Source: Thiohalobacter sp. IOR34 (GTDB lineage Bacteria > Pseudomonadota > Gammaproteobacteria > Thiohalobacterales > Thiohalobacteraceae). From it: 64,000 bases of DNA. Shown piece by piece: positions 1 through 64,000 of this stretch (its first letter is position 1; each line of letters opens with the position of its first letter). The DNA lies in assembly GCF_030406045.1 (NCBI RefSeq), contig NZ_CP128988.1, positions 407,438 through 471,437 on the forward strand. The letters are read 5' to 3'. The translations under genes and the position numbers were made by a program. The notes beneath the pieces were generated by a model. The model was not told the origin of the DNA. It saw only the letters and a program-made list of their open reading frames with translations, and did no database searches.

Positions 1-179
1 CGCGCCGTCTCGTTGCGTTCGATCAGCTGGGCGCGTTCGGTGGTCAGGCTCTGCTGCTGGGCGCGCAGCGAACGGTTCTCCGCCTTCAGGTGGGCGACCG
101 TCTGGATCAGCTCGTCGAGACGGAATTCCAGCCGCTTGAGCTCCTGTTCCGCCATCAGTTGTGCGCTGTCTTTTTCCAT
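1..179 (-). CDS. ZapB-like coiled-coil protein (TIGR02449 family), 3' end outside window
   Basis: The reading frame starts at the ATG whose first base is 179 (MEKDSAQLMAEQ...) and runs off the left edge after 59 codons. All visible sequence is an amphipathic heptad-type coiled coil rich in Leu, Glu, Gln and Arg (ELKRLEFRLDELIQTVAHLK). Small proteins of this type lie next to zapA in pseudomonads and relatives and are assumed to act with the FtsZ ring; that role is inferred from family and synteny. It is divergent from the ygfB gene, and the 152-base spacer must hold both promoters. I saw no other clear feature in the spacer. Confidence 0.75.
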   Translation of the reverse strand, partial: MEKDSAQLMAEQELKRLEFRLDELIQTVAHLKAENRSLRAQQQSLTTERAQLIERNETA

Positions 180-331
180 GACTGATCAATATAATTCGCG
201 GCCCTTCAGGGGTCAATCTTCGTGCCGGTGGTCGCCCCGGGCCTGGTGGCGTCCCGGGTGAGGCCCCGGCCGGGGCCGCTCCGACGGCCTTGTGTCATAA
301 TAACCGGCTCCAGATACCCGGCCGGACCCCC

Positions 332-895
332 ATGGATCAGAACAGTCTCAGCTACCAGCAACTGGAAGACGACCTGGCGCGCGCCGAGGCGGCACTGGAT
401 GCCGCCGAGGTGCAGGGCCTGTTGTGCGGCCTGTTGTGTGCCACCGGTCGCCTGGAGCCGTCCCTGTGGCGCGGTGAACTCTTCGACGAGGCGCCGGATG
501 CCAACAATCTCGCCGTGCGCCAGTGCCTGGAGCGGGTCGAGCACCTGGGCGGCGAGCTGCAGCGGGCGCTGCACGACCCGGAGCTGGGGCTTTCGCTGTT
601 GCTGCCGGACGACGATGAACCGCTCGGTGACCGGGCCGAGGCGCTGGCTGCCTGGTGCGATGCCTTTCTCGGCGGCATCGGCCTCGGTGGGGTGCAGGAG
701 AACGCCCTGTCCTCCGCGGAGGCCCGCGAGCTGCTCGGCGATCTGGCGGAGATCGCGCGCCTGGCTTTCGACGCCGAGCAGGCCGGCGAGGCCGACGAGG
801 AGGACTATGTGCAGATCGTCGAATACGTGCGCCTCGGGGTGTTGCTGCTCGCCGAGGAGCTGACGCCGCTGAAGGCGCCGCCGCGTCTGCAGTAG
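332..895 (+). CDS. UPF0149 family protein YgfB
   Basis: 187 residues from the ATG at 332 (MDQNSLSYQQ). An in-frame ATG 42 bases upstream is less likely because family members begin near the SYQQLEDDL segment. The protein is acidic and helical, with the family-typical VQGLLCGLLCA segment near residue 30 and a C-terminal YVRLGVLLLAEEL helix. UPF0149/YgfB proteins are soluble and poorly understood; in Pseudomonas YgfB has been linked to repression of an amidase regulator, which cannot be inferred here. It begins the pepP-ubiH-ubiI run, 18 bases before pepP, and is probably co-transcribed with it. Confidence 0.85.
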   Translation: MDQNSLSYQQLEDDLARAEAALDAAEVQGLLCGLLCATGRLEPSLWRGELFDEAPDANNLAVRQCLERVEHLGGELQRALHDPELGLSLLLPDDDEPLGDRAEALAAWCDAFLGGIGLGGVQENALSSAEARELLGDLAEIARLAFDAEQAGEADEEDYVQIVEYVRLGVLLLAEELTPLKAPPRLQ

Positions 896-913
896 CTGCG
901 GGGGGGCAGCAGC

Positions 914-2260
914 ATGAGCAGAAGCAGAGCCGTCCAGCCGGATGCAGGTCTGAAACCGGCCGAATATGCCCGCCGCCGCCGGCAGCTGATGCGCATGATG
1001 GGGCGGGACGCCATCGCCATCCTGCCCACGGCGCCGGAACGGCTGCGCAACCGCGACGTCGAGTACCCTTACCGCCCCGACAGCGACTTCTTTTATCTGA
1101 GCGGTTTTCCCGAGCCCGAGGCGGTGCTGGTGCTGGTGCCGGGCCGCAAGCATGGCGAGTTCCTGCTCTTCTGCCGGGAGCGGGACGCGGACAAGGAGAC
1201 CTGGACCGGCCGCCGCGCCGGCCCGGAGGGCGCCGTGGCCGACTATGGTGCCGACGACGCCTTTCCCATCGGTGACATCGACGACATCCTGCCTGGCCTG
1301 CTGGAGGGGCGGGAACGGGTCTTCTACACCATGGGGGTTCAGCCGGAGTTCGACGCCCGGGTGATCGGCTGGGTGAACCGCATCCGTGAGGCGGGGCGTG
1401 CCGGGCAGCGGGCGCCGGACGAGTTCGTCGCCCTGGAACACCTGCTGCACGACATGCGGCTGTACAAGAGCGCCGGCGAGCTGCGCCTGATGCGCCGGGC
1501 GGCACGGATTGCCGCTGCCGCCCATGTGCGCGCCATGCGCGCCTGCCGGCCGGGGCTGATGGAATACGAGATCGAGGCGGAGTTTGCCCACGAGTTCCGC
1601 CGCCACGGCTGCGAACACGCCTATTCGCCCATCGTCGGCGGCGGCGAGAACGGCTGCATCCTGCACTACACCGAGAACAATGCCCCGTTGCAGGACGGCG
1701 ATCTGCTGCTGATCGACGCCGGGGCCGAACTGGGCTGCTATGCCTCCGATATCACCCGCACCTTCCCGGTCAACGGCGTGTTCAGCAAGCCGCAGCGGAC
1801 CCTGTACGAGCTGGTGCTGGCGGCGCAGCGGGCGGCGATCCGCAAGGTGCGCCCCGGCAATCACTGGAACGATCCGCACGATGCGGCGGTGCGGGTGCTG
1901 ACCCGTGGCCTGCTGGAACTCGGCCTGCTCAAGGGTCAGCTGTCGCGACTGATTCGCGACGAGGCCTACCGGCGTTTCTATATGCACCGCACCGGTCACT
2001 GGCTGGGCATGGACGTGCACGACGTCGGTGACTACAAGGTCGGCGGCGCCTGGCGAGTGCTGGAGCCGGGCATGGTGCTGACCGTCGAGCCTGGCCTGTA
2101 CATCCCGGCCGGCAGCAAGGGTGTGGCGAAGAAGTGGTGGAACATCGGCATCCGCATCGAGGACGATGTGGTGGTCACCCGCGACGGCTGCGAGGTGATC
2201 AGCGAGGGGGTGCCCAAGACGGTGGACGAGATCGAGGCGTTGATGGCAGGCGATGACTGA
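914..2260 (+). CDS. pepP: Xaa-Pro aminopeptidase P
   Basis: 448 residues, the usual length for proteobacterial aminopeptidase P. It releases N-terminal residues preceding proline in the cytoplasm. An N-terminal creatinase-like domain (PDSDFFYLSGF, roughly residues 55-65) is followed by a pita-bread metallopeptidase domain. All five dimetal ligands are visible: two Asp in LLLIDAGAELGCYASDITRT, His in HRTGHWLGMDVHD, Glu in LTVEPGLYIP and Glu in IRIEDDVVV. The 3' end overlaps ubiH by 8 bases, so the two are translationally coupled, in the same order as E. coli ygfB-pepP-ubiH-ubiI. Confidence 0.96.
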   Translation: MSRSRAVQPDAGLKPAEYARRRRQLMRMMGRDAIAILPTAPERLRNRDVEYPYRPDSDFFYLSGFPEPEAVLVLVPGRKHGEFLLFCRERDADKETWTGRRAGPEGAVADYGADDAFPIGDIDDILPGLLEGRERVFYTMGVQPEFDARVIGWVNRIREAGRAGQRAPDEFVALEHLLHDMRLYKSAGELRLMRRAARIAAAAHVRAMRACRPGLMEYEIEAEFAHEFRRHGCEHAYSPIVGGGENGCILHYTENNAPLQDGDLLLIDAGAELGCYASDITRTFPVNGVFSKPQRTLYELVLAAQRAAIRKVRPGNHWNDPHDAAVRVLTRGLLELGLLKGQLSRLIRDEAYRRFYMHRTGHWLGMDVHDVGDYKVGGAWRVLEPGMVLTVEPGLYIPAGSKGVAKKWWNIGIRIEDDVVVTRDGCEVISEGVPKTVDEIEALMAGDD

Positions 2261-3503
2261 CGACAGCTACGACATCCTCATCGCCGGCGGCGGCCTGGTC
2301 GGCGCCAGTCTGGCCTGCGCCCTGGGTGGCCAGGGGTTGCGCATCGGCCTGATCGAGGCCCATCCCTTCGAGGCCGCCGACGCGCCGGGTTACGACGACC
2401 GGGCCATCGCCCTGGCCCAGGGTTCGCAGTGCATCTTCCAGGGCATGGGGCTCTGGCCGGCGCTGGCGCCCCATGCCAGTCCCATCGAACGCATCCACAT
2501 CTCCGACCGGGGCCGCTTCGGCTTCGCCCGCCTCGATGCCGGCGAGGCGGGGGTAGCGGCGCTCGGCTACGTGGCCCTGGGGCGCGACATGGGCGTGGTG
2601 CTGGGCCGGCGGCTGGCCGAGCTGGAGGACGTGGAGCTGCTCTGTCCGGCCCGTTTCGTCGAGGTGGCGCTGGACGAGGCGCAGGTGCAGGTCGATATCG
2701 AGCAGGACGGCCGGCAGCGCCGGCTCGGCGCGCGTCTGCTGGTGGCGGCGGACGGCAGCCGCTCGCCCATCCGCGAGCAGCTCGGCATCGCAACCCGGGT
2801 GCGGGACTACGGACAGACGGCCCTGATCGCCAATGTCACCCCCCAGCGGCCGCATCGACAGGTGGCTTACGAGCGCTTCACCGACAGCGGCCCCCTGGCT
2901 CTGCTGCCGCTGGACGGCGAGCGCTGCGCCCTGGTCTGGACCCTGGCCCGGGAAGCGGTCGACGAGGTGCTGGCGCTGGACGACGCGGCCTTCCTCGCCG
3001 CCCTGCAGGACCGTTTCGGCTACCGCCTGGGTCGCTTTCTGAAGGTCGGCCGGCGCGATGTCTACCCCCTGTCACTGCTGCGTGCCAGGGAGGCGGTGCG
3101 GTCGCGGCTGGCGCTGATCGGCAATGCGGCGCACACCCTGCATCCCATTGCCGGCCAGGGCTTCAATCTCGGTCTGCGCGACGTCGCGGCCCTGGCCGAG
3201 GTGATCGTCGACGCCGTGCGCGCCGGCGAGGATCCCGGTGCCCTGCAGGTGCTGGACCGCTATGCCGGGTGGCGGGCCGCCGACCAGCGGCGGGTGATGG
3301 CCTTCACCGAGCTGCTGCTGCGGCTGTTTGGCAACCCGCTGCCGCCTGTGGCCTGGGCCCGCGACCTCGGCCTGCTGGCCTTCGATCTGTTGCCGCCACT
3401 GAAGCGCCAGTTCGGCCGGCTGGCCATGGGCCGTGCCGGACGTCTGCCGCGGCTGGCGCGTGGACTGGAGTTGGGACTTAGGGGGCAGGAGAGGAAGGCG
3501 TGA
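2253..3503 (+). CDS. ubiH: 2-octaprenyl-6-methoxyphenol hydroxylase
   Basis: 416-residue class A flavoprotein monooxygenase of ubiquinone biosynthesis. The N-terminal dinucleotide-binding motif DILIAGGGLVGASLACAL (residues 6-23), a central LVAADGSRSPIR motif and the second FAD motif LIGNAAHTLHPIAGQGFNLGLRD are intact. UbiH hydroxylates the benzoquinone ring within the Ubi complex. The start overlaps the end of pepP, and the paralogous ubiI gene follows 38 bases later, so the three genes form one operon. Assignment as UbiH rather than UbiF or UbiM rests on synteny and similarity to the first gene of this pair in other gammaproteobacteria. Confidence 0.93.
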   Translation: MTDDSYDILIAGGGLVGASLACALGGQGLRIGLIEAHPFEAADAPGYDDRAIALAQGSQCIFQGMGLWPALAPHASPIERIHISDRGRFGFARLDAGEAGVAALGYVALGRDMGVVLGRRLAELEDVELLCPARFVEVALDEAQVQVDIEQDGRQRRLGARLLVAADGSRSPIREQLGIATRVRDYGQTALIANVTPQRPHRQVAYERFTDSGPLALLPLDGERCALVWTLAREAVDEVLALDDAAFLAALQDRFGYRLGRFLKVGRRDVYPLSLLRAREAVRSRLALIGNAAHTLHPIAGQGFNLGLRDVAALAEVIVDAVRAGEDPGALQVLDRYAGWRAADQRRVMAFTELLLRLFGNPLPPVAWARDLGLLAFDLLPPLKRQFGRLAMGRAGRLPRLARGLELGLRGQERKA

Positions 3504-3541
3504 TCGCCAGGTCGCGATCATCTTCCAGATCCGCAGGAACC

Positions 3542-4792
3542 ATGACAGTGAACGATTCAAGCGCTTTCGATGTCCTCATCGCCGGTGGCGGCTGTGTCGG
3601 TGCCACCCTGGCCTGTGCCCTGGGCGAGGTGGGGTTCCGCGTCGGCCTGATCGAGGCGCGGCCGCCGGCGACCGACTGGCCGGCGGGCAGCGTCGACCTG
3701 CGGGTCTATGCCGTTACCGTCGCCTCGCAGCGCATCTTCGAGAATCTTGACGCCTGGCCGGGGATGCTGGCACGCGGGGTCAGCCCCTACGAGGCGATGG
3801 AGGTCTGGGACGCCGCCAGCGGCGGGCGGATCCGCTTCGATGCCGCCGAGATCGGTGAGCCGGTGCTGGGACACATCATCGAGCAGCGGGTGATGGTCGC
3901 CGCGCTGATGGAGCGGCTGGAGGCGCTGCCCGGCGTGCAGCGGCTGTGCCCGGCCGAGGTGACGGATTTCGAGACGGCTGGCGACGCGGTGCGGGTGCGC
4001 CTGGGCGACGGCCGCCAGCTCGGCGCCAAGCTGTTGGTGGCCGCCGACGGCAAGGGCTCCAGGGTCCGCGAGCGGGCCGCCATCCCGGTGCAGCGTTACG
4101 ACTACCGGCAGCAGGCCGTGGTCTGTGTGGTGAGCACCGAGCGTCCCAACCCGGCGACCGCCTGGCAGCGCTTCCTGGCGGAGGGGCCGCTGGCCTTCCT
4201 GCCGCTGGCCGACGGTCGCAGCTCCATCGTCTGGTCGACGACACCCGAACAGGCCGAGGAACTCTGCGCCCTCGACGAGGCGGCATTCCGCGCCCGTCTG
4301 GGCGAGGCCTTCGATTACCGCCTGGGGGCGATCACCGCAGTTGGCGAGCGGGCCCGTTTTCCGCTGGCGAGGCAGCATGCGGAACGCTATGTCGAGCCGC
4401 GCCTGGCGCTGGTCGGCGATGCCGCCCATGTCATCCATCCGCTGGCCGGGCAGGGGGTCAATCTCGGCCTGCTCGATGCCGCCGCCCTGGCCGAGGTGCT
4501 GGCCGGGACCCGCGAGCGTGGCCGCGACATCGGTGGCCTGTCGGCGCTGCGCAAGTACGAACGCTGGCGGCGCGGTGACAACCTGGCGATGATGCTGGCG
4601 ATGGACGGCTTCAAGCATCTGTTCGGCAGCGAGCTGCCCCCGCTGCAGCGGCTGCGCGGTCTGGGCCTCGGCCTGGCCGACCGCCTGACACCGCTGAAGA
4701 CCCTGCTGGTGCGCCATGCCATGGGCCTGGACGGCGACCTGCCGGCTCTGGCACGGCCGCACATTTCCGCAGCCGGGGCAGGCTTGGCCTGA
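3542..4792 (+). CDS. ubiI: UbiI/VisC-type FAD-dependent ubiquinone hydroxylase
   Basis: 416 residues from the ATG at 3542, preceded by a GCAGGAA ribosome-binding sequence; an upstream in-frame GTG at 3500 would add an unlikely arginine/serine-rich leader. It has the same fold and motifs as the preceding Ubi[35 protein letters not shown] and [23 protein letters not shown]. The position between ubiH and the riboswitch-gcvT region is that of ubiI (visC) in E. coli, so C5 hydroxylation of the quinone ring is the expected role. The exact regiospecificity cannot be read from sequence alone. Confidence 0.88.
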
Positions 4793-4828
4793 GACCCGGC
4801 CCGGGGTATAGTCGCCCCCTCAACGACA

Positions 4829-5012
4829 GCCGTTGCGGGAGAGAGCCGGCCCTGCCGGACGCCGAAGGCGCAACTCGCCCGGAAACGCTCAGGCACCAGG
4901 ACCGCAGCGGGACGTTGACTCTGGAGAGCGGCCGCTTCCGCGAGGTGGCCCACCGAAGGGGCCAGGCATCCAGCGGGTGCCGAAACTCTCAGGTTCTTGG
5001 ACAGAGGGGCGA
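4829..5012 (+). promoter_or_regulatory. Tandem glycine riboswitch upstream of gcvT
   Basis: Two glycine-aptamer-like units lie in series. The first (about 4829-4914) shows CGGGAGAG, CGCCGAAGGCGCAA and ACGCTCAGGCACCAGGACCG. The second (about 4915-5012) shows CTGGAGAG, CACCGAAGGGGCCAGG and AAACTCTCAGGTTCTTGGAC. These are the conserved core strings of the class, and the spacing fits a two-aptamer riboswitch. It sits 65 bases before the gcvT start, where it would activate glycine cleavage genes when glycine is abundant. The remaining spacer (5013-5076) probably contains the expression platform. Confidence 0.93.
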
Positions 5013-5076
5013 CGGTATGCAGCCGTCCGCCGCCTGTTGTCCGGCGCGGCCGCCGAGATCCCGGGGAGTCAGCACG

Positions 5077-6174
5077 ATGGGCAAGCACACGCCACTGTAT
5101 GACGCGCACGTCCGCATGGGCGGCAAGATGGTCGATTTCGCCGGCTGGGTGATGCCCATCCACTACGGTTCCCAGATCGAGGAACACCACGCGGTGCGCA
5201 ATGACGCCGGCATGTTCGACGTCTCGCACATGACCGTGGTCGATCTGTTCGGCGAACACGGCCGGGCCTTCCTGCGCAAGCTGCTCGCCAACAACATCGA
5301 TCGCCTGCAGGCCCCTGGCCGGGCGCTCTATTCCTGCATGCTCGACGAGCGGGGCGGGGTGATCGACGATCTGATCGTCTATTTTCTGCGCGAGGACTTC
5401 TTCCGCCTGGTGGTCAATGCCGCCACCCGCGACAAGGACCTCGCCTGGCTGCGCCGCCAGGCCGAGCCCTTCGGTGTCGAGCTGCGCGAACGGCCGGAGC
5501 TGGCGATGATCGCCGTGCAGGGGCCGAACGCCCGGCACCGGGTGCTGGAGCTGCTGCCTGCGGAACTGCGCGACGATGCCGCCGAGCTGCGGCCCTTCTT
5601 CGCCCTGGCCGGGGGCGACTGGTTCGTGGCCCGCACCGGTTACACCGGCGAGGACGGCTTCGAGCTGATCCTGCCGGCGGCCGATGCCCAGCGCCTGTGG
5701 GATGCGCTGGCCGAGCTGGGCGTGCGCCCGGTCGGCCTCGGCGCCCGCGACACCCTGCGCCTGGAGGCCGGCATGAACCTCTATGGCAGCGACATGACCG
5801 AGGACACCTCGCCGCTCGAGGCCGGCCTGGAGTGGACGGTGGCCTGGGAGCCGGCGGAGCGGGACTTCATCGGCCGCGCCGCGCTGGAGGCGCAGCGCGA
5901 GGCCGGTGTGCCGCGCCGCCTGGTGGGGTTGCTGCTGGAGGGCAAGGGGGTGCTGCGCGCGCACCAGCGGGTGCTGACCACGGCTGGTGAGGGCGAGATC
6001 ACCAGCGGTGGCTTTTCACCCACCCTGGGGCGTTCCATCGCCCTGGCGCGCATCCCTGCCGGCGCCGATCCGGCGCGGGTCGAGGTGGAGATCCGCGACC
6101 GGCCGCAGCCGGTGCGGCTGGTGCAGCCGCCCTTCGTCCGCCATGGCGAGGCGAAGATCGAACTTTCCAACTGA
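5077..6174 (+). CDS. gcvT: Glycine cleavage system T protein (aminomethyltransferase)
   Basis: 365 residues from the ATG at 5077, after a GGGGAG ribosome-binding site. An earlier in-frame start would put the riboswitch inside the coding region. It transfers the aminomethyl group from lipoyl-GcvH to tetrahydrofolate, releasing ammonia and methylene-THF. Family motifs include [17 protein letters not shown] near the N terminus, the MFDVSHM segment, the [10 protein letters not shown] motif in the folate-binding domain and [14 protein letters not shown]. First gene of the riboswitch-controlled gcvT-H-PA-(tpx remnant)-PB operon. Confidence 0.97.
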
Positions 6175-6195
6175 ACCTGAGCTGAGGGGGGCATC

Positions 6196-6588
6196 ATGAG
6201 CGATATACCGGCAGACCTGAAATACACCAAGAGCCATGAATGGGTGCGCCTGGAGGGTGACACCGCCACGGTCGGCATCACCGAGCATGCCCAGGAACAG
6301 CTTGGCGACATGGTCTACGTGGAACTGCCCGAGGTCGGCGCGGAATTCGCCAGCGGCGACGCCTGCGCGGTGGTGGAGTCGGTGAAGGCGGCCTCCGACG
6401 TCTATGCGCCCCTCTCCGGCGAGGTGGTCGAGGTCAACGAGGCGCTCACCGACAGCCCCGAGCTGATCAACCAGGACGCCTTCGGTGATGGATGGATTCT
6501 CAAGTTGAAGCTCGGCGATGCCGCCGAGCTCGACGGCCTGCTGGATGCCGAGGCTTACGCCGCCTTCCTGGCCGACGAAGAGGACTGA
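6196..6588 (+). CDS. gcvH: Glycine cleavage system H protein
   Basis: 130-residue lipoyl carrier that shuttles the aminomethyl intermediate among P, T and L proteins. The lipoylation site is Lys64 in [15 protein letters not shown], and the flanking Gly-rich hairpin ([11 protein letters not shown]) is intact. A strong AGGGGGG ribosome-binding site precedes the ATG. It lies 21 bases after gcvT. The lipoyl cofactor would be made by the LipB and LipA encoded near 55 kb in this window. Confidence 0.97.
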
Positions 6589-6633
6589 TCCCAAGGCGGC
6601 ACCCAGGGGCCGCAAGCCTGGATCCCGAATCCC

Positions 6634-8031
6634 ATGCCCTTCATCCCCCATACCGAAGACGATCTGCGGCAGATGCTGGCGGCCATCGGCGTCGACAGCA
6701 TCGAACACCTGTTCGACGAGATTCCCGAGGGACTGCGTTGCGGGACCCTGGAGGCCGTGCCCGAGGCTCTCGGCGAACAGCAGATCGGCCGGCTGATGAG
6801 CGCCCGGGCCGCCAGCGACGGCCAGCCGCTCAGCTTCCTCGGTGCCGGTGCCTACGAGCACCACATCCCGGCGGCGGTCTGGGAGCTGGCCACCCGCGGT
6901 GAGTACTACACGGCCTACACCCCCTATCAGGCCGAGGCCAGCCAGGGCACGCTGCAGATCATCTACGAATACCAGACCATGATGACCCGGCTGCTGGGCA
7001 TGGAGGTCTCCAACGCCTCGCTCTACGACGGCGCCTCGGCGCTGGCCGAGGCGGTGCTGATGGCGGTGCGCGCCAATCGCGGTTCGAAGTCGAAGCGCGT
7101 GCTGCTGCCGGTGGCGGTGCATCCGGCCTACCGCAGTGCCACCCGCAGCATCGTCCACAACCAGGGTATCGAACTGGTCGAGGTGCCCTACGACCCCGCC
7201 GGCGGCCATACCCCGGTCGAGGCGCTGGCCGACTACGCCGGGGAGGATATCACCGCGCTGGTGATTCCCCAGCCGAACTTCTTCGGCGTGCTGGAAGATG
7301 TGGATGCCCTGACCGACTGGGCGCACGCCAACGGCGCGCTGGCCATCGCCCTGGTCAATCCGCTGGCCATGGCACTGCTCCGCCCGCCCGGTCAGTGGGG
7401 GGAGGCGGGGGCGGACATCGCCTGCGGCGAGGGTCAGCCGCTCGGCGTGCCGCTGTCCTCGGGCGGACCCTATTTCGGCTTCATGGCCTGTCGCAAGCGC
7501 TTCGTGCGGCAGATGCCGGGGCGTATCGTCGGCCGCACCGTCGATCGTGACGGCCGCAGCGGATACACCCTGACCCTGCAGGCCCGTGAGCAGCATATCC
7601 GCCGTTCCAAGGCGACCTCCAACATCTGCACCAACCAGGGCCTGATGGTCACCGCGGCGACCATCCACATGGCCATCGTCGGCGGCGCCGGCCTGCGGCG
7701 GGCGGCGGCGGCCAGTCACGCCAACTGCGTCGCCCTGCGCGACAGGCTGATCACGGATCCGCACGTCAGACCGGTGTTCGACCGCCCCTTCTTCCATGAG
7801 ACGGTGCTGCGCATCGAACTGCCGCTGGAACGCATCCTGCGGCCGCTGGCGGCACACAACCTGTTGCCGGGGTACGAACTGGGACGCGACTATCCGCAAC
7901 TGGACGGCTGCCTGCTGGTGTGCGCCACCGAGACCAAGACCGAGGACGACCTGGATCGGTACGCCAGCCTGTTGCACCGCCTCATCGAACGGCAGACCAC
8001 ACCGGGATGCCCGACCAAACCCAAGATATAA
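6634..8031 (+). CDS. gcvPA: Glycine dehydrogenase (decarboxylating) subunit 1
   Basis: 465 residues, corresponding to the N-terminal half of single-chain GcvP. The N terminus [15 protein letters not shown] and the segments [26 protein letters not shown] and [14 protein letters not shown] are characteristic of the GcvPA subunit. It pairs with GcvPB to form the PLP-dependent glycine decarboxylase; the PLP lysine is in the partner. E. coli has a fused GcvP, so the split form is a lineage marker. It is separated from gcvPB by a degenerate thiol peroxidase reading frame. Confidence 0.96.
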
Positions 8032-8056
8032 GCCGAATCACCAAGGAGAGAGACCC

Positions 8057-8254
8057 ATGGCCGAGATCAGCCTGCAAGGCAGTCCCATTCGCACCAATGG
8101 CGAGCTGCCCGCGGTCGGCATCACTGCCCGCGCCGTGCTGGTGCTGGACGAGGACAACCGGGTGCTGCATGCCGAACGGGTGCCGGAGATTGCCCGGGAG
8201 CCGGACTACGACAGGGCGCTGAAGGCGCTGGGTTGGATGGAAGCTGGAAGTTAG
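8057..8254 (+). pseudogene. Internally deleted thiol peroxidase (tpx) remnant
   Basis: A 65-codon frame with a strong AAGGAG ribosome-binding site and ATG at 8057. Residues 1-21 ([21 protein letters not shown]) match the N terminus of the Tpx family. Residues 22-58 (starting [14 protein letters not shown], ending [17 protein letters not shown]) match the extreme C terminus. The roughly 105 residues that should lie between, including the peroxidatic Cys in the SIDTPVC-type motif and the resolving Cys, are missing, and the two ends are joined in frame. Full-length Tpx is about 165 residues. The last residues and the TAG stop lie in a TTAGAAG repeat. It is probably non-functional as a peroxidase, though still positioned for translation inside the gcv operon. 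Family match is from recognition, not a search. Confidence 0.8.
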
Positions 8255-8264
8255 AAGTTAGAAG
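8247..8264 (+). repeat. TTAGAAG heptamer repeats at the tpx remnant stop
   Basis: GAAG followed by two TTAGAAG units, preceded by CTG. The TAG stop of the tpx remnant (8252-8254) lies inside the first unit. A related TCAGAAG array with four units occurs at 29807-29838, also just after a stop codon. Confidence 0.75.
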
Positions 8265-8303
8265 CTGGACGCATTTGACGCCCTTCTTCCTCATGGGAAA
8301 GCG

Positions 8304-9752
8304 ATGCTGATATTCGAACACTCCCGTCCCGGCCGCGAGGCGCGGGCCCAGTCGCCGGCCCGGGAGCCGCTAGTGGCGGAGATCCCGGACGGCCTGCTGC
8401 GCGATGCACCGCCGGCCCTGCCCGAGGTCTCGGAGATGCAGGCCGTGCGCCACTACACACGGCTGTCGCAGCAGAACTTCTCCATCGACACCCAGTTCTA
8501 TCCGCTCGGGTCCTGCACCATGAAATACAACCCGCGCGGCTGCAACCACTACGCCATGCTGCCGGGTTTCCTCGGCCGTCATCCGCTGGCACCGGCCGCC
8601 TTCTCGCAGGGCTTCATGGCCTGCCTCTACGAGCTGCAGGAGATCCTCAAGGCGGTGACCGGCATGCAGGCGGTGTCGCTGACCCCGGCCGCCGGTGCCC
8701 AGGGCGAGTTCGCCGGGGTGGCCATGATCCGTGCCTATCACGAGGCGCAGGGCGATGCCGGTCGCCGCGAGATTCTGGTACCGGACGCGGCGCACGGTAC
8801 CAATCCGGCGACCGCCACCATGTGTGGCTATGCCGTGCGCGAGATTCCCACCGATGCCCAGGGCGACGTGGACCTGGAGGCGCTGCGTGCGGCGGTCGGG
8901 CCGCAGACTGCGGGCATCATGCTCACCAACCCCTCCACGCTGGGCGTCTTCGAGCGGCGCATCGAGGAGATCGCCCGCATCGTCCACCAGGCCGGTGGCC
9001 TGCTCTACTACGACGGGGCCAATCTCAATGCCATCCTCGGCAAGGTGCGCCCCGGCGACATGGGCTTCGACGTCATTCACATGAACCTGCACAAGACCTT
9101 CTCCACCCCCCACGGCGGCGGTGGGCCGGGGGCCGGGCCGGTGGGGGTCTCGGCCCGCCTGGAGCCATTCCTGCCGGTGCCCCTGGTCGGCCACGACGGC
9201 GACGAGTATCACTGGATCACCGAGGCCGAGCGGCCGCAGAGCATCGGTCGGCTGTCGGCCTTCATGGGCAATGCCGGGGTGCTGCTGCGCGCCTACGTCT
9301 ACGCCCGCATGCTCGGCCGGGAGGGCATGCAGCGCGTAGCCGACTACGCGACGCTGAACGCCAATTACCTGCTGGCGCGGCTGCGCGAGGCCGGCTTCGA
9401 GCCGGCCTTCCCCGAGCGGCGTGCCACCCATGAATTCATCCTCACCCTGAAGGCGCAGAAGAAGGCCCTGGGGGTGACCGCCATGGACTTCGCCAAGCGG
9501 CTGCTGGACTACGGCATCCATGCGCCGACCACCTATTTCCCGCTGCTGGTGCCGGAGTGCCTGCTGATCGAGCCGACCGAGACCGAGGCACGGGAGACCC
9601 TGGACGCCTTCGTCGAGGCCATGCAGAAGATCCTGCAGGAGGCCGAGGACGACGCCGAGCTGCTGAAGCAGGCGCCGCACAGCCTGCCGGTGCGGCGCCT
9701 GGACGATGTGCGTGCGGCCCGCGAGCTGGATCTCGCCTGGCAGGGCGACTGA
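8304..9752 (+). CDS. gcvPB: Glycine dehydrogenase (decarboxylating) subunit 2
   Basis: 482 residues, the C-terminal-half subunit of the split P protein. The PLP-binding lysine lies in [18 protein letters not shown], and [14 protein letters not shown] near the N terminus is a GcvPB signature. With GcvPA it decarboxylates glycine and loads the aminomethyl group onto GcvH. It is the last gcv gene in the operon; the L protein (dihydrolipoamide dehydrogenase) is not encoded in this window. dgkA starts 7 bases after the stop and may be co-transcribed. Confidence 0.97.
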
Positions 9753-9759
9753 GCGGCAC

Positions 9760-10122
9760 ATGGGCAAGCCCGCCGGCAATACCGGTCTGCGCCGCCTGGT
9801 CAACGCCAGCCGTTTCTCCTGGCTGGGGCTGCGTGCGGCATGGCGTCACGAGGCGGCCTTCCGCCAGGAGCTGGCCGCCAGCCTGCTGTTGGTGCCGCTG
9901 GCCCTGTGGCTGGGGGAGGACGGGGTGGAGAAGGCGCTGTTGCTCGGTAGCTGGTTGCTGGTGCCGCTGGTCGAGCTGCTCAACTCGGCGCTGGAGGCGG
10001 CGCTGGACCGCATCGGTGAGGCGCAGCACGAACTCGCCGGGCGGGCCAAGGACATGGGATCGGCAGCGGTGCTGGTGGCGTTGGTCGATGCCGCGGCGGT
10101 CTGGGCACTGGTGTTGATCTGA
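9760..10122 (+). CDS. dgkA: Diacylglycerol kinase
   Basis: 120 residues from the ATG at 9760 (MGKPAGNTGLRRL), close to the 121 residues of E. coli DgkA. An integral inner-membrane enzyme with three helices that phosphorylates diacylglycerol to phosphatidic acid, recycling lipid by-products of envelope glycan modification. The catalytic segment LVELLNSALEAALDRI and the following GRAKDMGSAAV loop are intact. A longer in-frame start inside gcvPB is rejected because it adds a hydrophilic non-family leader. Confidence 0.95.
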   Translation: MGKPAGNTGLRRLVNASRFSWLGLRAAWRHEAAFRQELAASLLLVPLALWLGEDGVEKALLLGSWLLVPLVELLNSALEAALDRIGEAQHELAGRAKDMGSAAVLVALVDAAAVWALVLI

Positions 10123-10184
10123 ATCATGATTTTGACAAGGGTCGCAAAACCGACGAAAAAAACTATTCGGGAGGCTGGAAAACG

Positions 10185-11123
10185 ATGTCTGCACTGATCT
10201 GTGGTTCCTTTGCCTATGACACCATCATGGTGTTCCACGACAAGTTCAAGAACCACATCCTGCCGGACAAGGTGCACATCCTGAACGTCGCCTTCCATGT
10301 GCCGGAGATGCGTCGCGAGTTCGGCGGCTGTGCCGGCAACATCGCCTACAACCTCAAGCTGCTGGGCGGCGACCCGTTGCCCATGGGCACCATCGGCAAC
10401 GATTTCGGTCCCTATGCCGAGTGGATGGATGCCTGCGGCGTGCCACGCACCCACCTCAAGGTGATCGACGAGACCTACACGGCCCAGGCCTTCATCACCA
10501 CCGACATGGACGACAACCAGATCATCGCCTTCCATCCGGGAGCGATGGATTTCGCCCATCACAACCAGGTCGGGGATGCCGAGGATATCCGCATCGGCAT
10601 GGTCTCGCCGGACGGCCGCGACGGCATGATCGAGCATGCCACCCAGTTCGCCGAGGCCGGCATCCCCTTCATCTTCGATCCGGGACAGGGGCTGCCGCTG
10701 TTCGGTGGCGAGGATCTGAAGACCTTCATCGACCAGGCGAGTTACGTGTGCGTCAACGACTACGAGGCCGAGCTGTTGCAGGAGCGTACCGGGTTGTCGC
10801 CGCACGAGATCGCGGAGCGGGTCGAGGCGTTGATCATCACCCGCGGGGCCAGGGGCTCGGAGATCTATCTGCCACAGCACCGCATCGACATCCCGGCGGC
10901 GCCGGCCCGCGAGCTGGCCGATCCCACCGGCTGCGGCGACGCCTACCGGGCCGGCCTGCTGTACGGCCTGATGCACGATCTCGACTGGGAGGTCACCGGC
11001 CGCATCGCGGCATTGATGGGGGCGATCAAGATCGAGTCGCACGGCACCCAGAACCACCGCTTCGACCGGGCCGGTTTCGAGGCGCGCTACAAGGAGAGCT
11101 TCGGCCATGCCCTGGCCTGGTAA
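10185..11123 (+). CDS. PfkB/ribokinase-family carbohydrate kinase
   Basis: 312 residues with the PfkB fold. It has an N-terminal FGGCAGNIAYNLKLLGG substrate-binding segment and the C-terminal signature DPTGCGDAYRAGLLYGL, whose Asp is the catalytic base. The sequence resembles the adenosine-kinase-like carbohydrate kinases common in sulfur-oxidising gammaproteobacteria; the natural substrate (adenosine, ribose or another sugar) cannot be assigned. A GGGAGG ribosome-binding site precedes the ATG. A TTGACA hexamer lies at 10132-10137 in the 62-base spacer after dgkA, but no convincing -10 follows at standard distance. Confidence 0.88.
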   Translation: MSALICGSFAYDTIMVFHDKFKNHILPDKVHILNVAFHVPEMRREFGGCAGNIAYNLKLLGGDPLPMGTIGNDFGPYAEWMDACGVPRTHLKVIDETYTAQAFITTDMDDNQIIAFHPGAMDFAHHNQVGDAEDIRIGMVSPDGRDGMIEHATQFAEAGIPFIFDPGQGLPLFGGEDLKTFIDQASYVCVNDYEAELLQERTGLSPHEIAERVEALIITRGARGSEIYLPQHRIDIPAAPARELADPTGCGDAYRAGLLYGLMHDLDWEVTGRIAALMGAIKIESHGTQNHRFDRAGFEARYKESFGHALAW

Positions 11124-11139
11124 CGGCAGGCGGGGGGCG

Positions 11140-11370
11140 ATGGCTGTCCGGCGCACGCTGTTTCTGGGGCTGCTGCTTTCCCTGGCGGCCTGTTCCGGCA
11201 GCGAGCAGGGGACGGCCGGCGAGGATGAGGCCCGCCCCGCCTCACGGCTGCCGGCGGACAATGTATTCAGCGGCCAGGTCCGCGCCCTGGAAAAGGCGGA
11301 GGGGCTGGAACAGACCCTGCGCGAGGCCGAACAGCGTCAGCGCCGGCAGATCGAGCAACAGACGCGCTGA
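11140..11370 (+). CDS. Small predicted lipoprotein
   Basis: 76 residues from the ATG at 11140 (MAVRRTLFLGLLLSL), preceded by CAGGCGGGGGG. A signal peptide ends in a clear lipobox LSLAAC, with Cys19 as the predicted lipidated residue. The mature part is short, polar and probably helical, with a Glu/Gln/Arg-rich C terminus (REAEQRQRRQIEQQTR). I recognise no family. It lies between the PfkB kinase and yqhA with short spacers, so co-transcription is likely. Confidence 0.75.
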   Translation: MAVRRTLFLGLLLSLAACSGSEQGTAGEDEARPASRLPADNVFSGQVRALEKAEGLEQTLREAEQRQRRQIEQQTR

Positions 11371-11390
11371 GGTGACGGGAAGAGACGAAG

Positions 11391-11882
11391 ATGCTTGAAC
11401 GAATCGTGGAACAGACCCTCTACGCCAGCCGCTGGCTGCTGGCGCCGATCTTTCTCGGCCTCAGCCTGGCGCTGGTCGGCCTGGGTATCAAGTTCTTTCA
11501 GGAGGTGCTGCACCTGTTGCCGCTGATCCTGGAGATGAGCGAGGCCAACCTGGTACTGACCCTGCTGGCCCTGATCGACCTGACCCTGGTCGGCAGCCTG
11601 ATCGTGATGGTGATGTTCTCGGGCTACGAGAACTTCGTTTCCAAGATCGATCTCAAGGATGGCGAGGACAAGCTCGGCTGGCTGGGCAAGCTGGATTCCG
11701 GCACCCTCAAGCTCAAGGTGGCGGCCTCCATCGTGGCCATCTCCTCCATCCACCTGCTGCGCATCTTCATGAATGCCGAGCAGATCGATAACGGCAAGCT
11801 GATGTGGTACGTCATCCTGCACCTGACCTTCGTCGTCTCCGCTCTGCTGGTGGCCTATATCGACAAGCTCACCAAGCATTGA
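11391..11882 (+). CDS. UPF0114 family membrane protein YqhA
   Basis: 163 residues with about four predicted transmembrane helices (for example [20 protein letters not shown] and [13 protein letters not shown]) and the family segment [11 protein letters not shown]0114/YqhA proteins are inner-membrane proteins of unknown function, some annotated as channel-like. The stop codon at 11880-11882 is followed almost at once by a run of inverted repeats, so this is probably the end of the transcription unit. Confidence 0.88.
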
Positions 11883-11906
11883 ATCCTTGGTGCAATATGC
11901 GGCTGT

Positions 11907-12272
11907 TAGCCTGGATATTGCACCAAGGCAGGCTCCGTGGCCGGGGTGGCAGGATGGCGCGGTACCCCTTGCGCCTCGATCGCGGCCTGGAGACCGCTCC
12001 TACGCCAACACATTGTGCCGCCATGCCCCGTAGGAGCGGCTCCCCGGCCGCGATGGGTTTGACCGCCGAAATCGCGGCGTGGACGCCGCTCCTACAGGGT
12101 AGGGCGGAACCTCTTGTTTTGTAGGAGCGGCCTCCAGGCCGCGATCGGGGGATCCACGGCGGGCAATGCCCGGAGTCAATCGAACAGGCACAAAGCCGGG
12201 TTACGCGTTCCCGATCCATTTGCCAGCCTGCACGCCGACCATGCAGACCGCCTTGGTGCAATATGCGGGTTA
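11907..12272. mobile_element. Family D MITE-like element (copy D1) carrying a REP cluster
   Basis: The left end is TAGCCTGGATATTGCACC at 11907; the right end is the inverse, with CCTTGGTGCAATATGCGG at 12251-12268 followed by GTTA. A second, oppositely oriented end (11885-11902) abuts the left end, making a head-to-head palindrome at 11885-11928. The interior includes TCGAACAGGCACAAA (about 12179), also present in D3 and, with one base changed, in inverse form in D2. The element is longer than the 250 bp D2/D3 copies because it holds four REP units. Its last bases supply the TAA stop of yyaL (12270-12272). No coding capacity seen. Confidence 0.7.
11979..12145. repeat. Cluster of four GTAG-headed REP palindromes in alternating orientation
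   Basis: Units of about 25 bases of the form GTAGGAGCGGCctccagGCCGCGAT occur at 11979-12003 (-), 12030-12054 (+), 12071-12095 (-) and 12121-12145 (+). The GTAG head and imperfect GC-rich hairpin are the hallmarks of REP sequences mobilised by RAYT (TnpA-REP) transposases. The alternating orientation is BIME-like. No RAYT gene is present in the window. The cluster lies inside element D1, in the 387-base spacer between yqhA and yyaL. Confidence 0.85.
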
Positions 12273-14327
12273 GGCCAGCAGCTCGCGCAGCGTCCGGGCA
12301 TCCTTCGCCGGCGGCAGGCAGCGCCCGTCGCGGCAGACATAGGCGATCGGCCGGTCTGCGGCCGGCTGCTCGCCGAGCAGGCCCGGCAGCGGGCCGGCCC
12401 CGGGGGGGATGACGAGGCGGAGCCGCCCCGGTGCGAAGTCCTGCGCCGCCCCCCAGCCGGCCATGAGCTGCGGCTCGCCGCGCAGGATCAGGGTCGCGCC
12501 CGGATAGAGCCATTCCTCGAGGGCCGTGAGCAGGCTGCCACAGGCGTGCGGGTTGTGGGCCAGGGCACCGCCCAGCGCCTCCAGGCCGCGTTCGGCCGCC
12601 GCCAGGTAACGGGGTTCGCCCAGCAGCCGGCCGAGCCGCAGCAGGGCGCGCAGGGCGACGCCGTTGCCGGCCGGGATGGCCTCGTCATGGGCCGGCTTGC
12701 TGCGCTGGATCAGGTGTTCGTGGTCGTCGGCGGTGAAGAAGAATCCTCCCTTCGGATCCTCGAAGCGGCTCAGCAGCAGCTCGGCCAGTTCGATGGCGAA
12801 GTCGAGTTCGCCCGCGCGCCAGCGCAGCTGCAGCAGCTCGAGGATGGCATCGAGGAGATAGGCATGGTCGTCGAGGTAGGCGCCGTGACGCGCCTGGCCG
12901 TCGCGGTAGCTGGCCAGCAGGCGGCCGTCCCGCCACAGCCTGTTGCGAATGAAGTCCAGGGCGGCGGTGGCGGCCTCGCCCCAGGCGGGTTGCCGCAGAT
13001 GACGGGCGGCGATCGCCAGGCCGCGGATCGTCAGCGCGTTCCAGGCGGTGAGGATCTTGTCGTCGCGGCCGGGCGGGGTGCGTTCGGCGCGTGACCCGGC
13101 GAGGCGCCGGCGGGCCACCGCCAGGCGTTCGCCCACCTGTTCCGGGGTCAGGCCGAAACGTCTGGCCAGTTCGTCGGCCGTGGCGCAGACCCGCAGATGC
13201 CAGCGGCCCTCGAAGTTGGCCGCCCTGTCGAGTCCGAAGCGGGCCGCGACCAGGGGATAGTCCTCGGCCGCGACCTGCGCCCGCACCGCCTCCGGCGTCC
13301 ACAGGTAGAAGTGTCCCTCGCCGCCCTCGCTGTCGGCGTCGAGCGCCGAGTAGAAGCCGCCCTCCGGGGCCTGCATCTCGCGCAGCGTCCACTCGGCCGT
13401 CTCCCGCGCGATGCGTGCGAACAGCGCTCGCCCGGTGGCGGCATGGGTCTCGGCATAGAGGGCCAGCAGGGCCGCGTTGTCATAGAGCATCTTCTCGAAG
13501 TGCGGGATCTCCCACTGGGCATCCACCGAATAACGGTAGAAGCCCCCGCCGATCTGGTCGTAGAGGCCGCCGTGGGCCATGCGTTGCAGGCTGATCTCGA
13601 CCATCTCCAGGGCGCGGGAATCTGCCGTGCCGCTGGCGCGGGAGCGGGCCCAGTGGCGCAGCAGTCGCTCCAGGCTGGTCGGGTGGGGGAATTTGGGGGC
13701 GCCGCCAAAGCCGCCGTGGCGCGGTTCGAACTGCTGTTCGAGCTGGTTGCGGGCGACGTCCAGCGGCAGGGGGGTGAGTGGCCCGGCCGCTGGCGGCGGC
13801 ACGGCCAGCGATTGCAGGGCCTCCAGCAGCTCCGCGTTCTGCGCCTCGATCTCGTTCCGGCGCTCGCGGTAGAGGGTCGCGATGTGCTCCAGCAGCTCGC
13901 CGAAGCCGGGCAGGCCATGGCGCGGCCGGGACGGGAAATAGGTGCCGGCGAAGAAAGGGATCCGGTCGTCCGGGGTCAGGAAGACGGTCAGCGGCCAGCC
14001 GCCGGGTCGCTGGGTGAGCAGCGAGTGGGCGTTCTGGTAGATCCGGTCCAGATCGGGCCGCTCCTCCCGGTCGACCTTGATGTTGACGAACAGCCGGTTC
14101 ATCAGCGCCGCCAGGGCCGGGTCCTCGAAGCACTCGTGGGCCATCACATGGCACCAGTGGCAGGCGGAATAGCCGATGGAGAGCAGGATCGGCCGGTCCA
14201 GCTCGCGGGCGAGCGCCAAGGCCTCGCTGTCCCAGGGTTGCCAGGCGACCGGGTTCTCGGCGTGCTGCAGCAGATAGGGGCTGGTCTCGCCAGCCAGCCG
14301 GTTGCCCGGCGTGGTCGGGTCATGCAT
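12270..14327 (-). CDS. YyaL-type thioredoxin-domain protein (DUF255)
   Basis: 685 residues from the ATG whose first base is 14327 (MHDPTTPGNRLAGETSPYLLQHAENPV). The N-terminal thioredoxin-like DUF255 domain has the redox-like motif SACHWCHVMAHECF around residue 55, followed by an (alpha/alpha)-barrel domain resembling cellobiose epimerases and six-hairpin glycosidases (GGFYRYSVDAQWEIPHFEKM). YyaL proteins, like human SPATA20, have no settled function. The frame could extend 59 codons upstream, but that stretch covers the divergent promoter region and is not family-like. The TAA stop is contributed by the right end of element D1. Confidence 0.9.
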   Translation of the reverse strand: MHDPTTPGNRLAGETSPYLLQHAENPVAWQPWDSEALALARELDRPILLSIGYSACHWCHVMAHECFEDPALAALMNRLFVNIKVDREERPDLDRIYQNAHSLLTQRPGGWPLTVFLTPDDRIPFFAGTYFPSRPRHGLPGFGELLEHIATLYRERRNEIEAQNAELLEALQSLAVPPPAAGPLTPLPLDVARNQLEQQFEPRHGGFGGAPKFPHPTSLERLLRHWARSRASGTADSRALEMVEISLQRMAHGGLYDQIGGGFYRYSVDAQWEIPHFEKMLYDNAALLALYAETHAATGRALFARIARETAEWTLREMQAPEGGFYSALDADSEGGEGHFYLWTPEAVRAQVAAEDYPLVAARFGLDRAANFEGRWHLRVCATADELARRFGLTPEQVGERLAVARRRLAGSRAERTPPGRDDKILTAWNALTIRGLAIAARHLRQPAWGEAATAALDFIRNRLWRDGRLLASYRDGQARHGAYLDDHAYLLDAILELLQLRWRAGELDFAIELAELLLSRFEDPKGGFFFTADDHEHLIQRSKPAHDEAIPAGNGVALRALLRLGRLLGEPRYLAAAERGLEALGGALAHNPHACGSLLTALEEWLYPGATLILRGEPQLMAGWGAAQDFAPGRLRLVIPPGAGPLPGLLGEQPAADRPIAYVCRDGRCLPPAKDARTLRELLA

Positions 14328-14484
14328 GGTGGTCGCCAATTCCTGAGTGCGGCACTCAACTATACGGCGCGCCATGGGGGGACTCAAGCGCACGAAGTCT
14401 GGGCTTTTCGGGCGGATTCTGCTTAAATGGGCCGCTGCGCACGGATTCGTGTGCCTTTGCCTGTCGATCCCAGAATCCCCTGTC

Positions 14485-15207
14485 ATGGACCTCTCCGTCG
14501 TCATCCCCGTCTACAACGAACAGGACAACATCCAGCCGCTGGTGGACGAGATCCGCGCCGCGCTGGAGGGCGTGCTGGACTACGAGGTCGTCTATGTCGA
14601 CGACGGCAGCACCGATGCCACCCTGGAACGGCTGCGAGCGGCCCGCGCCGGCTTGCCGCGGCTGCGCATCCTGCGTCATGCCGAGAGCTGTGGCCAGAGT
14701 ACCGCGGTGCGCAGCGGGGTGAAGGCGGCGCGGGCGCCCTGGATCGCGACCCTGGACGGTGATGGTCAGAACGACCCGGCCGACATCCCGCGCCTGTACC
14801 GGGCGGCGACCGCCGAGGACGCGCCGCCGGACCTCTGGCTGATCGCCGGCTGGCGCCGCCGCCGTCAGGATTCGCCGCTGAAGAAGTTCTCCTCCCGGGT
14901 CGCCAATGCCGTGCGCAGCCGCCTGCTGCACGACGACACGCCGGACACCGGCTGCGGGCTCAAGCTGTTCCGCCGCGATGGCTTCCTCGAACTGCCCTAC
15001 TTCGACCACATGCACCGCTTCCTGCCGGCGCTGGTGCTGCGCGCCGGCGGCCAGGTGCGTTCGGTGGAGGTCAACCACCGGCCCCGCCAGCGGGGGGTCA
15101 GCAAGTACGGCCTGCACAACCGGCTGTGGGTGGGTATCGTCGACCTGTTCGGCGTCATCTGGCTGCAGCGCCGGGCGCGGCGGCCGCAGCTCTCGGAAGT
15201 CGATTGA
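14485..15207 (+). CDS. Family 2 glycosyltransferase, polyprenyl-phosphate sugar synthase type
   Basis: 240 residues from the ATG at 14485 (MDLSVVIPVYNEQDN). GT-A fold with a DDGSTD motif (about residues 37-42) and the DXD-like DGDGQNDP (about 88-95). No C-terminal membrane helices are evident, so it resembles the soluble dolichol/undecaprenyl-phosphate mannose or glucose synthases. It is followed directly by a DedA/TVP38 membrane protein and a GT39 transferase, suggesting it makes the undecaprenyl-phosphate-linked sugar used by the latter. The sugar is unknown. Confidence 0.88.
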   Translation: MDLSVVIPVYNEQDNIQPLVDEIRAALEGVLDYEVVYVDDGSTDATLERLRAARAGLPRLRILRHAESCGQSTAVRSGVKAARAPWIATLDGDGQNDPADIPRLYRAATAEDAPPDLWLIAGWRRRRQDSPLKKFSSRVANAVRSRLLHDDTPDTGCGLKLFRRDGFLELPYFDHMHRFLPALVLRAGGQVRSVEVNHRPRQRGVSKYGLHNRLWVGIVDLFGVIWLQRRARRPQLSEVD

Positions 15208-15214
15208 CCGCCCG

Positions 15215-15907
15215 GTGTTGAAGCCCCGCGTCATCCTCAAGGGCCTGCTGGTGATCGGCGTGCTGGTGCTGGCCGGCTACCTGCTCAACGGCCTGATCGA
15301 CACCGCCTGGATCGATGCCCACGTGCGCGGCCGCGGCCCGGTCGGGGAGCTGCTGTTCATCGTCGCCGGCGGGCTGCTGATCACCTTCGGCCTGTCGCGG
15401 CAGGTGATCGCCTTTCTCGGCGGTTATGGCTTCGGTTTCGTCGAGGGTAGCCTGCTCGGGCTGCTGGCGGCGGTGCTGGGCTGTGTCAGCGCCTTCTATG
15501 TCGCGCGCTGGCTGGGCCGTGGCTGGGTGTTGCGCCACTACTCGGGGCGGGTGCGCCGCATCGATGGCTTCATCCACGACAACCCCTTCTCCATGACCCT
15601 GCTGATTCGCCTCTTGCCGGTGGGCAGCAACCTGCTGGTCAACCTGGCGGCCGGGGTGTCCAGCGTGCGCAGCCTGCCCTTCTTCCTCGGTTCGGCGCTG
15701 GGCTACGTCCCGCAGACCGCGGTGTTCGCGCTGATCGGCAGCGGCATCAGCGTCGACCCCCTGTTCCGCATCAGCGTGGCGGTGGCGGCCTTCGTCCTCT
15801 CGGCGCTGCTCGGTGTCTATCTCTACCGCCGCTACCGCCACGGCCGTCACCTCGACCGGGAACTGGAGGCGGAGCTGGGTGCGGTCGAGGAGACGGCGGG
15901 CGACTGA
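15215..15907 (+). CDS. TVP38/TMEM64 (DedA-like) membrane protein
   Basis: About 230 residues from the GTG at 15215 (a TTG one codon later is also possible); no ATG fits the N terminus. Several hydrophobic helices and the SNARE-associated (DedA/VTT) core are visible: FLGGYGFGFVEGSLLGL, then RLLPVGSNLLVNLAAGVSSV. DedA-superfamily proteins include undecaprenyl-phosphate and phospholipid translocases. It lies between a GT2 and a GT39 gene with 7- and 42-base spacers, so recycling or flipping of the lipid carrier used by those enzymes is a plausible role, but inferred. Confidence 0.85.
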   Translation: MLKPRVILKGLLVIGVLVLAGYLLNGLIDTAWIDAHVRGRGPVGELLFIVAGGLLITFGLSRQVIAFLGGYGFGFVEGSLLGLLAAVLGCVSAFYVARWLGRGWVLRHYSGRVRRIDGFIHDNPFSMTLLIRLLPVGSNLLVNLAAGVSSVRSLPFFLGSALGYVPQTAVFALIGSGISVDPLFRISVAVAAFVLSALLGVYLYRRYRHGRHLDRELEAELGAVEETAGD

Positions 15908-15949
15908 GGACCGGCGCCGGCCGGCCGCTTGGGGTACACTGCCGTCGCC

Positions 15950-17563
15950 ATGACGCCCCCCGCTCCGCACAACCCGCCCTGGTCCTGGCCGGCGCTGGCC
16001 GCGCTCTGGCTGCTGGTGGTGGTCACCGCCCTGCTGCTGCGGCCGCTGCTGCCGGTCGACGAGACCCGCTACGTCAGCGTTGCCTGGGAGATGTGGCTGC
16101 GCGGCGACTTCCTGGTGCCGCACCTCAACGGCCAGACCTATGCCCACAAGCCGCCGCTGCTGTTCTGGCTGATGCAGGCCGGCTGGGCGCTGTTCGGCGT
16201 CAACGACTGGTGGCCGCGGCTGGTGGCGCCGCTGGTGGCGCTGGCCAATCTCTGGCTCACCGCTTCGCTGGCGCGCCGCCTCTGGCCACGGCAACCGGCG
16301 ATCGCCGCCCAGGCCCCCTGGTTGCTCTTCGCCATCCTGCTCTGGACCGGTTTCCAGACCCTCACCCAGTTCGACATGTTGATCGTCTTCTGCACCCTGC
16401 TCGGTCTGTTGGGGCTGCTGCAGGCGGGGCAGGGCGAGGCGCGTGGCTGGTGGCTGTTCGGTCTGGCCATCGGCCTCGGCATCCTCGCCAAGGGGCCGGT
16501 GATCCTGCTGCATCTGCTGCCGGCGGCCCTGGCCGGTCCCTGGTGGGCGCCACGCCCGGCGGGCGGCAGCTGGCGCTGGTACCGGGGGCTGGGCGCCGGC
16601 GTGCTGCTCGGCGCTGCCATCGGCCTGGCCTGGGCGGTCCCCGCCGGCATCGCCGGTGGCGAGGCCTACCGCCATGCCATCTTCTGGGGACAGACCGCCA
16701 ACCGGGTGGTCAACTCCTTCGCCCACCGCCAGCCCTGGTGGTGGTATCTGCCGCTGCTGCCGCTGATGCTGCTGCCCTGGTCGCTGTGGCCGCGGCTCTG
16801 GCGGCGCGGCGCCGCTGCGCTCGCTGGGGAGGGCTGGGCGCTGCGCTTCCTGCTGGCCTGGCTGCTGCCGGTGTTCATCGCCTTCAGCCTGGTCAGCGGC
16901 AAGCAGGTGAAGTACCTGCTGCCGCTGTTCCCGGGCCTGGCCCTGTACGCCGCCTGGCGTCTCGACCGGCTGCCGGCGCCGGCCCGCGAACCGCGCGCCT
17001 GGCTGGGCCCGGCCATGCTGCTGGCGCTGGCGGCAGCGCTGTTCCTGGCACCGTCGCTGTTGCACCCGGAGCGGGCGCCCTGGCTGGCGGAGATTTCGCC
17101 GCTGTGGGGACTGGCACCGCTGCTGCTGGCCGTGGCCCTGGCCGGCGTGCGGCCGCGCAGCCAGCTCCAGTCGCTGGCCCTGACCGCCACTGCCAGCGCC
17201 CTGGTGATCGTCGTGCTGCATCTCGCCGTGCTGCGGGTCGCGGCACCGGCCTACGACCTGCGACCGCTGGCCGGGCGTATCCACGCGCTGCAGGCGGCCG
17301 GCCGGCCGGTGGCTCATGTCGGCAAGTACCATGGCCAGTTCCAGTTCCTCGGCCGGCTGCGTCGGCCGCTGGCGGTGGTGCCGGAGTGGGAGGCGCTGGA
17401 CTGGGCGCGGGCCCATCCCGACGGCTATCTGGTGCTCTACAACAGCGACTGGAAGGGGCCGAAACAGGGCGCGGAATACGTCCAGGACTATCGTGGGCAG
17501 GCCGACGACCTGGCGCTGTGGTCGGCCTCGGCGCTGCTCGCCGCGGCAGAGAGGGCGCCCTAG
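15950..17563 (+). CDS. ArnT-like family 39 glycosyltransferase
   Basis: 537 residues from the ATG at 15950; an upstream TTG at 15929 is less likely. Polytopic membrane protein with the GT39/ArnT N-terminal signature PVDETRYVSVAWEM and HKPPLLFWLMQ in the first periplasmic loop, then about ten hydrophobic segments and a small C-terminal domain. ArnT-type enzymes transfer a sugar from undecaprenyl phosphate to lipid A or other acceptors on the periplasmic face. Together with the upstream GT2 and DedA-like genes it looks like a compact envelope-glycan modification cassette. Acceptor and sugar unknown. Confidence 0.88.
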   Translation: MTPPAPHNPPWSWPALAALWLLVVVTALLLRPLLPVDETRYVSVAWEMWLRGDFLVPHLNGQTYAHKPPLLFWLMQAGWALFGVNDWWPRLVAPLVALANLWLTASLARRLWPRQPAIAAQAPWLLFAILLWTGFQTLTQFDMLIVFCTLLGLLGLLQAGQGEARGWWLFGLAIGLGILAKGPVILLHLLPAALAGPWWAPRPAGGSWRWYRGLGAGVLLGAAIGLAWAVPAGIAGGEAYRHAIFWGQTANRVVNSFAHRQPWWWYLPLLPLMLLPWSLWPRLWRRGAAALAGEGWALRFLLAWLLPVFIAFSLVSGKQVKYLLPLFPGLALYAAWRLDRLPAPAREPRAWLGPAMLLALAAALFLAPSLLHPERAPWLAEISPLWGLAPLLLAVALAGVRPRSQLQSLALTATASALVIVVLHLAVLRVAAPAYDLRPLAGRIHALQAAGRPVAHVGKYHGQFQFLGRLRRPLAVVPEWEALDWARAHPDGYLVLYNSDWKGPKQGAEYVQDYRGQADDLALWSASALLAAAERAP

Positions 17564-17603
17564 GGGTGGTAGAATGTCGCACCCCATGACGAGTGACCGC
17601 CCC

Positions 17604-18815
17604 ATGACCGCTGAACCCGCCGCCGAGCACCTGCCTGCCCTGCGTCTCAAGAAACGCGAGGAGCGCCGGCTGCGCGCCGGTCATCTGTGGGTCTACAGCA
17701 ACGAGGTGGATACGGCGAGGACCCCGCTGTCCGCCTTCGAGCCGGGGCAGCCGGTGGAGATCCAGCAGGCCGGCGGCAAGCCGCTCGGTACCGGCTACGT
17801 CAATCCGCATTCCCTGATCTGCGCACGCCTGGTGAGCCGCGATCCGCGTCATGTCCTCGGTCGCTCGCTGCTGGTGCACCGCCTCAACATCGCCCTGGCG
17901 CTGCGCGAGCGGCTGCATGCGACGCCCTGCTACCGCCTGGTGTACGGCGAGAGCGACGGTCTGCCGGGGCTGGTGGTGGACCGCTACGGTGACTGGCTGT
18001 CGGTGCAGATCGGCACCGCCGGCATGGAGCGCGTGCGCGATGCCGTGGTCGAGGCGCTCGACAAGGTGCTGCGTCCGCGGGGCATGGTGCTGCGCAATGA
18101 CGCGCCGGTGCGGGAGCAGGAAGGACTGGAACGCTATGTCGAGGTCCTCGGCGAGGTGCCGGAGACGGTCGAGTTGGTGGAGAACGGCTGCCGCTTCCGG
18201 GTCTCCTTGCACAGCGGCCAGAAGACCGGCTGGTTCTACGACCAGGCCGACAACCGGGCGCGGCTGGCACGCTATGTCCGCGGGGCGCGTGTGCTGGACC
18301 TGTTCAGCTATGTCGGTGGCTGGGGTATCCAGGCGCTGCGCCAGGGTGCCGCCTCGGCGCTCTGTGTGGACGCTTCGGCCGAGGCGCTGGCGCGTGTGGC
18401 CGAGAATGCCGGCCTGAACGAGGTGGCGGCCCGGCTCGAGACGCGCCGCGGCGATGCATTCGAGGTGCTCAAGGCGCTGCGCGAAGAGGGGGAACGCTTC
18501 GACGTGGTGATCTGCGATCCGCCGGCCTTCATCAAGCGGCGCAAGGATCTGAAGGTCGGCAGCGAGGCCTACCAGCGGCTCGCCCAGCAGGCCATGCAGC
18601 TGCTCACCCGTGACGGGCTGCTGGTCAACTGTTCCTGCTCCTTCCACATGCAGGCGGACAGCTTCCAGAAACTGACCCTGCGCGCCGCCCGCCACCTGGG
18701 CCGCGAGCTGCAGTTGCTGGAACGTGGCCAGCAGTCGGCCGACCACCCCGTGCACCCCGCCATTCCCGAGACCGACTACCTGAAGGTCCTGTTCTGCCGG
18801 GCGCTGGCCGGCTGA
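17604..18815 (+). CDS. rlmI: 23S rRNA (cytosine-C5)-methyltransferase RlmI family
   Basis: 403 residues if the ATG at 17604 is used; in-frame ATGs at 17574 and 17586 are also possible and no strong ribosome-binding site decides. The N-terminal PUA domain ([20 protein letters not shown]) is followed by an EEHUD-like segment and a Rossmann methyltransferase domain with SAM motif [12 protein letters not shown], the motif CDPPAFIK and the cysteine-bearing NCSCSFHM. RlmI modifies C1962 of 23S rRNA. The gene sits 13 bases before lgt. Confidence 0.9.
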
Positions 18816-18828
18816 GGGGTCCAATGCC

Positions 18829-19644
18829 ATGTTGAGATATCCGAACATCGACCCGGCCGTGTTCCGCATCGGCGACTTCGCTGTCCACTGGTATGGCCTG
18901 ATGTACCTGATCGGTTTCGTCGCCGCCTGGTGGCTGGGCCGGCTGCGGGCCCGGCGTCCCGGTACCGGCTGGCGGGAGGAGGAGATCGCCGATCTGCTGT
19001 TCTACGGCGCCCTGGGGGTGATCCTCGGCGGCCGCATCGGCTACATCCTGTTCTACAATTTCGCTCTCTTCCTGGAGGACCCGCTGGTGCTGCTGCGCAT
19101 CTGGCAGGGCGGTATGTCGTTTCATGGCGGCCTGCTCGGCGTGCTCATCGCCATGTGGCTGTACGGCCACAAGACGGGGCGCAGCTTCTTCCAGGTGACG
19201 GACTTCATCGCCCCGCTGGTGCCCATCGGCCTGGGGGCGGGGCGGATCGGCAACTTCATCAACGGCGAACTCTGGGGGCGGCCCACCGACCTGCCCTGGG
19301 GGATGGTGTTCCCCTTCGTCGACCAGCAGCCGCGCCATCCCTCGATGCTCTACGAGGCCCTGCTGGAGGGACTGGTACTGTTCCTGCTTCTGTGGTTCTA
19401 TTCCGCGAAACCCCGCCCCACCATGGCGGTCTCCGGGCTGTTCCTCTGCGGCTATGGCGTGTTCCGCTTCGCCGTGGAATTCGTGCGCGAGCCGGACGCC
19501 CACATCGGCTACCTGGCCGGCGGCTGGCTGACCATGGGCCACCTGCTGTCGGCGCCGATGATCCTGGCCGGCGTGCTGCTGATGGTGGCGGCCCAGGCCC
19601 GGGCGGAGAAGGCGGCGGACAGCCAGGGCAGCGAGCGATCATGA
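18829..19644 (+). CDS. lgt: Prolipoprotein diacylglyceryl transferase
   Basis: 271 residues, polytopic inner-membrane enzyme that attaches diacylglycerol from phosphatidylglycerol to the lipobox cysteine of prolipoproteins. The family signature [19 protein letters not shown] and the [12 protein letters not shown]-terminal helix are intact, as is the conserved [16 protein letters not shown] segment. Likely clients in this window include RlpA and the small lipoprotein at 11.1 kb. The stop overlaps the thyA ATG by four bases, the usual lgt-thyA arrangement in proteobacteria. Confidence 0.97.
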
Positions 19645-20435
19645 AGGCCTATCTCGATCTCATGCGCCATGTGCGCGAACAGGGCACCCGCAAGGAGGAC
19701 CGCACCGGTACCGGCACGCTCAGCGTGTTCGGCTATCAGATGCGCTTCGACCTGAGCGAAGGTTTTCCCTGCGTCACCACCAAGAAGCTGCACCTGCGCT
19801 CCATCATCCACGAGCTGCTGTGGTTCCTGCGCGGCGACACCAACATCAAATACCTGCACGACAACGGCGTCACCATCTGGGACGAGTGGGCCGACGAGAA
19901 CGGCGACCTGGGGCCCATCTATGGTTATCAGTGGCGCTCCTGGCCGGCCGCCGACGGGCGGCACATCGACCAGATCGCCCAGGTCATCGAGCAGATAAAA
20001 AACAATCCGGACTCGCGGCGCATCATCGTCAGCGCCTGGAACGTCGGCGAGATCGACAACATGGCGCTGCCGCCCTGCCATGCCTTCTTCCAGTTCTACG
20101 TGGCCGACGGCCGGCTGTCCTGCCAGCTCTATCAGCGCAGCGCCGACATCTTTCTCGGCGTGCCCTTCAACATCGCCTCCTACGCCCTGCTGACCCTGAT
20201 GATGGCGCAGGTCTGCGGTCTCGAGCCCGGCGACTTCGTGCATACCCTGGGTGACGCCCACCTCTATCTCAATCACCTGGAGCAGGCCGACACCCAACTC
20301 GCCCGCGAACCCTTCCCGCTGCCGACCATGAAGCTCAACCCGGACGTCAGGGATCTGTTCGACTTCCGCTTCGAGGATTTCGAGCTGGTGGGCTACCAGT
20401 GCCACCCGCACATCAAGGCGCCGGTGGCGGTATGA
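19641..20435 (+). CDS. thyA: Thymidylate synthase
   Basis: 264 residues, exactly the E. coli length. It converts dUMP and methylene-THF to dTMP and dihydrofolate. The catalytic cysteine lies in [12 protein letters not shown], and the dUMP-binding [17 protein letters not shown] and the C-terminal [10 protein letters not shown] are intact. It is coupled by ATGA overlaps both to lgt upstream and to folA downstream, so the dihydrofolate product and the reductase that recycles it are produced together. Confidence 0.98.
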
Positions 20436-20923
20436 GCCGCCCGATCCTGTCGCTCATTCTGGCCATGGACCGTAACCGGGTGATCGGCAAGGACAACGCC
20501 CTGCCCTGGCACCTGCCTGCCGATCTGCAGTACTTCAAGCGCATGACCATGGGCAAGCCGATCCTGATGGGCCGCAAGACCCACGAGTCCATCGGCCGGC
20601 CGTTGCCCGGGCGGCAGAACATCGTGATCAGCTCCAATCCGGCCTTCGAGGCGCCCGGCTGCACGGTGGTGCATTCCCTGGACGAGGCCCTGGAGGCGGC
20701 AGGCGGGGCCGGGGAGATCATGGTCATCGGCGGCACCCGGCTGTTCGAGCAGGTGCTGGACCGCGCCGACCGCATCTACCTGACCCTGATCGACCATGCC
20801 TTCGAAGGCGACACCTGGTTTCCGGAGCTGGACGCGGGCTGGGTGGAGGTGTCGCGCGAGGATCATGCGCCGGACGAGAAGAACCCCTGGCCCTACAGCT
20901 TCATCCTGCTGGAGCGGGGCTAG
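20432..20923 (+). CDS. folA: Dihydrofolate reductase
   Basis: 163 residues from the ATG at 20432, which overlaps the thyA stop by four bases. It reduces dihydrofolate to tetrahydrofolate with NADPH. Motifs include [19 protein letters not shown] (N-terminal substrate and Met20-loop region), [16 protein letters not shown] and the nucleotide-binding [13 protein letters not shown]. The folate pool it maintains also feeds GcvT. Its last 23 bases overlap the 3' end of a convergent gene on the other strand. Confidence 0.97.
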
Positions 20924-21302
20924 GGCCGGGATTCAGCCACTGCAGGGCGTCTTTCCGGTCGCGGAACACGTAAACCTCGATGGGCAGGTCGTCGGCATAG
21001 GCCTCGAACATCCGGCACAGCCCGAAGTAGAAATCGCGCGGGGCGACCAGCGCCAGCCGGTAGCCGGAACCTCGCCGTGCGATGTGTTCGCGGGTCAACT
21101 CGGCGAGCTTCTCCATCTCCCTGCTGCCCGGCTCGATGCCCTCGACCAGGCTGAAATCCCAGAGGACGTTCATATCCGGCCGGAAAGCGGGGTCCTGCAG
21201 GGTCTCCTTCCAGGCGGCCTGGATATCCGGCAGCCCGATGATTCCACTCACGGTGTTGGTGACCAGCCCGGTGGCGGGATCGATGAGCGTTTCTATCGTC
21301 AT
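20901..21302 (-). CDS. Hypothetical protein, SpoIIAA/STAS-like fold suspected
   Basis: 133 residues from the ATG whose first base is 21302 (MTIETLIDPATGLVTNTVSG). The longer in-frame extension upstream is rejected because it is low-complexity and runs through the intergenic region. Alternating strands and helices and the FRPDMNVLWDFSLVEGI segment resemble the SpoIIAA-like/STAS fold found in small cytosolic proteins of unknown role; this is a fold impression, not a firm match. Convergent with folA with a 23-base overlap. The 220 bases between its start and the downstream GT4 gene hold the divergent promoters and nothing else I can identify. Confidence 0.65.
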   Translation of the reverse strand: MTIETLIDPATGLVTNTVSGIIGLPDIQAAWKETLQDPAFRPDMNVLWDFSLVEGIEPGSREMEKLAELTREHIARRGSGYRLALVAPRDFYFGLCRMFEAYADDLPIEVYVFRDRKDALQWLNPGPSPAPAG

Positions 21303-21522
21303 GGGCGGCTCATGGTGCGCCGCCTCAGCGGGCGGCGGGTTCCGCCATTCTTGCACAGGTCGCTGCGGCGTCAAGGGTTCCGTGCCGACCCGCCATCGCC
21401 CTTGAAATCCCTTCCCCCTGCCACCATCTGATCGGTGCCGTTCCTGTCCGCCCGGCAAGGGCCGGGCAACGACCGATTTTTGTCGATTGGTGATTTTCTG
21501 CTCGTTCGGGAGGATTGCTTCG

Positions 21523-22572
21523 ATGAAGATTGCCCAGGTTGCCCCCCTCCACGAGAGCGTGCCGCCGCGCACCTACGGCGGCACCGAGCGCGTGGTCTCC
21601 TATCTCACCGAGGCGCTGGTCGATGCCGGCCACGAGGTGACCCTCTACGCCAGCGGTGACTCGCGCACCCGCGCCAGGCTGGTGCCGGTGGTGGCGGAGG
21701 GGCTGCGGCTGGCGCCGGAACGGCGCGACCCGCTGGCCAGCCACGTGCTGCTGATGGATCGCGTGCTGCGCGACGCCGACCGCTACGACATCGTCCACTT
21801 CCACACCGACTACCTGCACTTCCCCCTGGTGCGCGCCCTGTCCCTCCCCCACGTCACCACCCTGCATGGTCGCCTCGACCTGCCGGAGCTGGGCCCGCTG
21901 TACCAGGCCTACCACGACCTGCCGGTGATCTCGATCTCCGACGACCAGCGCCGGCCGCTGCCGCAGGCGGGCTGGCTGGCGACCGTATACAACGGCTTGC
22001 CGGCGGATCTGTACCGCTTCGGGTCCGGTGACGGTGGCTATCTGGCCTTCCTCGGCCGCATCTCGCCGGAGAAGGGCATCGAGCGGGCACTGGCGATCGC
22101 CAAGGCCGCCGGCCTGCCGCTGAAGGTTGCCGCCAAGGTCGATGCCGTGGACCGGGAGTACTACGAGACGGTGGTGGCGCCGCAGATGGACCACCCGCTG
22201 ATCGAGTTCATCGGTGAGATCGGCGAGTCCGACAAGGGCGCCTTCCTGGGCGCGGCGCGTGCCCTGCTGTTCCCCATCGACTGGCCCGAGCCCTTCGGCC
22301 TGGTGATGACAGAGGCCATGGCCTGCGGCACGCCGGTGATCGCCTGGCGGCGCGGTTCGGTGCCCGAGGTCATCGAGGAGGGGCGCAGTGGGTTCATCGT
22401 CGACAGCGTCGATCAGGCCGTGACGGCACTGGGGCGGCTGGATGACATCGACCGCCGCGACTGTCGCCGCGCCTTCGAGGAACGCTTCACCGCGGCGCGC
22501 ATGGCGCAGGACTACGTGGCTACCTATCGCACCGCCCTGGCGCAGCATCGGCAGCCGCGCCTGGCGGTCTGA
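21523..22572 (+). CDS. GT4-family glycosyltransferase
   Basis: 349 residues from the ATG at 21523, preceded by GGGAGG. GT-B fold: N-terminal QVAPLHESVPPRTYGGTERV, nucleotide-sugar binding region YLAFLGRISPEKGIERAL, and the C-terminal E-x7-E motif region EPFGLVMTEAMACGTPVIA. It precedes a glycogen-debranching-type glucosidase by 16 bases. Such GT4 plus amylo-1,6-glucosidase pairs are frequent in bacteria and suggest metabolism of a small glucoside or glucan, but the product is not established. Confidence 0.88.
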   Translation: MKIAQVAPLHESVPPRTYGGTERVVSYLTEALVDAGHEVTLYASGDSRTRARLVPVVAEGLRLAPERRDPLASHVLLMDRVLRDADRYDIVHFHTDYLHFPLVRALSLPHVTTLHGRLDLPELGPLYQAYHDLPVISISDDQRRPLPQAGWLATVYNGLPADLYRFGSGDGGYLAFLGRISPEKGIERALAIAKAAGLPLKVAAKVDAVDREYYETVVAPQMDHPLIEFIGEIGESDKGAFLGAARALLFPIDWPEPFGLVMTEAMACGTPVIAWRRGSVPEVIEEGRSGFIVDSVDQAVTALGRLDDIDRRDCRRAFEERFTAARMAQDYVATYRTALAQHRQPRLAV

Positions 22573-22588
22573 ACCCGCTGGAGGTGCC

Positions 22589-24751
22589 GTGGAAGACGTC
22601 ATCGAGGTCAACGACCAGGTCTACGTGCTGGCCGGCTCGTCTCGGGCCGACGATCGCACGCGCGTGCTCAAGCAGGACGAGACCTTTGCCGTGCACGACC
22701 GCTTCGGCGACTTTCAGCGCCTGGGACTGGGTGAACAGGGGCTATTCCACCAGGGTACCCGCCATCTGTCCTTCCTGGAACTGAGGATCAATGGTCAACG
22801 GCCGCTGCTGCTCAACTCCTCGGTGAGCGAGGACAACCGCGAGCTGATCGTCGACCTGACCATGCCCGAGCTGGCCGCCGCCGGCTGGCACATGCCCGGT
22901 CACAGCCTGCATATCCTGCGTCGCAAGCTGCTCTGGGAGGGGACGCTGCACGAGTCGGTGCGCCTCTACAACTATGGTGAGCACAGCCTGGAGCTGGATC
23001 TGGAGCTGGCCTTTGCCGCCGACTTCGCCGACATCTTTGAAGTGCGCGGTCTCAAGCGGGCGCGCCGCGGCGAGCTGTTGCCGGCAGAGATCGGCAAGCG
23101 TGAGGTGCGCCTCGGCTACCGGGGCCTCGATACTGTGGAACGTTACACCCGGTTGAGTTTCAACCGTGACCCGCTGGAGCTGGAGGCCGGTCGTGCCCGT
23201 TTCCGACTGCGGGTCACTCCACGCCACTGCGTGGAGCTGAATCTGGCGCTCGGCTGTGAGGCCGGGGAGGCGAAGGGCGGCCGTCTCAGTTTCGCCAAGG
23301 CCGCGCGCCGCAGCGCCGAGCGGCTGGCGGCGGAACATGCCGGGGTGGGTCGGGTGTTCACCTCCAACGAACAGTTCAACGACTGGCTCAACCGCTCTGC
23401 CGCCGATCTGCGCATGCTCACCAGCCAGACCCGCGAGGGTCCCTATCCCTACGCCGGCGTGCCCTGGTTCAGCACCCCCTTCGGCCGCGACGGTCTGATC
23501 ACCGCCTTGCAGTACCTGTGGCTGGCACCGGCCCTGGCGCGCGGCGTGCTGGCCTTCCTGGCTGCCCGCCAGGCCACCGGCCTGGATCCGGCGCGTGATG
23601 CCGAGCCGGGCAAGATCCTGCACGAGCTGCGCCGTGGTGAGATGGCGGCGCTGGGCGAGATTCCCTTTGGCCGTTACTACGGCAGTGTGGATTCCACACC
23701 CCTGTTCCTGGTGCTGGCCGGCGCCTACTACGAGCGCAGCGGTGACCGGCCCTTCCTCGAGGCCATCTGGCCGCATCTGGAGGCGGCCCTGGCCTGGATC
23801 GACGACTACGGCGACAGCGACGGCGATGGCTTCGTCGACTACCAGCGCCACGCCGAGCGGGGATTGGTGCAGCAGGGGTGGAAGGATTCGGACGACTCGG
23901 TATTCCATGCCGACGGCTCGGACGCCGAGGGGCCGATCGCCCTGTGCGAGGTGCAGGGCTATGTCTATGCCGCCAAGCGCAGCGCGGCGCGGTTGGCGGT
24001 ACTGTTCGGCGAGCACGGCCGGGCCGAGGCGCTGGAACGCCAGGCCGCCGACCTCAAGCGGCGCTTCAACGAGGCCTTCTGGGTCGAGGAACTCGGGACC
24101 TATGCCCTGGCCCTGGACGGCGATGGCCGGCCCTGTGCGGTGCGTGCTTCCAATGCCGGCCATGCCCTGTTCAGCGGCATCGCCAGCCGGGAATATGCAC
24201 GCCAGGTGGCCCATGTCCTGCTCGATGAGCACAGCTTCAGCGGCTGGGGGGTGCGCACCCTGGCGCAGGGGGAGGCTCGCTACAACCCCATGTCCTACCA
24301 CAACGGTTCGGTGTGGCCGCACGACAACGGCCTGATCGCCGCCGGCCTGGCGCGCTACGGTTTCCGCGACGAGGCGATGCGCATCATGACCGGTCTGTTC
24401 GATGCCAGCATCGACCTCGACCTGCACCGGCTGCCGGAACTGTTCTGCGGTTTCCGCCGGCGTCCCCACCAGGGCCCGATCCGCTATCCGGTGGCCTGTT
24501 TGCCCCAGGCCTGGGCCAGTGGCGTGGTGTTCCAGCTGTTGCAGGCCTGCCTGGGACTGCATTTCTCGGCCGAGAGCCCGCAGGTGCGCTTCGATCATCC
24601 GCAGTTGCCGGACTACCTGCATCGCATCCACATCGACAACCTCCGCGTCGGCGGCGGCGTGGTGGAGCTGGAACTCACCCGGCATGCCAACGACGTCGGT
24701 ATCAACGTGCTGCGCAAGGAGGGGGCGGTGGAGGTCGCGGTGGTGGTCTAG
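22589..24751 (+). CDS. Amylo-alpha-1,6-glucosidase / glycogen-debranching family protein
   Basis: 720 residues from a GTG at 22589 with GGAGG eight bases upstream; no suitable ATG exists near the family N terminus. The N-terminal beta-sandwich domain (RVLKQDETFAVHDRFGD) is followed by an (alpha/alpha)6 barrel with PWFSTPFGRDGLITALQ, GWKDSDDSVFHADG and YHNGSVWPHDNGLIAAG, typical of bacterial GDE-like glucosidases. Predicted cytosolic; likely acts on alpha-1,6 branches or on a short glucoside made with the upstream GT4. Its TAG stop (24749-24751) lies two bases before the left end of a family D element. Confidence 0.9.
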   Translation: MEDVIEVNDQVYVLAGSSRADDRTRVLKQDETFAVHDRFGDFQRLGLGEQGLFHQGTRHLSFLELRINGQRPLLLNSSVSEDNRELIVDLTMPELAAAGWHMPGHSLHILRRKLLWEGTLHESVRLYNYGEHSLELDLELAFAADFADIFEVRGLKRARRGELLPAEIGKREVRLGYRGLDTVERYTRLSFNRDPLELEAGRARFRLRVTPRHCVELNLALGCEAGEAKGGRLSFAKAARRSAERLAAEHAGVGRVFTSNEQFNDWLNRSAADLRMLTSQTREGPYPYAGVPWFSTPFGRDGLITALQYLWLAPALARGVLAFLAARQATGLDPARDAEPGKILHELRRGEMAALGEIPFGRYYGSVDSTPLFLVLAGAYYERSGDRPFLEAIWPHLEAALAWIDDYGDSDGDGFVDYQRHAERGLVQQGWKDSDDSVFHADGSDAEGPIALCEVQGYVYAAKRSAARLAVLFGEHGRAEALERQAADLKRRFNEAFWVEELGTYALALDGDGRPCAVRASNAGHALFSGIASREYARQVAHVLLDEHSFSGWGVRTLAQGEARYNPMSYHNGSVWPHDNGLIAAGLARYGFRDEAMRIMTGLFDASIDLDLHRLPELFCGFRRRPHQGPIRYPVACLPQAWASGVVFQLLQACLGLHFSAESPQVRFDHPQLPDYLHRIHIDNLRVGGGVVELELTRHANDVGINVLRKEGAVEVAVVV

Positions 24752-24752
24752 C

Positions 24753-24816
24753 TAGCCCGGATATTGCACCAAGGATTCGCCCTGGAACTCGAATCCTTCG
24801 TGCAATAGGTGGACTA
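24753..24816. mobile_element. Family D element, internally deleted copy (D4)
   Basis: The left end TAGCCCGGATATTGCACC is followed after a short spacer by the right-end sequence ATTCGCCCTGGAACTCGAAT and CCTTCGTGCAATA, ending near CTAG at 24814-24817. Compared with the 250 bp D2 and D3 copies almost the whole interior is missing, leaving a 64-base near-palindrome just after the debranching-enzyme stop codon. Confidence 0.6.
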
Positions 24817-24823
24817 GCTAGCC

Positions 24824-25132
24824 CCCGCGGGCGCGGCCAGCCGTGGCACATGTGGCGGGCATGGCCGCGGATCCTGGCCGATCGCGGCCGGGAGGCCGCT
24901 CCTACGGGGGGCATGGCGGCACAAGGGGGCGGCGTGGTTCAGGCCGCGATCGACTCACAACGACTGGGGCATCCCCATCCTGCCGCCTCGCCAGACCCCG
25001 GGCCATGGAACGAACCCTGGTCTCGGGGATTAACCCGCGGGCGCGGCCAGCCGTGGCACATGCGGCGGGCATGGCCGCGGATCCTGACCGATCGCGGCCG
25101 GGAGGCCGCTCCTACGGGGGGCGTGGCGGCAC
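24824..25132 (+). repeat. 99-bp direct duplication with REP units
   Basis: Bases 24824-24922 and 25034-25132 are direct copies differing at three positions that I can see. Each contains a reverse-oriented REP (24881-24905 and 25091-25115). A forward REP follows at 25137-25161. This fills most of the 510-base gap between the debranching enzyme and apaH. The intervening 111 bases show no gene. Confidence 0.8.
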
Positions 25133-25187
25133 CCTGGTAGGAGCGGTCTCCAGGCCGCGATTGGCGTGGTGTTGACAGACTCCTGGC

Positions 25188-25225
25188 CCGCCTATTGCGC
25201 CAGGGATTCGATGCTCAGGACGAAT
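25188..25225. repeat. Fragment of a family D element end
   Basis: The stretch CTATTGCGCCAGGGATTCGA plus GCTCAGGACGA closely follows the left end of copy D3 (ATATTGCGCCAAGGATTCGA plus GCTCAGGGCGA). It lacks the terminal TAGCCCGG match and has no partner, so it is a decayed end. Confidence 0.5.
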
Positions 25226-25261
25226 CGTGTGAGGGTACGCCGCCCGTGAGAGCGCCATCGC

Positions 25262-26095
25262 TCAGTCATCGCCAGGGCGCAGGGCGCCGGGACAGTCGAT
25301 CTGCAGCCACCGGGGCGGGCCGTCAAGACGCAGGGCGGTGAGTTCCCCGCCCCACAGGCAACCGGTGTCGAGCGGGAATACCCCCGGCGCCCGCACCCTG
25401 CCCAGCGTTGACCAGTGGCCGAAGAGGATGTTCAGCTCGCGTGACCGCCGCTCCTCGATCTCGAACCAGGGACGGTAGGGTGGCGGCTGGCTGCCGGGCG
25501 GCCCCTTGTAGGCCAGGCCGAGGGTGCCGTCGGGGGTGCAGTAGCGCAGCCGGGTGAAGCAGTTGGTGATGAAGCGCAGGCGGTCCCAGCCCTCCAGTGC
25601 CGCGTCCCAGCGGTCTGGCCGGTCGCCGTACATGACCTCGAGGAAAGCGGAGCAGGCATCGCCGCGCAGGACCGCCTCCATCTCCCGGGCGCAGGCCTGG
25701 GCGGTGGCCAGGTCCCACTGCGGCGGCAGGCCGGCGTGGATCAGGGTGTAGCCGAGTTCCGCATCGTGGTGCAGCAGCGGGCGCTGGCGCAGCCAGTCGA
25801 TGAGTTCATCCCTGTCGGGTGCTTCCAGGATGGGGTGCAAGGTGTCCTTTTTCTTGATGTGCTCGGTATGGTAGGCGCCGGCCAGCAGGTGGAGGTCGTG
25901 GTTGCCGAGTACGCTGACGGCGCGATCGCCCAGCTCGCGCACGAAGCGCAGGGTCTCCAGCGACTGCGGGCCGCGGTTGACCAGGTCGCCGGCGAACCAC
26001 AGCCGGTCATCGGCCGGATCGAAGCGCAGCCGCTCCAGCAGCCGCTGCAGCTCAGCGAAGCAACCCTGGATGTCGCCGATGGCATAGACGGCCAT
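25262..26095 (-). CDS. apaH: Symmetrical bis(5'-nucleosyl)-tetraphosphatase
   Basis: 277 residues. Metallophosphoesterase that hydrolyses Ap4A to two ADP and can remove Np4 caps from RNA. The metal-binding motifs are in order: GDIQGC near residue 7, GDLVNRGP near 35 and GNHDLHLLAGA near 63. C-terminal LFGHWSTLGRV and LDTGCLWGGELTALRL are typical of ApaH. It follows apaG by 29 bases on the same strand, the canonical apaG-apaH order, with a short palindrome in the junction. Confidence 0.97.
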   Translation of the reverse strand: MAVYAIGDIQGCFAELQRLLERLRFDPADDRLWFAGDLVNRGPQSLETLRFVRELGDRAVSVLGNHDLHLLAGAYHTEHIKKKDTLHPILEAPDRDELIDWLRQRPLLHHDAELGYTLIHAGLPPQWDLATAQACAREMEAVLRGDACSAFLEVMYGDRPDRWDAALEGWDRLRFITNCFTRLRYCTPDGTLGLAYKGPPGSQPPPYRPWFEIEERRSRELNILFGHWSTLGRVRAPGVFPLDTGCLWGGELTALRLDGPPRWLQIDCPGALRPGDD

Positions 26096-26104
26096 GAGAA
26101 TCTG

Positions 26105-26128
26105 CTAGGGCCTGTTAACAGGTCCTAG
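26105..26128. repeat. Solo palindrome related to element B ends
   Basis: The 24-base near-perfect palindrome reads CTAGGGCCTG, TTAACAGG, TCCTAG. Its first 15 bases after the leading C match the terminal sequence of element B at 50094. It lies between apaG and apaH and supplies the TAG stop of apaG (26125-26127). It could be the scar of an element B that lost its interior. Confidence 0.65.
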
Positions 26129-26508
26129 TGCAGGACGCGCGGCACGGAGAGGCTGAAGGCCGGGATCTCGGCGTCGAACTCCACCCCCTCGTCGTCGACC
26201 ATGCGGTAGCTGCCGCGCATGCTGCCGACGTCGGTCTCCAGCAGGGTGCCGCTGGTGTACTGGAAGCTCTGGCCGGGCTGCAGCCGGGGCTGCTCGCCGA
26301 CCACGCCCTTGCCGCGCACCTCCTGCTGCTTGCCGTTGCTGTCGGTGATCAGCCAGTGGCGCGACAGCAGCCGGGCCGGCAGCTGGCCAGCGTTGTGGAT
26401 GGTGATGGTGTAGGTGAAGACATAGCGGTCCTGGGCGGGATCCGACTGTTCCTCGACATAGTCGGTCTCGACGCTGACCTGGATGTTGTGGGTCGAGGGA
26501 TTGTTCAT
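26125..26508 (-). CDS. apaG: ApaG protein
   Basis: 127 residues from the ATG whose first base is 26508 (MNNPSTHNIQVSVET). Beta-sandwich ApaG/DUF525 domain with the conserved EQSDPAQDRYVFTYTITI, RHWLITDSNGK and the GKGVVGEQPRLQPGQ pyrophosphate-binding-like loop. Function is not fully settled. The stop codon comes from the B-type palindrome at 26105-26128. Element D2 lies 28 bases upstream of the start, and ksgA, the usual upstream partner, is 4 kb away. Confidence 0.95.
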   Translation of the reverse strand: MNNPSTHNIQVSVETDYVEEQSDPAQDRYVFTYTITIHNAGQLPARLLSRHWLITDSNGKQQEVRGKGVVGEQPRLQPGQSFQYTSGTLLETDVGSMRGSYRMVDDEGVEFDAEIPAFSLSVPRVLH

Positions 26509-26536
26509 GTTGAAGGCTTTGTGTGGACGATTCACT

Positions 26537-26787
26537 CTAGCCCGCATATTGCACGAAGGCGGCCTTGAAAGCGTAATTTTTCGGTATTTATCAAGGCAGT
26601 AATTCCCTATGCGAGCAATTGTGCCCTGTTACAGTTTGTGCCTATTCGAGTTCAGACCAAATCTGGCGTCGCATTTTGCCCGATCCCTCTTGAACCCTAG
26701 CTACGGCTATGCTTCGGCGGGCGATCGAACAAGCTGCTTGGCCAGATTCGCCCTGAAACTCGAATCCTTCGTGCAATATCCGGGCTA
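26537..26787. mobile_element. Family D MITE-like element (copy D2)
   Basis: 251 bp bounded by TAGCCCGCATATTGCACG and the inverse, GTGCAATATCCGGGCTA, inside CTAG-like flanks (CTC-TAG left, CTA-G right). The interior is clearly AT-richer than the neighbouring genes at its left half. Its right half aligns, inverted, with the left half of D3 (shared GTTAC-GTTTGTGCCT-TTCGA and CTACGGCTATG-like strings). No open reading frame of note. It separates glk from apaG and accounts for most of the 321-base gap there. Confidence 0.75.
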
Positions 26788-26829
26788 GCCGCACATCCTA
26801 GCATAGGCTGGCCAGGCGCGCGGCTTGCC

Positions 26830-27840
26830 TCAGGCGCTGGCCAGGGCGGCGGCCAGACGCGCGGCACCCAGCAGGCCGGGGTCGGGATGGAGAATCAGCC
26901 GCAGCGGAATGTCGCGCAGCAGCGGCTGCATGCGTCCCTTGGCGAGGAAGGCCTCCAGGAAGCGCCCGTCCTGCAGCGCCGGTGCCAGGCGGCGGCTGAC
27001 GCCGCCAGCGATGTAGAGGCCGCCGAAGGGCAGGCAACCGAGGGCCAGGTTGCCGGCCTGGGCGCCGTAGATACGGACGAATTCCTCCAGGCTGCGCACC
27101 GCCAGGGGGTCGCTGCCCTCCAGGGCCAGGCGACCGATGGCCGGAGCGGCATCGCCGGCACGGCGGGCCGCCTCGACCTCGGTAGAGGCCGGTTGGCCGA
27201 GGCGCTGTTCGAAGAAGGCGTAGAGGGCCGCCAGTCCTGGTCCGGAGAGCAGGCGCTCGACCGAGACATGCGGGCCGTGGCGGGCCTGCAGGGCATGCAG
27301 CAGTTCGCACTGCAGGCTGTTCTGGGGTGCGAAGTCGACATGCCCGCCCTCGGTGGCCAATACCTGATAACCCTCGCCATCCCAGACCATGAGGCTCACC
27401 CCGAGGCCGGTGCCGGCGCCGATCAGGGCGCGGGGGGCCCGGGGCCGCGGCCGGCCCTGCTGCAGGATGGCCAGATCCCCGTCGCTGAGGACATCCAGGG
27501 CATGGCCGATGGCCTCAAAGTCGTTGACCAGGCGCAGCTTGCGAATGCCGCTGGCGGTGGCCAGGGCGCGGCTGTCGAGCTGCCAGGGGAGGTTGGTGGT
27601 GTCGACCTGCTGCTGCCCGTCCCGGTCCTGGACCGGCCCGGCGATCGCCAGGCAGGCGGCCTCGGGCGCGGTTCCGCAGCGGGCCAGGAAGTCGGCCAGC
27701 AGGGGCTCGAACCGAGGGTAGTCGCGGCTCGGGTAGCTGTACTCGCAGCGGCTGTGCGGCCAGCCGTTCTCCAGGGTGAAGAGCTGCAGGCGGCAGTGGG
27801 TGCCGCCGATGTCGCCGGCCAGCAGTCCGGGGGGGCTCAA
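26830..27840 (-). CDS. glk: Glucokinase
   Basis: 336 residues from a TTG start (27840-27838) that overlaps the pgl TGA stop as TTGA. The open frame continues upstream, but there it only shadows pgl. The ATP-binding LLAGDIGGTHCRLQLF at the N terminus, LRLVNDFEAIGHAL, IGAGTGLGVS and EGGHVDFAP are the hallmarks of the ROK-unrelated GlK family (E. coli Glk is 321 residues). It phosphorylates glucose to glucose 6-phosphate in the cytoplasm. Forms a pgl-glk operon inserted between ksgA and apaG. Confidence 0.92.
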   Translation of the reverse strand: MSPPGLLAGDIGGTHCRLQLFTLENGWPHSRCEYSYPSRDYPRFEPLLADFLARCGTAPEAACLAIAGPVQDRDGQQQVDTTNLPWQLDSRALATASGIRKLRLVNDFEAIGHALDVLSDGDLAILQQGRPRPRAPRALIGAGTGLGVSLMVWDGEGYQVLATEGGHVDFAPQNSLQCELLHALQARHGPHVSVERLLSGPGLAALYAFFEQRLGQPASTEVEAARRAGDAAPAIGRLALEGSDPLAVRSLEEFVRIYGAQAGNLALGCLPFGGLYIAGGVSRRLAPALQDGRFLEAFLAKGRMQPLLRDIPLRLILHPDPGLLGAARLAAALASA

Positions 27841-28589
27841 GGCTGCAGACCCTCGGCCGCGGCGGCATCGAGCAGCCACTGGACCTCGCCGCCGGGGCGG
27901 ATGGCGGCCACCGGTAACGCAGGGGCGCCCGTTTCCGGCTCCCGGAACAGACGGTGCACGATGGGTGCCTTGTCGCTGCCGGCGACCAGGAACAGCAGGC
28001 CACGCGCCGCTTCCAGCACCGGGTAGGTGAGGGTCAGGCGCCAGCTCTGCAGCCGTTCCACGTACACCGGCGCCACCAGGCGCTGGCGTTCCTCCAGTAC
28101 CGGGGTGCCCGGGAAGAGTGAGGCGGTGTGGCCGTCGGGTCCCACGCCGAGCAGGGCCAGATCGAGGCGCGGCAGGCCGTCTTCCCGGGGCAGGCAGCGG
28201 TTCAGCAGTTCGGCGTAGCTGGCGGCATCCGTCTCGATCCGTTCCGGCCGGGCTCGCATGGGGTGGATCTGTTCCCGGGGGATGGGGACCCGTGACAGCA
28301 GGGCCTCTTCGGCCATCCGGTAGTTGCTGTCCGCATGGTCGGGGGGCACGGCGCGCTCGTCGCCGAAATAGACGTGGATGTGGCTCCAGTCGATGGCCTC
28401 GGCAAAGGGGGACTCGGCCAGCCGTCGGTAGAGACGCCGCGGCGTGCTGCCGCCGGCGAGGGCGATGTGGAAGGCGCCGCGGGCGCGGATCGCCGCCCGC
28501 GCCGCCTCGTCGATCCGCCGGGCGGCGGCCTCCGCCAGCGCCTCCGGCGAGGGCAGGACGCTGACCTGACGGGGGTCGGTGATGTGCAT
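27837..28589 (-). CDS. pgl: 6-phosphogluconolactonase
   Basis: 250 residues from the ATG whose first base is 28589, which has GGAG nine bases upstream; an in-frame ATG five codons earlier (28604) is the alternative. DevB/NagB-type fold with IALAGGSTPRRLYRRL, VYFGDERAVPPDHADSNYRM and LLGVGPDGHTASLFPG. It hydrolyses 6-phosphogluconolactone in the oxidative pentose phosphate or Entner-Doudoroff route. The neighbouring dehydrogenase (zwf) is not in the window. The open frame extends 88 codons further upstream into element A, which is not coding. Confidence 0.93.
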   Translation of the reverse strand: MHITDPRQVSVLPSPEALAEAAARRIDEAARAAIRARGAFHIALAGGSTPRRLYRRLAESPFAEAIDWSHIHVYFGDERAVPPDHADSNYRMAEEALLSRVPIPREQIHPMRARPERIETDAASYAELLNRCLPREDGLPRLDLALLGVGPDGHTASLFPGTPVLEERQRLVAPVYVERLQSWRLTLTYPVLEAARGLLFLVAGSDKAPIVHRLFREPETGAPALPVAAIRPGGEVQWLLDAAAAEGLQP

Positions 28590-28705
28590 CCTGGAGGTCT
28601 CCATTGTCTGGTCGGGCCTGCAAGAGACAAGTGTTGCACAAAGCCGCGGGGCTGGAAATGCACCGCGGAGCCGGCGGCTGCAGCAGGGGGGCTGGCGCAG
28701 TACAC

Positions 28706-28994
28706 TATTAACCCGGCAACTAACATATGCCGTGTTCAGCCGTCGTGTGCCTGCCTGCGGCAAGGCATCGAAACGCCGCTGTAGCATGCCTACGGCAAGG
28801 TTCGATAACGCCGTCCGCAGGCAGGCACACGGCGGCCGAACCCATTGAATCATGGAATGACCGGGGCTTCAGGCCTGTCCCGGTCCGGCGTTCCGGCCCT
28901 TGACAAGGAGACCGACCCTTGCCGGCGGGCCGCGCCTTGTCCCGGAACAGGCCTGAAGCCCTGAACACGGCATATGTTAGTTGCCGGGTTAATA
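28706..28994. mobile_element. Element A: 289-bp TA-flanked cruciform element with 34-bp perfect terminal inverted repeats
   Basis: Bases 28706-28739 (beginning TATTAACCCGGCAACTAACA) and 28961-28994 are perfect inverse complements. Between them are two hairpin arms. Arm 1 pairs 28745-28760 (GTGTGCCTGCCTGCGG) with 28815-28830. Arm 2 pairs 28865-28878 (GGCTTCAGGCCTGT) with 28947-28960. The loop of arm 1 holds two CAAGG...CGA-AACGCCG near-repeats. The predicted fold is a three-way junction. No coding capacity. It lies between the divergent pgl gene and the 70-residue ORF at 29026, and occupies most of the 436-base gap. Confidence 0.85.
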
Positions 28995-29025
28995 GCCATC
29001 ACGAAACCCGCAAAGGAGATACTCC

Positions 29026-29238
29026 ATGTTCCTGAAACATGTACCGACCGGCGACCTGGTCGAGGTGCTCGACCTGGATGCCCTGTTCGATCCCTGCAAG
29101 GAGGCGGTGAGCGGTCGCTTCCACGCCGGCGAGGAGTTGCAGGACAGCAGCCGCTTTGCCAAGTCGGAACTGGCGTTCCCCTCCGGCGAGGCCTTGCCGG
29201 CCTGCTGGATCGACGTCGACTACAAGGCGCACGGCTGA
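29026..29238 (+). CDS. Small conserved protein of unknown function (70 residues)
   Basis: Starts MFLKHVPTGDLVEVLDLDAL after a very strong AAAGGAGA ribosome-binding site. Acidic, single-domain, with the segment GRFHAGEELQDSSRFAKSELAFPSGEAL (split as GRFHAGEELQD and FAKSELAFPSGEAL). I recognise this as a widespread gammaproteobacterial small protein, sometimes labelled acetyltransferase although too short to be one; no function is known to me. It begins 31 bases after element A, so its promoter must lie inside or overlap the element. Confidence 0.8.
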   Translation: MFLKHVPTGDLVEVLDLDALFDPCKEAVSGRFHAGEELQDSSRFAKSELAFPSGEALPACWIDVDYKAHG

Positions 29239-29303
29239 TACCCCAGATCACCGCCGTGTGACGGCGTTCTCGGTAACTATCAGCAGCTTGGCGCAGGATG
29301 GAC

Positions 29304-29330
29304 TCAAGTTTCCGGTATTGGGCCCGATCC
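29304..29330 (+). promoter_or_regulatory. Possible sigma-28 (FliA-type) promoter
   Basis: TCAAGTTT, an 11-base spacer and CCCGATCC resemble the FliA consensus TAAAGTTT-N11-GCCGATAA in both half-sites and spacing. It lies 54 bases upstream of the secreted-protein gene at 29384. Weak -10 match, so tentative. Confidence 0.35.
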
Positions 29331-29383
29331 TTGCAATCATCGGGACCAAAGGGCCGATGCCTGAGCCAAGAGAGGATAGTCCG

Positions 29384-29800
29384 ATGCGTCACCATCATTT
29401 CCGCAGGCTGGATCCCCTGCTGTTGCTGGCCGTGCTGGTCGGGGTGGGTGTGGTGCTCACCACCTCGGTGCATGCCGCGGCGCCGGGGGATGCAGAGACC
29501 GAGCAGGCGCTGCGCCTGGGCGGTGCCCGTCTGGCCCTGCAGCCCGTCCAGGGGCTGGCCGAACAGCTCGACATCCAGTGGTTGAACCAGGCCGTGACCC
29601 GGCCGGAGCTGGAACGCCTGGTGCGGGGCGGGCAGCTCGATCTGGGGCAGCCTTTCGGTCGCAAGGGCGTGCAGATGGGGCTCAGCTGGTCGGAACCGGC
29701 CGAGGTGCGTCGCCAGCGGCGTGTGCTGGATGCGGTCGGTACCGGTGCCATCCCCGAGCAGGCCTCGGGCCTGTATTTCTCGATCAGCCGTCGCTGGTAG
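29384..29800 (+). CDS. Hypothetical secreted protein
   Basis: 138 residues from the ATG at 29384 with AGAGAGG upstream. N-terminal signal peptide or anchor (LLLLAVLVGVGVVLTTSVHA, likely cleaved after AHA-like VHAAA). The mature part is about 100 residues with no cysteine and an ERLVRGGQLDLGQPFG segment. No family recognised. A FliA-like promoter lies upstream. Immediately after the stop is a TCAGAAG heptamer array. Confidence 0.7.
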   Translation: MRHHHFRRLDPLLLLAVLVGVGVVLTTSVHAAAPGDAETEQALRLGGARLALQPVQGLAEQLDIQWLNQAVTRPELERLVRGGQLDLGQPFGRKGVQMGLSWSEPAEVRRQRRVLDAVGTGAIPEQASGLYFSISRRW

Positions 29801-29806
29801 TTTCTG

Positions 29807-29838
29807 GAAGTCAGAAGTCAGAAGTCAGAAGTCAGAAG
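29807..29838 (+). repeat. TCAGAAG heptamer array
   Basis: GAAG followed by four perfect TCAGAAG units, between the convergent secreted-protein gene and uspA. It is related to the TTAGAAG units at 8247-8264. The following bases (GCGCTAGCCGCTAGCCGCGG) contain a CTAGCCG doublet that includes the uspA stop. Confidence 0.85.
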
Positions 29839-29847
29839 CGCTAGCCG

Positions 29848-30288
29848 CTAGCCGCGGATGCGCACCGCCAGCACGTCGCAGGGCGCGCCGTGCAGGATGC
29901 CGTTGGCCGTCGACCCCAGCAGCCGGCCGATGCCATGGCGGCCATGGCTGCCGATCACGATCAGATCGATGGCCTCCTCGCTGGCGATACGCAGGATCTC
30001 ATGGCGGGTGGGGCCGATCTCCACCCGGCGCTCGATGTCCTGGATCCCCTCCAGCTCGGCGGCGATGGCCTCCAGCCGTGCCTCAGCTACCTCGACCAGC
30101 TGCCTCTCCAGTTCCACGTCGCTGGGCAGCACCAGCTCGTCGGCCAGTTCCATGGGCAGGAATTCGACGACATGCACCAGGGTCAGGCGGGCGGCGTTCT
30201 GGCGGGCCAGTGCACCGGCCCGCTCGGTGACCTGGCGGTGGTCCGGCATGAAGTCGACGGCGGCCAGAATGTGGGTGTAATCGGACAT
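29848..30288 (-). CDS. Universal stress protein, UspA family
   Basis: 146-residue single Usp domain. The N-terminal strand YTHILAAVDFMPDH and the C-terminal nucleotide-binding motif IGSHGRHGIGRLLGSTANGI (G-2x-G-9x-G-S/T) indicate an ATP-binding member. Cytosolic, normally stress- or starvation-induced; the specific role is unknown. It ends 47 bases from a convergent secreted-protein gene. Confidence 0.93.
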   Translation of the reverse strand: MSDYTHILAAVDFMPDHRQVTERAGALARQNAARLTLVHVVEFLPMELADELVLPSDVELERQLVEVAEARLEAIAAELEGIQDIERRVEIGPTRHEILRIASEEAIDLIVIGSHGRHGIGRLLGSTANGILHGAPCDVLAVRIRG

Positions 30289-30336
30289 GGATGGCTCCCG
30301 GGTTAGCCGGGAGTATAGCAGCCGGCGGCAAGACGC

Positions 30337-30498
30337 TCAGTAGCTGTTGCGGCGGCCGACGTCCTGCACGAATTCGGTGTCGGAGAAGGGGTCGCTGGGG
30401 GCGAACTTGATGGCCAGGGCGAAGATGGCCACGACCAGGCCGATACCGGCGAGGGCCATGAGGCTGTCGATCAGTCGCTGTCTGCTGCGCTTGTTCAT
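30337..30498 (-). CDS. Small single-pass membrane protein
   Basis: 53 residues from the ATG whose first base is 30498 (MNKRSRQRLIDSLMALAG). A basic N terminus, one hydrophobic helix (LMALAGIGLVVAIFALAIKF) and a short acidic C-terminal tail. No family recognised. It follows ksgA on the same strand, separated by a perfect hairpin at 30532-30558. A longer in-frame version overlapping ksgA is rejected as non-family, low-complexity sequence. Confidence 0.6.
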   Translation of the reverse strand: MNKRSRQRLIDSLMALAGIGLVVAIFALAIKFAPSDPFSDTEFVQDVGRRNSY

Positions 30499-30531
30499 GA
30501 ACGCTCGTCTGTTCGTGTCACATGGGCGGCG

Positions 30532-30558
30532 CCGGTTCAGGGCCGAGGCCTGAACCGG
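30532..30558. other. Perfect 10-bp hairpin downstream of ksgA
   Basis: CCGGTTCAGG, a 7-base loop and CCTGAACCGG. It lies 54 bases after the ksgA stop on the minus strand. No T-run follows on either strand, so it is not a standard intrinsic terminator; it may be an attenuator, an mRNA 3'-end stabiliser or a small repeat. Confidence 0.5.
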
Positions 30559-30611
30559 GCCGTGTTGCTCTATGAGCTGTTTCGGCCCCGCAGGACGATC
30601 CTTGAACCGCC

Positions 30612-31391
30612 TCAGTGGCCGGCGGCCCGGTTGGCGAGGGTGGCGAAGGCCGCCAGATCGAGCTGTTCGGCCCGCACCTGGGGGTCGATGCCGCAACTGC
30701 GGATAGCGTCCTCGTCGAGCAGCCCGCGCAGGGTGTTGCGCAGGGTCTTGCGGCGCTGGGCGAAGGCCTGTTGCACCAGACGGGCAAACAGCGCCTCGTC
30801 CGGGACTTCGACCGGCGGCTGCGCGTGCGGGACCAGCCGCACGAAGGCCGAGTCCACCTTGGGCGGGGGGCGGAAGGCGCCGGGGCCGATGAGGAACAGT
30901 GGCGTCACCGCACAGCGGTACTGGATCATCACCGACAGCCGACCGTAGGCCGGGGTGCCTGGGGCGGCCGCCATGCGCTCCACCACCTCCTTCTGCAGCA
31001 TGAAGTGCATGTCTTCAAGGCAGCGGGCCTGCTCCAGCAGATGGAACAGCAGGGGGGTGGAGATGTTGTAGGGCAGGTTGCCGACCAGACGCAGCCGCCG
31101 TCCCCCCGCGAGGGCGCAGAAGTCGGTGCGCAGGGCATCCTGGTTGTGCACGCTCAGCTCGCCACGGCCGCGGGCCCGTTCCGCCAGCGGGCCGACCAGG
31201 TCGCGGTCCAGCTCGACCACCTGCAGCCGACCGCAGGCCTCCAGCAGGGGCAGGGTGATGGCCCCCTCGCCGGGGCCGATCTCCAGCAGCGTCTCGCCGG
31301 GTTGCGGATTCACCGCCTCGACGATGCGCCGGATGATCTCCGGGTCGTGCAGGAAGTTCTGGCCGAAGCGCTTGCGGGGGCGGTGGCTCAT
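30612..31391 (-). CDS. ksgA: 16S rRNA dimethyladenosine transferase
   Basis: 259 residues. It dimethylates two adjacent adenosines in helix 45 of 16S rRNA. SAM-binding LEIGPGEGAITLPLLE and the catalytic NLPYNISTPLLFHL are intact, and the N terminus RKRFGQNFLHDPEII is the family start. The ATG overlaps the surA stop by one base (TGATG), so translation is coupled. In many gammaproteobacteria pdxA sits between surA and ksgA and apaG-apaH follow; here both are absent from those positions. Confidence 0.97.
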   Translation of the reverse strand: MSHRPRKRFGQNFLHDPEIIRRIVEAVNPQPGETLLEIGPGEGAITLPLLEACGRLQVVELDRDLVGPLAERARGRGELSVHNQDALRTDFCALAGGRRLRLVGNLPYNISTPLLFHLLEQARCLEDMHFMLQKEVVERMAAAPGTPAYGRLSVMIQYRCAVTPLFLIGPGAFRPPPKVDSAFVRLVPHAQPPVEVPDEALFARLVQQAFAQRRKTLRNTLRGLLDEDAIRSCGIDPQVRAEQLDLAAFATLANRAAGH

Positions 31392-32683
31392 CAGCCCGTG
31401 CTATCGCGATACTCCACGTAGGCCTCGTCGCGCAGCCGCCGCAGCCACAGCTGCAGCTCCTCTTCCGTCTTGCGCTTGCGGATGATCTCGCGGGCCCGGG
31501 CGCGGCGCAGGTCGGCGGTGCTGTCATGGCTGCGCCGTTCCAGCACCTGGATCAGGTGCCAGCCATAGCGGGTCTTGATCGGTTCGCTGATCTCCCCGGG
31601 CTGCAGCTTGCGCATGGCCTCCTCGAAGCGCGGTACCAGCTCGCCGGGGCCGACCCAGCCGAGATCGCCACCCTTGGCGGCCGAGACCTTGTCCTGGGAA
31701 TGTGAACGGCACAGGGTGTCGAAGTCGTCACCGTTCTCGATGCGCTCCTTGAGCTGTTCCAGGCGTTGGCGTACCTCGGCCTCGGAATGCATCGCATCCG
31801 GGCGCAGCAGGATATGGCGGACATGCGTCTGGGTGATCACCCGGCGGTCGTCACCGCGTACCTCGATCAGCTTGATGATATGGAAACCGCTGGAGCTGCG
31901 GATCAGGTCGCTGACCTCGCCCGGCTTCATGTCCCGGATCCGGTCGGCGAACAGGCTCGGCAGCTGGGAGGGCTTGCGCCAACCCAGGTCGCCACCCTCC
32001 AGGGCGCGCTGGCCATTGGAGTAGGCCACCGCCAGCTTGGCGAAGTCGGCGCCCTGGCGCAGCTTCCGCAGCACCGACTCGGCCCGCTGGCGGACCTCGC
32101 GCAGCTGGTCCGGCGAGGCGGCCTCGGGGCTGGCGATAAGGATGTGGGCGATGTGGTATTGGCGGCTCTGGTCACCCCAGGCGGCTTCATTGGCGAGCAG
32201 GTTGTCGACCTCCTGCTCGGAGACGTTGACCCGGTTGCCGATCAGCTGCTGGCGCAACCGGCTGATCCGCAACTGGTTGCGCAGTGCCTCGCGGAAGGCG
32301 GCATAGGACTGGCCGTCTTCCTCCAGCACCCGGCGGAATTCGTCCAGGGTCATGCCATTGCTGCGCGCGATGTTGCGCAGGCTGGCGTTCAATGCCTCGT
32401 CGTCGATCTTGATGTTGCTGCGTTCGGCGAGCTGCAGTTGCAGCTTGTCCAGGATCAGACGCTCCAGCACCTGCTTGCGCAGCTGGTCCTCGGGGGGCAG
32501 CTGGGTGGCGCGTTCGCGCAACTGTTCACGCACCAGCTCGAGCTTGTGCTGCAGTTCGCTCTCCAGCACCACGTCGTCGTTGACCACGGCAACGATACGG
32601 TTGAGCGGCTGCACGGCCGCCTGGGCCAGGCCGGCGAGGAGCAGCAGGGCGAGGAGGAGCGGAGAAAGAAGATGTCTGTTCAT
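31391..32683 (-). CDS. surA: Periplasmic chaperone / peptidyl-prolyl isomerase SurA
   Basis: 430 residues, matching E. coli (428). Signal peptide (LLSPLLLALLLLAGLAQA), an N-terminal chaperone domain (NRIVAVVNDDVVLESELQ) and two parvulin domains (about residues 175-275 and 285-385), each with the GGDLGW motif, then a C-terminal helix. SurA escorts unfolded outer-membrane proteins such as LptD to the BAM complex; its gene follows lptD by 8 bases on the same strand, consistent with co-regulation. Confidence 0.97.
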   Translation of the reverse strand: MNRHLLSPLLLALLLLAGLAQAAVQPLNRIVAVVNDDVVLESELQHKLELVREQLRERATQLPPEDQLRKQVLERLILDKLQLQLAERSNIKIDDEALNASLRNIARSNGMTLDEFRRVLEEDGQSYAAFREALRNQLRISRLRQQLIGNRVNVSEQEVDNLLANEAAWGDQSRQYHIAHILIASPEAASPDQLREVRQRAESVLRKLRQGADFAKLAVAYSNGQRALEGGDLGWRKPSQLPSLFADRIRDMKPGEVSDLIRSSSGFHIIKLIEVRGDDRRVITQTHVRHILLRPDAMHSEAEVRQRLEQLKERIENGDDFDTLCRSHSQDKVSAAKGGDLGWVGPGELVPRFEEAMRKLQPGEISEPIKTRYGWHLIQVLERRSHDSTADLRRARAREIIRKRKTEEELQLWLRRLRDEAYVEYRDSTG

Positions 32684-32691
32684 GCGATGCT

Positions 32692-35100
32692 TCAGGGATA
32701 GGTCCGGTAACCAAGGATATCATTTTGCAGCAGTTCGGAGATCGGGTCGCCGAAACTGGTCAGCCCCTTGAGCTCCAGTTGCAGCAGCAGGCTGTTGTTG
32801 CGCCGGCCCTGGGTGTCGTTGATGTAGCTGCGGCCGAGGATGCGGAACACCCAGCAGCAGCTCTCGTATTCCAGGCCACCCAATCCTGTCAGTAAGAGTC
32901 GGTCGGGCAGGGAATAGTTCCAGCGGGCGACCAGGTGCCAGCGCGGAGTCAGGTGCCAGAAGGCCGAGGCGTCGACCTGCTCCAGACGGTCGCGGCGGTA
33001 GCGATAGGTCAGGTTGAGGCTGTGCCGGGCATCGGGCTGGTAGCGCAGGCGCAGGCTGCCGCGTTCGTTGCGCGTGCTGCGCGGGTCCCACTGCAGGCCG
33101 CTGCTCAGCGTCCAGCCGCCCTGCAGGGCGAGGTCGAGCAGCGCCACCAGCTTGGAGTTGCTGCGTTGTTCCACCGGATCGCCGCTGCGCAGGATCACCT
33201 CGCGGTCGCGGAAATAGAAGATCTCGCCCAGGCTGAGGCGCAGTAGCTGACGGCCGCTGGCCGGGTCCAGCAGCCGGCTGCTCAGGGCCAGGGTGAGCTG
33301 GTTGGCGTCGCCCTGGCGGTCGGCGCCGCTGAAGCGGTTGCTGGCGAACAGCTGCTGGTAGCTGAAATCGCGCAGCCCGGTGTCGAACAGCGGCAGGTCG
33401 AGCTGGTCGCGTTTCGGCACGAACAGGTAGAAGGCGCGTGGTTCCAGGGTCTGCAGCAGCGAGTGGCCGAACCAGCGGCTGTCGCGTTCCAGGAACAGGC
33501 CGCCATCCAGGCTGGCGATGGGCAGGGTCCGGCTGGGGCTGTCGGGATCGCCGGGGGCGGTGTTCTGCAGGCTGTAGCGGGTGTGGCGCAGCGCCAGCCT
33601 GGGGGTCAGGTACCAGGCCGCGTCGCCGAGCGGCAGGGCAGCCTCGGGGCGCAGGTCGAAGCGAGTGCCGGTGACGGCGGCGTCCTTGTCGAAGCGCACG
33701 GCCTCGGCGTCCAGGCGCAGCTCCAGGCCATAGGGGCGGCTGGCCGGCTGGCCGCGGAACAGGATCTGCGGCAACCGCTTGTAGGGGCGGTTGCTGGCGG
33801 CGATGGTGCGGTCGACGGTCTGGAAGTCCTCCAGCCGCCCGGTGAGGTTCCAGCCCCGGGCGCTGTAGCTGAGCTCGCCGACGCGCCGGATGTGGGTGGT
33901 GGCGGACAGTCCCAGGTTGTCGCCGAGATCCTCGAAATACTCGGCGTCGGAGACGTTCTTGAAATCGAGCTTGATACCGATCTGCCGCGTCGGCCGGCCG
34001 CTGTGGCGCAACGAGAACAGGCTGCGGGTCTGGTTGCCGAAGGCCTTGTCGGAGGGCAGGTACTCGAGGTCCAGCCGGCCCTCGCCATGACGCTGCAGAT
34101 AGCGGTATTCGCCGCGCAGCTGTACCCCGCGGTCGCTGAGCAGACGCGGGGTGATGGTGGCATCGCGGTTGGGGGCGATGTTCCAGTAATAGGGCAGGCG
34201 GACGTCGGCGCCGGACTCGTCCGAGCGGCCCCAGCTGGGGACCAGGAAACCGGACTTGCGCCGGTCGTCGAGCGGAAAGCTCATGAAGGGGGTGTAGAAG
34301 ACCGGGATCTCGGCGAGCTCCAGGATCACGTGCCTGGCGCGACCCACCCCCTTCGCCTCGTCCAGCTTCACCTCCCGGGCCTTCAGCCGCCAGGCCTCGG
34401 CGCCTTCGTCGCAGGTGGTGTAGGTGGCCTGTTCGAAGCGTTTCCGGGTGCGGCTGTCCTGGTAGGCGATGCGTGCGCTGCCGCGTGCATAGCGGCTGAA
34501 CAGGTCGTAGCGCACGTCCTCGATCTCGCCCCGGTCCTCGTCCAGCAGCAGATGGGCACGGCTGCCCTCGATGCGCAGGCCGGGTTCCTCCAGCAGCACA
34601 TGGCCCTCGGCGTCGGCGGTGCCCGCGGCCTCGTCGTAGCGCAGCCGGTCGGCGCGCAGCCGCTGGCCGCTGCGTTCGATGCGGGCATCGCCGCTGAGCA
34701 GGTAGCGGGTGCCCTGCTCGATCCGTGCCTGCCTGGCATCGAGGCGCGTCTCCACCTGCTCCGGCCCGGGCAGCGGGGCGCTGAGCCCAGGGCGGCGGCG
34801 GCACAGGAGCTGGCGCTGGCTGGGCAGGGAAGGGGTGGCCACAGTGGGGGATGCCTGGACCAGGGGGCGGGCAGCCGCCTGGGTGCCGGCGGGCGGGGTC
34901 CTGGCCGGGGTGGTTGCCGCGGCGGCTGCCGGCGCAGCCGTGCGCGCGGCGGGGGCCGCGGCAGGTGTCTCGCCGGCCGGTAGGCAGCGCCAACGGCCGG
35001 TAGCGTCGGTCTGACACTGCCAGGCCGGTGCCGGGTCTGCGGCGAGGGCGGGCAGGGCCACCAGGGCCAGCCACAGGGGAAGGGATCTGCTTGTCGTCAC
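32692..35100 (-). CDS. lptD: LPS-assembly outer-membrane protein LptD
   Basis: 802 residues from the GTG whose first base is 35100, giving a clean signal peptide (LPLWLALVALPALA). An upstream in-frame ATG (35253) would bury that peptide. After a Pro/Ala-rich linker (residues 40-100) comes the OstA/LptA-like periplasmic domain (YLLSGDARIERSGQRLRAD), then a large beta-barrel. Cys pairs typical for LptD disulfides are present, including the C-terminal ESCCW. It inserts LPS into the outer membrane with LptE. First gene of lptD-surA-ksgA; divergent from an RND operon across 179 bases. Confidence 0.96.
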   Translation of the reverse strand: MTTSRSLPLWLALVALPALAADPAPAWQCQTDATGRWRCLPAGETPAAAPAARTAAPAAAAATTPARTPPAGTQAAARPLVQASPTVATPSLPSQRQLLCRRRPGLSAPLPGPEQVETRLDARQARIEQGTRYLLSGDARIERSGQRLRADRLRYDEAAGTADAEGHVLLEEPGLRIEGSRAHLLLDEDRGEIEDVRYDLFSRYARGSARIAYQDSRTRKRFEQATYTTCDEGAEAWRLKAREVKLDEAKGVGRARHVILELAEIPVFYTPFMSFPLDDRRKSGFLVPSWGRSDESGADVRLPYYWNIAPNRDATITPRLLSDRGVQLRGEYRYLQRHGEGRLDLEYLPSDKAFGNQTRSLFSLRHSGRPTRQIGIKLDFKNVSDAEYFEDLGDNLGLSATTHIRRVGELSYSARGWNLTGRLEDFQTVDRTIAASNRPYKRLPQILFRGQPASRPYGLELRLDAEAVRFDKDAAVTGTRFDLRPEAALPLGDAAWYLTPRLALRHTRYSLQNTAPGDPDSPSRTLPIASLDGGLFLERDSRWFGHSLLQTLEPRAFYLFVPKRDQLDLPLFDTGLRDFSYQQLFASNRFSGADRQGDANQLTLALSSRLLDPASGRQLLRLSLGEIFYFRDREVILRSGDPVEQRSNSKLVALLDLALQGGWTLSSGLQWDPRSTRNERGSLRLRYQPDARHSLNLTYRYRRDRLEQVDASAFWHLTPRWHLVARWNYSLPDRLLLTGLGGLEYESCCWVFRILGRSYINDTQGRRNNSLLLQLELKGLTSFGDPISELLQNDILGYRTYP

Positions 35101-35279
35101 GCGTTCTCTGGCCGGCCCCGGTGCAGTCGTCACCGGACCTGTCCGTGTTGTTCTGGCTGGATCGACCGGCTGGCATCGACCCCGCTCCGGAGCCGGCCGT
35201 TTCCCGGACCAAGGCGCCGCCAGACGCCTGGCGGGCGCCCCGTAAAATCGCATAGAATGGCTTTCCCTTCAATCATTTC

Positions 35280-36452
35280 GTGTGGTTTCACGTGATTCAC
35301 GCCGCTCTGGCACGCAAAAGTCTCCTCGTTCTGGGGTTGCTCGCCGTGGCGCTGCTGCTGGTTTTCACCCGGCCCCGGCCCGAGGCGCCCCTCACGCCGC
35401 CGTTGCCGCCGCGGGTGGTGCTGACGGTGGTGCAGCCGGTCGATCTGCAACCGATGGAGCGGATCAGTGGCCGCCTGCAGCCGGCGCGGCGCGTCACGCT
35501 GCGCTTCGAGGTGGCCGGCCGGCTGCGTTCGCGGGCGGTGGAGCCCGGAGACAGGGTGGCTGCCGATGGCATCCTCCTGCAGCTCGATGACGGCGACTAT
35601 CGCGATGCCCTGGCCGAGGCCCGCGCCCTGCTGAGTCTGGAGCAGGCCGGCATCGAGCGGGACCGGCGGCTGCTGGAGCTGGCCGAGCGCAATGCCCGCT
35701 TGCAGGCGGCCGAGGTGGAACGGCTGCAGGCGCTCGGCCGCAAGTCGCTGGTGGCGGCCTCCAGGCTGGACGATGCCCGCATCCGCCTGGCGCAGCTGGA
35801 GGCGGAACAGGCGCGGCTGCGCTACAGCGTGGGCAGTGCCGCGGCGCGCCTCGCCCAGCGGCGGGCGGCGGTGGCCCGGGCCGAGCGCGACCTGGCACGC
35901 TGCACCCTGCGGGCACCCTTTGCCGGCACCGTCAACAGCGTGGCGCTGGAGGTCGGTGACTACGTCAGTCCCGGTGGTCCGGCACTGGAGCTGGTCGACG
36001 CCAGGGCGCTCGACTTCTACACCGAGGTCCGCGGCGAGGTGGCGCGCGGCCTGCGGCTGGGCGACACGGTCGAGCTGGAACTCGACGGCAGGCGGTTGCG
36101 CGGTCGGGTCCAGGCCCTGCAGCCGGATCCCGATCCGCAGACCTTCACCCATGCGCTGCGGGTGCGGATCGAGGCCGACCGCATCCGGCCGGGCGACTGG
36201 GCCCGCGCCGAGCTGGCCCTGCCGCCCCTGCACGCTGTGCTCAGCGTGCCGGTGACCGCGGTGCTGCACGAGGAGGGTGCGAGCTATGTGTTCCGCCTCG
36301 ACGGCGACCGCCTGCGGCGCATCCGCGTCGAGCCCGGCCCGCGCATCGGTGACCGCCAGGTGTTGCGCGGCGGGGTGACGGCGGGTGACCGGGTGGTGGC
36401 GCGCGACGTGGCGGCGCTCAGCGATGGGCTGCGGGTCAGCGTCGCAGACTGA
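35280..36452 (+). CDS. RND efflux membrane-fusion protein
   Basis: About 390 residues from a GTG at 35280; a GTG at 35292 is also possible and no strong ribosome-binding site decides. N-terminal membrane anchor (LLVLGLLAVALLLVF), biotinyl-lipoyl halves (RFEVAGRLRSRAVEPGDRV and CTLRAPFAGTVNSVALEVGD) flanking a long coiled-coil hairpin (residues about 110-210), and a beta-barrel. It forms a pump with the RND permease that starts 4 bases after its stop. No outer-membrane factor gene is adjacent. Substrate unknown. Confidence 0.92.
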   Translation: MWFHVIHAALARKSLLVLGLLAVALLLVFTRPRPEAPLTPPLPPRVVLTVVQPVDLQPMERISGRLQPARRVTLRFEVAGRLRSRAVEPGDRVAADGILLQLDDGDYRDALAEARALLSLEQAGIERDRRLLELAERNARLQAAEVERLQALGRKSLVAASRLDDARIRLAQLEAEQARLRYSVGSAAARLAQRRAAVARAERDLARCTLRAPFAGTVNSVALEVGDYVSPGGPALELVDARALDFYTEVRGEVARGLRLGDTVELELDGRRLRGRVQALQPDPDPQTFTHALRVRIEADRIRPGDWARAELALPPLHAVLSVPVTAVLHEEGASYVFRLDGDRLRRIRVEPGPRIGDRQVLRGGVTAGDRVVARDVAALSDGLRVSVAD

Positions 36453-36455
36453 AGC

Positions 36456-39400
36456 ATGTTCCTGATCCGCTACTCCATCGGGCATCCGCTGATCACCAAC
36501 CTGCTGCTGGTGCTGGTACTGGTGGTCGGCGTGCTGTCCTGGAACGCCATGCCCCAGGAGATGTTCCCGCTGGTCGAGAAGGACATGGTGAGCATCACCA
36601 CGCTGTTTTCGGGCGCCTCACCGGAGGAGGTCGAGCAGCAGGTGACCCTGCCCATCGAGGAGGCCTTCGACAACATGCCGGACATCGACGTGATGACTTC
36701 GCTGAGCAGCGAGGGCAAGTCGGTGGTGACCCTCAAGCTGAAACCGGGCAGCAACGTCGATGAATTCATGCGCGATGCGCAGAGCGCGCTGGATCAGATC
36801 AGCGATCTGCCGGAGGAGGCGGAGAAACCGGAACTGCTGCGGCTGGAGACGCGTTTCCCGGTGATCAGCATGAGCCTCTATGGCGAGGTGGCGCGCGGCT
36901 ATCTCTACCAGGTGGCGGATCACATCAAGCAGCGCATGCTGGCAGTGCCCGGGGTGGCCTCGGTGGGGGTTGCCGGTGACCGGGAGTGGGAACTCTGGGT
37001 GCAGGTCGATCCGCAGCGGCTGGCGGCCAGCCGGGTGTCGCTGGGCCAGGTGCGGCGTGCGCTGCGGGACAATCTGCGCGATCTGCCGGGCGGCTCGCTC
37101 AAGGCGCGCGAGGGCGACATCCTGCTGCGTGGCATGGGGGTGCCGCCCGAACCGGAGGCCATCGGCCGGATCCCGGTGCGCAGCAACCCGCAGGGCGGCG
37201 TGCTGACCCTCGGCGAACTGGCGGAGATCGGCCTGCGCCTGGAGGAGGCCAGGACCCTGGGGCGCTTCAACGGCAAGCCCTCGGTCAATCTCACCGTGAC
37301 CAAGACCGCCGATGCCTCCACCATTCGCGTCTCGGAGCGGATCCGTGCCCTGGCCGCGGGCCTGCGTGGCGAACTGCCACCGTCATTGCAGGTGGGACTG
37401 TTCAGCGATCTCTCGGTGTACGTCAAGACCCGCCTGGAAACGGTCAAGTCCTCCGGTGCCATGGGTCTGGCACTGCTGCTGCTGTCGCTCTACCTGTTTC
37501 TCAATTTCCGCATCGCGCTGATCACCGCCATGGGCATCCCGGTCTCCTTCCTGATCGCGGTGATCGGCATCCACTATCTCGGCTATACCATCAACATGGT
37601 GTCGCTGTTCGCCTTCCTGATCGCCCTCGGTTTGATCGTCGACGATGCCATCATCGTCAACGAGAACATCTACCGGCATCTGGAGAACGGGGCGACAGCC
37701 CGGCTGGCGGCGGAGCAGGGGGCACGCGAGGTGTTCTGGCCGGTGGTCGCCTCGACCGCCACCACCATCGCCGCCTTCCTGCCGATGTTCGCCATCGGTG
37801 GCACCATGGGCGCCTTTATCGCGGTGATCCCGGTCGTGGTGACGGCGGCCCTGCTCGGTTCGCTGTGGGAGGCCTTCGGGGTCTTGCCCTCCCATGCCAA
37901 CGACCTGCTGCGGCTGAAGCCGGCTGCCGACCGGCGCCGCGGCCGCATCGACTGGCAGGCCTGGCTGCAGCGCTATCTGCGCCTGCTGGGCTGGGCGGTG
38001 CACAACCGCTACTTCGTGGTCCTGCTCTCGGTCAGCCTGCTGCTCCTGACCCTGGCCTTCGCCGTCACCCGGGTGCCCTTCAACCTGTTCGGCCACGTCG
38101 ACATCGGCCAGTTCTTCATCAATGCCGAGGCGCCCAATACCTACAGCCTGGAGGAGAGCGCCCGGCTGGCCGCGCAGATGGAGCAGATCGTGCTCGATAC
38201 CCTGGACGAGGACGAGCTGGACACCCTGCTCACCAACGTCGGCGTGGCCCTGATCGATTTCAACCGCTCGCGGCTCGGCAGCCGCTACATCCAGTTGATC
38301 ATCGATCTGAAACGGCCCCGCCCGCAGGGCTTCATCGAGCGCTATATCACACCGCTGATCAACCTGCGCCTTGGCAGTGAGGGCACCCGGGAACGTTCCA
38401 CCGAGGCGATCATCAACGCCCTGCGCGAGCGCCTGCAGCGTCTGCCCGGCCTGCAGCGCATGTCCATCCTGCGTCCCCAGGGTGGGCCGGCCGGCTCCGA
38501 CATCGAAGTCGGTGTGCTGGGCGAGGACATCGACCAGCTGCGTGTCCGCGCCCAGGAGATCCGCGACTATCTGCGACGCCTTCCCGGGGTGCACGACGTG
38601 CGCCAGGATCTGGATGTCGGCAAGCTCGAATACCAGTACCGGCTCAACGACCGCGGTCGCCAGCTGGGTCTGACTCAGAGCCAGCTCGCCGAGGTGGTGC
38701 GCACCGGTTACCTGGGCAGCGAGGTGGTCCAGGTGACCTATGGCGACAGCCGTATCCCGGTGCGGCTGATCTATCCCGATGGGGTGCGTCACGATGCCGC
38801 CCTGGCACGCCTGCCGCTGGTGCTGGACGATGGCCGGCTGCTGTACCTGGGCACGGTCGCTGATATCCGTGTCGGCCGGGCGCTGAACAGCATCAACCGC
38901 CGCGACGGTCAGCGCCTGGCCACGGTCAGTGCCGAGGTGGACACCGAGGTGACCACGGCCATCGAGGTGAGCGAGCAGCTGCGTCAGGCCTTCCCCGGAC
39001 TGATGCGCCCCGATGCCGGGGTGCGGCTGCTGTTTCTCGGCGAGAAGAAGGAGGCGGCCGATTCCATGGCCGATGCCAAGCGTGCCCTGCTGATCTCGCT
39101 GGTGATCATCTTCCTGATCCTGGCCGCCCTGTTCAATTCCCTGCTCGATCCACTGGTGGTGATGTTCGCCATCCCCTTCGGTGCCATCGGCGTGGTGGTG
39201 GGTCATCTGCTGTTCGGCTTCAATCTGCAGTTCCTGTCGGTCATCGGCTTTCTCGCCCTGACCGGCATCGTGGTCAACGATTCGCTGATCCTGGTCGATT
39301 TCGTCAAGCGCCGGCGCCAGGCCGGGCAGGCACGCATCGAGGCGGTGCTGGAGGCGGGGCGGGTGCGTATTCGCCCCATCCTGTTGACCACGGTGACCAC

Positions 39401-39608
39401 CTTCCTCGGCATCTCGCCGCTGATCTTCTTCGCCACCGGGCAGACCGCTTTCCTGTCGCCGATGGCGGTCAGTCTGGGCTTTGGCCTGCTGTTCGCCACC
39501 GCTCTGGTGTTGGTCGGCATCCCCTGTTTCTATCTCGTCGCCGATGATCTGCGCCAGTGGCTGCGCAGCCGTTTCGTCCGGTCGGCATCTGGCAACGCAC
39601 CCCGTTGA
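36456..39608 (+). CDS. RND-family efflux permease
   Basis: 1050 residues, the standard length for AcrB/MexB-like and related RND pumps. N-terminal helix HPLITNLLLVLVLVVGVLSW, large periplasmic loops, and the TM4 proton-relay motif LGLIVDDAIIVNENIYRHL. A second-half counterpart is GIVVNDSLILVDFVKRRR. The sequence resembles the HAE1-like, multidrug/envelope-lipid group rather than CusA-type metal pumps; a substrate cannot be named. It pairs with the preceding fusion protein. The pair sits between lptD and amgK, which are neighbours in Pseudomonas. Confidence 0.93.
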   Translation: MFLIRYSIGHPLITNLLLVLVLVVGVLSWNAMPQEMFPLVEKDMVSITTLFSGASPEEVEQQVTLPIEEAFDNMPDIDVMTSLSSEGKSVVTLKLKPGSNVDEFMRDAQSALDQISDLPEEAEKPELLRLETRFPVISMSLYGEVARGYLYQVADHIKQRMLAVPGVASVGVAGDREWELWVQVDPQRLAASRVSLGQVRRALRDNLRDLPGGSLKAREGDILLRGMGVPPEPEAIGRIPVRSNPQGGVLTLGELAEIGLRLEEARTLGRFNGKPSVNLTVTKTADASTIRVSERIRALAAGLRGELPPSLQVGLFSDLSVYVKTRLETVKSSGAMGLALLLLSLYLFLNFRIALITAMGIPVSFLIAVIGIHYLGYTINMVSLFAFLIALGLIVDDAIIVNENIYRHLENGATARLAAEQGAREVFWPVVASTATTIAAFLPMFAIGGTMGAFIAVIPVVVTAALLGSLWEAFGVLPSHANDLLRLKPAADRRRGRIDWQAWLQRYLRLLGWAVHNRYFVVLLSVSLLLLTLAFAVTRVPFNLFGHVDIGQFFINAEAPNTYSLEESARLAAQMEQIVLDTLDEDELDTLLTNVGVALIDFNRSRLGSRYIQLIIDLKRPRPQGFIERYITPLINLRLGSEGTRERSTEAIINALRERLQRLPGLQRMSILRPQGGPAGSDIEVGVLGEDIDQLRVRAQEIRDYLRRLPGVHDVRQDLDVGKLEYQYRLNDRGRQLGLTQSQLAEVVRTGYLGSEVVQVTYGDSRIPVRLIYPDGVRHDAALARLPLVLDDGRLLYLGTVADIRVGRALNSINRRDGQRLATVSAEVDTEVTTAIEVSEQLRQAFPGLMRPDAGVRLLFLGEKKEAADSMADAKRALLISLVIIFLILAALFNSLLDPLVVMFAIPFGAIGVVVGHLLFGFNLQFLSVIGFLALTGIVVNDSLILVDFVKRRRQAGQARIEAVLEAGRVRIRPILLTTVTTFLGISPLIFFATGQTAFLSPMAVSLGFGLLFATALVLVGIPCFYLVADDLRQWLRSRFVRSASGNAPR

Positions 39609-40547
39609 GGAGAGAAAGTTGGATACACGCATGCAACTGATGCAGGACTGGCTGAGCGAGGTTCTCGGCAGTTCCGGCTTCGAACTGAGCCCGGCCTCGG
39701 CCGACGCCAGCTTCCGGCGCTATTTCCGGGTCCGCCATCCGGGCGGCAGCCATATCGTCATGGATGCGCCGCCGGAGAAGGAAGACGTGCGGCCCTTCGT
39801 GGCGGTGGCGGAACGGCTGCGCGAGATCGGCGTGCATGTTCCCCAGATCCATGCGCGGGACGAGGCGCGCGGCCTGCTGCTGCTGGACGATCTGGGGGAG
39901 TGCAGCTATCTGTCGGCGCTCGATGCGGGTAGCGTCGAACGCCTCTATGGCGATGCCCTCGGTACCCTGGCGGTGATCCAGGCCTGCGGGCCACGGGGCG
40001 ACGAGCTGCCGGCCTATGACCGCCGGCTGCTGCTGGAGGAGATGGGCCTGTTCCGCGACTGGCTGCTCGGCCGCCAGCTCGGCATCGAACTCGGTGCCGA
40101 GGATGCGCAGCGCCTGGAGGCGAGCTTCGAGCGCCTGGCCGGGGTGGCGCTCGAACAGCCGCAGGTCTGCGTCCACCGCGACTTCCATTCCCGCAACCTG
40201 ATGGTCACCGAGCGGCACAATCCGGGGGTGCTGGACTTCCAGGATGCGGTGATCGGCCCCGTCACCTATGACCTGGTCTCGCTGCTGCGCGACTGCTATA
40301 TCGCCTGGCCGCGGCAGCAGGTCGAGGACTGGGCGTTCGGCTACCGCGAACTGGCCTGTCAGTCCGGGGTGCTGCACGAAGACGAGGTGGACGAAGCGAC
40401 TTTCCTGCGCTGGTTCGACTGGATGGGGGTGCAGCGGCATCTCAAGGCGGCGGGCATCTTCGCCCGCCTCGGTCTGCGTGACGCCAAGCCGGGCTATCTG
40501 GCGGATATCCCGCGCACCCTCGGTTACGTGGCCGAGGTGGCGCCGGC

Positions 40548-42227
<1,680 letters not shown>

Positions 42228-42285
42228 GGGCTGTCCGTTCCGCTCTCCGGCCGGGGTTCATGACCGCATGCTGGCACCTGGTTCC

Positions 42286-43194
42286 TCATCTGCGTGCCAG
42301 GGGAGCGGGAGATTCGTGTTGTTGCCCGTCGCCGGCCAGGGGCAGCAGCTGATAGCGGCGGGCCACGACGCGCATAGCCTTGCCATGCTGGACCTCATGG
42401 ATGGCGCGCAGCACGGCCGCGGAAGGTGAGTGGTCGGTGACCGCCGACAGTTGCCGGAAGAAGGGATAGTCGTGCGTCTTCAGGTTCTCGGCCGTTGGTT
42501 CAAAACCGTCGATGCGCAGCGGGCGGACCCGGCTCTGCGGACCAAAGTCCCAGGTCGAGCCGATGTGGCCGATGGCGGAGGGGAAGGCCGACACCCGCTT
42601 GACCATCTCCGCGGCGCTGGAGGCATTGAGGCGTTGCTCGCGGAAGTCCCGGTCGCTGGGCAGGATGGTCTTCCAGTGTCCGGGCCGTTTCTTGCAGTGC
42701 AGACGGGTGACCACGGCGATGGCCTGGTCACGCCCTCCCACCTCCTTCCAGTTGGTGATCTCGCCGCGGAAGATGGCGCGCACCTGGGCGCTGCTCAGCC
42801 CGGTCACTGGGTTGTCCTCGTTGACCAGGATGAGGATGGGCTCCAGGGCGATGGGATAGAGAACCAGGCCCTTCTCGGCCAGCTCCTCCTTGGACAGCGG
42901 GCAACAGACGAAGCCGAAGGTCTGATGTTCGGGGCTGTTCTGGCGGGCCAGCTTGATGCCGGCCTTGCAACCCAGGCCGAGGCCGGAGTTCAGGCCATGC
43001 AGATCGAAGCGCCGACCGGTGATGCGTTCCAGGTCGGGTTTCAGGGCGTCGAAGATGACCCAGGCGAAATGGGCGCCGGCACCGGTGATGACCGAATCGC
43101 TTGCAGCGGCTTTTGCGGCGAACGTGTGCAAGGGATTGGCAAGCAGCAGCAGGGCGGCGAGCAGGGTCTTGAACTGGCGGTATCCGAGTGGCAT
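42286..43194 (-). CDS. PstS-like periplasmic substrate-binding protein
   Basis: 302 residues from the ATG whose first base is 43194 (MPLGYRQFKTLLAALLLLAN). A signal peptide is followed by a type II binding-protein fold with the phosphate-binding-like GAGAHFAW and the hinge segment SSAQVRAIFRGEITNWKEVGG. No ABC transporter genes are near. Paired upstream of a diguanylate cyclase on the same strand, it probably acts as a ligand sensor for that cyclase rather than in transport. Ligand (phosphate or other anion) unknown. Confidence 0.82.
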   Translation of the reverse strand: MPLGYRQFKTLLAALLLLANPLHTFAAKAAASDSVITGAGAHFAWVIFDALKPDLERITGRRFDLHGLNSGLGLGCKAGIKLARQNSPEHQTFGFVCCPLSKEELAEKGLVLYPIALEPILILVNEDNPVTGLSSAQVRAIFRGEITNWKEVGGRDQAIAVVTRLHCKKRPGHWKTILPSDRDFREQRLNASSAAEMVKRVSAFPSAIGHIGSTWDFGPQSRVRPLRIDGFEPTAENLKTHDYPFFRQLSAVTDHSPSAAVLRAIHEVQHGKAMRVVARRYQLLPLAGDGQQHESPAPLARR

Positions 43195-43400
43195 GTTCGT
43201 CTTGTCTCCACTGTCATGGTTGGCCCGGCTGGCAGTGGGAGGAGCCGGGAGTTCTCCAGCTGTATCGGTTGCCAGCGGTGGATATTGAACCACAAGCGGC
43301 ATCAAGAACGGCCCCGAGACGCCGATAGGCGGGATAGGGAAGCCCGGTTGCCGCCCGGAGACACAGCTGGCACCGTGAATGGATAGAGGAAGATAAGATT

Positions 43401-43619
43401 ATGAAGTTGAAGAAGAACATAGGGCCGATGGACCAGATCCTGCGTATCGGGATCAGCAGTTTTCTCATCTATATTACATTGATCGACACGACTTTCATCG
43501 CCGATCCCGTCAGTTCCGGGCTGTTTGCCTTTCTGGGTGTCGGCAACCTCATCGTTGCCCTCATCCGTTTCTGTCCGCTGTATGCCCTGGTAGGGATCAA
43601 CACCTGCAGGCTGAGCTGA
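43401..43619 (+). CDS. DUF2892 small membrane protein
   Basis: 72 residues. KLKKNIGPMDQILRIGISS, two short hydrophobic helices and the C-terminal RFCPLYALVGINTC motif are typical of DUF2892 (YgaP C-terminal-like) inner-membrane proteins. Function unknown; family members often accompany rhodanese or sulfur genes, not seen here. Divergent from the binding-protein gene across 206 bases in which I see no further feature; 136 bases precede the EAL gene. Confidence 0.85.
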   Translation: MKLKKNIGPMDQILRIGISSFLIYITLIDTTFIADPVSSGLFAFLGVGNLIVALIRFCPLYALVGINTCRLS

Positions 43620-43755
43620 AGCACGCTGCCGGTCAGGCGGGATTGAAACGGGGCGTCGAGATGTTGATCCGCGAGAGGCATGGTTGCGCCGCAAGGTCCG
43701 GCGGCCAGCGCCAGCCGCCGCCTGACATCCTGTCCTGGGGAGGTGGCTGAAGGCG

Positions 43756-45681
43756 ATGCGGCTCGTTACCCAGATCCTGCTCGCCGTGGTAGGCATCACC
43801 GTGCTGTCCCAGCTCGCCTTCGCCTATATGGCCTATCTGATGATGGCCGATTCGGAGCGCCAGTTCCGCAGCGAGGTACTGGCCCACGAGGTGCGGGAAC
43901 TGACCGAGGGGGTGGCTGTACCGCTGGCCATCGGAGACGGGGCGGAGGAGGCTCTGGAACGGATCCGCCAGCAGTTCGCGCCGGCATCCATCCTGGCGAT
44001 GCTGGTTGGCAAGGGGGAAGTGCTGGCCATGACCGGTCCCGGCAAGGATACCCTCGATGCGGAGCTGTTCGGCAGGTTGCGCCATGAGGCGGAGCAGGCA
44101 CAGTCGCTGCGCCAGGGTGAGGTCAGCCTGGGTGGCAGACGCCTCTACTGGGTGGCGATGCCAATGACCGCCCTGCCCTATCATCTGCTCATGCTGTCTC
44201 CCGAGGACGGTTTCCATTTCGAAACGGGTGCCTTGTTGAGCAGCCGCCTTATCGCCACCGGCCTGATCGTCACCTGGTGCGCGGTCTGGGTGGCCATGGT
44301 CCTGGCCTCGCTGATCAGCCGGCGCCTGAAGGAGAAGAATGCGGCGCTCCGCCATCAAATGACCCATGATCCACTCACCGGCTTGCCCAACCGCGCCCTG
44401 CTGCAGGAACGCCTGAGCGAGCTGCTGGCCCCGTCGACGGACATCCACTCCCTCGCGCTGCTGGTCGTCAACATCAACGGCTTCAGGGAGATCAACGATA
44501 CCCTGGGGCATCACTTCGGTGACATGCTGCTGCTGGAGGTCGGTGCCCGGCTGCGTGACATGCTGTCCGATCAGGAAGCGGTGGCGCGACTCGGTGCCGA
44601 TGAGTTTGCCATCCTGCTGCCGGATGCCACGGAAACCGCGGCCTGCGAAATGGCGGAGGCGATCCTCCGTGAACTGCACAATCCGATCACGGTCAGCGAG
44701 GTGGACGTCGCGGTCAGCGTGCGTATCGGCATCGCCCTCTATCCACAGCATGTCGACGACATTGGGGCACTGGTCCGCTACGCCGATGTGGCGGAGGGAC
44801 AGGCCAAGCAGAAGGCTTGCCATTACGTGGTCTACGACGGTGCCGATGACCGCTTCAGCGTGCGCCGCCTGAGCCTGGGCGCCGGTCTGCGGCGTGCCAT
44901 CGAGCGTAACGAACTGGTTCTGCATTATCAGCCGAAGATCGCCCTGGCTTCGGGGCGGGTGACAGGCCTGGAGGCCCTGGTCCGCTGGGAGCATCCGGAA
45001 CTGGGGCGGGTCGCACCGGACGAGTTCATCACCCTGGCCGAACAGACCGGGGCCATCAATGCCATCACCGATTGGGTGCTGGAGGAGTCGCTGCGCTTCC
45101 TGAACGGCCTGCGGACCGAGGGCGGGCGGCTGGGTGTGGCGGTGAACATCTCCACCCACAGCCTGCACGATCCGTCTTTTCCCGAGCACGTACGCGCGAC
45201 CTTGCAACGCCTGGAGCTTCCCGGCGAGTGCCTGTGCCTGGAGATCACCGAGAGCGCCATGATGCAGGACATCACCCAGGCGCGGGACGTGCTGCAGCTG
45301 CTGCACGACATGGGGGTGCATATCTCGATCGACGACTTCGGCACCGGTTTTTCCTCCTTTGCCTATCTGGCCAGGCTGCCGGTCGATGAACTCAAGATCG
45401 ACCGCAGTTTCGTGAGCGAACTGCCCTATCATCGCAACGACCAGGTGCTGGTGTCCTCGATCGTGGAGATGGCCCACAAGCTGGGTTATGCAGTTGTGGC
45501 CGAGGGGGTCGAGGACATCACCACCCTCAAGCTGCTGGAAGGGCTGGGCTGCGACACCGCGCAGGGCTATTTCATCAGCCGGCCGCTGCCCGGGGCCGAG
45601 CTGGGTCGCTGGCTGACGGCAACCGAGGGCGAGCTCGGGGCGACGGATCGGCTGCTGCAGGAGCCGGGTGGCGGGTGTTAG
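43756..45681 (+). CDS. GGDEF-EAL protein, probable c-di-GMP phosphodiesterase
   Basis: 641 residues. Two N-terminal helices (residues 5-27 and about 172-192) bracket a periplasmic domain. A GGDEF domain (about 205-365) has a degenerate active site, GADEF in VARLGADEFAILL, so cyclase activity is unlikely. The EAL domain (about 375-625) keeps GLEALVRWEHPE, ISIDDFGTGFSSFAYL, LKIDRSFV and VVAEGVED, i.e. all metal and catalytic residues, so c-di-GMP hydrolysis is expected. It may oppose the cyclase at 40.5-42.2 kb. Its TAG stop is the first three bases of element D3. Confidence 0.93.
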   Translation: MRLVTQILLAVVGITVLSQLAFAYMAYLMMADSERQFRSEVLAHEVRELTEGVAVPLAIGDGAEEALERIRQQFAPASILAMLVGKGEVLAMTGPGKDTLDAELFGRLRHEAEQAQSLRQGEVSLGGRRLYWVAMPMTALPYHLLMLSPEDGFHFETGALLSSRLIATGLIVTWCAVWVAMVLASLISRRLKEKNAALRHQMTHDPLTGLPNRALLQERLSELLAPSTDIHSLALLVVNINGFREINDTLGHHFGDMLLLEVGARLRDMLSDQEAVARLGADEFAILLPDATETAACEMAEAILRELHNPITVSEVDVAVSVRIGIALYPQHVDDIGALVRYADVAEGQAKQKACHYVVYDGADDRFSVRRLSLGAGLRRAIERNELVLHYQPKIALASGRVTGLEALVRWEHPELGRVAPDEFITLAEQTGAINAITDWVLEESLRFLNGLRTEGGRLGVAVNISTHSLHDPSFPEHVRATLQRLELPGECLCLEITESAMMQDITQARDVLQLLHDMGVHISIDDFGTGFSSFAYLARLPVDELKIDRSFVSELPYHRNDQVLVSSIVEMAHKLGYAVVAEGVEDITTLKLLEGLGCDTAQGYFISRPLPGAELGRWLTATEGELGATDRLLQEPGGGC

Positions 45682-45928
45682 CCCGGATATTGCGCCAAGG
45701 ATTCGATGCTCAGGGCGAGGCTGGCAAGGCAGCCTGGCCGATCGTCCAGAAAGTCATAGCCGTTGCCATGGCTTGAGGAGGATCACCCAGGATGCGCAGC
45801 CAGTGTTGGCCTGACATCGAACAGGCACAAACCGTAACCCGCCCAAGGGGCCCTTCATGGCCATATCGTCCCTGGATTACAGCACGAACCCCCTTCATGC
45901 GCGCCGCCTTCGTGCAATATCCGGGCTA
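45679..45928. mobile_element. Family D MITE-like element (copy D3)
   Basis: 250 bp from TAGCCCGGATATTGCGCC to GTGCAATATCCGGGCTA, followed by GG. Its interior aligns inverted with D2 (shared TCGAACAGGCACAAAccgtaac block at about 45817) and with the right part of D1. The left end forms the stop codon of the EAL gene. A 62-codon minus-strand frame inside shows no transposase motif. With the REP pair at 45948-46020 it fills the 455-base gap before murU. Confidence 0.75.
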
Positions 45929-45929
45929 G

Positions 45930-46817
<888 letters not shown>

Positions 46818-46819
46818 GC

Positions 46820-48253
46820 ATGGGCGAGGAGATCCGCGACAGCCATTTCACGGCGCAGGATCTGGTCCTGTTCCGGGAGCGGCTGGCGGCGGAGACCGGG
46901 CGGCTGCGCCGGTTCTTCGAACAGCATGCCTTGTCCACGCGTGACGGGATCGGCGGCTACGAGCTGGAGGCCTGGCTGGTCGATGCCGGACAGCGTCCCG
47001 CGCCATGCAATGCGGAATTCCTGGAACGCCTCAGGGATCCGCTGGTGGTTCCGGAGCTGGCCCGCTTCAACGTCGAACTGAACAGCCAGCCCCGGCCGCT
47101 GCAGAGCGATGCCCTGGCGCGCATGCAGGACGAGCTGCAGGCCACCTGGGACCGCTGCCGCCGTTGTGCCGACGAGATGGGGTTGGGCATGGTGATGATC
47201 GGCATCCTCCCCACCCTCGAGGAAGGCCAGCTCGGGCTGGGGAGCATGTCCGGGCTGAGCCGCTATCGGGCGCTGAACGAGCAGGTGCTGGCGCAGCGCG
47301 GCGGTCGTCCGCTGCGGCTGGACATCCTCGGCGAGGATCACCTGCGTGCCGAGCACCAGGACGTGATGCTGGAGTCGGCCACCACTTCCTTCCAGATTCA
47401 TCTGCAGGCGGCACCGCAGCGGGCGGTGCGCCTGTACAATGCCGCGCAGATCCTTTCCGCGCCGATGGTGGCGGCCTGCGCCAATTCCCCCTTCCTGTTC
47501 GGTCATGAGCTGTGGGACGAGACTCGCATCCCTCTGTTCGAGCAGGCCGTGGAGGTCGGTGGCTATGCCGGGGCTGCCCAGGGTCCGGTGCAGCGGGTCA
47601 GCTTTGGCAGTGGCTATGCGCGGGACAGTCTGTTCGAGTGTTTCGAGGAGAACCTGCTGCACTTCCCGGTACTGTTGCCGGTCCTGTTCGAGAGGGACGA
47701 TCCGAGCCTGCCCCATCTGCGCCTGCACAACGGCACCATCTGGCGCTGGAACCGGCCGCTGCTCGGTTTCGACGCCGATGGTACGCCGCATCTGCGCATC
47801 GAGCACCGGGTAGTGCCGAGTGGCCCCTCGGTGGTGGATACCCTGGCCAATGCGGCCTTCTTCTTCGGGCTGATGAAACACTACGCTGAGTGTCCAGAGC
47901 CCCCGGAGCGGCAGCTCGACTTCCCGCGGGCGCGGGACAATTTCTATCGCGCCGCGCGCCACGGCCTGGAGGCTCAGGTCGAGTGGCTGGACGGGCGCAA
48001 GGGACGGATGCAGTCGCTGTTGCTGAAGCGCCTGATCCCGGAGGCACGGCAGGGGCTGGCACGGCTGCAGCTGGATGCGGCGGACATCGAGTTCTATCTC
48101 GGCAGCATCGAGGCCCGGGTCGCCAATGCCTGCAACGGCGCTGCCTGGCAGCGCGCCTGGGTGGCACGGCATGGCCGCGACTGGGTGGGGCTGACCGCGG
48201 CCTACCGCGAACGCCAGGACAGCGGCCGGCCGGTCCACGAGTGGGACATCTGA
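46820..48253 (+). CDS. Glutamate-cysteine ligase-like (GCS2 superfamily) protein
   Basis: 477 residues from the ATG at 46820, two bases after the murU stop. Segments GIGGYELEAWLVD, ARFNVELNSQPRPL and TTSFQIHLQAAP correspond to the ATP/metal and amino-acid binding strands of the GCS2/carboxylate-amine ligase superfamily. A role in forming gamma-glutamylcysteine or another gamma-glutamyl compound is possible; many such genes in Chromatiales-like bacteria are annotated as glutamate-cysteine ligase, but I cannot assign the substrate. Confidence 0.78.
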   Translation: MGEEIRDSHFTAQDLVLFRERLAAETGRLRRFFEQHALSTRDGIGGYELEAWLVDAGQRPAPCNAEFLERLRDPLVVPELARFNVELNSQPRPLQSDALARMQDELQATWDRCRRCADEMGLGMVMIGILPTLEEGQLGLGSMSGLSRYRALNEQVLAQRGGRPLRLDILGEDHLRAEHQDVMLESATTSFQIHLQAAPQRAVRLYNAAQILSAPMVAACANSPFLFGHELWDETRIPLFEQAVEVGGYAGAAQGPVQRVSFGSGYARDSLFECFEENLLHFPVLLPVLFERDDPSLPHLRLHNGTIWRWNRPLLGFDADGTPHLRIEHRVVPSGPSVVDTLANAAFFFGLMKHYAECPEPPERQLDFPRARDNFYRAARHGLEAQVEWLDGRKGRMQSLLLKRLIPEARQGLARLQLDAADIEFYLGSIEARVANACNGAAWQRAWVARHGRDWVGLTAAYRERQDSGRPVHEWDI

Positions 48254-48302
48254 GTCAGGCGCGAGCCGACCGGCCGTGTCCACGAGTTCGTCTGTTTCGG
48301 GA

Positions 48303-49286
48303 TCAGGCGGAATCGTCCGGCGGCGCTGCCAGCGAACGGCCGCAGTGCGGGCAGACCCCCAGCTCGCTGCATTCCGCCTGCTGCAGGATGCGGATCGCCT
48401 CCTCCTTCTTCAGGCCCAGCTCCTTGCGTGCTGCGTCCAGCTCGGCGGCCTCCTCGCGGGTCAGCATGCCGTCCTCCAACGCCTCGTCGACCTGGGTCAG
48501 GTATGCCTCACGGCGCCGTTTCAGCTCCTCGGTGAAGGAGGAGGCGAGGATGCCGGTGGGCAGGGCGATCATGCCCACGCCGATGATGGCCACGCTGGCG
48601 CCGAACAGCTTGCCCAGGTTGGTGACGGGGGTGACGTCACCGTAGCCGACCGTGGTCAGGGTGGCGACCGCCCACCACATGGCGGCGGGGATGCTGCCGA
48701 AGGCCTCTGGCTGTTGTTCGTGTTCGGCCAGATAGATGCCGCTGGCGGAGAACACCAGTAGCACGAGGAGGATGAAGAAGGTGGCGCCGAAGGCGTGCGA
48801 TTCGTTGCGCAGTACCGTAAACAGCAGGTTCATGGCTGGCGAATAACGGGTCAGCTTGAAGATCCGGAACAGGCGGAAGACGCGCAGGAACAACAGGTCG
48901 ACCGAGGTCCAGAGCATGAGAAAGAAGGGCAGGATGGCCAGCAGGTCGATGATCGGTAACGGCGTCAGGGCATAACGCAGCCGTCCCTTGAGCGGATGCT
49001 GGAAGCGTGCCTCCGGCGCCTCCACGCAGGCCCACAGGCGCATGACGTATTCCACCGTGAACACCATGCCGGAGAAGAACTCGAAGCGTAGCAACTGCTC
49101 ATGGTAGCGCTGCTGCACCCAGTCGATGGATTCGAAGACATTGGCGATCACATTGAGCAGGATCAGCCCGATGAGGAAGACATCGATGGCGCGGTCCAGC
49201 GGCCGTACATAGCCGCTGGGTTCGAGAATCTGGTAGACGCGGCTGCGAAGGCGCTGTGTGCGGACGGATCCCAAGGCGGGCCTCAT
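48303..49286 (-). CDS. Voltage-gated-type potassium channel with C-terminal CxxC motif
   Basis: 327 residues with six predicted transmembrane helices. S4 carries regularly spaced positive residues (RVFRLFRIFKLTRY), and the pore helix is followed by the K+ selectivity filter TTVGYGD. The C-terminal cytoplasmic tail has a coiled-coil stretch (SFTEELKRRREAYL and EALEDGMLTREEAAEL) and ends with CSELGVCPHCGRSL, a zinc-ribbon-like or redox CxxC motif unusual for this family. Convergent with the GCS2-like gene. Confidence 0.93.
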   Translation of the reverse strand: MRPALGSVRTQRLRSRVYQILEPSGYVRPLDRAIDVFLIGLILLNVIANVFESIDWVQQRYHEQLLRFEFFSGMVFTVEYVMRLWACVEAPEARFQHPLKGRLRYALTPLPIIDLLAILPFFLMLWTSVDLLFLRVFRLFRIFKLTRYSPAMNLLFTVLRNESHAFGATFFILLVLLVFSASGIYLAEHEQQPEAFGSIPAAMWWAVATLTTVGYGDVTPVTNLGKLFGASVAIIGVGMIALPTGILASSFTEELKRRREAYLTQVDEALEDGMLTREEAAELDAARKELGLKKEEAIRILQQAECSELGVCPHCGRSLAAPPDDSA

Positions 49287-49351
49287 GATGGGTCGATGAA
49301 CTCAGTGTAGCGGCTCGGCGGGACGATTTCACGGTCTGCCGCCGCTGTGTC

Positions 49352-50056
49352 TCAGTGGATGTGCTGCAGGCAGTCGAGGATGTCCCGCGGTTCGAGCCGC
49401 CGGGTGTAATCGGTATCGGCGAAAGCCAGGCGGATCAGGCCGCTGCCATCGAGGACATAGGTGGCGGCGATCGGCAGCTGGTAGCTGTCGTCACCGTTGT
49501 AGGTGGGCAGTTCGACGCCGTAGTTGCGGTACACCGGGCGCAGCATCTCCGGCAGCGACAGCACCAGCCCGAAGCAGGAGGCCACCTCGTTGCCTCCATC
49601 GCTCAGCACGTCGAAGTCGAGTCCCAGCTCGCGGGCCGTGGCTGTGGTCTGCTCGGGGGTCTGTGGCGAGATGGCCAGCAACTGGCCGCCGAAACGCCGG
49701 ATCAGCGGCAGAATCTTCTGCAGGGCCTGCAGTTCGGTGGAACAGTAGGGGCACCAGCTGCCGCGGAAGAAGGACAGCACCACGGGGCCCTGCTGCAGGC
49801 GCTGGGAGAGGCTGACCGGCTCGCCATGCTGGTTGGGCAGGGTGAAGTCCAGCGGGCGCATGCCCTCGCGCAGGCAGGTCGCCGCCACGTCGGAGTCGGC
49901 CATCTCGCGCATCGCCTCGCGCACCACTTCGGTAAGCGGCTGCGGGGACTCGCGGATGAAGCGCCGGAACAGTGCGTCCAGTTCGCTCTGCAGGCTGTCC
50001 GGGGCCGGCCTGGCGTGGGCGCGGACATGCGGATCGCTGCCGGGTTCGCTGCTCAA
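49352..50056 (-). CDS. Peroxiredoxin-like AhpC/TSA family protein
   Basis: 234 residues from a TTG whose first base is 50056, with AGGAG eight bases upstream; a GTG nine codons earlier (50083) lacks a ribosome-binding site and lies next to element B. After a helical N-terminal region comes a thioredoxin fold: LDFTLPNQHGEPVSLS, then VVLSFFRGSWCPYCSTELQ with a redox CPYC, and a conserved Pro later (QLPIAATYVLD). The CxxC makes it closer to the PRX-like/AhpC-TSA group than to classic 2-Cys peroxiredoxins. Substrate unknown. Confidence 0.87.
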   Translation of the reverse strand: MSSEPGSDPHVRAHARPAPDSLQSELDALFRRFIRESPQPLTEVVREAMREMADSDVAATCLREGMRPLDFTLPNQHGEPVSLSQRLQQGPVVLSFFRGSWCPYCSTELQALQKILPLIRRFGGQLLAISPQTPEQTTATARELGLDFDVLSDGGNEVASCFGLVLSLPEMLRPVYRNYGVELPTYNGDDSYQLPIAATYVLDGSGLIRLAFADTDYTRRLEPRDILDCLQHIH

Positions 50057-50093
50057 GGCATGGTCTCCTGTGACGGGGTGCACCGGTAGATAC

Positions 50094-50363
50094 TAGGGCC
50101 TGTTAACACTATCCCAATGGGTTCTGCTGGGACTCTTTTTCCGTCCAGCAAGGCAGAATGAGCGAAATGTAGTCAGTCTACATGAGCGAATGATAACGCC
50201 GCTGGGCGGAAAAAGAGCCCCAGCCCTCCGGGTTGCGCCTGAAAAAGCGCCACTCCGCGTTGCTCGTCGTTCATTTGGAGTCACCAAACCTCTCTCCTCG
50301 CGCCTTGATTGGCGCTTTTTTCAGGTGCAACAGAGCCCATTGGGATAGTGTTAACAGGCCCTA
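50094..50363. mobile_element. Element B: 270-bp TA-flanked cruciform element with 28-bp perfect terminal inverted repeats
   Basis: Bases 50094-50121 (beginning TAGGGCCTGTTAACACTATC) and 50336-50363 are perfect inverse complements. Arm 1 pairs 50127-50149 with 50201-50223 (CTGGGACTCTTTTTCCG type stem) and its loop has a small ATGTAG/CTACAT hairpin. Arm 2 pairs 50232-50251 (GTTGCGCCTGAAAAAGCGCC) with 50311-50331. Same three-way-junction layout as elements A and C. Its last TA (50362-50363) is also the first TA of element C1. It lies upstream of the peroxiredoxin-like gene; no coding capacity. Confidence 0.87.
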
Positions 50364-50622
50364 AGACAAACGATAACAAAGCCTCATTCAGAGCTTGCCA
50401 GGCGCCCCGGATCAAGGCGTGCTCCGCAGGGAATGGCCCGCCCTTGCCAAGGGGCACAACGCAGAGCCGGGGCGCCTGGCAAGCTCCCTGCGGGCGGGCC
50501 TCTGGACGGCCATCCGCAACGTTGCAATGGCTTGACAGGGAATCACCCTGCCGGCGCCATTGCGCCTTGCGGGCTGATCGTCCAGAGACCCGCTGAATGA
50601 GGCTTTGTTATCGTTTGTCTTA
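50362..50622. mobile_element. Element C copy 1: 261-bp cruciform element with 30-bp perfect terminal inverted repeats
   Basis: Bases 50362-50391 (beginning TAAGACAAACGATAACAAAG) and 50593-50622 are perfect inverse complements. Arm 1 pairs 50392-50410 (AGCTTGCCAGGCGCCCCGG) with 50467-50485 over 19 perfect pairs. Arm 2 pairs 50496-50508 (GGGCCTCTGGACG) with 50579-50591. It is followed by GTAAC. With element B it fills the 646-base gap between the peroxiredoxin-like gene and the M14 gene; the remaining ~80 bases before 50703 must hold that gene's promoter. Confidence 0.9.
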
Positions 50623-50702
50623 GTAACTATAACGCCGATGGCGGCGGCTTGCAGGTGGGCTGGTGTACCATAGCCGTTGCCAGTGCCAGTGCGGGAGCGC
50701 CC

Positions 50703-51710
50703 ATGCTGCAAATTCTCGAATCCCTGCCGGAGGGCCTGCTTCAGGCCGAGGCGGGGGAACTGCTCGAACTGCTCGGTGGCCCCACCCTGCTGCACCTGCC
50801 GGGCCGCCAGCCCCGGCCGCTGTTCGTCTCGGTGCTGTTGCACGGCAACGAAGATACCGGTTTCTGCGCCCTGCGCGAGCTGCTGCGCGCCTACCAGGGG
50901 CGGGATCTGCCGCGGGCCCTGTCGGTGTTCCTCGGCAATCTGCCGGCCGCGGCGCGCGGCCTGCGCCGGCTCGAGGGCCAGCCCGACTACAATCGGGTCT
51001 GGCCCGGTTCCGACAGTCACGGCCTGCCGGAACATGCCATGATGCGCAGGATCTGCGAGGAGATGGAACGGCGCCAGCCCTTCGCCGCCATCGACGTGCA
51101 CAACAATACCGGCCTGAATCCCCACTACGCCTGCATCAACCGCATCGATCACCGCTTCCTGCATCTGGCCACCCTGTTCTCGCGCACCGTGGTCTACTTC
51201 ACCCGGCCGCGGGGCGTGGCCTCGCAGGCCTTTGCCCGCCTCTGTCCCGCAGTGACCGTGGAATGCGGCCGGCCCGGCCAGGAACACGGCGTGGCGCATG
51301 CCCGCGACTATCTCGACGCCTGTCTGCACCTGTCGCAGATCCCGGTGCATCCGGTGGCGGCGCACGACGTCGATCTGTTTCACAGCGTGGTCACGGTCAA
51401 GGTGCCGGCCGGCCTCAGTTTCGGTTTTGGACAGGGGGATGAGGTCGACATCGATTTTCTGCCCGATCTCGACCACCTCAACTTCCGCGAACTGCCGGCC
51501 GGCACCGCACTGGCCCGGGTGCACCGTCGCCAGGCACGGCTGGAGGCCTGGAACGAGCGCGGCCGCGATGTCGGCGATGCCTATTTTCGTATCGAGGACG
51601 GCCAACTGCGCACCCGCCGGCCGGTGATGCCGTCCATGTTCACTCTCGATGCCCGGGTGGTGCGCCAGGACTGCCTCGGCTACCTGATGGAGCGCTATGA
51701 ACTGATGTAG
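50703..51710 (+). CDS. M14-family metallopeptidase / succinylglutamate desuccinylase-like amidohydrolase
   Basis: 335 residues from the ATG at 50703. Zinc ligands His and Glu are in VLLHGNEDTG, and the third ligand His is in IDVHNNTGLNPHYACIN. A downstream acidic residue in AVTVECGRPGQ fits the catalytic Glu. This places it in the AstE/aspartoacylase group of M14, which cleaves N-acyl amino acids or peptides. No arginine-succinyltransferase genes are near, so the substrate is open. It is bracketed by elements C1 and E1. Confidence 0.85.
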   Translation: MLQILESLPEGLLQAEAGELLELLGGPTLLHLPGRQPRPLFVSVLLHGNEDTGFCALRELLRAYQGRDLPRALSVFLGNLPAAARGLRRLEGQPDYNRVWPGSDSHGLPEHAMMRRICEEMERRQPFAAIDVHNNTGLNPHYACINRIDHRFLHLATLFSRTVVYFTRPRGVASQAFARLCPAVTVECGRPGQEHGVAHARDYLDACLHLSQIPVHPVAAHDVDLFHSVVTVKVPAGLSFGFGQGDEVDIDFLPDLDHLNFRELPAGTALARVHRRQARLEAWNERGRDVGDAYFRIEDGQLRTRRPVMPSMFTLDARVVRQDCLGYLMERYELM

Positions 51711-51732
51711 CCGTTGCCGGCGCAGAAAACCG

Positions 51733-51912
51733 GAATGGCCACGGAACCCACGAAATTTTTCCTGGCAACGGAAGACGCGGAAATTCGAATGGCCACGAAA
51801 CCCACGAAAAAATCCATGTCAGGGACCCGCGTTTCGCACAGCTCCCTCAATAAATATCGTCCGTGTTTTCCGTGGCCATAGGCTTTTTCGTGGGTTTCGT
51901 GGCCATAAATCA
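51733..51912. repeat. Family E palindromic repeat (copy E1)
   Basis: Long imperfect palindrome built of GGCCACGAAACCCACGAAA and its inverse TTTCGTGGGTTTCGTGGCC, separated by a core with CATGTCAGGGACCCGCGTTT and ATATCGTCCGTGTTTTCC. The core recurs in inverted orientation in E2 (54351-54415). It accounts for nearly all of the 225 bases between the M14 gene and the next gene. Confidence 0.8.
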
Positions 51913-51935
51913 TTCCGTGTCTATCTAGGTGACGC

Positions 51936-53021
51936 ATGCACATTCTTTGTTGCATAACCCCGCACGGTTTCGGTCATGCGGCGCAGACCGCGGTGGTGGT
52001 GAACGCCCTGCGCCAACGCGTGCCGGGGCTGCGCCTCAGCCTGCAGACGACGGTGCCGGAATGGTTCCTCGCCAGCCGTATCGAGGGGCCCTTCGAGCTG
52101 CATCCAGAGGCTACCGATTTCGGTTTGCTGATGGATTCCGCGCTGGACATCGATCTCGAGGCCAGTGCCCGGGCCTATGCCCGGCAGCATGCCGAGTGGT
52201 CGCAGCGGCTGGCGGCGCAGGTGGATTTCCTCCGCCGCCTGGAGCCTGACCTGGTGCTGGCCAACGTCCCCTGCCTGCCGCTGCTGGCGGCCCGCCAGGC
52301 AGGGTGTCCCGCCGTGGCCCTCTGTTCCCTCAACTGGCTCGGCATCTACCGCCACTACTTCGCCGGGCGGCCGGAGGCCCCGGCGGTACTGGCGCAGATG
52401 CGCACGGCCTATCAGTCCGCCGATGTCTTCCTGGCCCCGGAACCGGCCATGCCCATGCCGGAGCTGGACGGGGTGCGTCCGATCGGGCCACTGGCGCGGC
52501 TTGGCCGCCGGCGGCGGGAGGCGATCGATGCCCGCTTCGGCCTGGCGCCGGATGCGCGGTTGGTGCTGGTCGCCCTCGGTGGTGTCGGGGCACGGCTGCC
52601 GGTGGGGCGCTGGCCGCGGCAGCCGGACGTGCATTACCTGGTGCCGGCGGCCTGGGGGGTAGCGCATCCCCAGGCAATACCTCTGGAGAGTCTGGAAATG
52701 GACTTCAGTGATCTGCTGGCCAGTGCCGATGCCCTGCTCGGCAAGTGCGGCTATGGAACGGTCGCCGAGTGTGCCTGCAATGCCACGCCGCTGCTCTATA
52801 TCCCGCGTCCGGAATGGCCGGAGGAGCCTTGGCTGCTCGATTGGCTGCGGCGCCACGGCAACGCCGAGCCGGTAGCGCGCGAGCAGCTGGAGGCGGGGGG
52901 ACCGGCTGAGGCCCTGACACGGCTCTGGGCCCAGCCACGGTCGCGGCCGCCGCGGCCGGATGGGGCCGGGCAGGCGGTGGCGCAGTTGATGGCCCTGCTG
53001 GGGATGGGCGGGGGGCAATGA
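51936..53021 (+). CDS. GT-B fold glycosyltransferase-like protein
   Basis: 361 residues. The N-terminal ILCCITPHGFGHAAQTAVVV resembles the start of UDP-glycosyltransferases of the MurG/GT28 type (glycine-rich GxGH loop). The C-terminal half has the nucleotide-sugar-binding-like LLASADALLGKCGYGTVAEC and LLYIPRPEWPEEPWL. No membrane segment. Acceptor and donor unknown. The ATG follows a GTGACGC sequence with no strong ribosome-binding site. It is followed by soxXA after 81 bases, but no functional link is evident. Confidence 0.78.
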   Translation: MHILCCITPHGFGHAAQTAVVVNALRQRVPGLRLSLQTTVPEWFLASRIEGPFELHPEATDFGLLMDSALDIDLEASARAYARQHAEWSQRLAAQVDFLRRLEPDLVLANVPCLPLLAARQAGCPAVALCSLNWLGIYRHYFAGRPEAPAVLAQMRTAYQSADVFLAPEPAMPMPELDGVRPIGPLARLGRRRREAIDARFGLAPDARLVLVALGGVGARLPVGRWPRQPDVHYLVPAAWGVAHPQAIPLESLEMDFSDLLASADALLGKCGYGTVAECACNATPLLYIPRPEWPEEPWLLDWLRRHGNAEPVAREQLEAGGPAEALTRLWAQPRSRPPRPDGAGQAVAQLMALLGMGGGQ

Positions 53022-53102
53022 GCCGAGGCTTGAGCGAGATCAAACCGCCGCTGCGCCGGGCATGGAGAATGGAGGACAGGATCCGGAAAAGGGAGGGGCG
53101 CC

Positions 53103-54296
53103 ATGAACCTGGGCAGTCGCATGAGTCTCCTGCTGGTGGCGCTGTTGAGCGTGCCCACGGTGCAGGCCGGCCGTTACGTCCCCTGGCAGGCCGAGGGGCT
53201 GAGCATCCCCCGGCCGCTGGGTGGCCTGCAGGGTGATCCGGCACGCGGTCGGGCGGTGGTCATCGACAGCCACCAGGGCAACTGCCTGGCCTGCCACCGG
53301 CTGCCGATAGCGGACCAGCCCTTCCAGGGCAACCTGGGTCCACCCTTGGCCGGCATCGGCGCGCGACTCAGTCCGGGGGAGCTGCGCCTGCGGGTCGCCG
53401 ACGAACGGCGCCTCAACCCGGAGACGGTGATGCCCCCCTTCCATGTCGATCCGCGCAGTCTCAACCAGGTCGCCTTCGCCGTGGAGGGGCAGACCTTCCT
53501 CAGTGCCCAGCAGGTGGAGGACGTGGTCGCCTATCTCTCGACCCTGACCGAGCCGGGCGAGGCCGGGACGCCGCCTGTCGCTGCATCTCCGGGGAACGGC
53601 CTGCATTCCGGCTACGACTACCTGAAACCCGAGACCCGCGCCATGCAGGACGACGAGTTCGCCAATCCCGGCATGCCGACCGTCGACCGGGGCCGGCGGC
53701 TGTTCAATGCCGAGGGCGAGAACGGCAAGAGCTGCGCCAGTTGTCACGGTGAGGACGGTGAGGGGCTGGACCCGGCGCGCATCGCCAGCTACCCGGTCTA
53801 CGACCCGGACAGCGGCCGGCCGCGCACCCTGCAGGAACAGATCAACATCTGCTGGGAGGACCAGCTCGACAACATCCCCTACGTCTATGACTGTACCGAG
53901 CTGGTGGCCCTGGAGGCTTTCGTCCGCCACCGGGCGCGAGGCACCCCGGTGCAGGTCGATATCGACGGGCCGCTGCGGCCCTTCTACGAGGCCGGCCGCA
54001 AGCTCTACCATACCCGTTTCGGTCAGGCGAACCTGGCCTGCACCCACTGCCACGATCTGCATGCCGGCCAGTGGCTGCGCGGCCAGCAGTTGACCCAGGG
54101 ACAGAGCAACGGCTTCCCGGAATACCGCCTGGGCAGCGGCCGCATCACCAGCCTGCAGCGGCGGTTCTCGGAATGCTTCCGTTCCTTCCGTGCCGAACCC
54201 TTCGAGCCGGGTTCGCAGGCCTATATCGATCTGGAGGTATACGTGAATGCGCGCGGCAACGGCCTGAAGATCGAGACCCCGGCGGTGCGCTACTGA
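53103..54296 (+). CDS. Fused SoxX-SoxA sulfur-oxidation c-type cytochrome
   Basis: 397 residues with GGGAGG upstream and a signal peptide (MSLLLVALLSVPTVQA). The SoxX part (about 25-150) has heme motif CLACH (61-65) and the distal Met in ETVMPPFHV (Met110). After a short linker, the SoxA part (about 166-397) has heme motifs CASCH (211-215) and CTHCH (313-317), a probable disulfide pair Cys250/Cys264, and Cys358 in RRFSECFRS, the expected persulfide-modified heme ligand. SoxXA attaches thiosulfate to SoxYZ in the periplasm. SoxX and SoxA are normally separate chains. No soxYZ, soxB or soxCD is in the window, so partners must be elsewhere. Confidence 0.88.
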   Translation: MNLGSRMSLLLVALLSVPTVQAGRYVPWQAEGLSIPRPLGGLQGDPARGRAVVIDSHQGNCLACHRLPIADQPFQGNLGPPLAGIGARLSPGELRLRVADERRLNPETVMPPFHVDPRSLNQVAFAVEGQTFLSAQQVEDVVAYLSTLTEPGEAGTPPVAASPGNGLHSGYDYLKPETRAMQDDEFANPGMPTVDRGRRLFNAEGENGKSCASCHGEDGEGLDPARIASYPVYDPDSGRPRTLQEQINICWEDQLDNIPYVYDCTELVALEAFVRHRARGTPVQVDIDGPLRPFYEAGRKLYHTRFGQANLACTHCHDLHAGQWLRGQQLTQGQSNGFPEYRLGSGRITSLQRRFSECFRSFRAEPFEPGSQAYIDLEVYVNARGNGLKIETPAVRY

Positions 54297-54322
54297 GCAA
54301 GGCGTGGCCTGGGGACAGGGGG

Positions 54323-54448
54323 ATAGCCACGAAACCCACGAAATCCACGAAAAGGCGGAAAACACGGACGATATCTATTGAGGGAACTGCGCGAAACGCG
54401 GGTCCCTGACATGGATTTTTTCGTGGATTTCGTGGGTTCCGTGGCCAT
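54323..54448. repeat. Family E palindromic repeat (copy E2)
   Basis: ATAGCCACGAAACCCACGAA at the left and TTTCGTGGGTTCCGTGGCCAT at the right form the stem (split here as TTTCGTGGG and TTCCGTGGCCAT). The core ACACGGACGATATCTATTGA and CGGGTCCCTGACATGG is the inverse of the E1 core. It directly abuts element C2. Confidence 0.8.
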
Positions 54449-54452
54449 ATAC

Positions 54453-54713
54453 TAAGACAAACGATAACAAAGCCTCATTCAGAGCTTGCCAGGCGCCCCG
54501 GATCAAGGCGTGCTCCGCAGGGAATGGCCCGCCCTTGCCAAGGGGCACAACGCAGAGCCGGGGCGCCTGGCAAGCTCCCTGCGGGCGGGCCTCTGGACGG
54601 CCATCCGCAACGTTGCAATGGCTTGACAGGGAATCACCCTGCCGGCGCCATTGCGCCTTGCGGGCTGATCGACCAGAGACCCGCTGAATGAGGCTTTGTT
54701 ATCGTTTGTCTTA
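54453..54713. mobile_element. Element C copy 2 (one mismatch to copy 1)
   Basis: Same 261-bp length, orientation and sequence as copy 1 (50362-50622), differing where I can see only at 54672 (A for T). That substitution breaks one pair of arm 2 (CGACCAGAG versus CGTCCAGAG). Flanks differ from copy 1: ATAC on the left, GTATC on the right. It lies in the 450-base gap between the convergent soxXA and lipA genes; the gap otherwise contains E2 and no gene. Confidence 0.9.
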
Positions 54714-54746
54714 GTATCATGACCCGGCTTTGCCCTTGCTCTGCGG

Positions 54747-55685
54747 CTATCGGTCGAGGACGCCCGCCGCCTGCAGGTCGGCGTGGTAGGAGGAGCGCAC
54801 CATGGGGCCGCTGGCGACCTGGCTGAAGCCCAGTGCCTCGCCGGCCTCGCGCAGCCGCTCGAACTCCTCCGGGGTCACGAAGCGGGCCACCGGCAGGTGA
54901 TGCAGGCTGGGCTGCAGGTACTGGCCCAGGGTGAGCATCTCGACGTCATGGGCGCGCAGGTCACGCATCACCGCCTGCACCTCGTCCAGATCCTCGCCCA
55001 GCCCCAGCATCAGCCCGGACTTGGTGGGTACCGTCGGGTGCTCTGCCTTGAAGCGCTGCAGCAGCTGCAGCGACCAGCTGTAGTCGGCCCCGGGGCGGGC
55101 CTGTCTGTACAGCCGGGGGACGGTCTCCAGGTTGTGGTTGAACACGTCCGGCGGTGCGGCGTGGAAGATCTCCAGGGCCCGGTCCATGCGGCCGCGGAAG
55201 TCGGGCACCAGGACCTCGATGCGGGTCTCCGGGTTCAGTTCACGGACCGCCTCGATGCAGGCGACATAGTGGGCGGCACCGCCGTCACGCAGGTCGTCGC
55301 GGTCGACCGAGGTGATGACCACGTAGCCGAGGCCCATGGCGCGGATGGTCTCGGCCAAGTGGCGCGGTTCGTTCGGGTCCAGCGGTTCGGGCCGGCCATG
55401 GGCGACGTCGCAGAAGGGGCAACGGCGGGTACAGATGTCGCCCATGATCATGAAGGTCGCGGTGCCGTGGCCGAAACATTCGCCGAGATTGGGGCAGGAG
55501 GCCTCCTCGCAGACGGTGTGCAGCCGGGCTTCGCGCAGCACCCGCTTCAGCCGCTGGACCTCGGGGCTGGCCGGGGATCTGGCGCGGATCCAGGCCGGCT
55601 TGCGCGGCGGTCGGGTGGTGGGCTCGATCTTGATCGGGATGCGGGCCGTCTTGGCGGCACCGCGCTGGTGTCTGTCGTCGCTCAT
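54747..55685 (-). CDS. lipA: Lipoyl synthase
   Basis: 312 residues. Radical-SAM enzyme inserting two sulfurs into octanoyl groups on GcvH and 2-oxoacid dehydrogenase E2. The auxiliary cluster ligands are in [12 protein letters not shown], the radical-SAM cluster in CTRRCPFC, and the C-terminal serine motif is VRSSYHAD. Its ATG overlaps the lipB stop by four bases, so octanoyl transfer and sulfur insertion are made together. Confidence 0.98.
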
Positions 55686-56344
55686 GGGGTGGGGTTCGCT
55701 GGCTGCGAGGCATTCGCGGGGCGGATAGTGTAGCCCAGCCGCTCGGCGAGATGCGACTCCAGCCGTGCCGCAACCTCGGCCAGGGAGAGGGAAATCCCCA
55801 GCGCGCGGAGTTGGGTGACGGCCATCCCGGGATGACCGCAGGGATTGATGCGGCGGAAGGGCTCCAGATCCATGTCCACGTTCAGCGCCAGGCCGTGGTA
55901 GCTGCGGCCGCGCTTCACCCGCAGGCCCAGGGCGGCGATCTTGGCCTCGCCGACATAGACTCCGGGGGCGTCGCGGCGGGCCCGGGCCTTGATCCCCTCT
56001 CCGGCCAGCAGGTCGATCACCGCCTGTTCCATATACCGCACCAGCTGTTGCACGCCCAGCCCGCGGCGGCCGATGTCGAGCAGCAGATAGGCGACCAGCT
56101 GCCCGGGACCGTGATAGGTGACCTGGCCGCCGCGGTCGATGGCCACCACCGGGATGTCGCCCGGTGCCAGCAGGTGTTCGGCTTTGGCGTTCAGTCCCAG
56201 GGTGAACACCGGCGGGTGCTCCAGCAGCCAGAGCTCGTCCGGGGTGTCGTCTTCGCGTTCAGCGGTGAAACGCTGCATGGCCTGCCAGGTGGCCTGGTAG
56301 TCGGCGAGGCCGAGGTGGCGGCGAAGGAGAAGGGGCTCGGGCAT
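55682..56344 (-). CDS. lipB: Octanoyltransferase
   Basis: 220 residues. It transfers octanoate from acyl carrier protein to lipoyl domains. Conserved motifs are [29 protein letters not shown] and the catalytic Cys in [10 protein letters not shown]. It lies 12 bases downstream of the ybeD-like gene and is overlapped by lipA (ATGA), as in many gammaproteobacteria. Confidence 0.97.
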
Positions 56345-56356
56345 CGCGGCCAGCGG

Positions 56357-56626
56357 TCAAAGGACCATCAGGATCTCGTCGTCGGCCGTCAGCTCACGGT
56401 ACAGGGCATCGAGCTGTTCGCGGCTGGTGGCGCGGATCCGCACCGTCACCGACAGGTAGTTGCCCTTGCCGCTGGCACGGGTGCTGACCGCGCCCTCGCC
56501 GAGATCGGGCACATGCCGGCGCACCAGGGTCACCACATGGGCCTCGAAGTGCTCGCTGTGGCGGCCCATGACCTTGACAGGGAAGTCACAGGGAAACTCG
56601 ATCGGGCTGTCGGCGCTGTCGGTCAT
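56357..56626 (-). CDS. ybeD: YbeD family protein (DUF493)
   Basis: 89 residues, matching the E. coli YbeD length (87). ACT-like fold: IEFPCDFPVKVMGR at the N terminus and LDALYRELTADDEILMVL at the C terminus. Located, as usual, between dacA-side genes and lipB. Suggested to be regulatory for lipoate metabolism by synteny, without proven mechanism. Confidence 0.93.
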   Translation of the reverse strand: MTDSADSPIEFPCDFPVKVMGRHSEHFEAHVVTLVRRHVPDLGEGAVSTRASGKGNYLSVTVRIRATSREQLDALYRELTADDEILMVL

Positions 56627-56643
56627 GAGTCGGATTTTATGAT

Positions 56644-56795
56644 AGGGCCACGAAATCCACGAACGGAATCAAGATCGAACCGGGGTTTTGAATGGCTACG
56701 GAAGACCCGGTAAATATCCTCTGTGCCTTCCTTGGCGATAGATTTTTTCATGGGTTTCGTGGCCATTGAGAAATTCCGTGTCTTCCGTGGCCATG
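56644..56795. repeat. Family E palindromic repeat (copy E3)
   Basis: AGGGCCACGAAATCCACGAA at the left and a doublet of TTTCGTGGCCAT and TTCCGTGGCCAT at the right. The core contains GGTAAATATCCTCTGTGCC. It occupies the spacer between dat and ybeD. Confidence 0.75.
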
Positions 56796-56799
56796 AATC

Positions 56800-57666
56800 C
56801 TACTCCGCCTCGCCGCGGCGTACCGCCTCCTTGTAGTCGCGGTAGAGGGCGTGCAGCCGGCGGTAGAGCGGGCCGGGCCGGCCGTCGCCGACCGGCTGGC
56901 CATCGAGACGGGTGACGGGCAGGATCTCCTTGGTCGAACTGGTCAGCCAGATCTCGTCGGCCTGGCGCAGGGCCTGCTCGCTGATCGGTGCCTCGCGGCA
57001 GGGCAGGCCGTGCTGCCGGGCCAGTTCCAGCACCAGGTCGCGGGTGATGCCGGGCAGCAGCAGGCGTCCGGTGGGCGGGGTGAGGATCTCGCCGCCGCTG
57101 ACGATGAACAGGTTGCTGGCCGCGCCCTCGGTGGCCTGGCCGTTGCGCAGTAGGATGGCCTCGGCGGCGCCGGCATCGATCGCCTGCTGACGCAGCAGCA
57201 CGTTGGGCAGCAGGGTGATGGCCTTGATGTGGCAGGACTGCCAGCGAATGTCGTCCAGGGTGATGGCCGCCACCCCCTGCGTGCTCAATTGCGGGTCCGG
57301 TTCCGGCAGCGGGCTGCTCATGGCGAACACCGTCGGCGTCAGGGCGCTGTCGGCGAAGGCATGGTCGCGGCGGCTCATCACGCCGCGGGTCACCTGCAGG
57401 TAGACCGACTGGTCGCCGTCCGTGTTGCCTGCCAGCAGGGTCTCGAGCACCCGGCGCCAGCCAGCCGCGTCCAGCGGTTCGGGGATGCGCACCGCCTGCA
57501 GGCTGTTGTTCAGGCGCTTCAGGTGATGCGCCAGCCGGAACAGCCGGCCGCCATAGGCCGGAATCACCTCGTAGACCCCGTCGCCGAACAGAAAGCCACG
57601 GTCCAGCACGGGTACGCAGGCCGCCTCGATGGGCAGGAATTCACCGTTGAGATAGACGTCGGTCAT
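56800..57666 (-). CDS. dat: D-amino-acid aminotransferase (class IV)
   Basis: 288 residues. Fold-type IV PLP enzyme; the PLP lysine lies in SCHIKAITLLPNVL, and RGFLFGDGVYEVIPAY and EGAASNLFIVSGGEI are characteristic. The dacA-dat-ybeD-lipB-lipA order is standard for gammaproteobacteria such as Pseudomonas and relatives and supports D-Ala/D-Glu transamination for peptidoglycan. A branched-chain aminotransferase role cannot be fully excluded. Confidence 0.88.
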   Translation of the reverse strand: MTDVYLNGEFLPIEAACVPVLDRGFLFGDGVYEVIPAYGGRLFRLAHHLKRLNNSLQAVRIPEPLDAAGWRRVLETLLAGNTDGDQSVYLQVTRGVMSRRDHAFADSALTPTVFAMSSPLPEPDPQLSTQGVAAITLDDIRWQSCHIKAITLLPNVLLRQQAIDAGAAEAILLRNGQATEGAASNLFIVSGGEILTPPTGRLLLPGITRDLVLELARQHGLPCREAPISEQALRQADEIWLTSSTKEILPVTRLDGQPVGDGRPGPLYRRLHALYRDYKEAVRRGEAE

Positions 57667-57674
57667 TGTTCAAT

Positions 57675-57784
57675 GATAGCCACGGAATCCACGGAAGACA
57701 CGGAAAAGTTGGTGTTTACGGCGCCGTGCGGAGCACGTGCGCCGCAATAAATAATTCCGTGTTTTCCGTGGATTCCGTGGCTAT
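57675..57784. repeat. Family E palindromic repeat (copy E4)
   Basis: ATAGCCACGGAATCCACGGA at 57676 and the inverse TCCGTGGATTCCGTGGCTAT at 57765 form a long stem enclosing a second hairpin (GGCGCCGTGCG/CACGTGCGCC). It lies between dacA and dat. Confidence 0.85.
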
Positions 57785-57806
57785 AGGGGCTTTCGTGGCC
57801 ACGGCC

Positions 57807-58952
57807 TCAGTTCTCGAAATACAGCATCGCCTCGTCCAGGGCGCGCTGCCAGAAGGAGCCCTCGGGGATGGATTCCAGCGCCACCAGCGGTTGCTCGGCG
57901 ACCAGCTCGTCGCCGAGGCGGATCTGCACGCTGCCGAGCGGCTGGCCGGCGCTGACCGGGGCGATGAGGGTGTTCGGCAGCCGCATGCCCGCCTGCAGCT
58001 CCTGATAGCGGCCGCGGGGGATGGTCACGTAGAGGGTCTCGGCCAGCCCCAGTGGCAGCTGTTCCCGGGCACCCTTCCAGACTCGCGCCTGGGTCAGGGG
58101 TGTGCCGGCGTCATACAGCTTGTGGGTCTCGAAGAAGCGGAAGCCGTAGTTGAGCAGCGCCTGGCTGGCATCGGCGCGGGCCTCCTCGCTCTTGGTGCCG
58201 AGCACCACGGAGATCAGGCGCATGCCATCGCGCAGGGCCGAGGTCACCAGGCAATAGCCGGCGGCATCGGTGTGCCCGGTCTTGATGCCGTCCACCGTGG
58301 GGTCGCGCCACAGCAGCTTGTTGCGGTTGTGCTGGGTGATGCCGTTGAAGGTGAAGCTCTTCTGCGAATACCAGGCGTAGTATTCGGGGAACTCGTGGAT
58401 CAGGGCCCGGGCGATGCGGGCGATGTCGCGGGCGGTGGTGTAGTGCTCGGGATCGGGCAGGCCGGTGGCGTTGCTGAAATGGCTGCCGGTCAGGCCCAGT
58501 TCCTCGGCATAGCGGTTCATGTAGTCGGCGAAGCTGTCCTCGCTGCCGGCCACGTGCTCGGCCAGGGCCACAGTGGCGTCGTTGCCGCTCTGCACGATCA
58601 TGCCCTTGATCAGGTCCTCCACCGAGACCTTCTTGCCGACCTCGATGAACATCCGCGAGCCGGGCATGCGCCAGGCCTTCTCGCTGACCGTGACCTGGTC
58701 CTCGAGGCGGATGCTGCCGGACTTCAGCTCCTTGAAGATGACGTAGGCGCTCATCATCTTGGTGATGCTGGCCGGTTCCATGCGCTGATCGGCGGCCTTC
58801 TCGGCCAGCACCCGTCCGCTCATGTGATCCTGCAGCAGGTAGCTCCTGGCGCCGACGGCCGGCGGCTTGGGAACCGGCAGCGGCGCGGCGCCGGCGGCGG
58901 TGGCGATGAGGGTGACGAGGAGGACACTCAGCTTCAGCAAAAGGTGCAGCAT
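57807..58952 (-). CDS. dacA: D-alanyl-D-alanine carboxypeptidase (PBP5/6 type)
   Basis: 381 residues from the ATG whose first base is 58952. Signal peptide (LLLKLSVLLVTLIATAAGA), then an S11 transpeptidase-like domain with SxxK in ASITKMM, SxN in QSGNDAT and KTG in GIKTGHTDA. A C-terminal PBP5 beta domain ends in an amphipathic helix (FWQRALDEAMLYFEN) that anchors it to the membrane. It trims the terminal D-Ala from peptidoglycan stems. Upstream in-frame extension rejected. Confidence 0.96.
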   Translation of the reverse strand: MLHLLLKLSVLLVTLIATAAGAAPLPVPKPPAVGARSYLLQDHMSGRVLAEKAADQRMEPASITKMMSAYVIFKELKSGSIRLEDQVTVSEKAWRMPGSRMFIEVGKKVSVEDLIKGMIVQSGNDATVALAEHVAGSEDSFADYMNRYAEELGLTGSHFSNATGLPDPEHYTTARDIARIARALIHEFPEYYAWYSQKSFTFNGITQHNRNKLLWRDPTVDGIKTGHTDAAGYCLVTSALRDGMRLISVVLGTKSEEARADASQALLNYGFRFFETHKLYDAGTPLTQARVWKGAREQLPLGLAETLYVTIPRGRYQELQAGMRLPNTLIAPVSAGQPLGSVQIRLGDELVAEQPLVALESIPEGSFWQRALDEAMLYFEN

Positions 58953-59084
58953 GTTCGGGTTCGATCCGGATGTGGGCGGGTGAGGCGCATTTTCCGCGCA
59001 TGGGCGGGGCTTTTCAACGCCAACCGGGGCTGGGCGAGGGATGGCCGGGCCGGGAGCCTGCCACCGCAGTAGTGACATGATCGT

Positions 59085-59098
59085 TCAAACAGGCCCTA
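59085..59098. repeat. Solo end related to element B
   Basis: The bases AAACAGGCCCTA match the right terminus of element B (TTAACAGGCCCTA) over 11 positions. The CTA at 59096-59098 is, on the minus strand, the TAG stop of rlpA. No partner end is nearby. Confidence 0.5.
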
Positions 59099-59917
59099 GT
59101 CGATCACCACGTGCGGGGATTCGATGCCGAGGTGGCTGAGGTTCTCGGCCATGCGGTCCGCTTCCTCGACACTGGCCAGGGGTCCGATGCGCACCCGGAA
59201 CACGGTCCGCTGGCGGTTCAGGCCGCGCAGGATGTGTACCGGCCGGGCCAGGGCGCCCAGCCGCTGGCGCAGCCGTTCGGCGTTGCTGCGGCTGCTGAAG
59301 GCGCCGACCTGCAGGTAGAGTTCGGCGCTGCCGTGGTGGACGGCTGCGCCGGCCGAGGCGCTGCGCAGCGGCGGCCGTGCCTCGGGTTCGCCCGGGGTGA
59401 TGGCCCGCACCTCGACCAGCCCGGTGCCCTTGCCGACGATGCCCAGCTTGCGGGCGGCGGCGTAGGACAGGTCGATCAGGCGGTTGTCGTGGAAGGGGCC
59501 GCGGTCGTTGATCTTGACCACCACCGAGCGGCCGTTGCGCAGATTGGTGACCCGCGCATAGGTCGGCAGCGGCAGGGTCTTGTGCGCAGCGGTCATGGCG
59601 TACATGTCGTAGGGCTCGCCGCTGGAGGTGCGGCGGCCGTGGAACTTGGTGCCGTACCAGGAGGCGATGCCGCGCTCGACGTAGCCACGGCTGCTGTGCC
59701 GGACGTAGTAGCGCTTGCCGCGCACCACATAGGAATCGGGATTGCCGTAGCGGCTGCGCGGTTCGTGGCGCGGCACGGCGTCGGGGATGCGGGATACATC
59801 GACGTAGCGGTCGGGGCCGCCGTCGCGGCTGACGAGACCGCCCCCGCTGCAGCCGGCGAGCCCAATGATCGTGGCCAGTGCCAGCAGGCCGCGACGCTGG
59901 TTGCTACCCCGCTTCAT
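59096..59917 (-). CDS. rlpA: Septal-ring lytic transglycosylase family lipoprotein RlpA
   Basis: 273 residues from the ATG whose first base is 59917. Lipobox LAGC near residue 20, a double-psi beta-barrel domain (GIASWYGTKFHGRRTSSGE and VKINDRGPFHDNRLIDLSYAAA) containing the catalytic Asp of NDRGPF, and a C-terminal SPOR domain (LYLQVGAFSSRSNAERL). It cleaves or binds denuded glycan at septa. The stop codon lies in a B-type repeat end. Part of the mrdA-rodA-mltB-rlpA-dacA run. Confidence 0.95.
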   Translation of the reverse strand: MKRGSNQRRGLLALATIIGLAGCSGGGLVSRDGGPDRYVDVSRIPDAVPRHEPRSRYGNPDSYVVRGKRYYVRHSSRGYVERGIASWYGTKFHGRRTSSGEPYDMYAMTAAHKTLPLPTYARVTNLRNGRSVVVKINDRGPFHDNRLIDLSYAAARKLGIVGKGTGLVEVRAITPGEPEARPPLRSASAGAAVHHGSAELYLQVGAFSSRSNAERLRQRLGALARPVHILRGLNRQRTVFRVRIGPLASVEEADRMAENLSHLGIESPHVVID

Positions 59918-59983
59918 GCAGGCATTATCGGCCAATTCAGCGCAAACCGGAACCGTGCCGGATTCCGCCGGCCCGGCCGACAC

Positions 59984-60982
59984 CTATTCCAGCGGCTCGC
60001 CGGCCGCGCGTGCCTCGCTGATGGCCTCGGCGAGCTGGTGTACGGCCATGGCGTAGAGGGGGCTGCGGTTGTAGCGGGTGATGACATGGAAGTTGTTGAA
60101 GACGGCCCAGTATTCCGGGGTCTTGCGGCCCTCCAGGGCGAGCAGGGCGACCTTCTCGCCGGCCGGTGGCTCGCCGTCCAGGCGGATGCCGAGGCCGGCC
60201 AGGCGCGTCACCGGCAGGCTGGGTTTCAGGCCCTTGTCCAGCAGCGGTTTCCAGGACTCGCCGCTGACCCGGGCGCGCAGCGCGACCGGCCCTCCCAGCT
60301 GCCAGCCGTGGCGGCGCAGGTAGTTGGCGACGCTGGCGATGATGTCGCGCCGGCTGTTCCACAGGTCGCGCTGCCCGTCGCCGTCGAAGTCCACGGCATA
60401 GCGCCGGTAGCTGCTGGGGATGAACTGGCCGTGGCCCATGGCGCCGGCATAGGAGCCGGTCGCCTTCAGCGGGTCCACCCCTTCCTCGCGTGCCAGCAAC
60501 AGGAACTGCTCCAGCTGGCCGCGGAAGAAATCGGCCCGCGGCGGGTAGTCGAAGCCCAGGGTGGCGAGGGCGTCCAGCACCCGGTAGCGCCCGGCGTGGC
60601 GGCCGTAGCGCGTTTCCACGCCGATGATGGCGACCACCAGCGCCGGGTCGACCGCCAGCGCCTCGCGCACCTGGTCGAGGATCCGCGCATTGCGGTTCCA
60701 GTAGTCGACGCCGCCCTCGATACGCGCCTGATTGACGAAGATCGGCCGGTACTGGTACCAGGGCTTGGCCTCGGCCGGGCGCGAGATGGCGTCGAGGATG
60801 CTCTGCTTGCGTCGTGCGGCATCGATCAGTGCCTGCACCTCTTGTCGATCGAGGCCGTGCTTCTCGACCATGAGCTGCACGAAACGCTGTGCCTCAGGCC
60901 GGTCGCTGTAGTCGCCGGCGGCGGCCGGGCCGGCGGTCAGCCACAGGCAGAGGGGGAGGAGTAGGGCAGCAAGGGGGTTCAT
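59984..60982 (-). CDS. mltB: Membrane-bound lytic murein transglycosylase B
   Basis: 332 residues. Signal peptide (AALLLPLCLWLTAGPAAA) without a lipobox, so likely periplasmic rather than a lipoprotein. The catalytic Glu is in IIGVETRYGRHAGRYRVLDA, and SYAGAMGHGQFIPSSY and DLWNSRRDIIASVANYL are family signatures. It cuts glycan strands producing anhydro-MurNAc, which can feed recycling through AmgK/MurU. Confidence 0.96.
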   Translation of the reverse strand: MNPLAALLLPLCLWLTAGPAAAGDYSDRPEAQRFVQLMVEKHGLDRQEVQALIDAARRKQSILDAISRPAEAKPWYQYRPIFVNQARIEGGVDYWNRNARILDQVREALAVDPALVVAIIGVETRYGRHAGRYRVLDALATLGFDYPPRADFFRGQLEQFLLLAREEGVDPLKATGSYAGAMGHGQFIPSSYRRYAVDFDGDGQRDLWNSRRDIIASVANYLRRHGWQLGGPVALRARVSGESWKPLLDKGLKPSLPVTRLAGLGIRLDGEPPAGEKVALLALEGRKTPEYWAVFNNFHVITRYNRSPLYAMAVHQLAEAISEARAAGEPLE

Positions 60983-60989
60983 GAGGCGC

Positions 60990-62105
60990 TCATCCCGGCA
61001 GGAGCTTGCGATGGGTGTGGATCGACATGAGGATACCGAAACCGGCCATCAGGGTCACCATGGAGGTGCCACCGTAGCTGATCAGCGGCAGCGGCAGGCC
61101 GACCACCGGCAGCAGGCCGCTGACCATGCCGGTGTTGACGATCAGGTAGACGAAGAAGGTCAGGGCCAGGCTGCCACCGAGCAGGCGGGTGAAGGTGTCC
61201 TGGGCCTGGGTGGCGATGTACAGGCTGCGCAGCACGATGAAGCTGTAGACCGCCAGCACCACCAGGATGCCGAGCAGGCCGAATTCCTCGCCGAGCACGG
61301 CGAAGATGAAGTCGGTGGAGCGCTCGGGCAGGAACTCCAGGTGGGCCTGGGTGCCGTTCAGCCAGCCCTTGCCGTACAGGCCGCCGGAACCGATGGCGAT
61401 CTTCGACTGGATGATGTGATAGCCGGCGCCCAGCGGGTCCTTCTCCGGATCGAGGAAGGTGAGCACCCGCTGGCGCTGGTAGTCGCGCATGAAATACCAG
61501 AGCAGCGGCAGGCCGGCGCCGGCGAGCAGCGCCAGGCCGCCCAGCAGCCGCCAGGAGATGCCGGCCAGGAAGAGCACGAAGAAGCCGGCGCTGGCGATCA
61601 GCAGCGAGGTGCCGAGGTCCGGCTGCTTGGCGATCAGCAGGGTCGGCAGCGCGATCAGCGCACCGCCGATGAGCAGGCGGCGGAAGTCGGGCGGCAGGCG
61701 GGCCTCGGCCAGGTACCAGGCGAGCATCATCGGCACCGTCAGCTTCATCATCTCCGACGGCTGGAAGCGCACCACCCCCAGGTCCAGCCAGCGCTGCGCT
61801 CCCTTGCCGACGTCGCCCATCACCAGCACCGCCAGCAGCAGCACGATACCGGCGCCAAACAGCCAGGGTGTCCAGCGCAGCAGCAGCGAGGGCGGTATCT
61901 GCGCCACCAGCAGCAGGGTGCCGAAGGCCAGGCCCAGGCGGACCAGCTGGCGTTCCACCAGCGCCTCGTTCTGCCCGGCCGCGCTGTAGAGGATGACCAG
62001 CCCGAAGCCGCACAGCACGATCAGGCCGAGCAGCAACGGGCCGTCCAGGTGGATGCGCTGCAGCCAGCTGCGGCGGGTGCCCGAGCCGGGGTTAATCAGT
62101 TCCAT
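60990..62105 (-). CDS. rodA: Rod shape-determining SEDS glycosyltransferase
   Basis: 371 residues from the ATG whose first base is 62105. Polytopic SEDS protein; WTPWLFGAGIVLLLAVLV and the FIFAVLGEEFGLLGILVVL loop are typical, and PLPLISYGGTSMVTLMAGFG near the C terminus is the SEDS signature. Polymerises peptidoglycan during elongation together with PBP2, whose gene overlaps it by 14 bases upstream. Confidence 0.97.
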   Translation of the reverse strand: MELINPGSGTRRSWLQRIHLDGPLLLGLIVLCGFGLVILYSAAGQNEALVERQLVRLGLAFGTLLLVAQIPPSLLLRWTPWLFGAGIVLLLAVLVMGDVGKGAQRWLDLGVVRFQPSEMMKLTVPMMLAWYLAEARLPPDFRRLLIGGALIALPTLLIAKQPDLGTSLLIASAGFFVLFLAGISWRLLGGLALLAGAGLPLLWYFMRDYQRQRVLTFLDPEKDPLGAGYHIIQSKIAIGSGGLYGKGWLNGTQAHLEFLPERSTDFIFAVLGEEFGLLGILVVLAVYSFIVLRSLYIATQAQDTFTRLLGGSLALTFFVYLIVNTGMVSGLLPVVGLPLPLISYGGTSMVTLMAGFGILMSIHTHRKLLPG

Positions 62106-63954
62106 CGGCCTGTCCCTCCCCGAAATAGGCGTCGAAGATGCGGCGTGCGATCGGTGCCGCCACGGCCGCTCCGGAGCCACCGTTCTCGACCACCACCGCC
62201 ACTGCCAGCCGCGGCTCATCGGCCGGGGCGAAGGCGACGAACAGGGCGTGGTCGTGGAGGCGCTTGGCAATCTTCTCCGCGTCGTATTTCTCCTCCTGGG
62301 CCAGTCCGAAGACCTGGGCGGTGCCGGTCTTGCCGGCGATCCGGTAGTCGATGCCCTGGCCGATGCGCCGTGCCGTGCCGCGGCGGCCGTGGACCACCTC
62401 GATCATGGCGTCGATGGCGGTCTCCCAGTTGTGCCGCTCGTGGATGGGGATCTGCCGCGGCGGGTCGAGATGGACCGGCTGCAGGCTGCCGTCGGCGGGT
62501 GGCTGCAGGGCGCGCACCACATGCGGCCGGTACAGCTTGCCGTAACTGCCGAGGGCGGCAGTGGCCACCGCGAGCTGCAGCGGTGTGGCGAGGTTGAAGC
62601 CCTGGCCGATTCCGCTGATCAGGGTCTCGCCAGGGAACCAGGGTTCGTTGCGGGTACGGCGCTTCCAGGCGCTGGAGGGCAGCAGGCCGCCCAGTTCGCC
62701 GACGATGTCGATGCCGGTCTTGGCGCCGAAACCGAACTGGGCCAGGAAGTCGTGCATGCGGTCGATGCCCAGCGAGCGGGCCAGGTCGTAGAAGTACACG
62801 TCACAGGACTGGCTGATGGCGCCGAGCAGGTCCACGGTGCCGTGACCGCCGCGTTTCCAGTCGCGGTATTTGTGTTCCTGGCCGGGCAGGCTGTAGTAGC
62901 CGGGACAGAAGGTGTGGCTGTGCGAGGTGGTGACGCCGAGTTCCAGGCCGGCCAGGCCGATGAAGGGCTTGAGCGTCGAGCCCGGCGGGTACTGGCCACG
63001 CAGGGCGCGGTTGAACAGCGGTCGGTCCGGGTCCGACTGCAGGGCCTGGTAGTCCCGGTATTCGATGCCCTTGACGAAGGGATTGGGGTCGTAGTTGGGC
63101 AGGCTGACCAGCGCCAGCACGGCGCCATTGCGTGGATCGATGGCGACCGCCGAACCGTTGTAGTCGCCAAAGGCCGCCTCGGCTGCCTGCTGCAGGCGGG
63201 CATCCAGGGTCAGGTAGAGGTTGCTGCCGGGTACCGGCGGCTGGCGTTCCAGCACCCGCAGGGTGCGGCCCTGGGCATTGGTCTCCACCTCGCGGTAGCC
63301 CACGGTGCCGTGCAGCACGTCTTCGTAGGTCTTCTCGATGCCCACCTTGCCGGTGTGGGTGGTACCGCGGTAGTTGGCCTCGTCGAGGGTCTGCAGGTCC
63401 TGCTCGTTGATGCGTCCGACATAGCCGATGACGTGGGCCGCTTCGCGGCCCAGCGGGTAGTGGCGGGAGAGGCCGGCGCGGATCTCGATGCCGGGAAAAC
63501 GGTGGCGGTTGCTGGCGAAGCGGGCCACCTCGTCGTCGCTGAGGTGCAGCCGCAGCGGCACCCCCTCGAAGGCGTGCATGCGCCGGCGCGCCTTCTCGAA
63601 GCGCTCCAGGTCGTAGGGACGGATCTCGACCAGTTCGCCCAGTTGCTGCAGGGTTGTGTCCATGTCCGCCACCTGTTCGGGGATCACCTCCAGCCGGTAG
63701 GAGGGCAGGTTCTCGGCCAGCAGGACGCCGTTGCGGTCGAAGATCAGGCCGCGGTTTGGGGGGATGGGTTCAAGCTTGATCCGGTTGTGCTCGGACAGCG
63801 TGCGGTAGTGCTCGTGGGCCACCACCTGCAGATAGACCAGGCGGCCGACCAGGGCCATCAGCAGCAGCGCCGCGCCGAGCAGGGCGGCGATGGCACGGCG
63901 CATGAACAGCCGGCTTTCCAGCAGGTTGTCCTTGATGGTGATGCGGCGGGCCAT
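62092..63954 (-). CDS. mrdA: Penicillin-binding protein 2
   Basis: 620 residues. One N-terminal helix (AALLGAALLLMALVGRLVYLQ), a pedestal domain and a class B transpeptidase domain with the active-site Ser in PPGSTLKPFIGL, the second motif in SQSCDVYFYDLA and KTG in IAGKTGTAQ. Works with RodA in lateral-wall synthesis. Its 3' end overlaps rodA. Upstream, 18 bases away, is the end of mreD. Confidence 0.97.
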   Translation of the reverse strand: MARRITIKDNLLESRLFMRRAIAALLGAALLLMALVGRLVYLQVVAHEHYRTLSEHNRIKLEPIPPNRGLIFDRNGVLLAENLPSYRLEVIPEQVADMDTTLQQLGELVEIRPYDLERFEKARRRMHAFEGVPLRLHLSDDEVARFASNRHRFPGIEIRAGLSRHYPLGREAAHVIGYVGRINEQDLQTLDEANYRGTTHTGKVGIEKTYEDVLHGTVGYREVETNAQGRTLRVLERQPPVPGSNLYLTLDARLQQAAEAAFGDYNGSAVAIDPRNGAVLALVSLPNYDPNPFVKGIEYRDYQALQSDPDRPLFNRALRGQYPPGSTLKPFIGLAGLELGVTTSHSHTFCPGYYSLPGQEHKYRDWKRGGHGTVDLLGAISQSCDVYFYDLARSLGIDRMHDFLAQFGFGAKTGIDIVGELGGLLPSSAWKRRTRNEPWFPGETLISGIGQGFNLATPLQLAVATAALGSYGKLYRPHVVRALQPPADGSLQPVHLDPPRQIPIHERHNWETAIDAMIEVVHGRRGTARRIGQGIDYRIAGKTGTAQVFGLAQEEKYDAEKIAKRLHDHALFVAFAPADEPRLAVAVVVENGGSGAAVAAPIARRIFDAYFGEGQADGTD

Positions 63955-63972
63955 GGCGCGGGGCGGCGGACC

Positions 63973-64000
63973 CTAGCTGACCCGGAAGCCGCGGCGCAAG
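63973..64000 (-). CDS. mreD: Probable mreD C-terminal end (truncated by window edge)
   Basis: Only the last eight codons and stop are visible (LRRGFRVS then TAG). The assignment rests on the position directly upstream of mrdA-rodA, where mreD normally lies, and on the basic C terminus common in MreD. Too short for a firm call. Confidence 0.4.

Follow-up and report, generated by a model that had tools for sequence, protein, structure and literature searches.

SoxXA opens the Sox pathway. It is usually a heterodimer of two chains and is usually encoded together with soxYZ and soxB. A gene of Thiohalobacter sp. IOR34 deviates on both counts: it encodes SoxX and SoxA in a single reading frame and is placed far from soxYZ and soxB. 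Is this a true fusion, and what could a solitary SoxXA be good for? The window, which here means the whole stretch of DNA analysed, comprises 64,000 nucleotides of the forward strand (assembly GCF_030406045.1, contig NZ_CP128988.1). A sequence-only reading of it had claimed that SoxX and SoxA are fused in this order, that the gene is not decayed and that the other sox genes are missing nearby.

The architecture as such is not new. A fused triheme SoxXA is already known from Halorhodospira, where SoxX is joined to the N-terminus of a diheme SoxA to make one triheme protein (PMC8877833), and the idea of an undescribed natural fusion was therefore dropped. According to the excerpts of that paper, thiosulfate-using Halorhodospira species have the fused SoxXA, two non-users are devoid of Sox enzymes, and the fused form is reported as a trait of the Halorhodospiraceae (PMC8877833). 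The window protein shares with it the X-A order, the diheme SoxA and the single chain, a likeness judged by the published description. It differs in that its genome has an ordinary SoxXA as well, whereas the excerpts of PMC8877833 name no second one for Halorhodospira. Any other SoxX-SoxA fusion was looked for in vain in the excerpts of PMC2147049, PMC11582611, PMC6382920, PMC3440390, PMC11237559, PMC6879331, PMC4003848, PMC6397845, PMC9774590, PMC6335251, PMC2958825 and PMC13019369. Nor did we find, in the literature on SoxXA fusion, a description of a solitary fused SoxXA beside an ordinary one. Related joinings are in print, as the excerpts tell, for SoxYZ (PMC11237559) and for TsdBA (PMC11237559, PMC9774590). 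More interesting than the architecture is the presence of a second, differently typed SoxXA beside the ordinary one, in a clade with repeated single-chain forms.

A type 1 SoxXA in one reading frame

The product of the gene is a type 1 SoxXA, as follows from both curated models, the diheme nature of its SoxA, the ligands and the predicted folds. The models, TIGR04485 for SoxX and TIGR04484 for SoxA, are curated NCBIfam equivalog models, and both are passed within one unbroken frame. The SoxX model yields 82.6 bits with the whole protein and 84.7 bits with the half alone (cut-off 61); the SoxA model yields 193.4 and 195.1 bits, respectively (cut-off 110). The domain search thus bears out the fusion and its X-A order. 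Pfam recognises a SoxA-TsdA cytochrome c domain. The N-terminal half also passes the broad Pfam model Cytochrom_C (31.5 bits, cut-off 21.3), as expected, since SoxX is a class I cytochrome domain; its remaining NCBIfam matches amount to 23.3 bits at most and all stay under their cut-offs. Two other weak matches to the SoxX model in the same genome score 23 bits, as compared with 84.7 for the fused X half.

The gene was rightly considered as not decayed: its frame is intact, it encodes three CxxCH motifs, and M110, C250 and C358 occupy the expected positions of the further ligands (Table 1). Every heme and ligand position is invariant in the rows used from the clade discussed below (all 20 for SoxA and all 19 with letters for SoxX), and the Cys and Met ligand positions are likewise kept in each of the 7 rows of type 1 used for comparison. 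That M110 is the distal ligand of the SoxX heme is a role that we presume from the known family. The protein has one hydrophobic segment at its N-terminus and none at the SoxX-SoxA junction.

Table 1. Features of the fused gene (window positions) and of the other sox genes of the same genome (contig positions, marked C1)
Feature	Position	Strand	Remarks
Fused soxXA gene	53103..54296	+	397 aa
Putative signal peptide, residues 1-22 (...VQA)	53103..53168	+	By eye; hydropathy peak 2.68 over 11 residues
SoxX domain, residues 58-148	53274..53546	+	TIGR04485; fold match residues 24-149
SoxX heme motif CLACH, residues 61-65	53283..53297	+	Kept in 19/19 clade SoxX rows
M110, expected distal ligand of SoxX heme	53430..53432	+	19/19 clade rows
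Linker, residues 149-168, 20 aa, Pro/Gly-containing	53547..53606	+	Stands where unfused SoxA has its leader
Diheme SoxA domain, residues 189-396	53667..54290	+	TIGR04484; fold match 1h31_A
SoxA heme-1 motif CASCH, residues 211-215	53733..53747	+	Absent from the other SoxA of the genome
C250, expected Cys ligand of SoxA heme 1	53850..53852	+	20/20 rows; alignment to 1h31_A
SoxA heme-2 motif CTHCH, residues 313-317	54039..54053	+	CxxCH motif
C358, expected active-site Cys ligand of heme 2	54174..54176	+	20/20 rows; alignment to 1h31_A
SoxB	C1:746596-748308		Only one over cut-off
Second SoxA	C1:748488-749111		
SoxZ	Between SoxY and SoxA of the distant cluster (C1)		
SoxY	C1:749768-750079		Only one over cut-off
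Second SoxX	C1:750268-750498		

AlphaFold2, run on an alignment of 47 rows (A3), produced a model with a pLDDT of 91.2 and a pTM of 0.88. With a shallower alignment of 23 rows (A2) the model was poorer (73.8 and 0.61), and the way in which the domains are arranged is therefore sensitive to the depth of the alignment. The SoxA half of the A3 model fits 1h31_A with a Z of 32.4 and 1.4 Å over 232 residues, its SoxX half fits the SoxX chain 2oz1_D with a Z of 18.2 and 1.9 Å over 125 residues. Other cytochromes among the matches listed do not exceed a Z of 12.1; the class I cytochromes c stay at or below 8.7, and the value of about 12 belongs to one diheme cytochrome. A sequence search of solved structures gave 11 matches under E 0.1, all of them SoxA, SoxX or thiosulfate dehydrogenase. 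The best of them come from Rhodovulum sulfidophilum and Paracoccus pantotrophus, with their SoxA and SoxX chains. From the modelling, an internal 1:1 complex of SoxX and SoxA within the single chain is predicted.

Two other identities were rejected. A generic class I cytochrome c in the N-terminal half, which the sequence-only reading had named as one outcome that would overturn it, is ruled out by the 84.7 bits and the Z of 18.2 for SoxX. TsdA is ruled out because the sequence match is confined to residues 309-390 (28.9 bits versus 192.9 for SoxA 1h31_A) and the fold matches with a Z of about 8 over 105 residues only. The type 1 SoxXA of R. sulfidophilum (1h31) and P. pantotrophus (2c1d) have hemes, ligand positions and folds in common with the window protein. 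They consist, however, of two chains, while the window protein is one chain with one putative signal peptide, encoded by a solitary gene. TsdBA of Marichromatium purpuratum (5lo9) offers a parallel of another kind, since, according to the excerpts, a SoxA-like thiosulfate enzyme is fused there to an electron-accepting cytochrome (PMC11237559, PMC9774590). It is a thiosulfate dehydrogenase, not a SoxXA, and it matches the model of the fused protein weakly, with a Z of 7.9 and an rmsd of 18 Å.

Of course, two genes could have been joined by a mere base-calling frameshift. The arrangement in the unfused relatives would favour such an artefact, as overlap is common there: six of the eight soxX-soxA pairs measured overlap, five by 4 bp and one by 1 bp, and the other two are separated by gaps of 11-12 bp. 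In eight unfused relatives, however, the hydropathy of the SoxA leader peaks at 2.05-3.01, whereas the linker DNA, read in its three frames, offers best 11-residue values of 0.23, 0.96 and 0.01. With a hydrophobic segment in none of the linker frames, the correction of a frameshift could not yield a normal exported SoxA. Further fused relatives exist, moreover, and the architecture is published. A hidden frameshift at the SoxX-SoxA junction is unlikely, and to explain the gene as an artefact is hardly credible; the split into two genes that had been considered as a danger to the earlier claim did not materialise.

The ordinary sox cluster and the surroundings of the fused gene

The genome (G000) consists of one contig of 2,961,281 bases, is listed as 100% complete and contains the window at C1:407438-471437. 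An ordinary soxX-Y-Z-A-B cluster is found at C1:746-751 kb, at a distance of about 287 kb; the nearest soxY and soxB lie about 285-290 kb from the fused gene. Within the window, no further soxA, soxX, soxY or soxB over cut-off was detected besides the fused gene, so the earlier statement that soxY and soxB are missing there is correct, and the place of soxYZ and soxB in the genome, which had been asked for, is now known. Not supported is the view that the gene stands apart because the other sox genes are missing, since the distant cluster has a SoxX and a SoxA of its own. Just downstream of this cluster, a chemoreceptor with a nitrate/nitrite-sensing NIT domain (Pfam) is encoded (L003:6232-8274, minus strand).

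The two SoxXA are of different types. Type 1 is defined by a diheme SoxA, types 2 and 3 by a monoheme one (excerpts of PMC4003848). The ordinary SoxA is monoheme; it has lost the first heme motif and kept one CxxCH, while the fused SoxA has two. The genome therefore carries two SoxXA of different types, the fused one being the second, triheme, type 1 and solitary. A comparable case is Starkeya novella, whose second soxA likewise encodes a diheme type 1 SoxA beside another type; it differs by belonging to a truncated sox operon, and a fusion is not mentioned in the excerpts (PMC4003848).

The gene had further been described as boxed by repeats, and in fact it is flanked by identical direct copies of 265 nt (50361-50625 and 54452-54716) and by inverted arms of 80 nt, 95% complementary (51793-51872 and 54356-54435). 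The arms consist of CCACGAAA-type repeats and enclose the fused gene together with its upstream neighbour. The direct copies, however, belong to an element of about 267 nt that is dispersed in the genome and bounded by perfect terminal inverted repeats (about 31-34 nt). With 40 of 52 candidates scored, at least 21 genomic copies are 97-100% identical and three are 73-82% identical. Some pairs of the element, that of the window included, are just 4-6 kb apart. Judged from its sequence, it looks like a recently active MITE. Since the direct repeats are dispersed, they say nothing special about the fused gene, and the idea that repeats mark the fusion was dismissed. For the upstream neighbour (51936-53021), neither Pfam nor NCBIfam gave a match at 0.001. 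A simple scan, which is weak evidence, revealed neither a sigma-70-like promoter nor a terminator.

Relatives and the number of fusions

In the order, a SoxA-like match at 1e-20 was obtained in 10 of the 11 genomes searched and a close two-domain match in two, the window genome itself and G008; the latter is listed as 7% contaminated, and its fused copy may come from another organism. In the class, 21 of 369 evenly sampled genomes match at 1e-33. Eleven of these 21, the window genome included, belong to a clade of accessory SoxXA, of which G108 probably has a further member cut by a contig end. A sample of 398 genomes of the phylum gave 42 matches; besides that of the window genome there are 41, with a SoxA identity of at most 46% among the matches listed, and none of those listed spans both halves, the widest covering residues 102-396 in a 292-aa frame. 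The scan of genome contigs led to 15 loci, that of viral contigs to no relative, neither of two pattern matches being confirmed.

In a SoxA tree of 62 rows the window protein groups with 20 others (100, starred), and this accessory clade is also recovered in the joined tree of SoxX and SoxA (100/100, starred). It adjoins the mostly alphaproteobacterial type 1 SoxA (97, starred, for type 1 plus the clade) and is apart from the ordinary gammaproteobacterial SoxA of the 62-row tree. If L046 is counted, whose SoxX is truncated by a contig end and which was excluded from both trees, the clade has 22 members, four of them fused: the window protein, G008 (L012), L041 and G325 (L062), of which the latter three each pass both TIGR04485 and TIGR04484. 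The others have neighbouring soxX and soxA genes, except G298, where SoxX is off the contig and SoxA has its own leader. Such gammaproteobacterial pairs (L043, L044, L048) are of the same clade as the window gene, and they differ by being two genes, usually overlapping or nearly touching, with a SoxA that has its own leader. An additional SoxA is present elsewhere in 12 of 12 clade genomes checked. At the thresholds used, SoxY was found in 11 of the 12 (not in G077) and SoxB also in 11 (not in G325).

The neighbours of 16 loci were compared, L052 and L173 containing the same genes. Besides SoxX, only generic families are common to three or more loci; named by eye, they are response regulators, ABC ATPases and helicases. 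A clade-wide neighbour that ties the fused or accessory SoxXA to soxYZ or soxB did not emerge from these 16 loci. In G025, exceptionally, a SoxB gene is about 4 kb from the accessory SoxXA. Flanking genes are common to the sister pairs L041/L048, L044/L050 and L046/L047.

How often were SoxX and SoxA joined? In the joined tree (27 rows, linker removed) the window protein and that of G008 are sisters (95/83) and stand beside the unfused L043 (96/98); L041 is sister to the unfused L048 (100/100), and L062 is apart. The quick tree of SoxA only, unlike the joined one, splits the window from G008. L014, which is from the same record as L050/L061 and has a gap inside SoxA, was excluded from the joined tree. 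A tree of SoxX only was not relied on, its long generic rows being badly placed and L055_8468 having been given the SoxX of the other pair on its locus. The AU test, applied to groups chosen after the sequences were seen, rejects a single clade of all four fusions (p 5e-5), of window, G008 and L041 (2e-5) and of L041 and L062 (2e-4); it does not reject one origin for window, G008 and L062 (p 0.14). For the clade one must therefore assume at least two fusion events, or three if the best tree is followed. Three changes are required by the starred branches, a count that by itself cannot separate fusion from fission. We infer fusion as the direction, since after a fission a leader would have had to arise anew.

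Fusions of lower similarity occur in Indioceanicola profundi, G143, G292 and G348 (four loci: L072, L073, L075, L085). They, too, have X followed by A in a single chain with three CxxCH, and all pass both curated models. They differ from the window protein by an identity of 30-34% and by their place in another part of the SoxA tree. The fused gene of Indioceanicola (L085) belongs to a sox cluster and is followed by SoxY (154.6 bits, cut-off 125), SoxZ (110, cut-off 76), SoxB (823, cut-off 550) and SoxC (610, cut-off 420). For G143 and G292, the search revealed no SoxA besides the fused one, with SoxY and SoxB present. A possible further fused SoxXA is seen at G029:C1:1253650-1254717, with 29% identity over residues 39-393 in an open frame of 533 aa.

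Proposed function and its rivals

In SoxAX, the Cys-ligated heme is the site at which thiosulfate is conjugated, before it is handed to a cysteine of SoxYZ, and the electrons exit via a His/Met heme (excerpts of PMC6879331). The residues corresponding to this mechanism are all present in the fused protein. With a probability of about 0.7, we regard it as a secreted single-chain triheme type 1 SoxXA, the second of its genome, which arose by fusion and puts thiosulfate onto the only SoxY. Neighbouring soxX and soxA would have fused, with loss of the SoxA signal peptide and a linker of about 20 residues in its place, and one export event would bring both halves at a ratio of 1:1. At the SoxA heme that has C358 as its ligand, thiosulfate or a related sulfur anion would be oxidatively joined to a cysteine of the carrier, and the electrons would flow to the SoxX heme (H65/M110) and further to a soluble cytochrome. 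The loaded carrier would be the genome's only SoxY, from which SoxB would then free sulfate. The distant cluster is the simplest partner set, because the genome has one SoxY and one SoxB. For a solitary gene, the fusion would secure 1:1 export and assembly. Activity, partner, substrate and the benefit of fusing are what we infer here. By analogy, a single-chain SoxXA is probably competent, since the Indioceanicola fusion is part of a sox cluster, the fusions of G143 and G292 are the sole SoxA found in their genomes, and those Halorhodospira species that use thiosulfate have the fused form.

What counts against a second SoxXA that serves the common SoxY is that the ordinary SoxXA already fills the known role and that a conserved neighbour linking the gene to soxYZ or soxB was not seen, with no SoxB match in G325 and no SoxY match in G077 at the thresholds used. 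The poorer model from the shallow alignment and, weakly, the negative promoter scan point the same way. The protein might instead act outside the Sox cycle, using another carrier or a small thiol, forming tetrathionate like TsdA, or acting on a substrate other than thiosulfate. In favour of this alternative, the gene stands apart from soxYZ in the clade loci compared, the proteins form their own clade and co-occur with an ordinary SoxA wherever checked (12/12), and alphaproteobacterial type 1 SoxXA exist in the company of an 'AACIE arm' protein and a molybdopterin oxidoreductase. It is nevertheless improbable: the Cys and Met ligand positions equal those of the Paracoccus/Rhodovulum type, the SoxA half is, in sequence as in structure, much closer to SoxA than to TsdA, and the sole SoxY found in the genome is that of the ordinary cluster. 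Even less may be said for a paralogue of recent acquisition that is redundant or little expressed and now being lost. Its rarity in the order (a close relative in merely 2 of 11 genomes, the window genome included) and its location between copies of the dispersed element would be understandable, yet the frame is intact, all ligands are conserved, and the clade retains such genes across many lineages, which makes a gene on its way out very improbable.

A broader idea is that the solitary type 1 SoxXA, which many gammaproteobacterial sulfur oxidisers would have in addition to the ordinary enzyme with monoheme SoxA, have a separate sulfur-conjugating job, distinguished by substrate, carrier or redox regime, and that single chains evolved repeatedly because, away from the sox operon, such an enzyme depends on obligate export and assembly at a ratio of 1:1. 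We consider this as conceivable, but rather doubtful. The recurrence of two SoxXA types per genome across the clade in any case poses a testable question, namely why sulfur oxidisers keep both. Since fused SoxXA occurs in several other lineages and arose more than once, it would seem to be an unsafe marker for the Halorhodospiraceae. As an intact natural fusion, the window protein provides a one-chain SoxXA of fixed 1:1 composition for structural and electron-transfer work.

Type 1 soxX-soxY-soxZ-soxA clusters with no soxB in view are carried by plasmids of Methylobacterium and Neorhizobium (L088, L138) and of Roseomonas (L139). A SoxY-related protein annotated as 'AACIE arm' accompanies them in L088 and L138, a molybdopterin oxidoreductase in L088 and L139; by their gene content these clusters would seem to be a Sox-like module. 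A plasmid of Allomeiothermus silvanus (L087) has two soxX and two soxA around one soxB.
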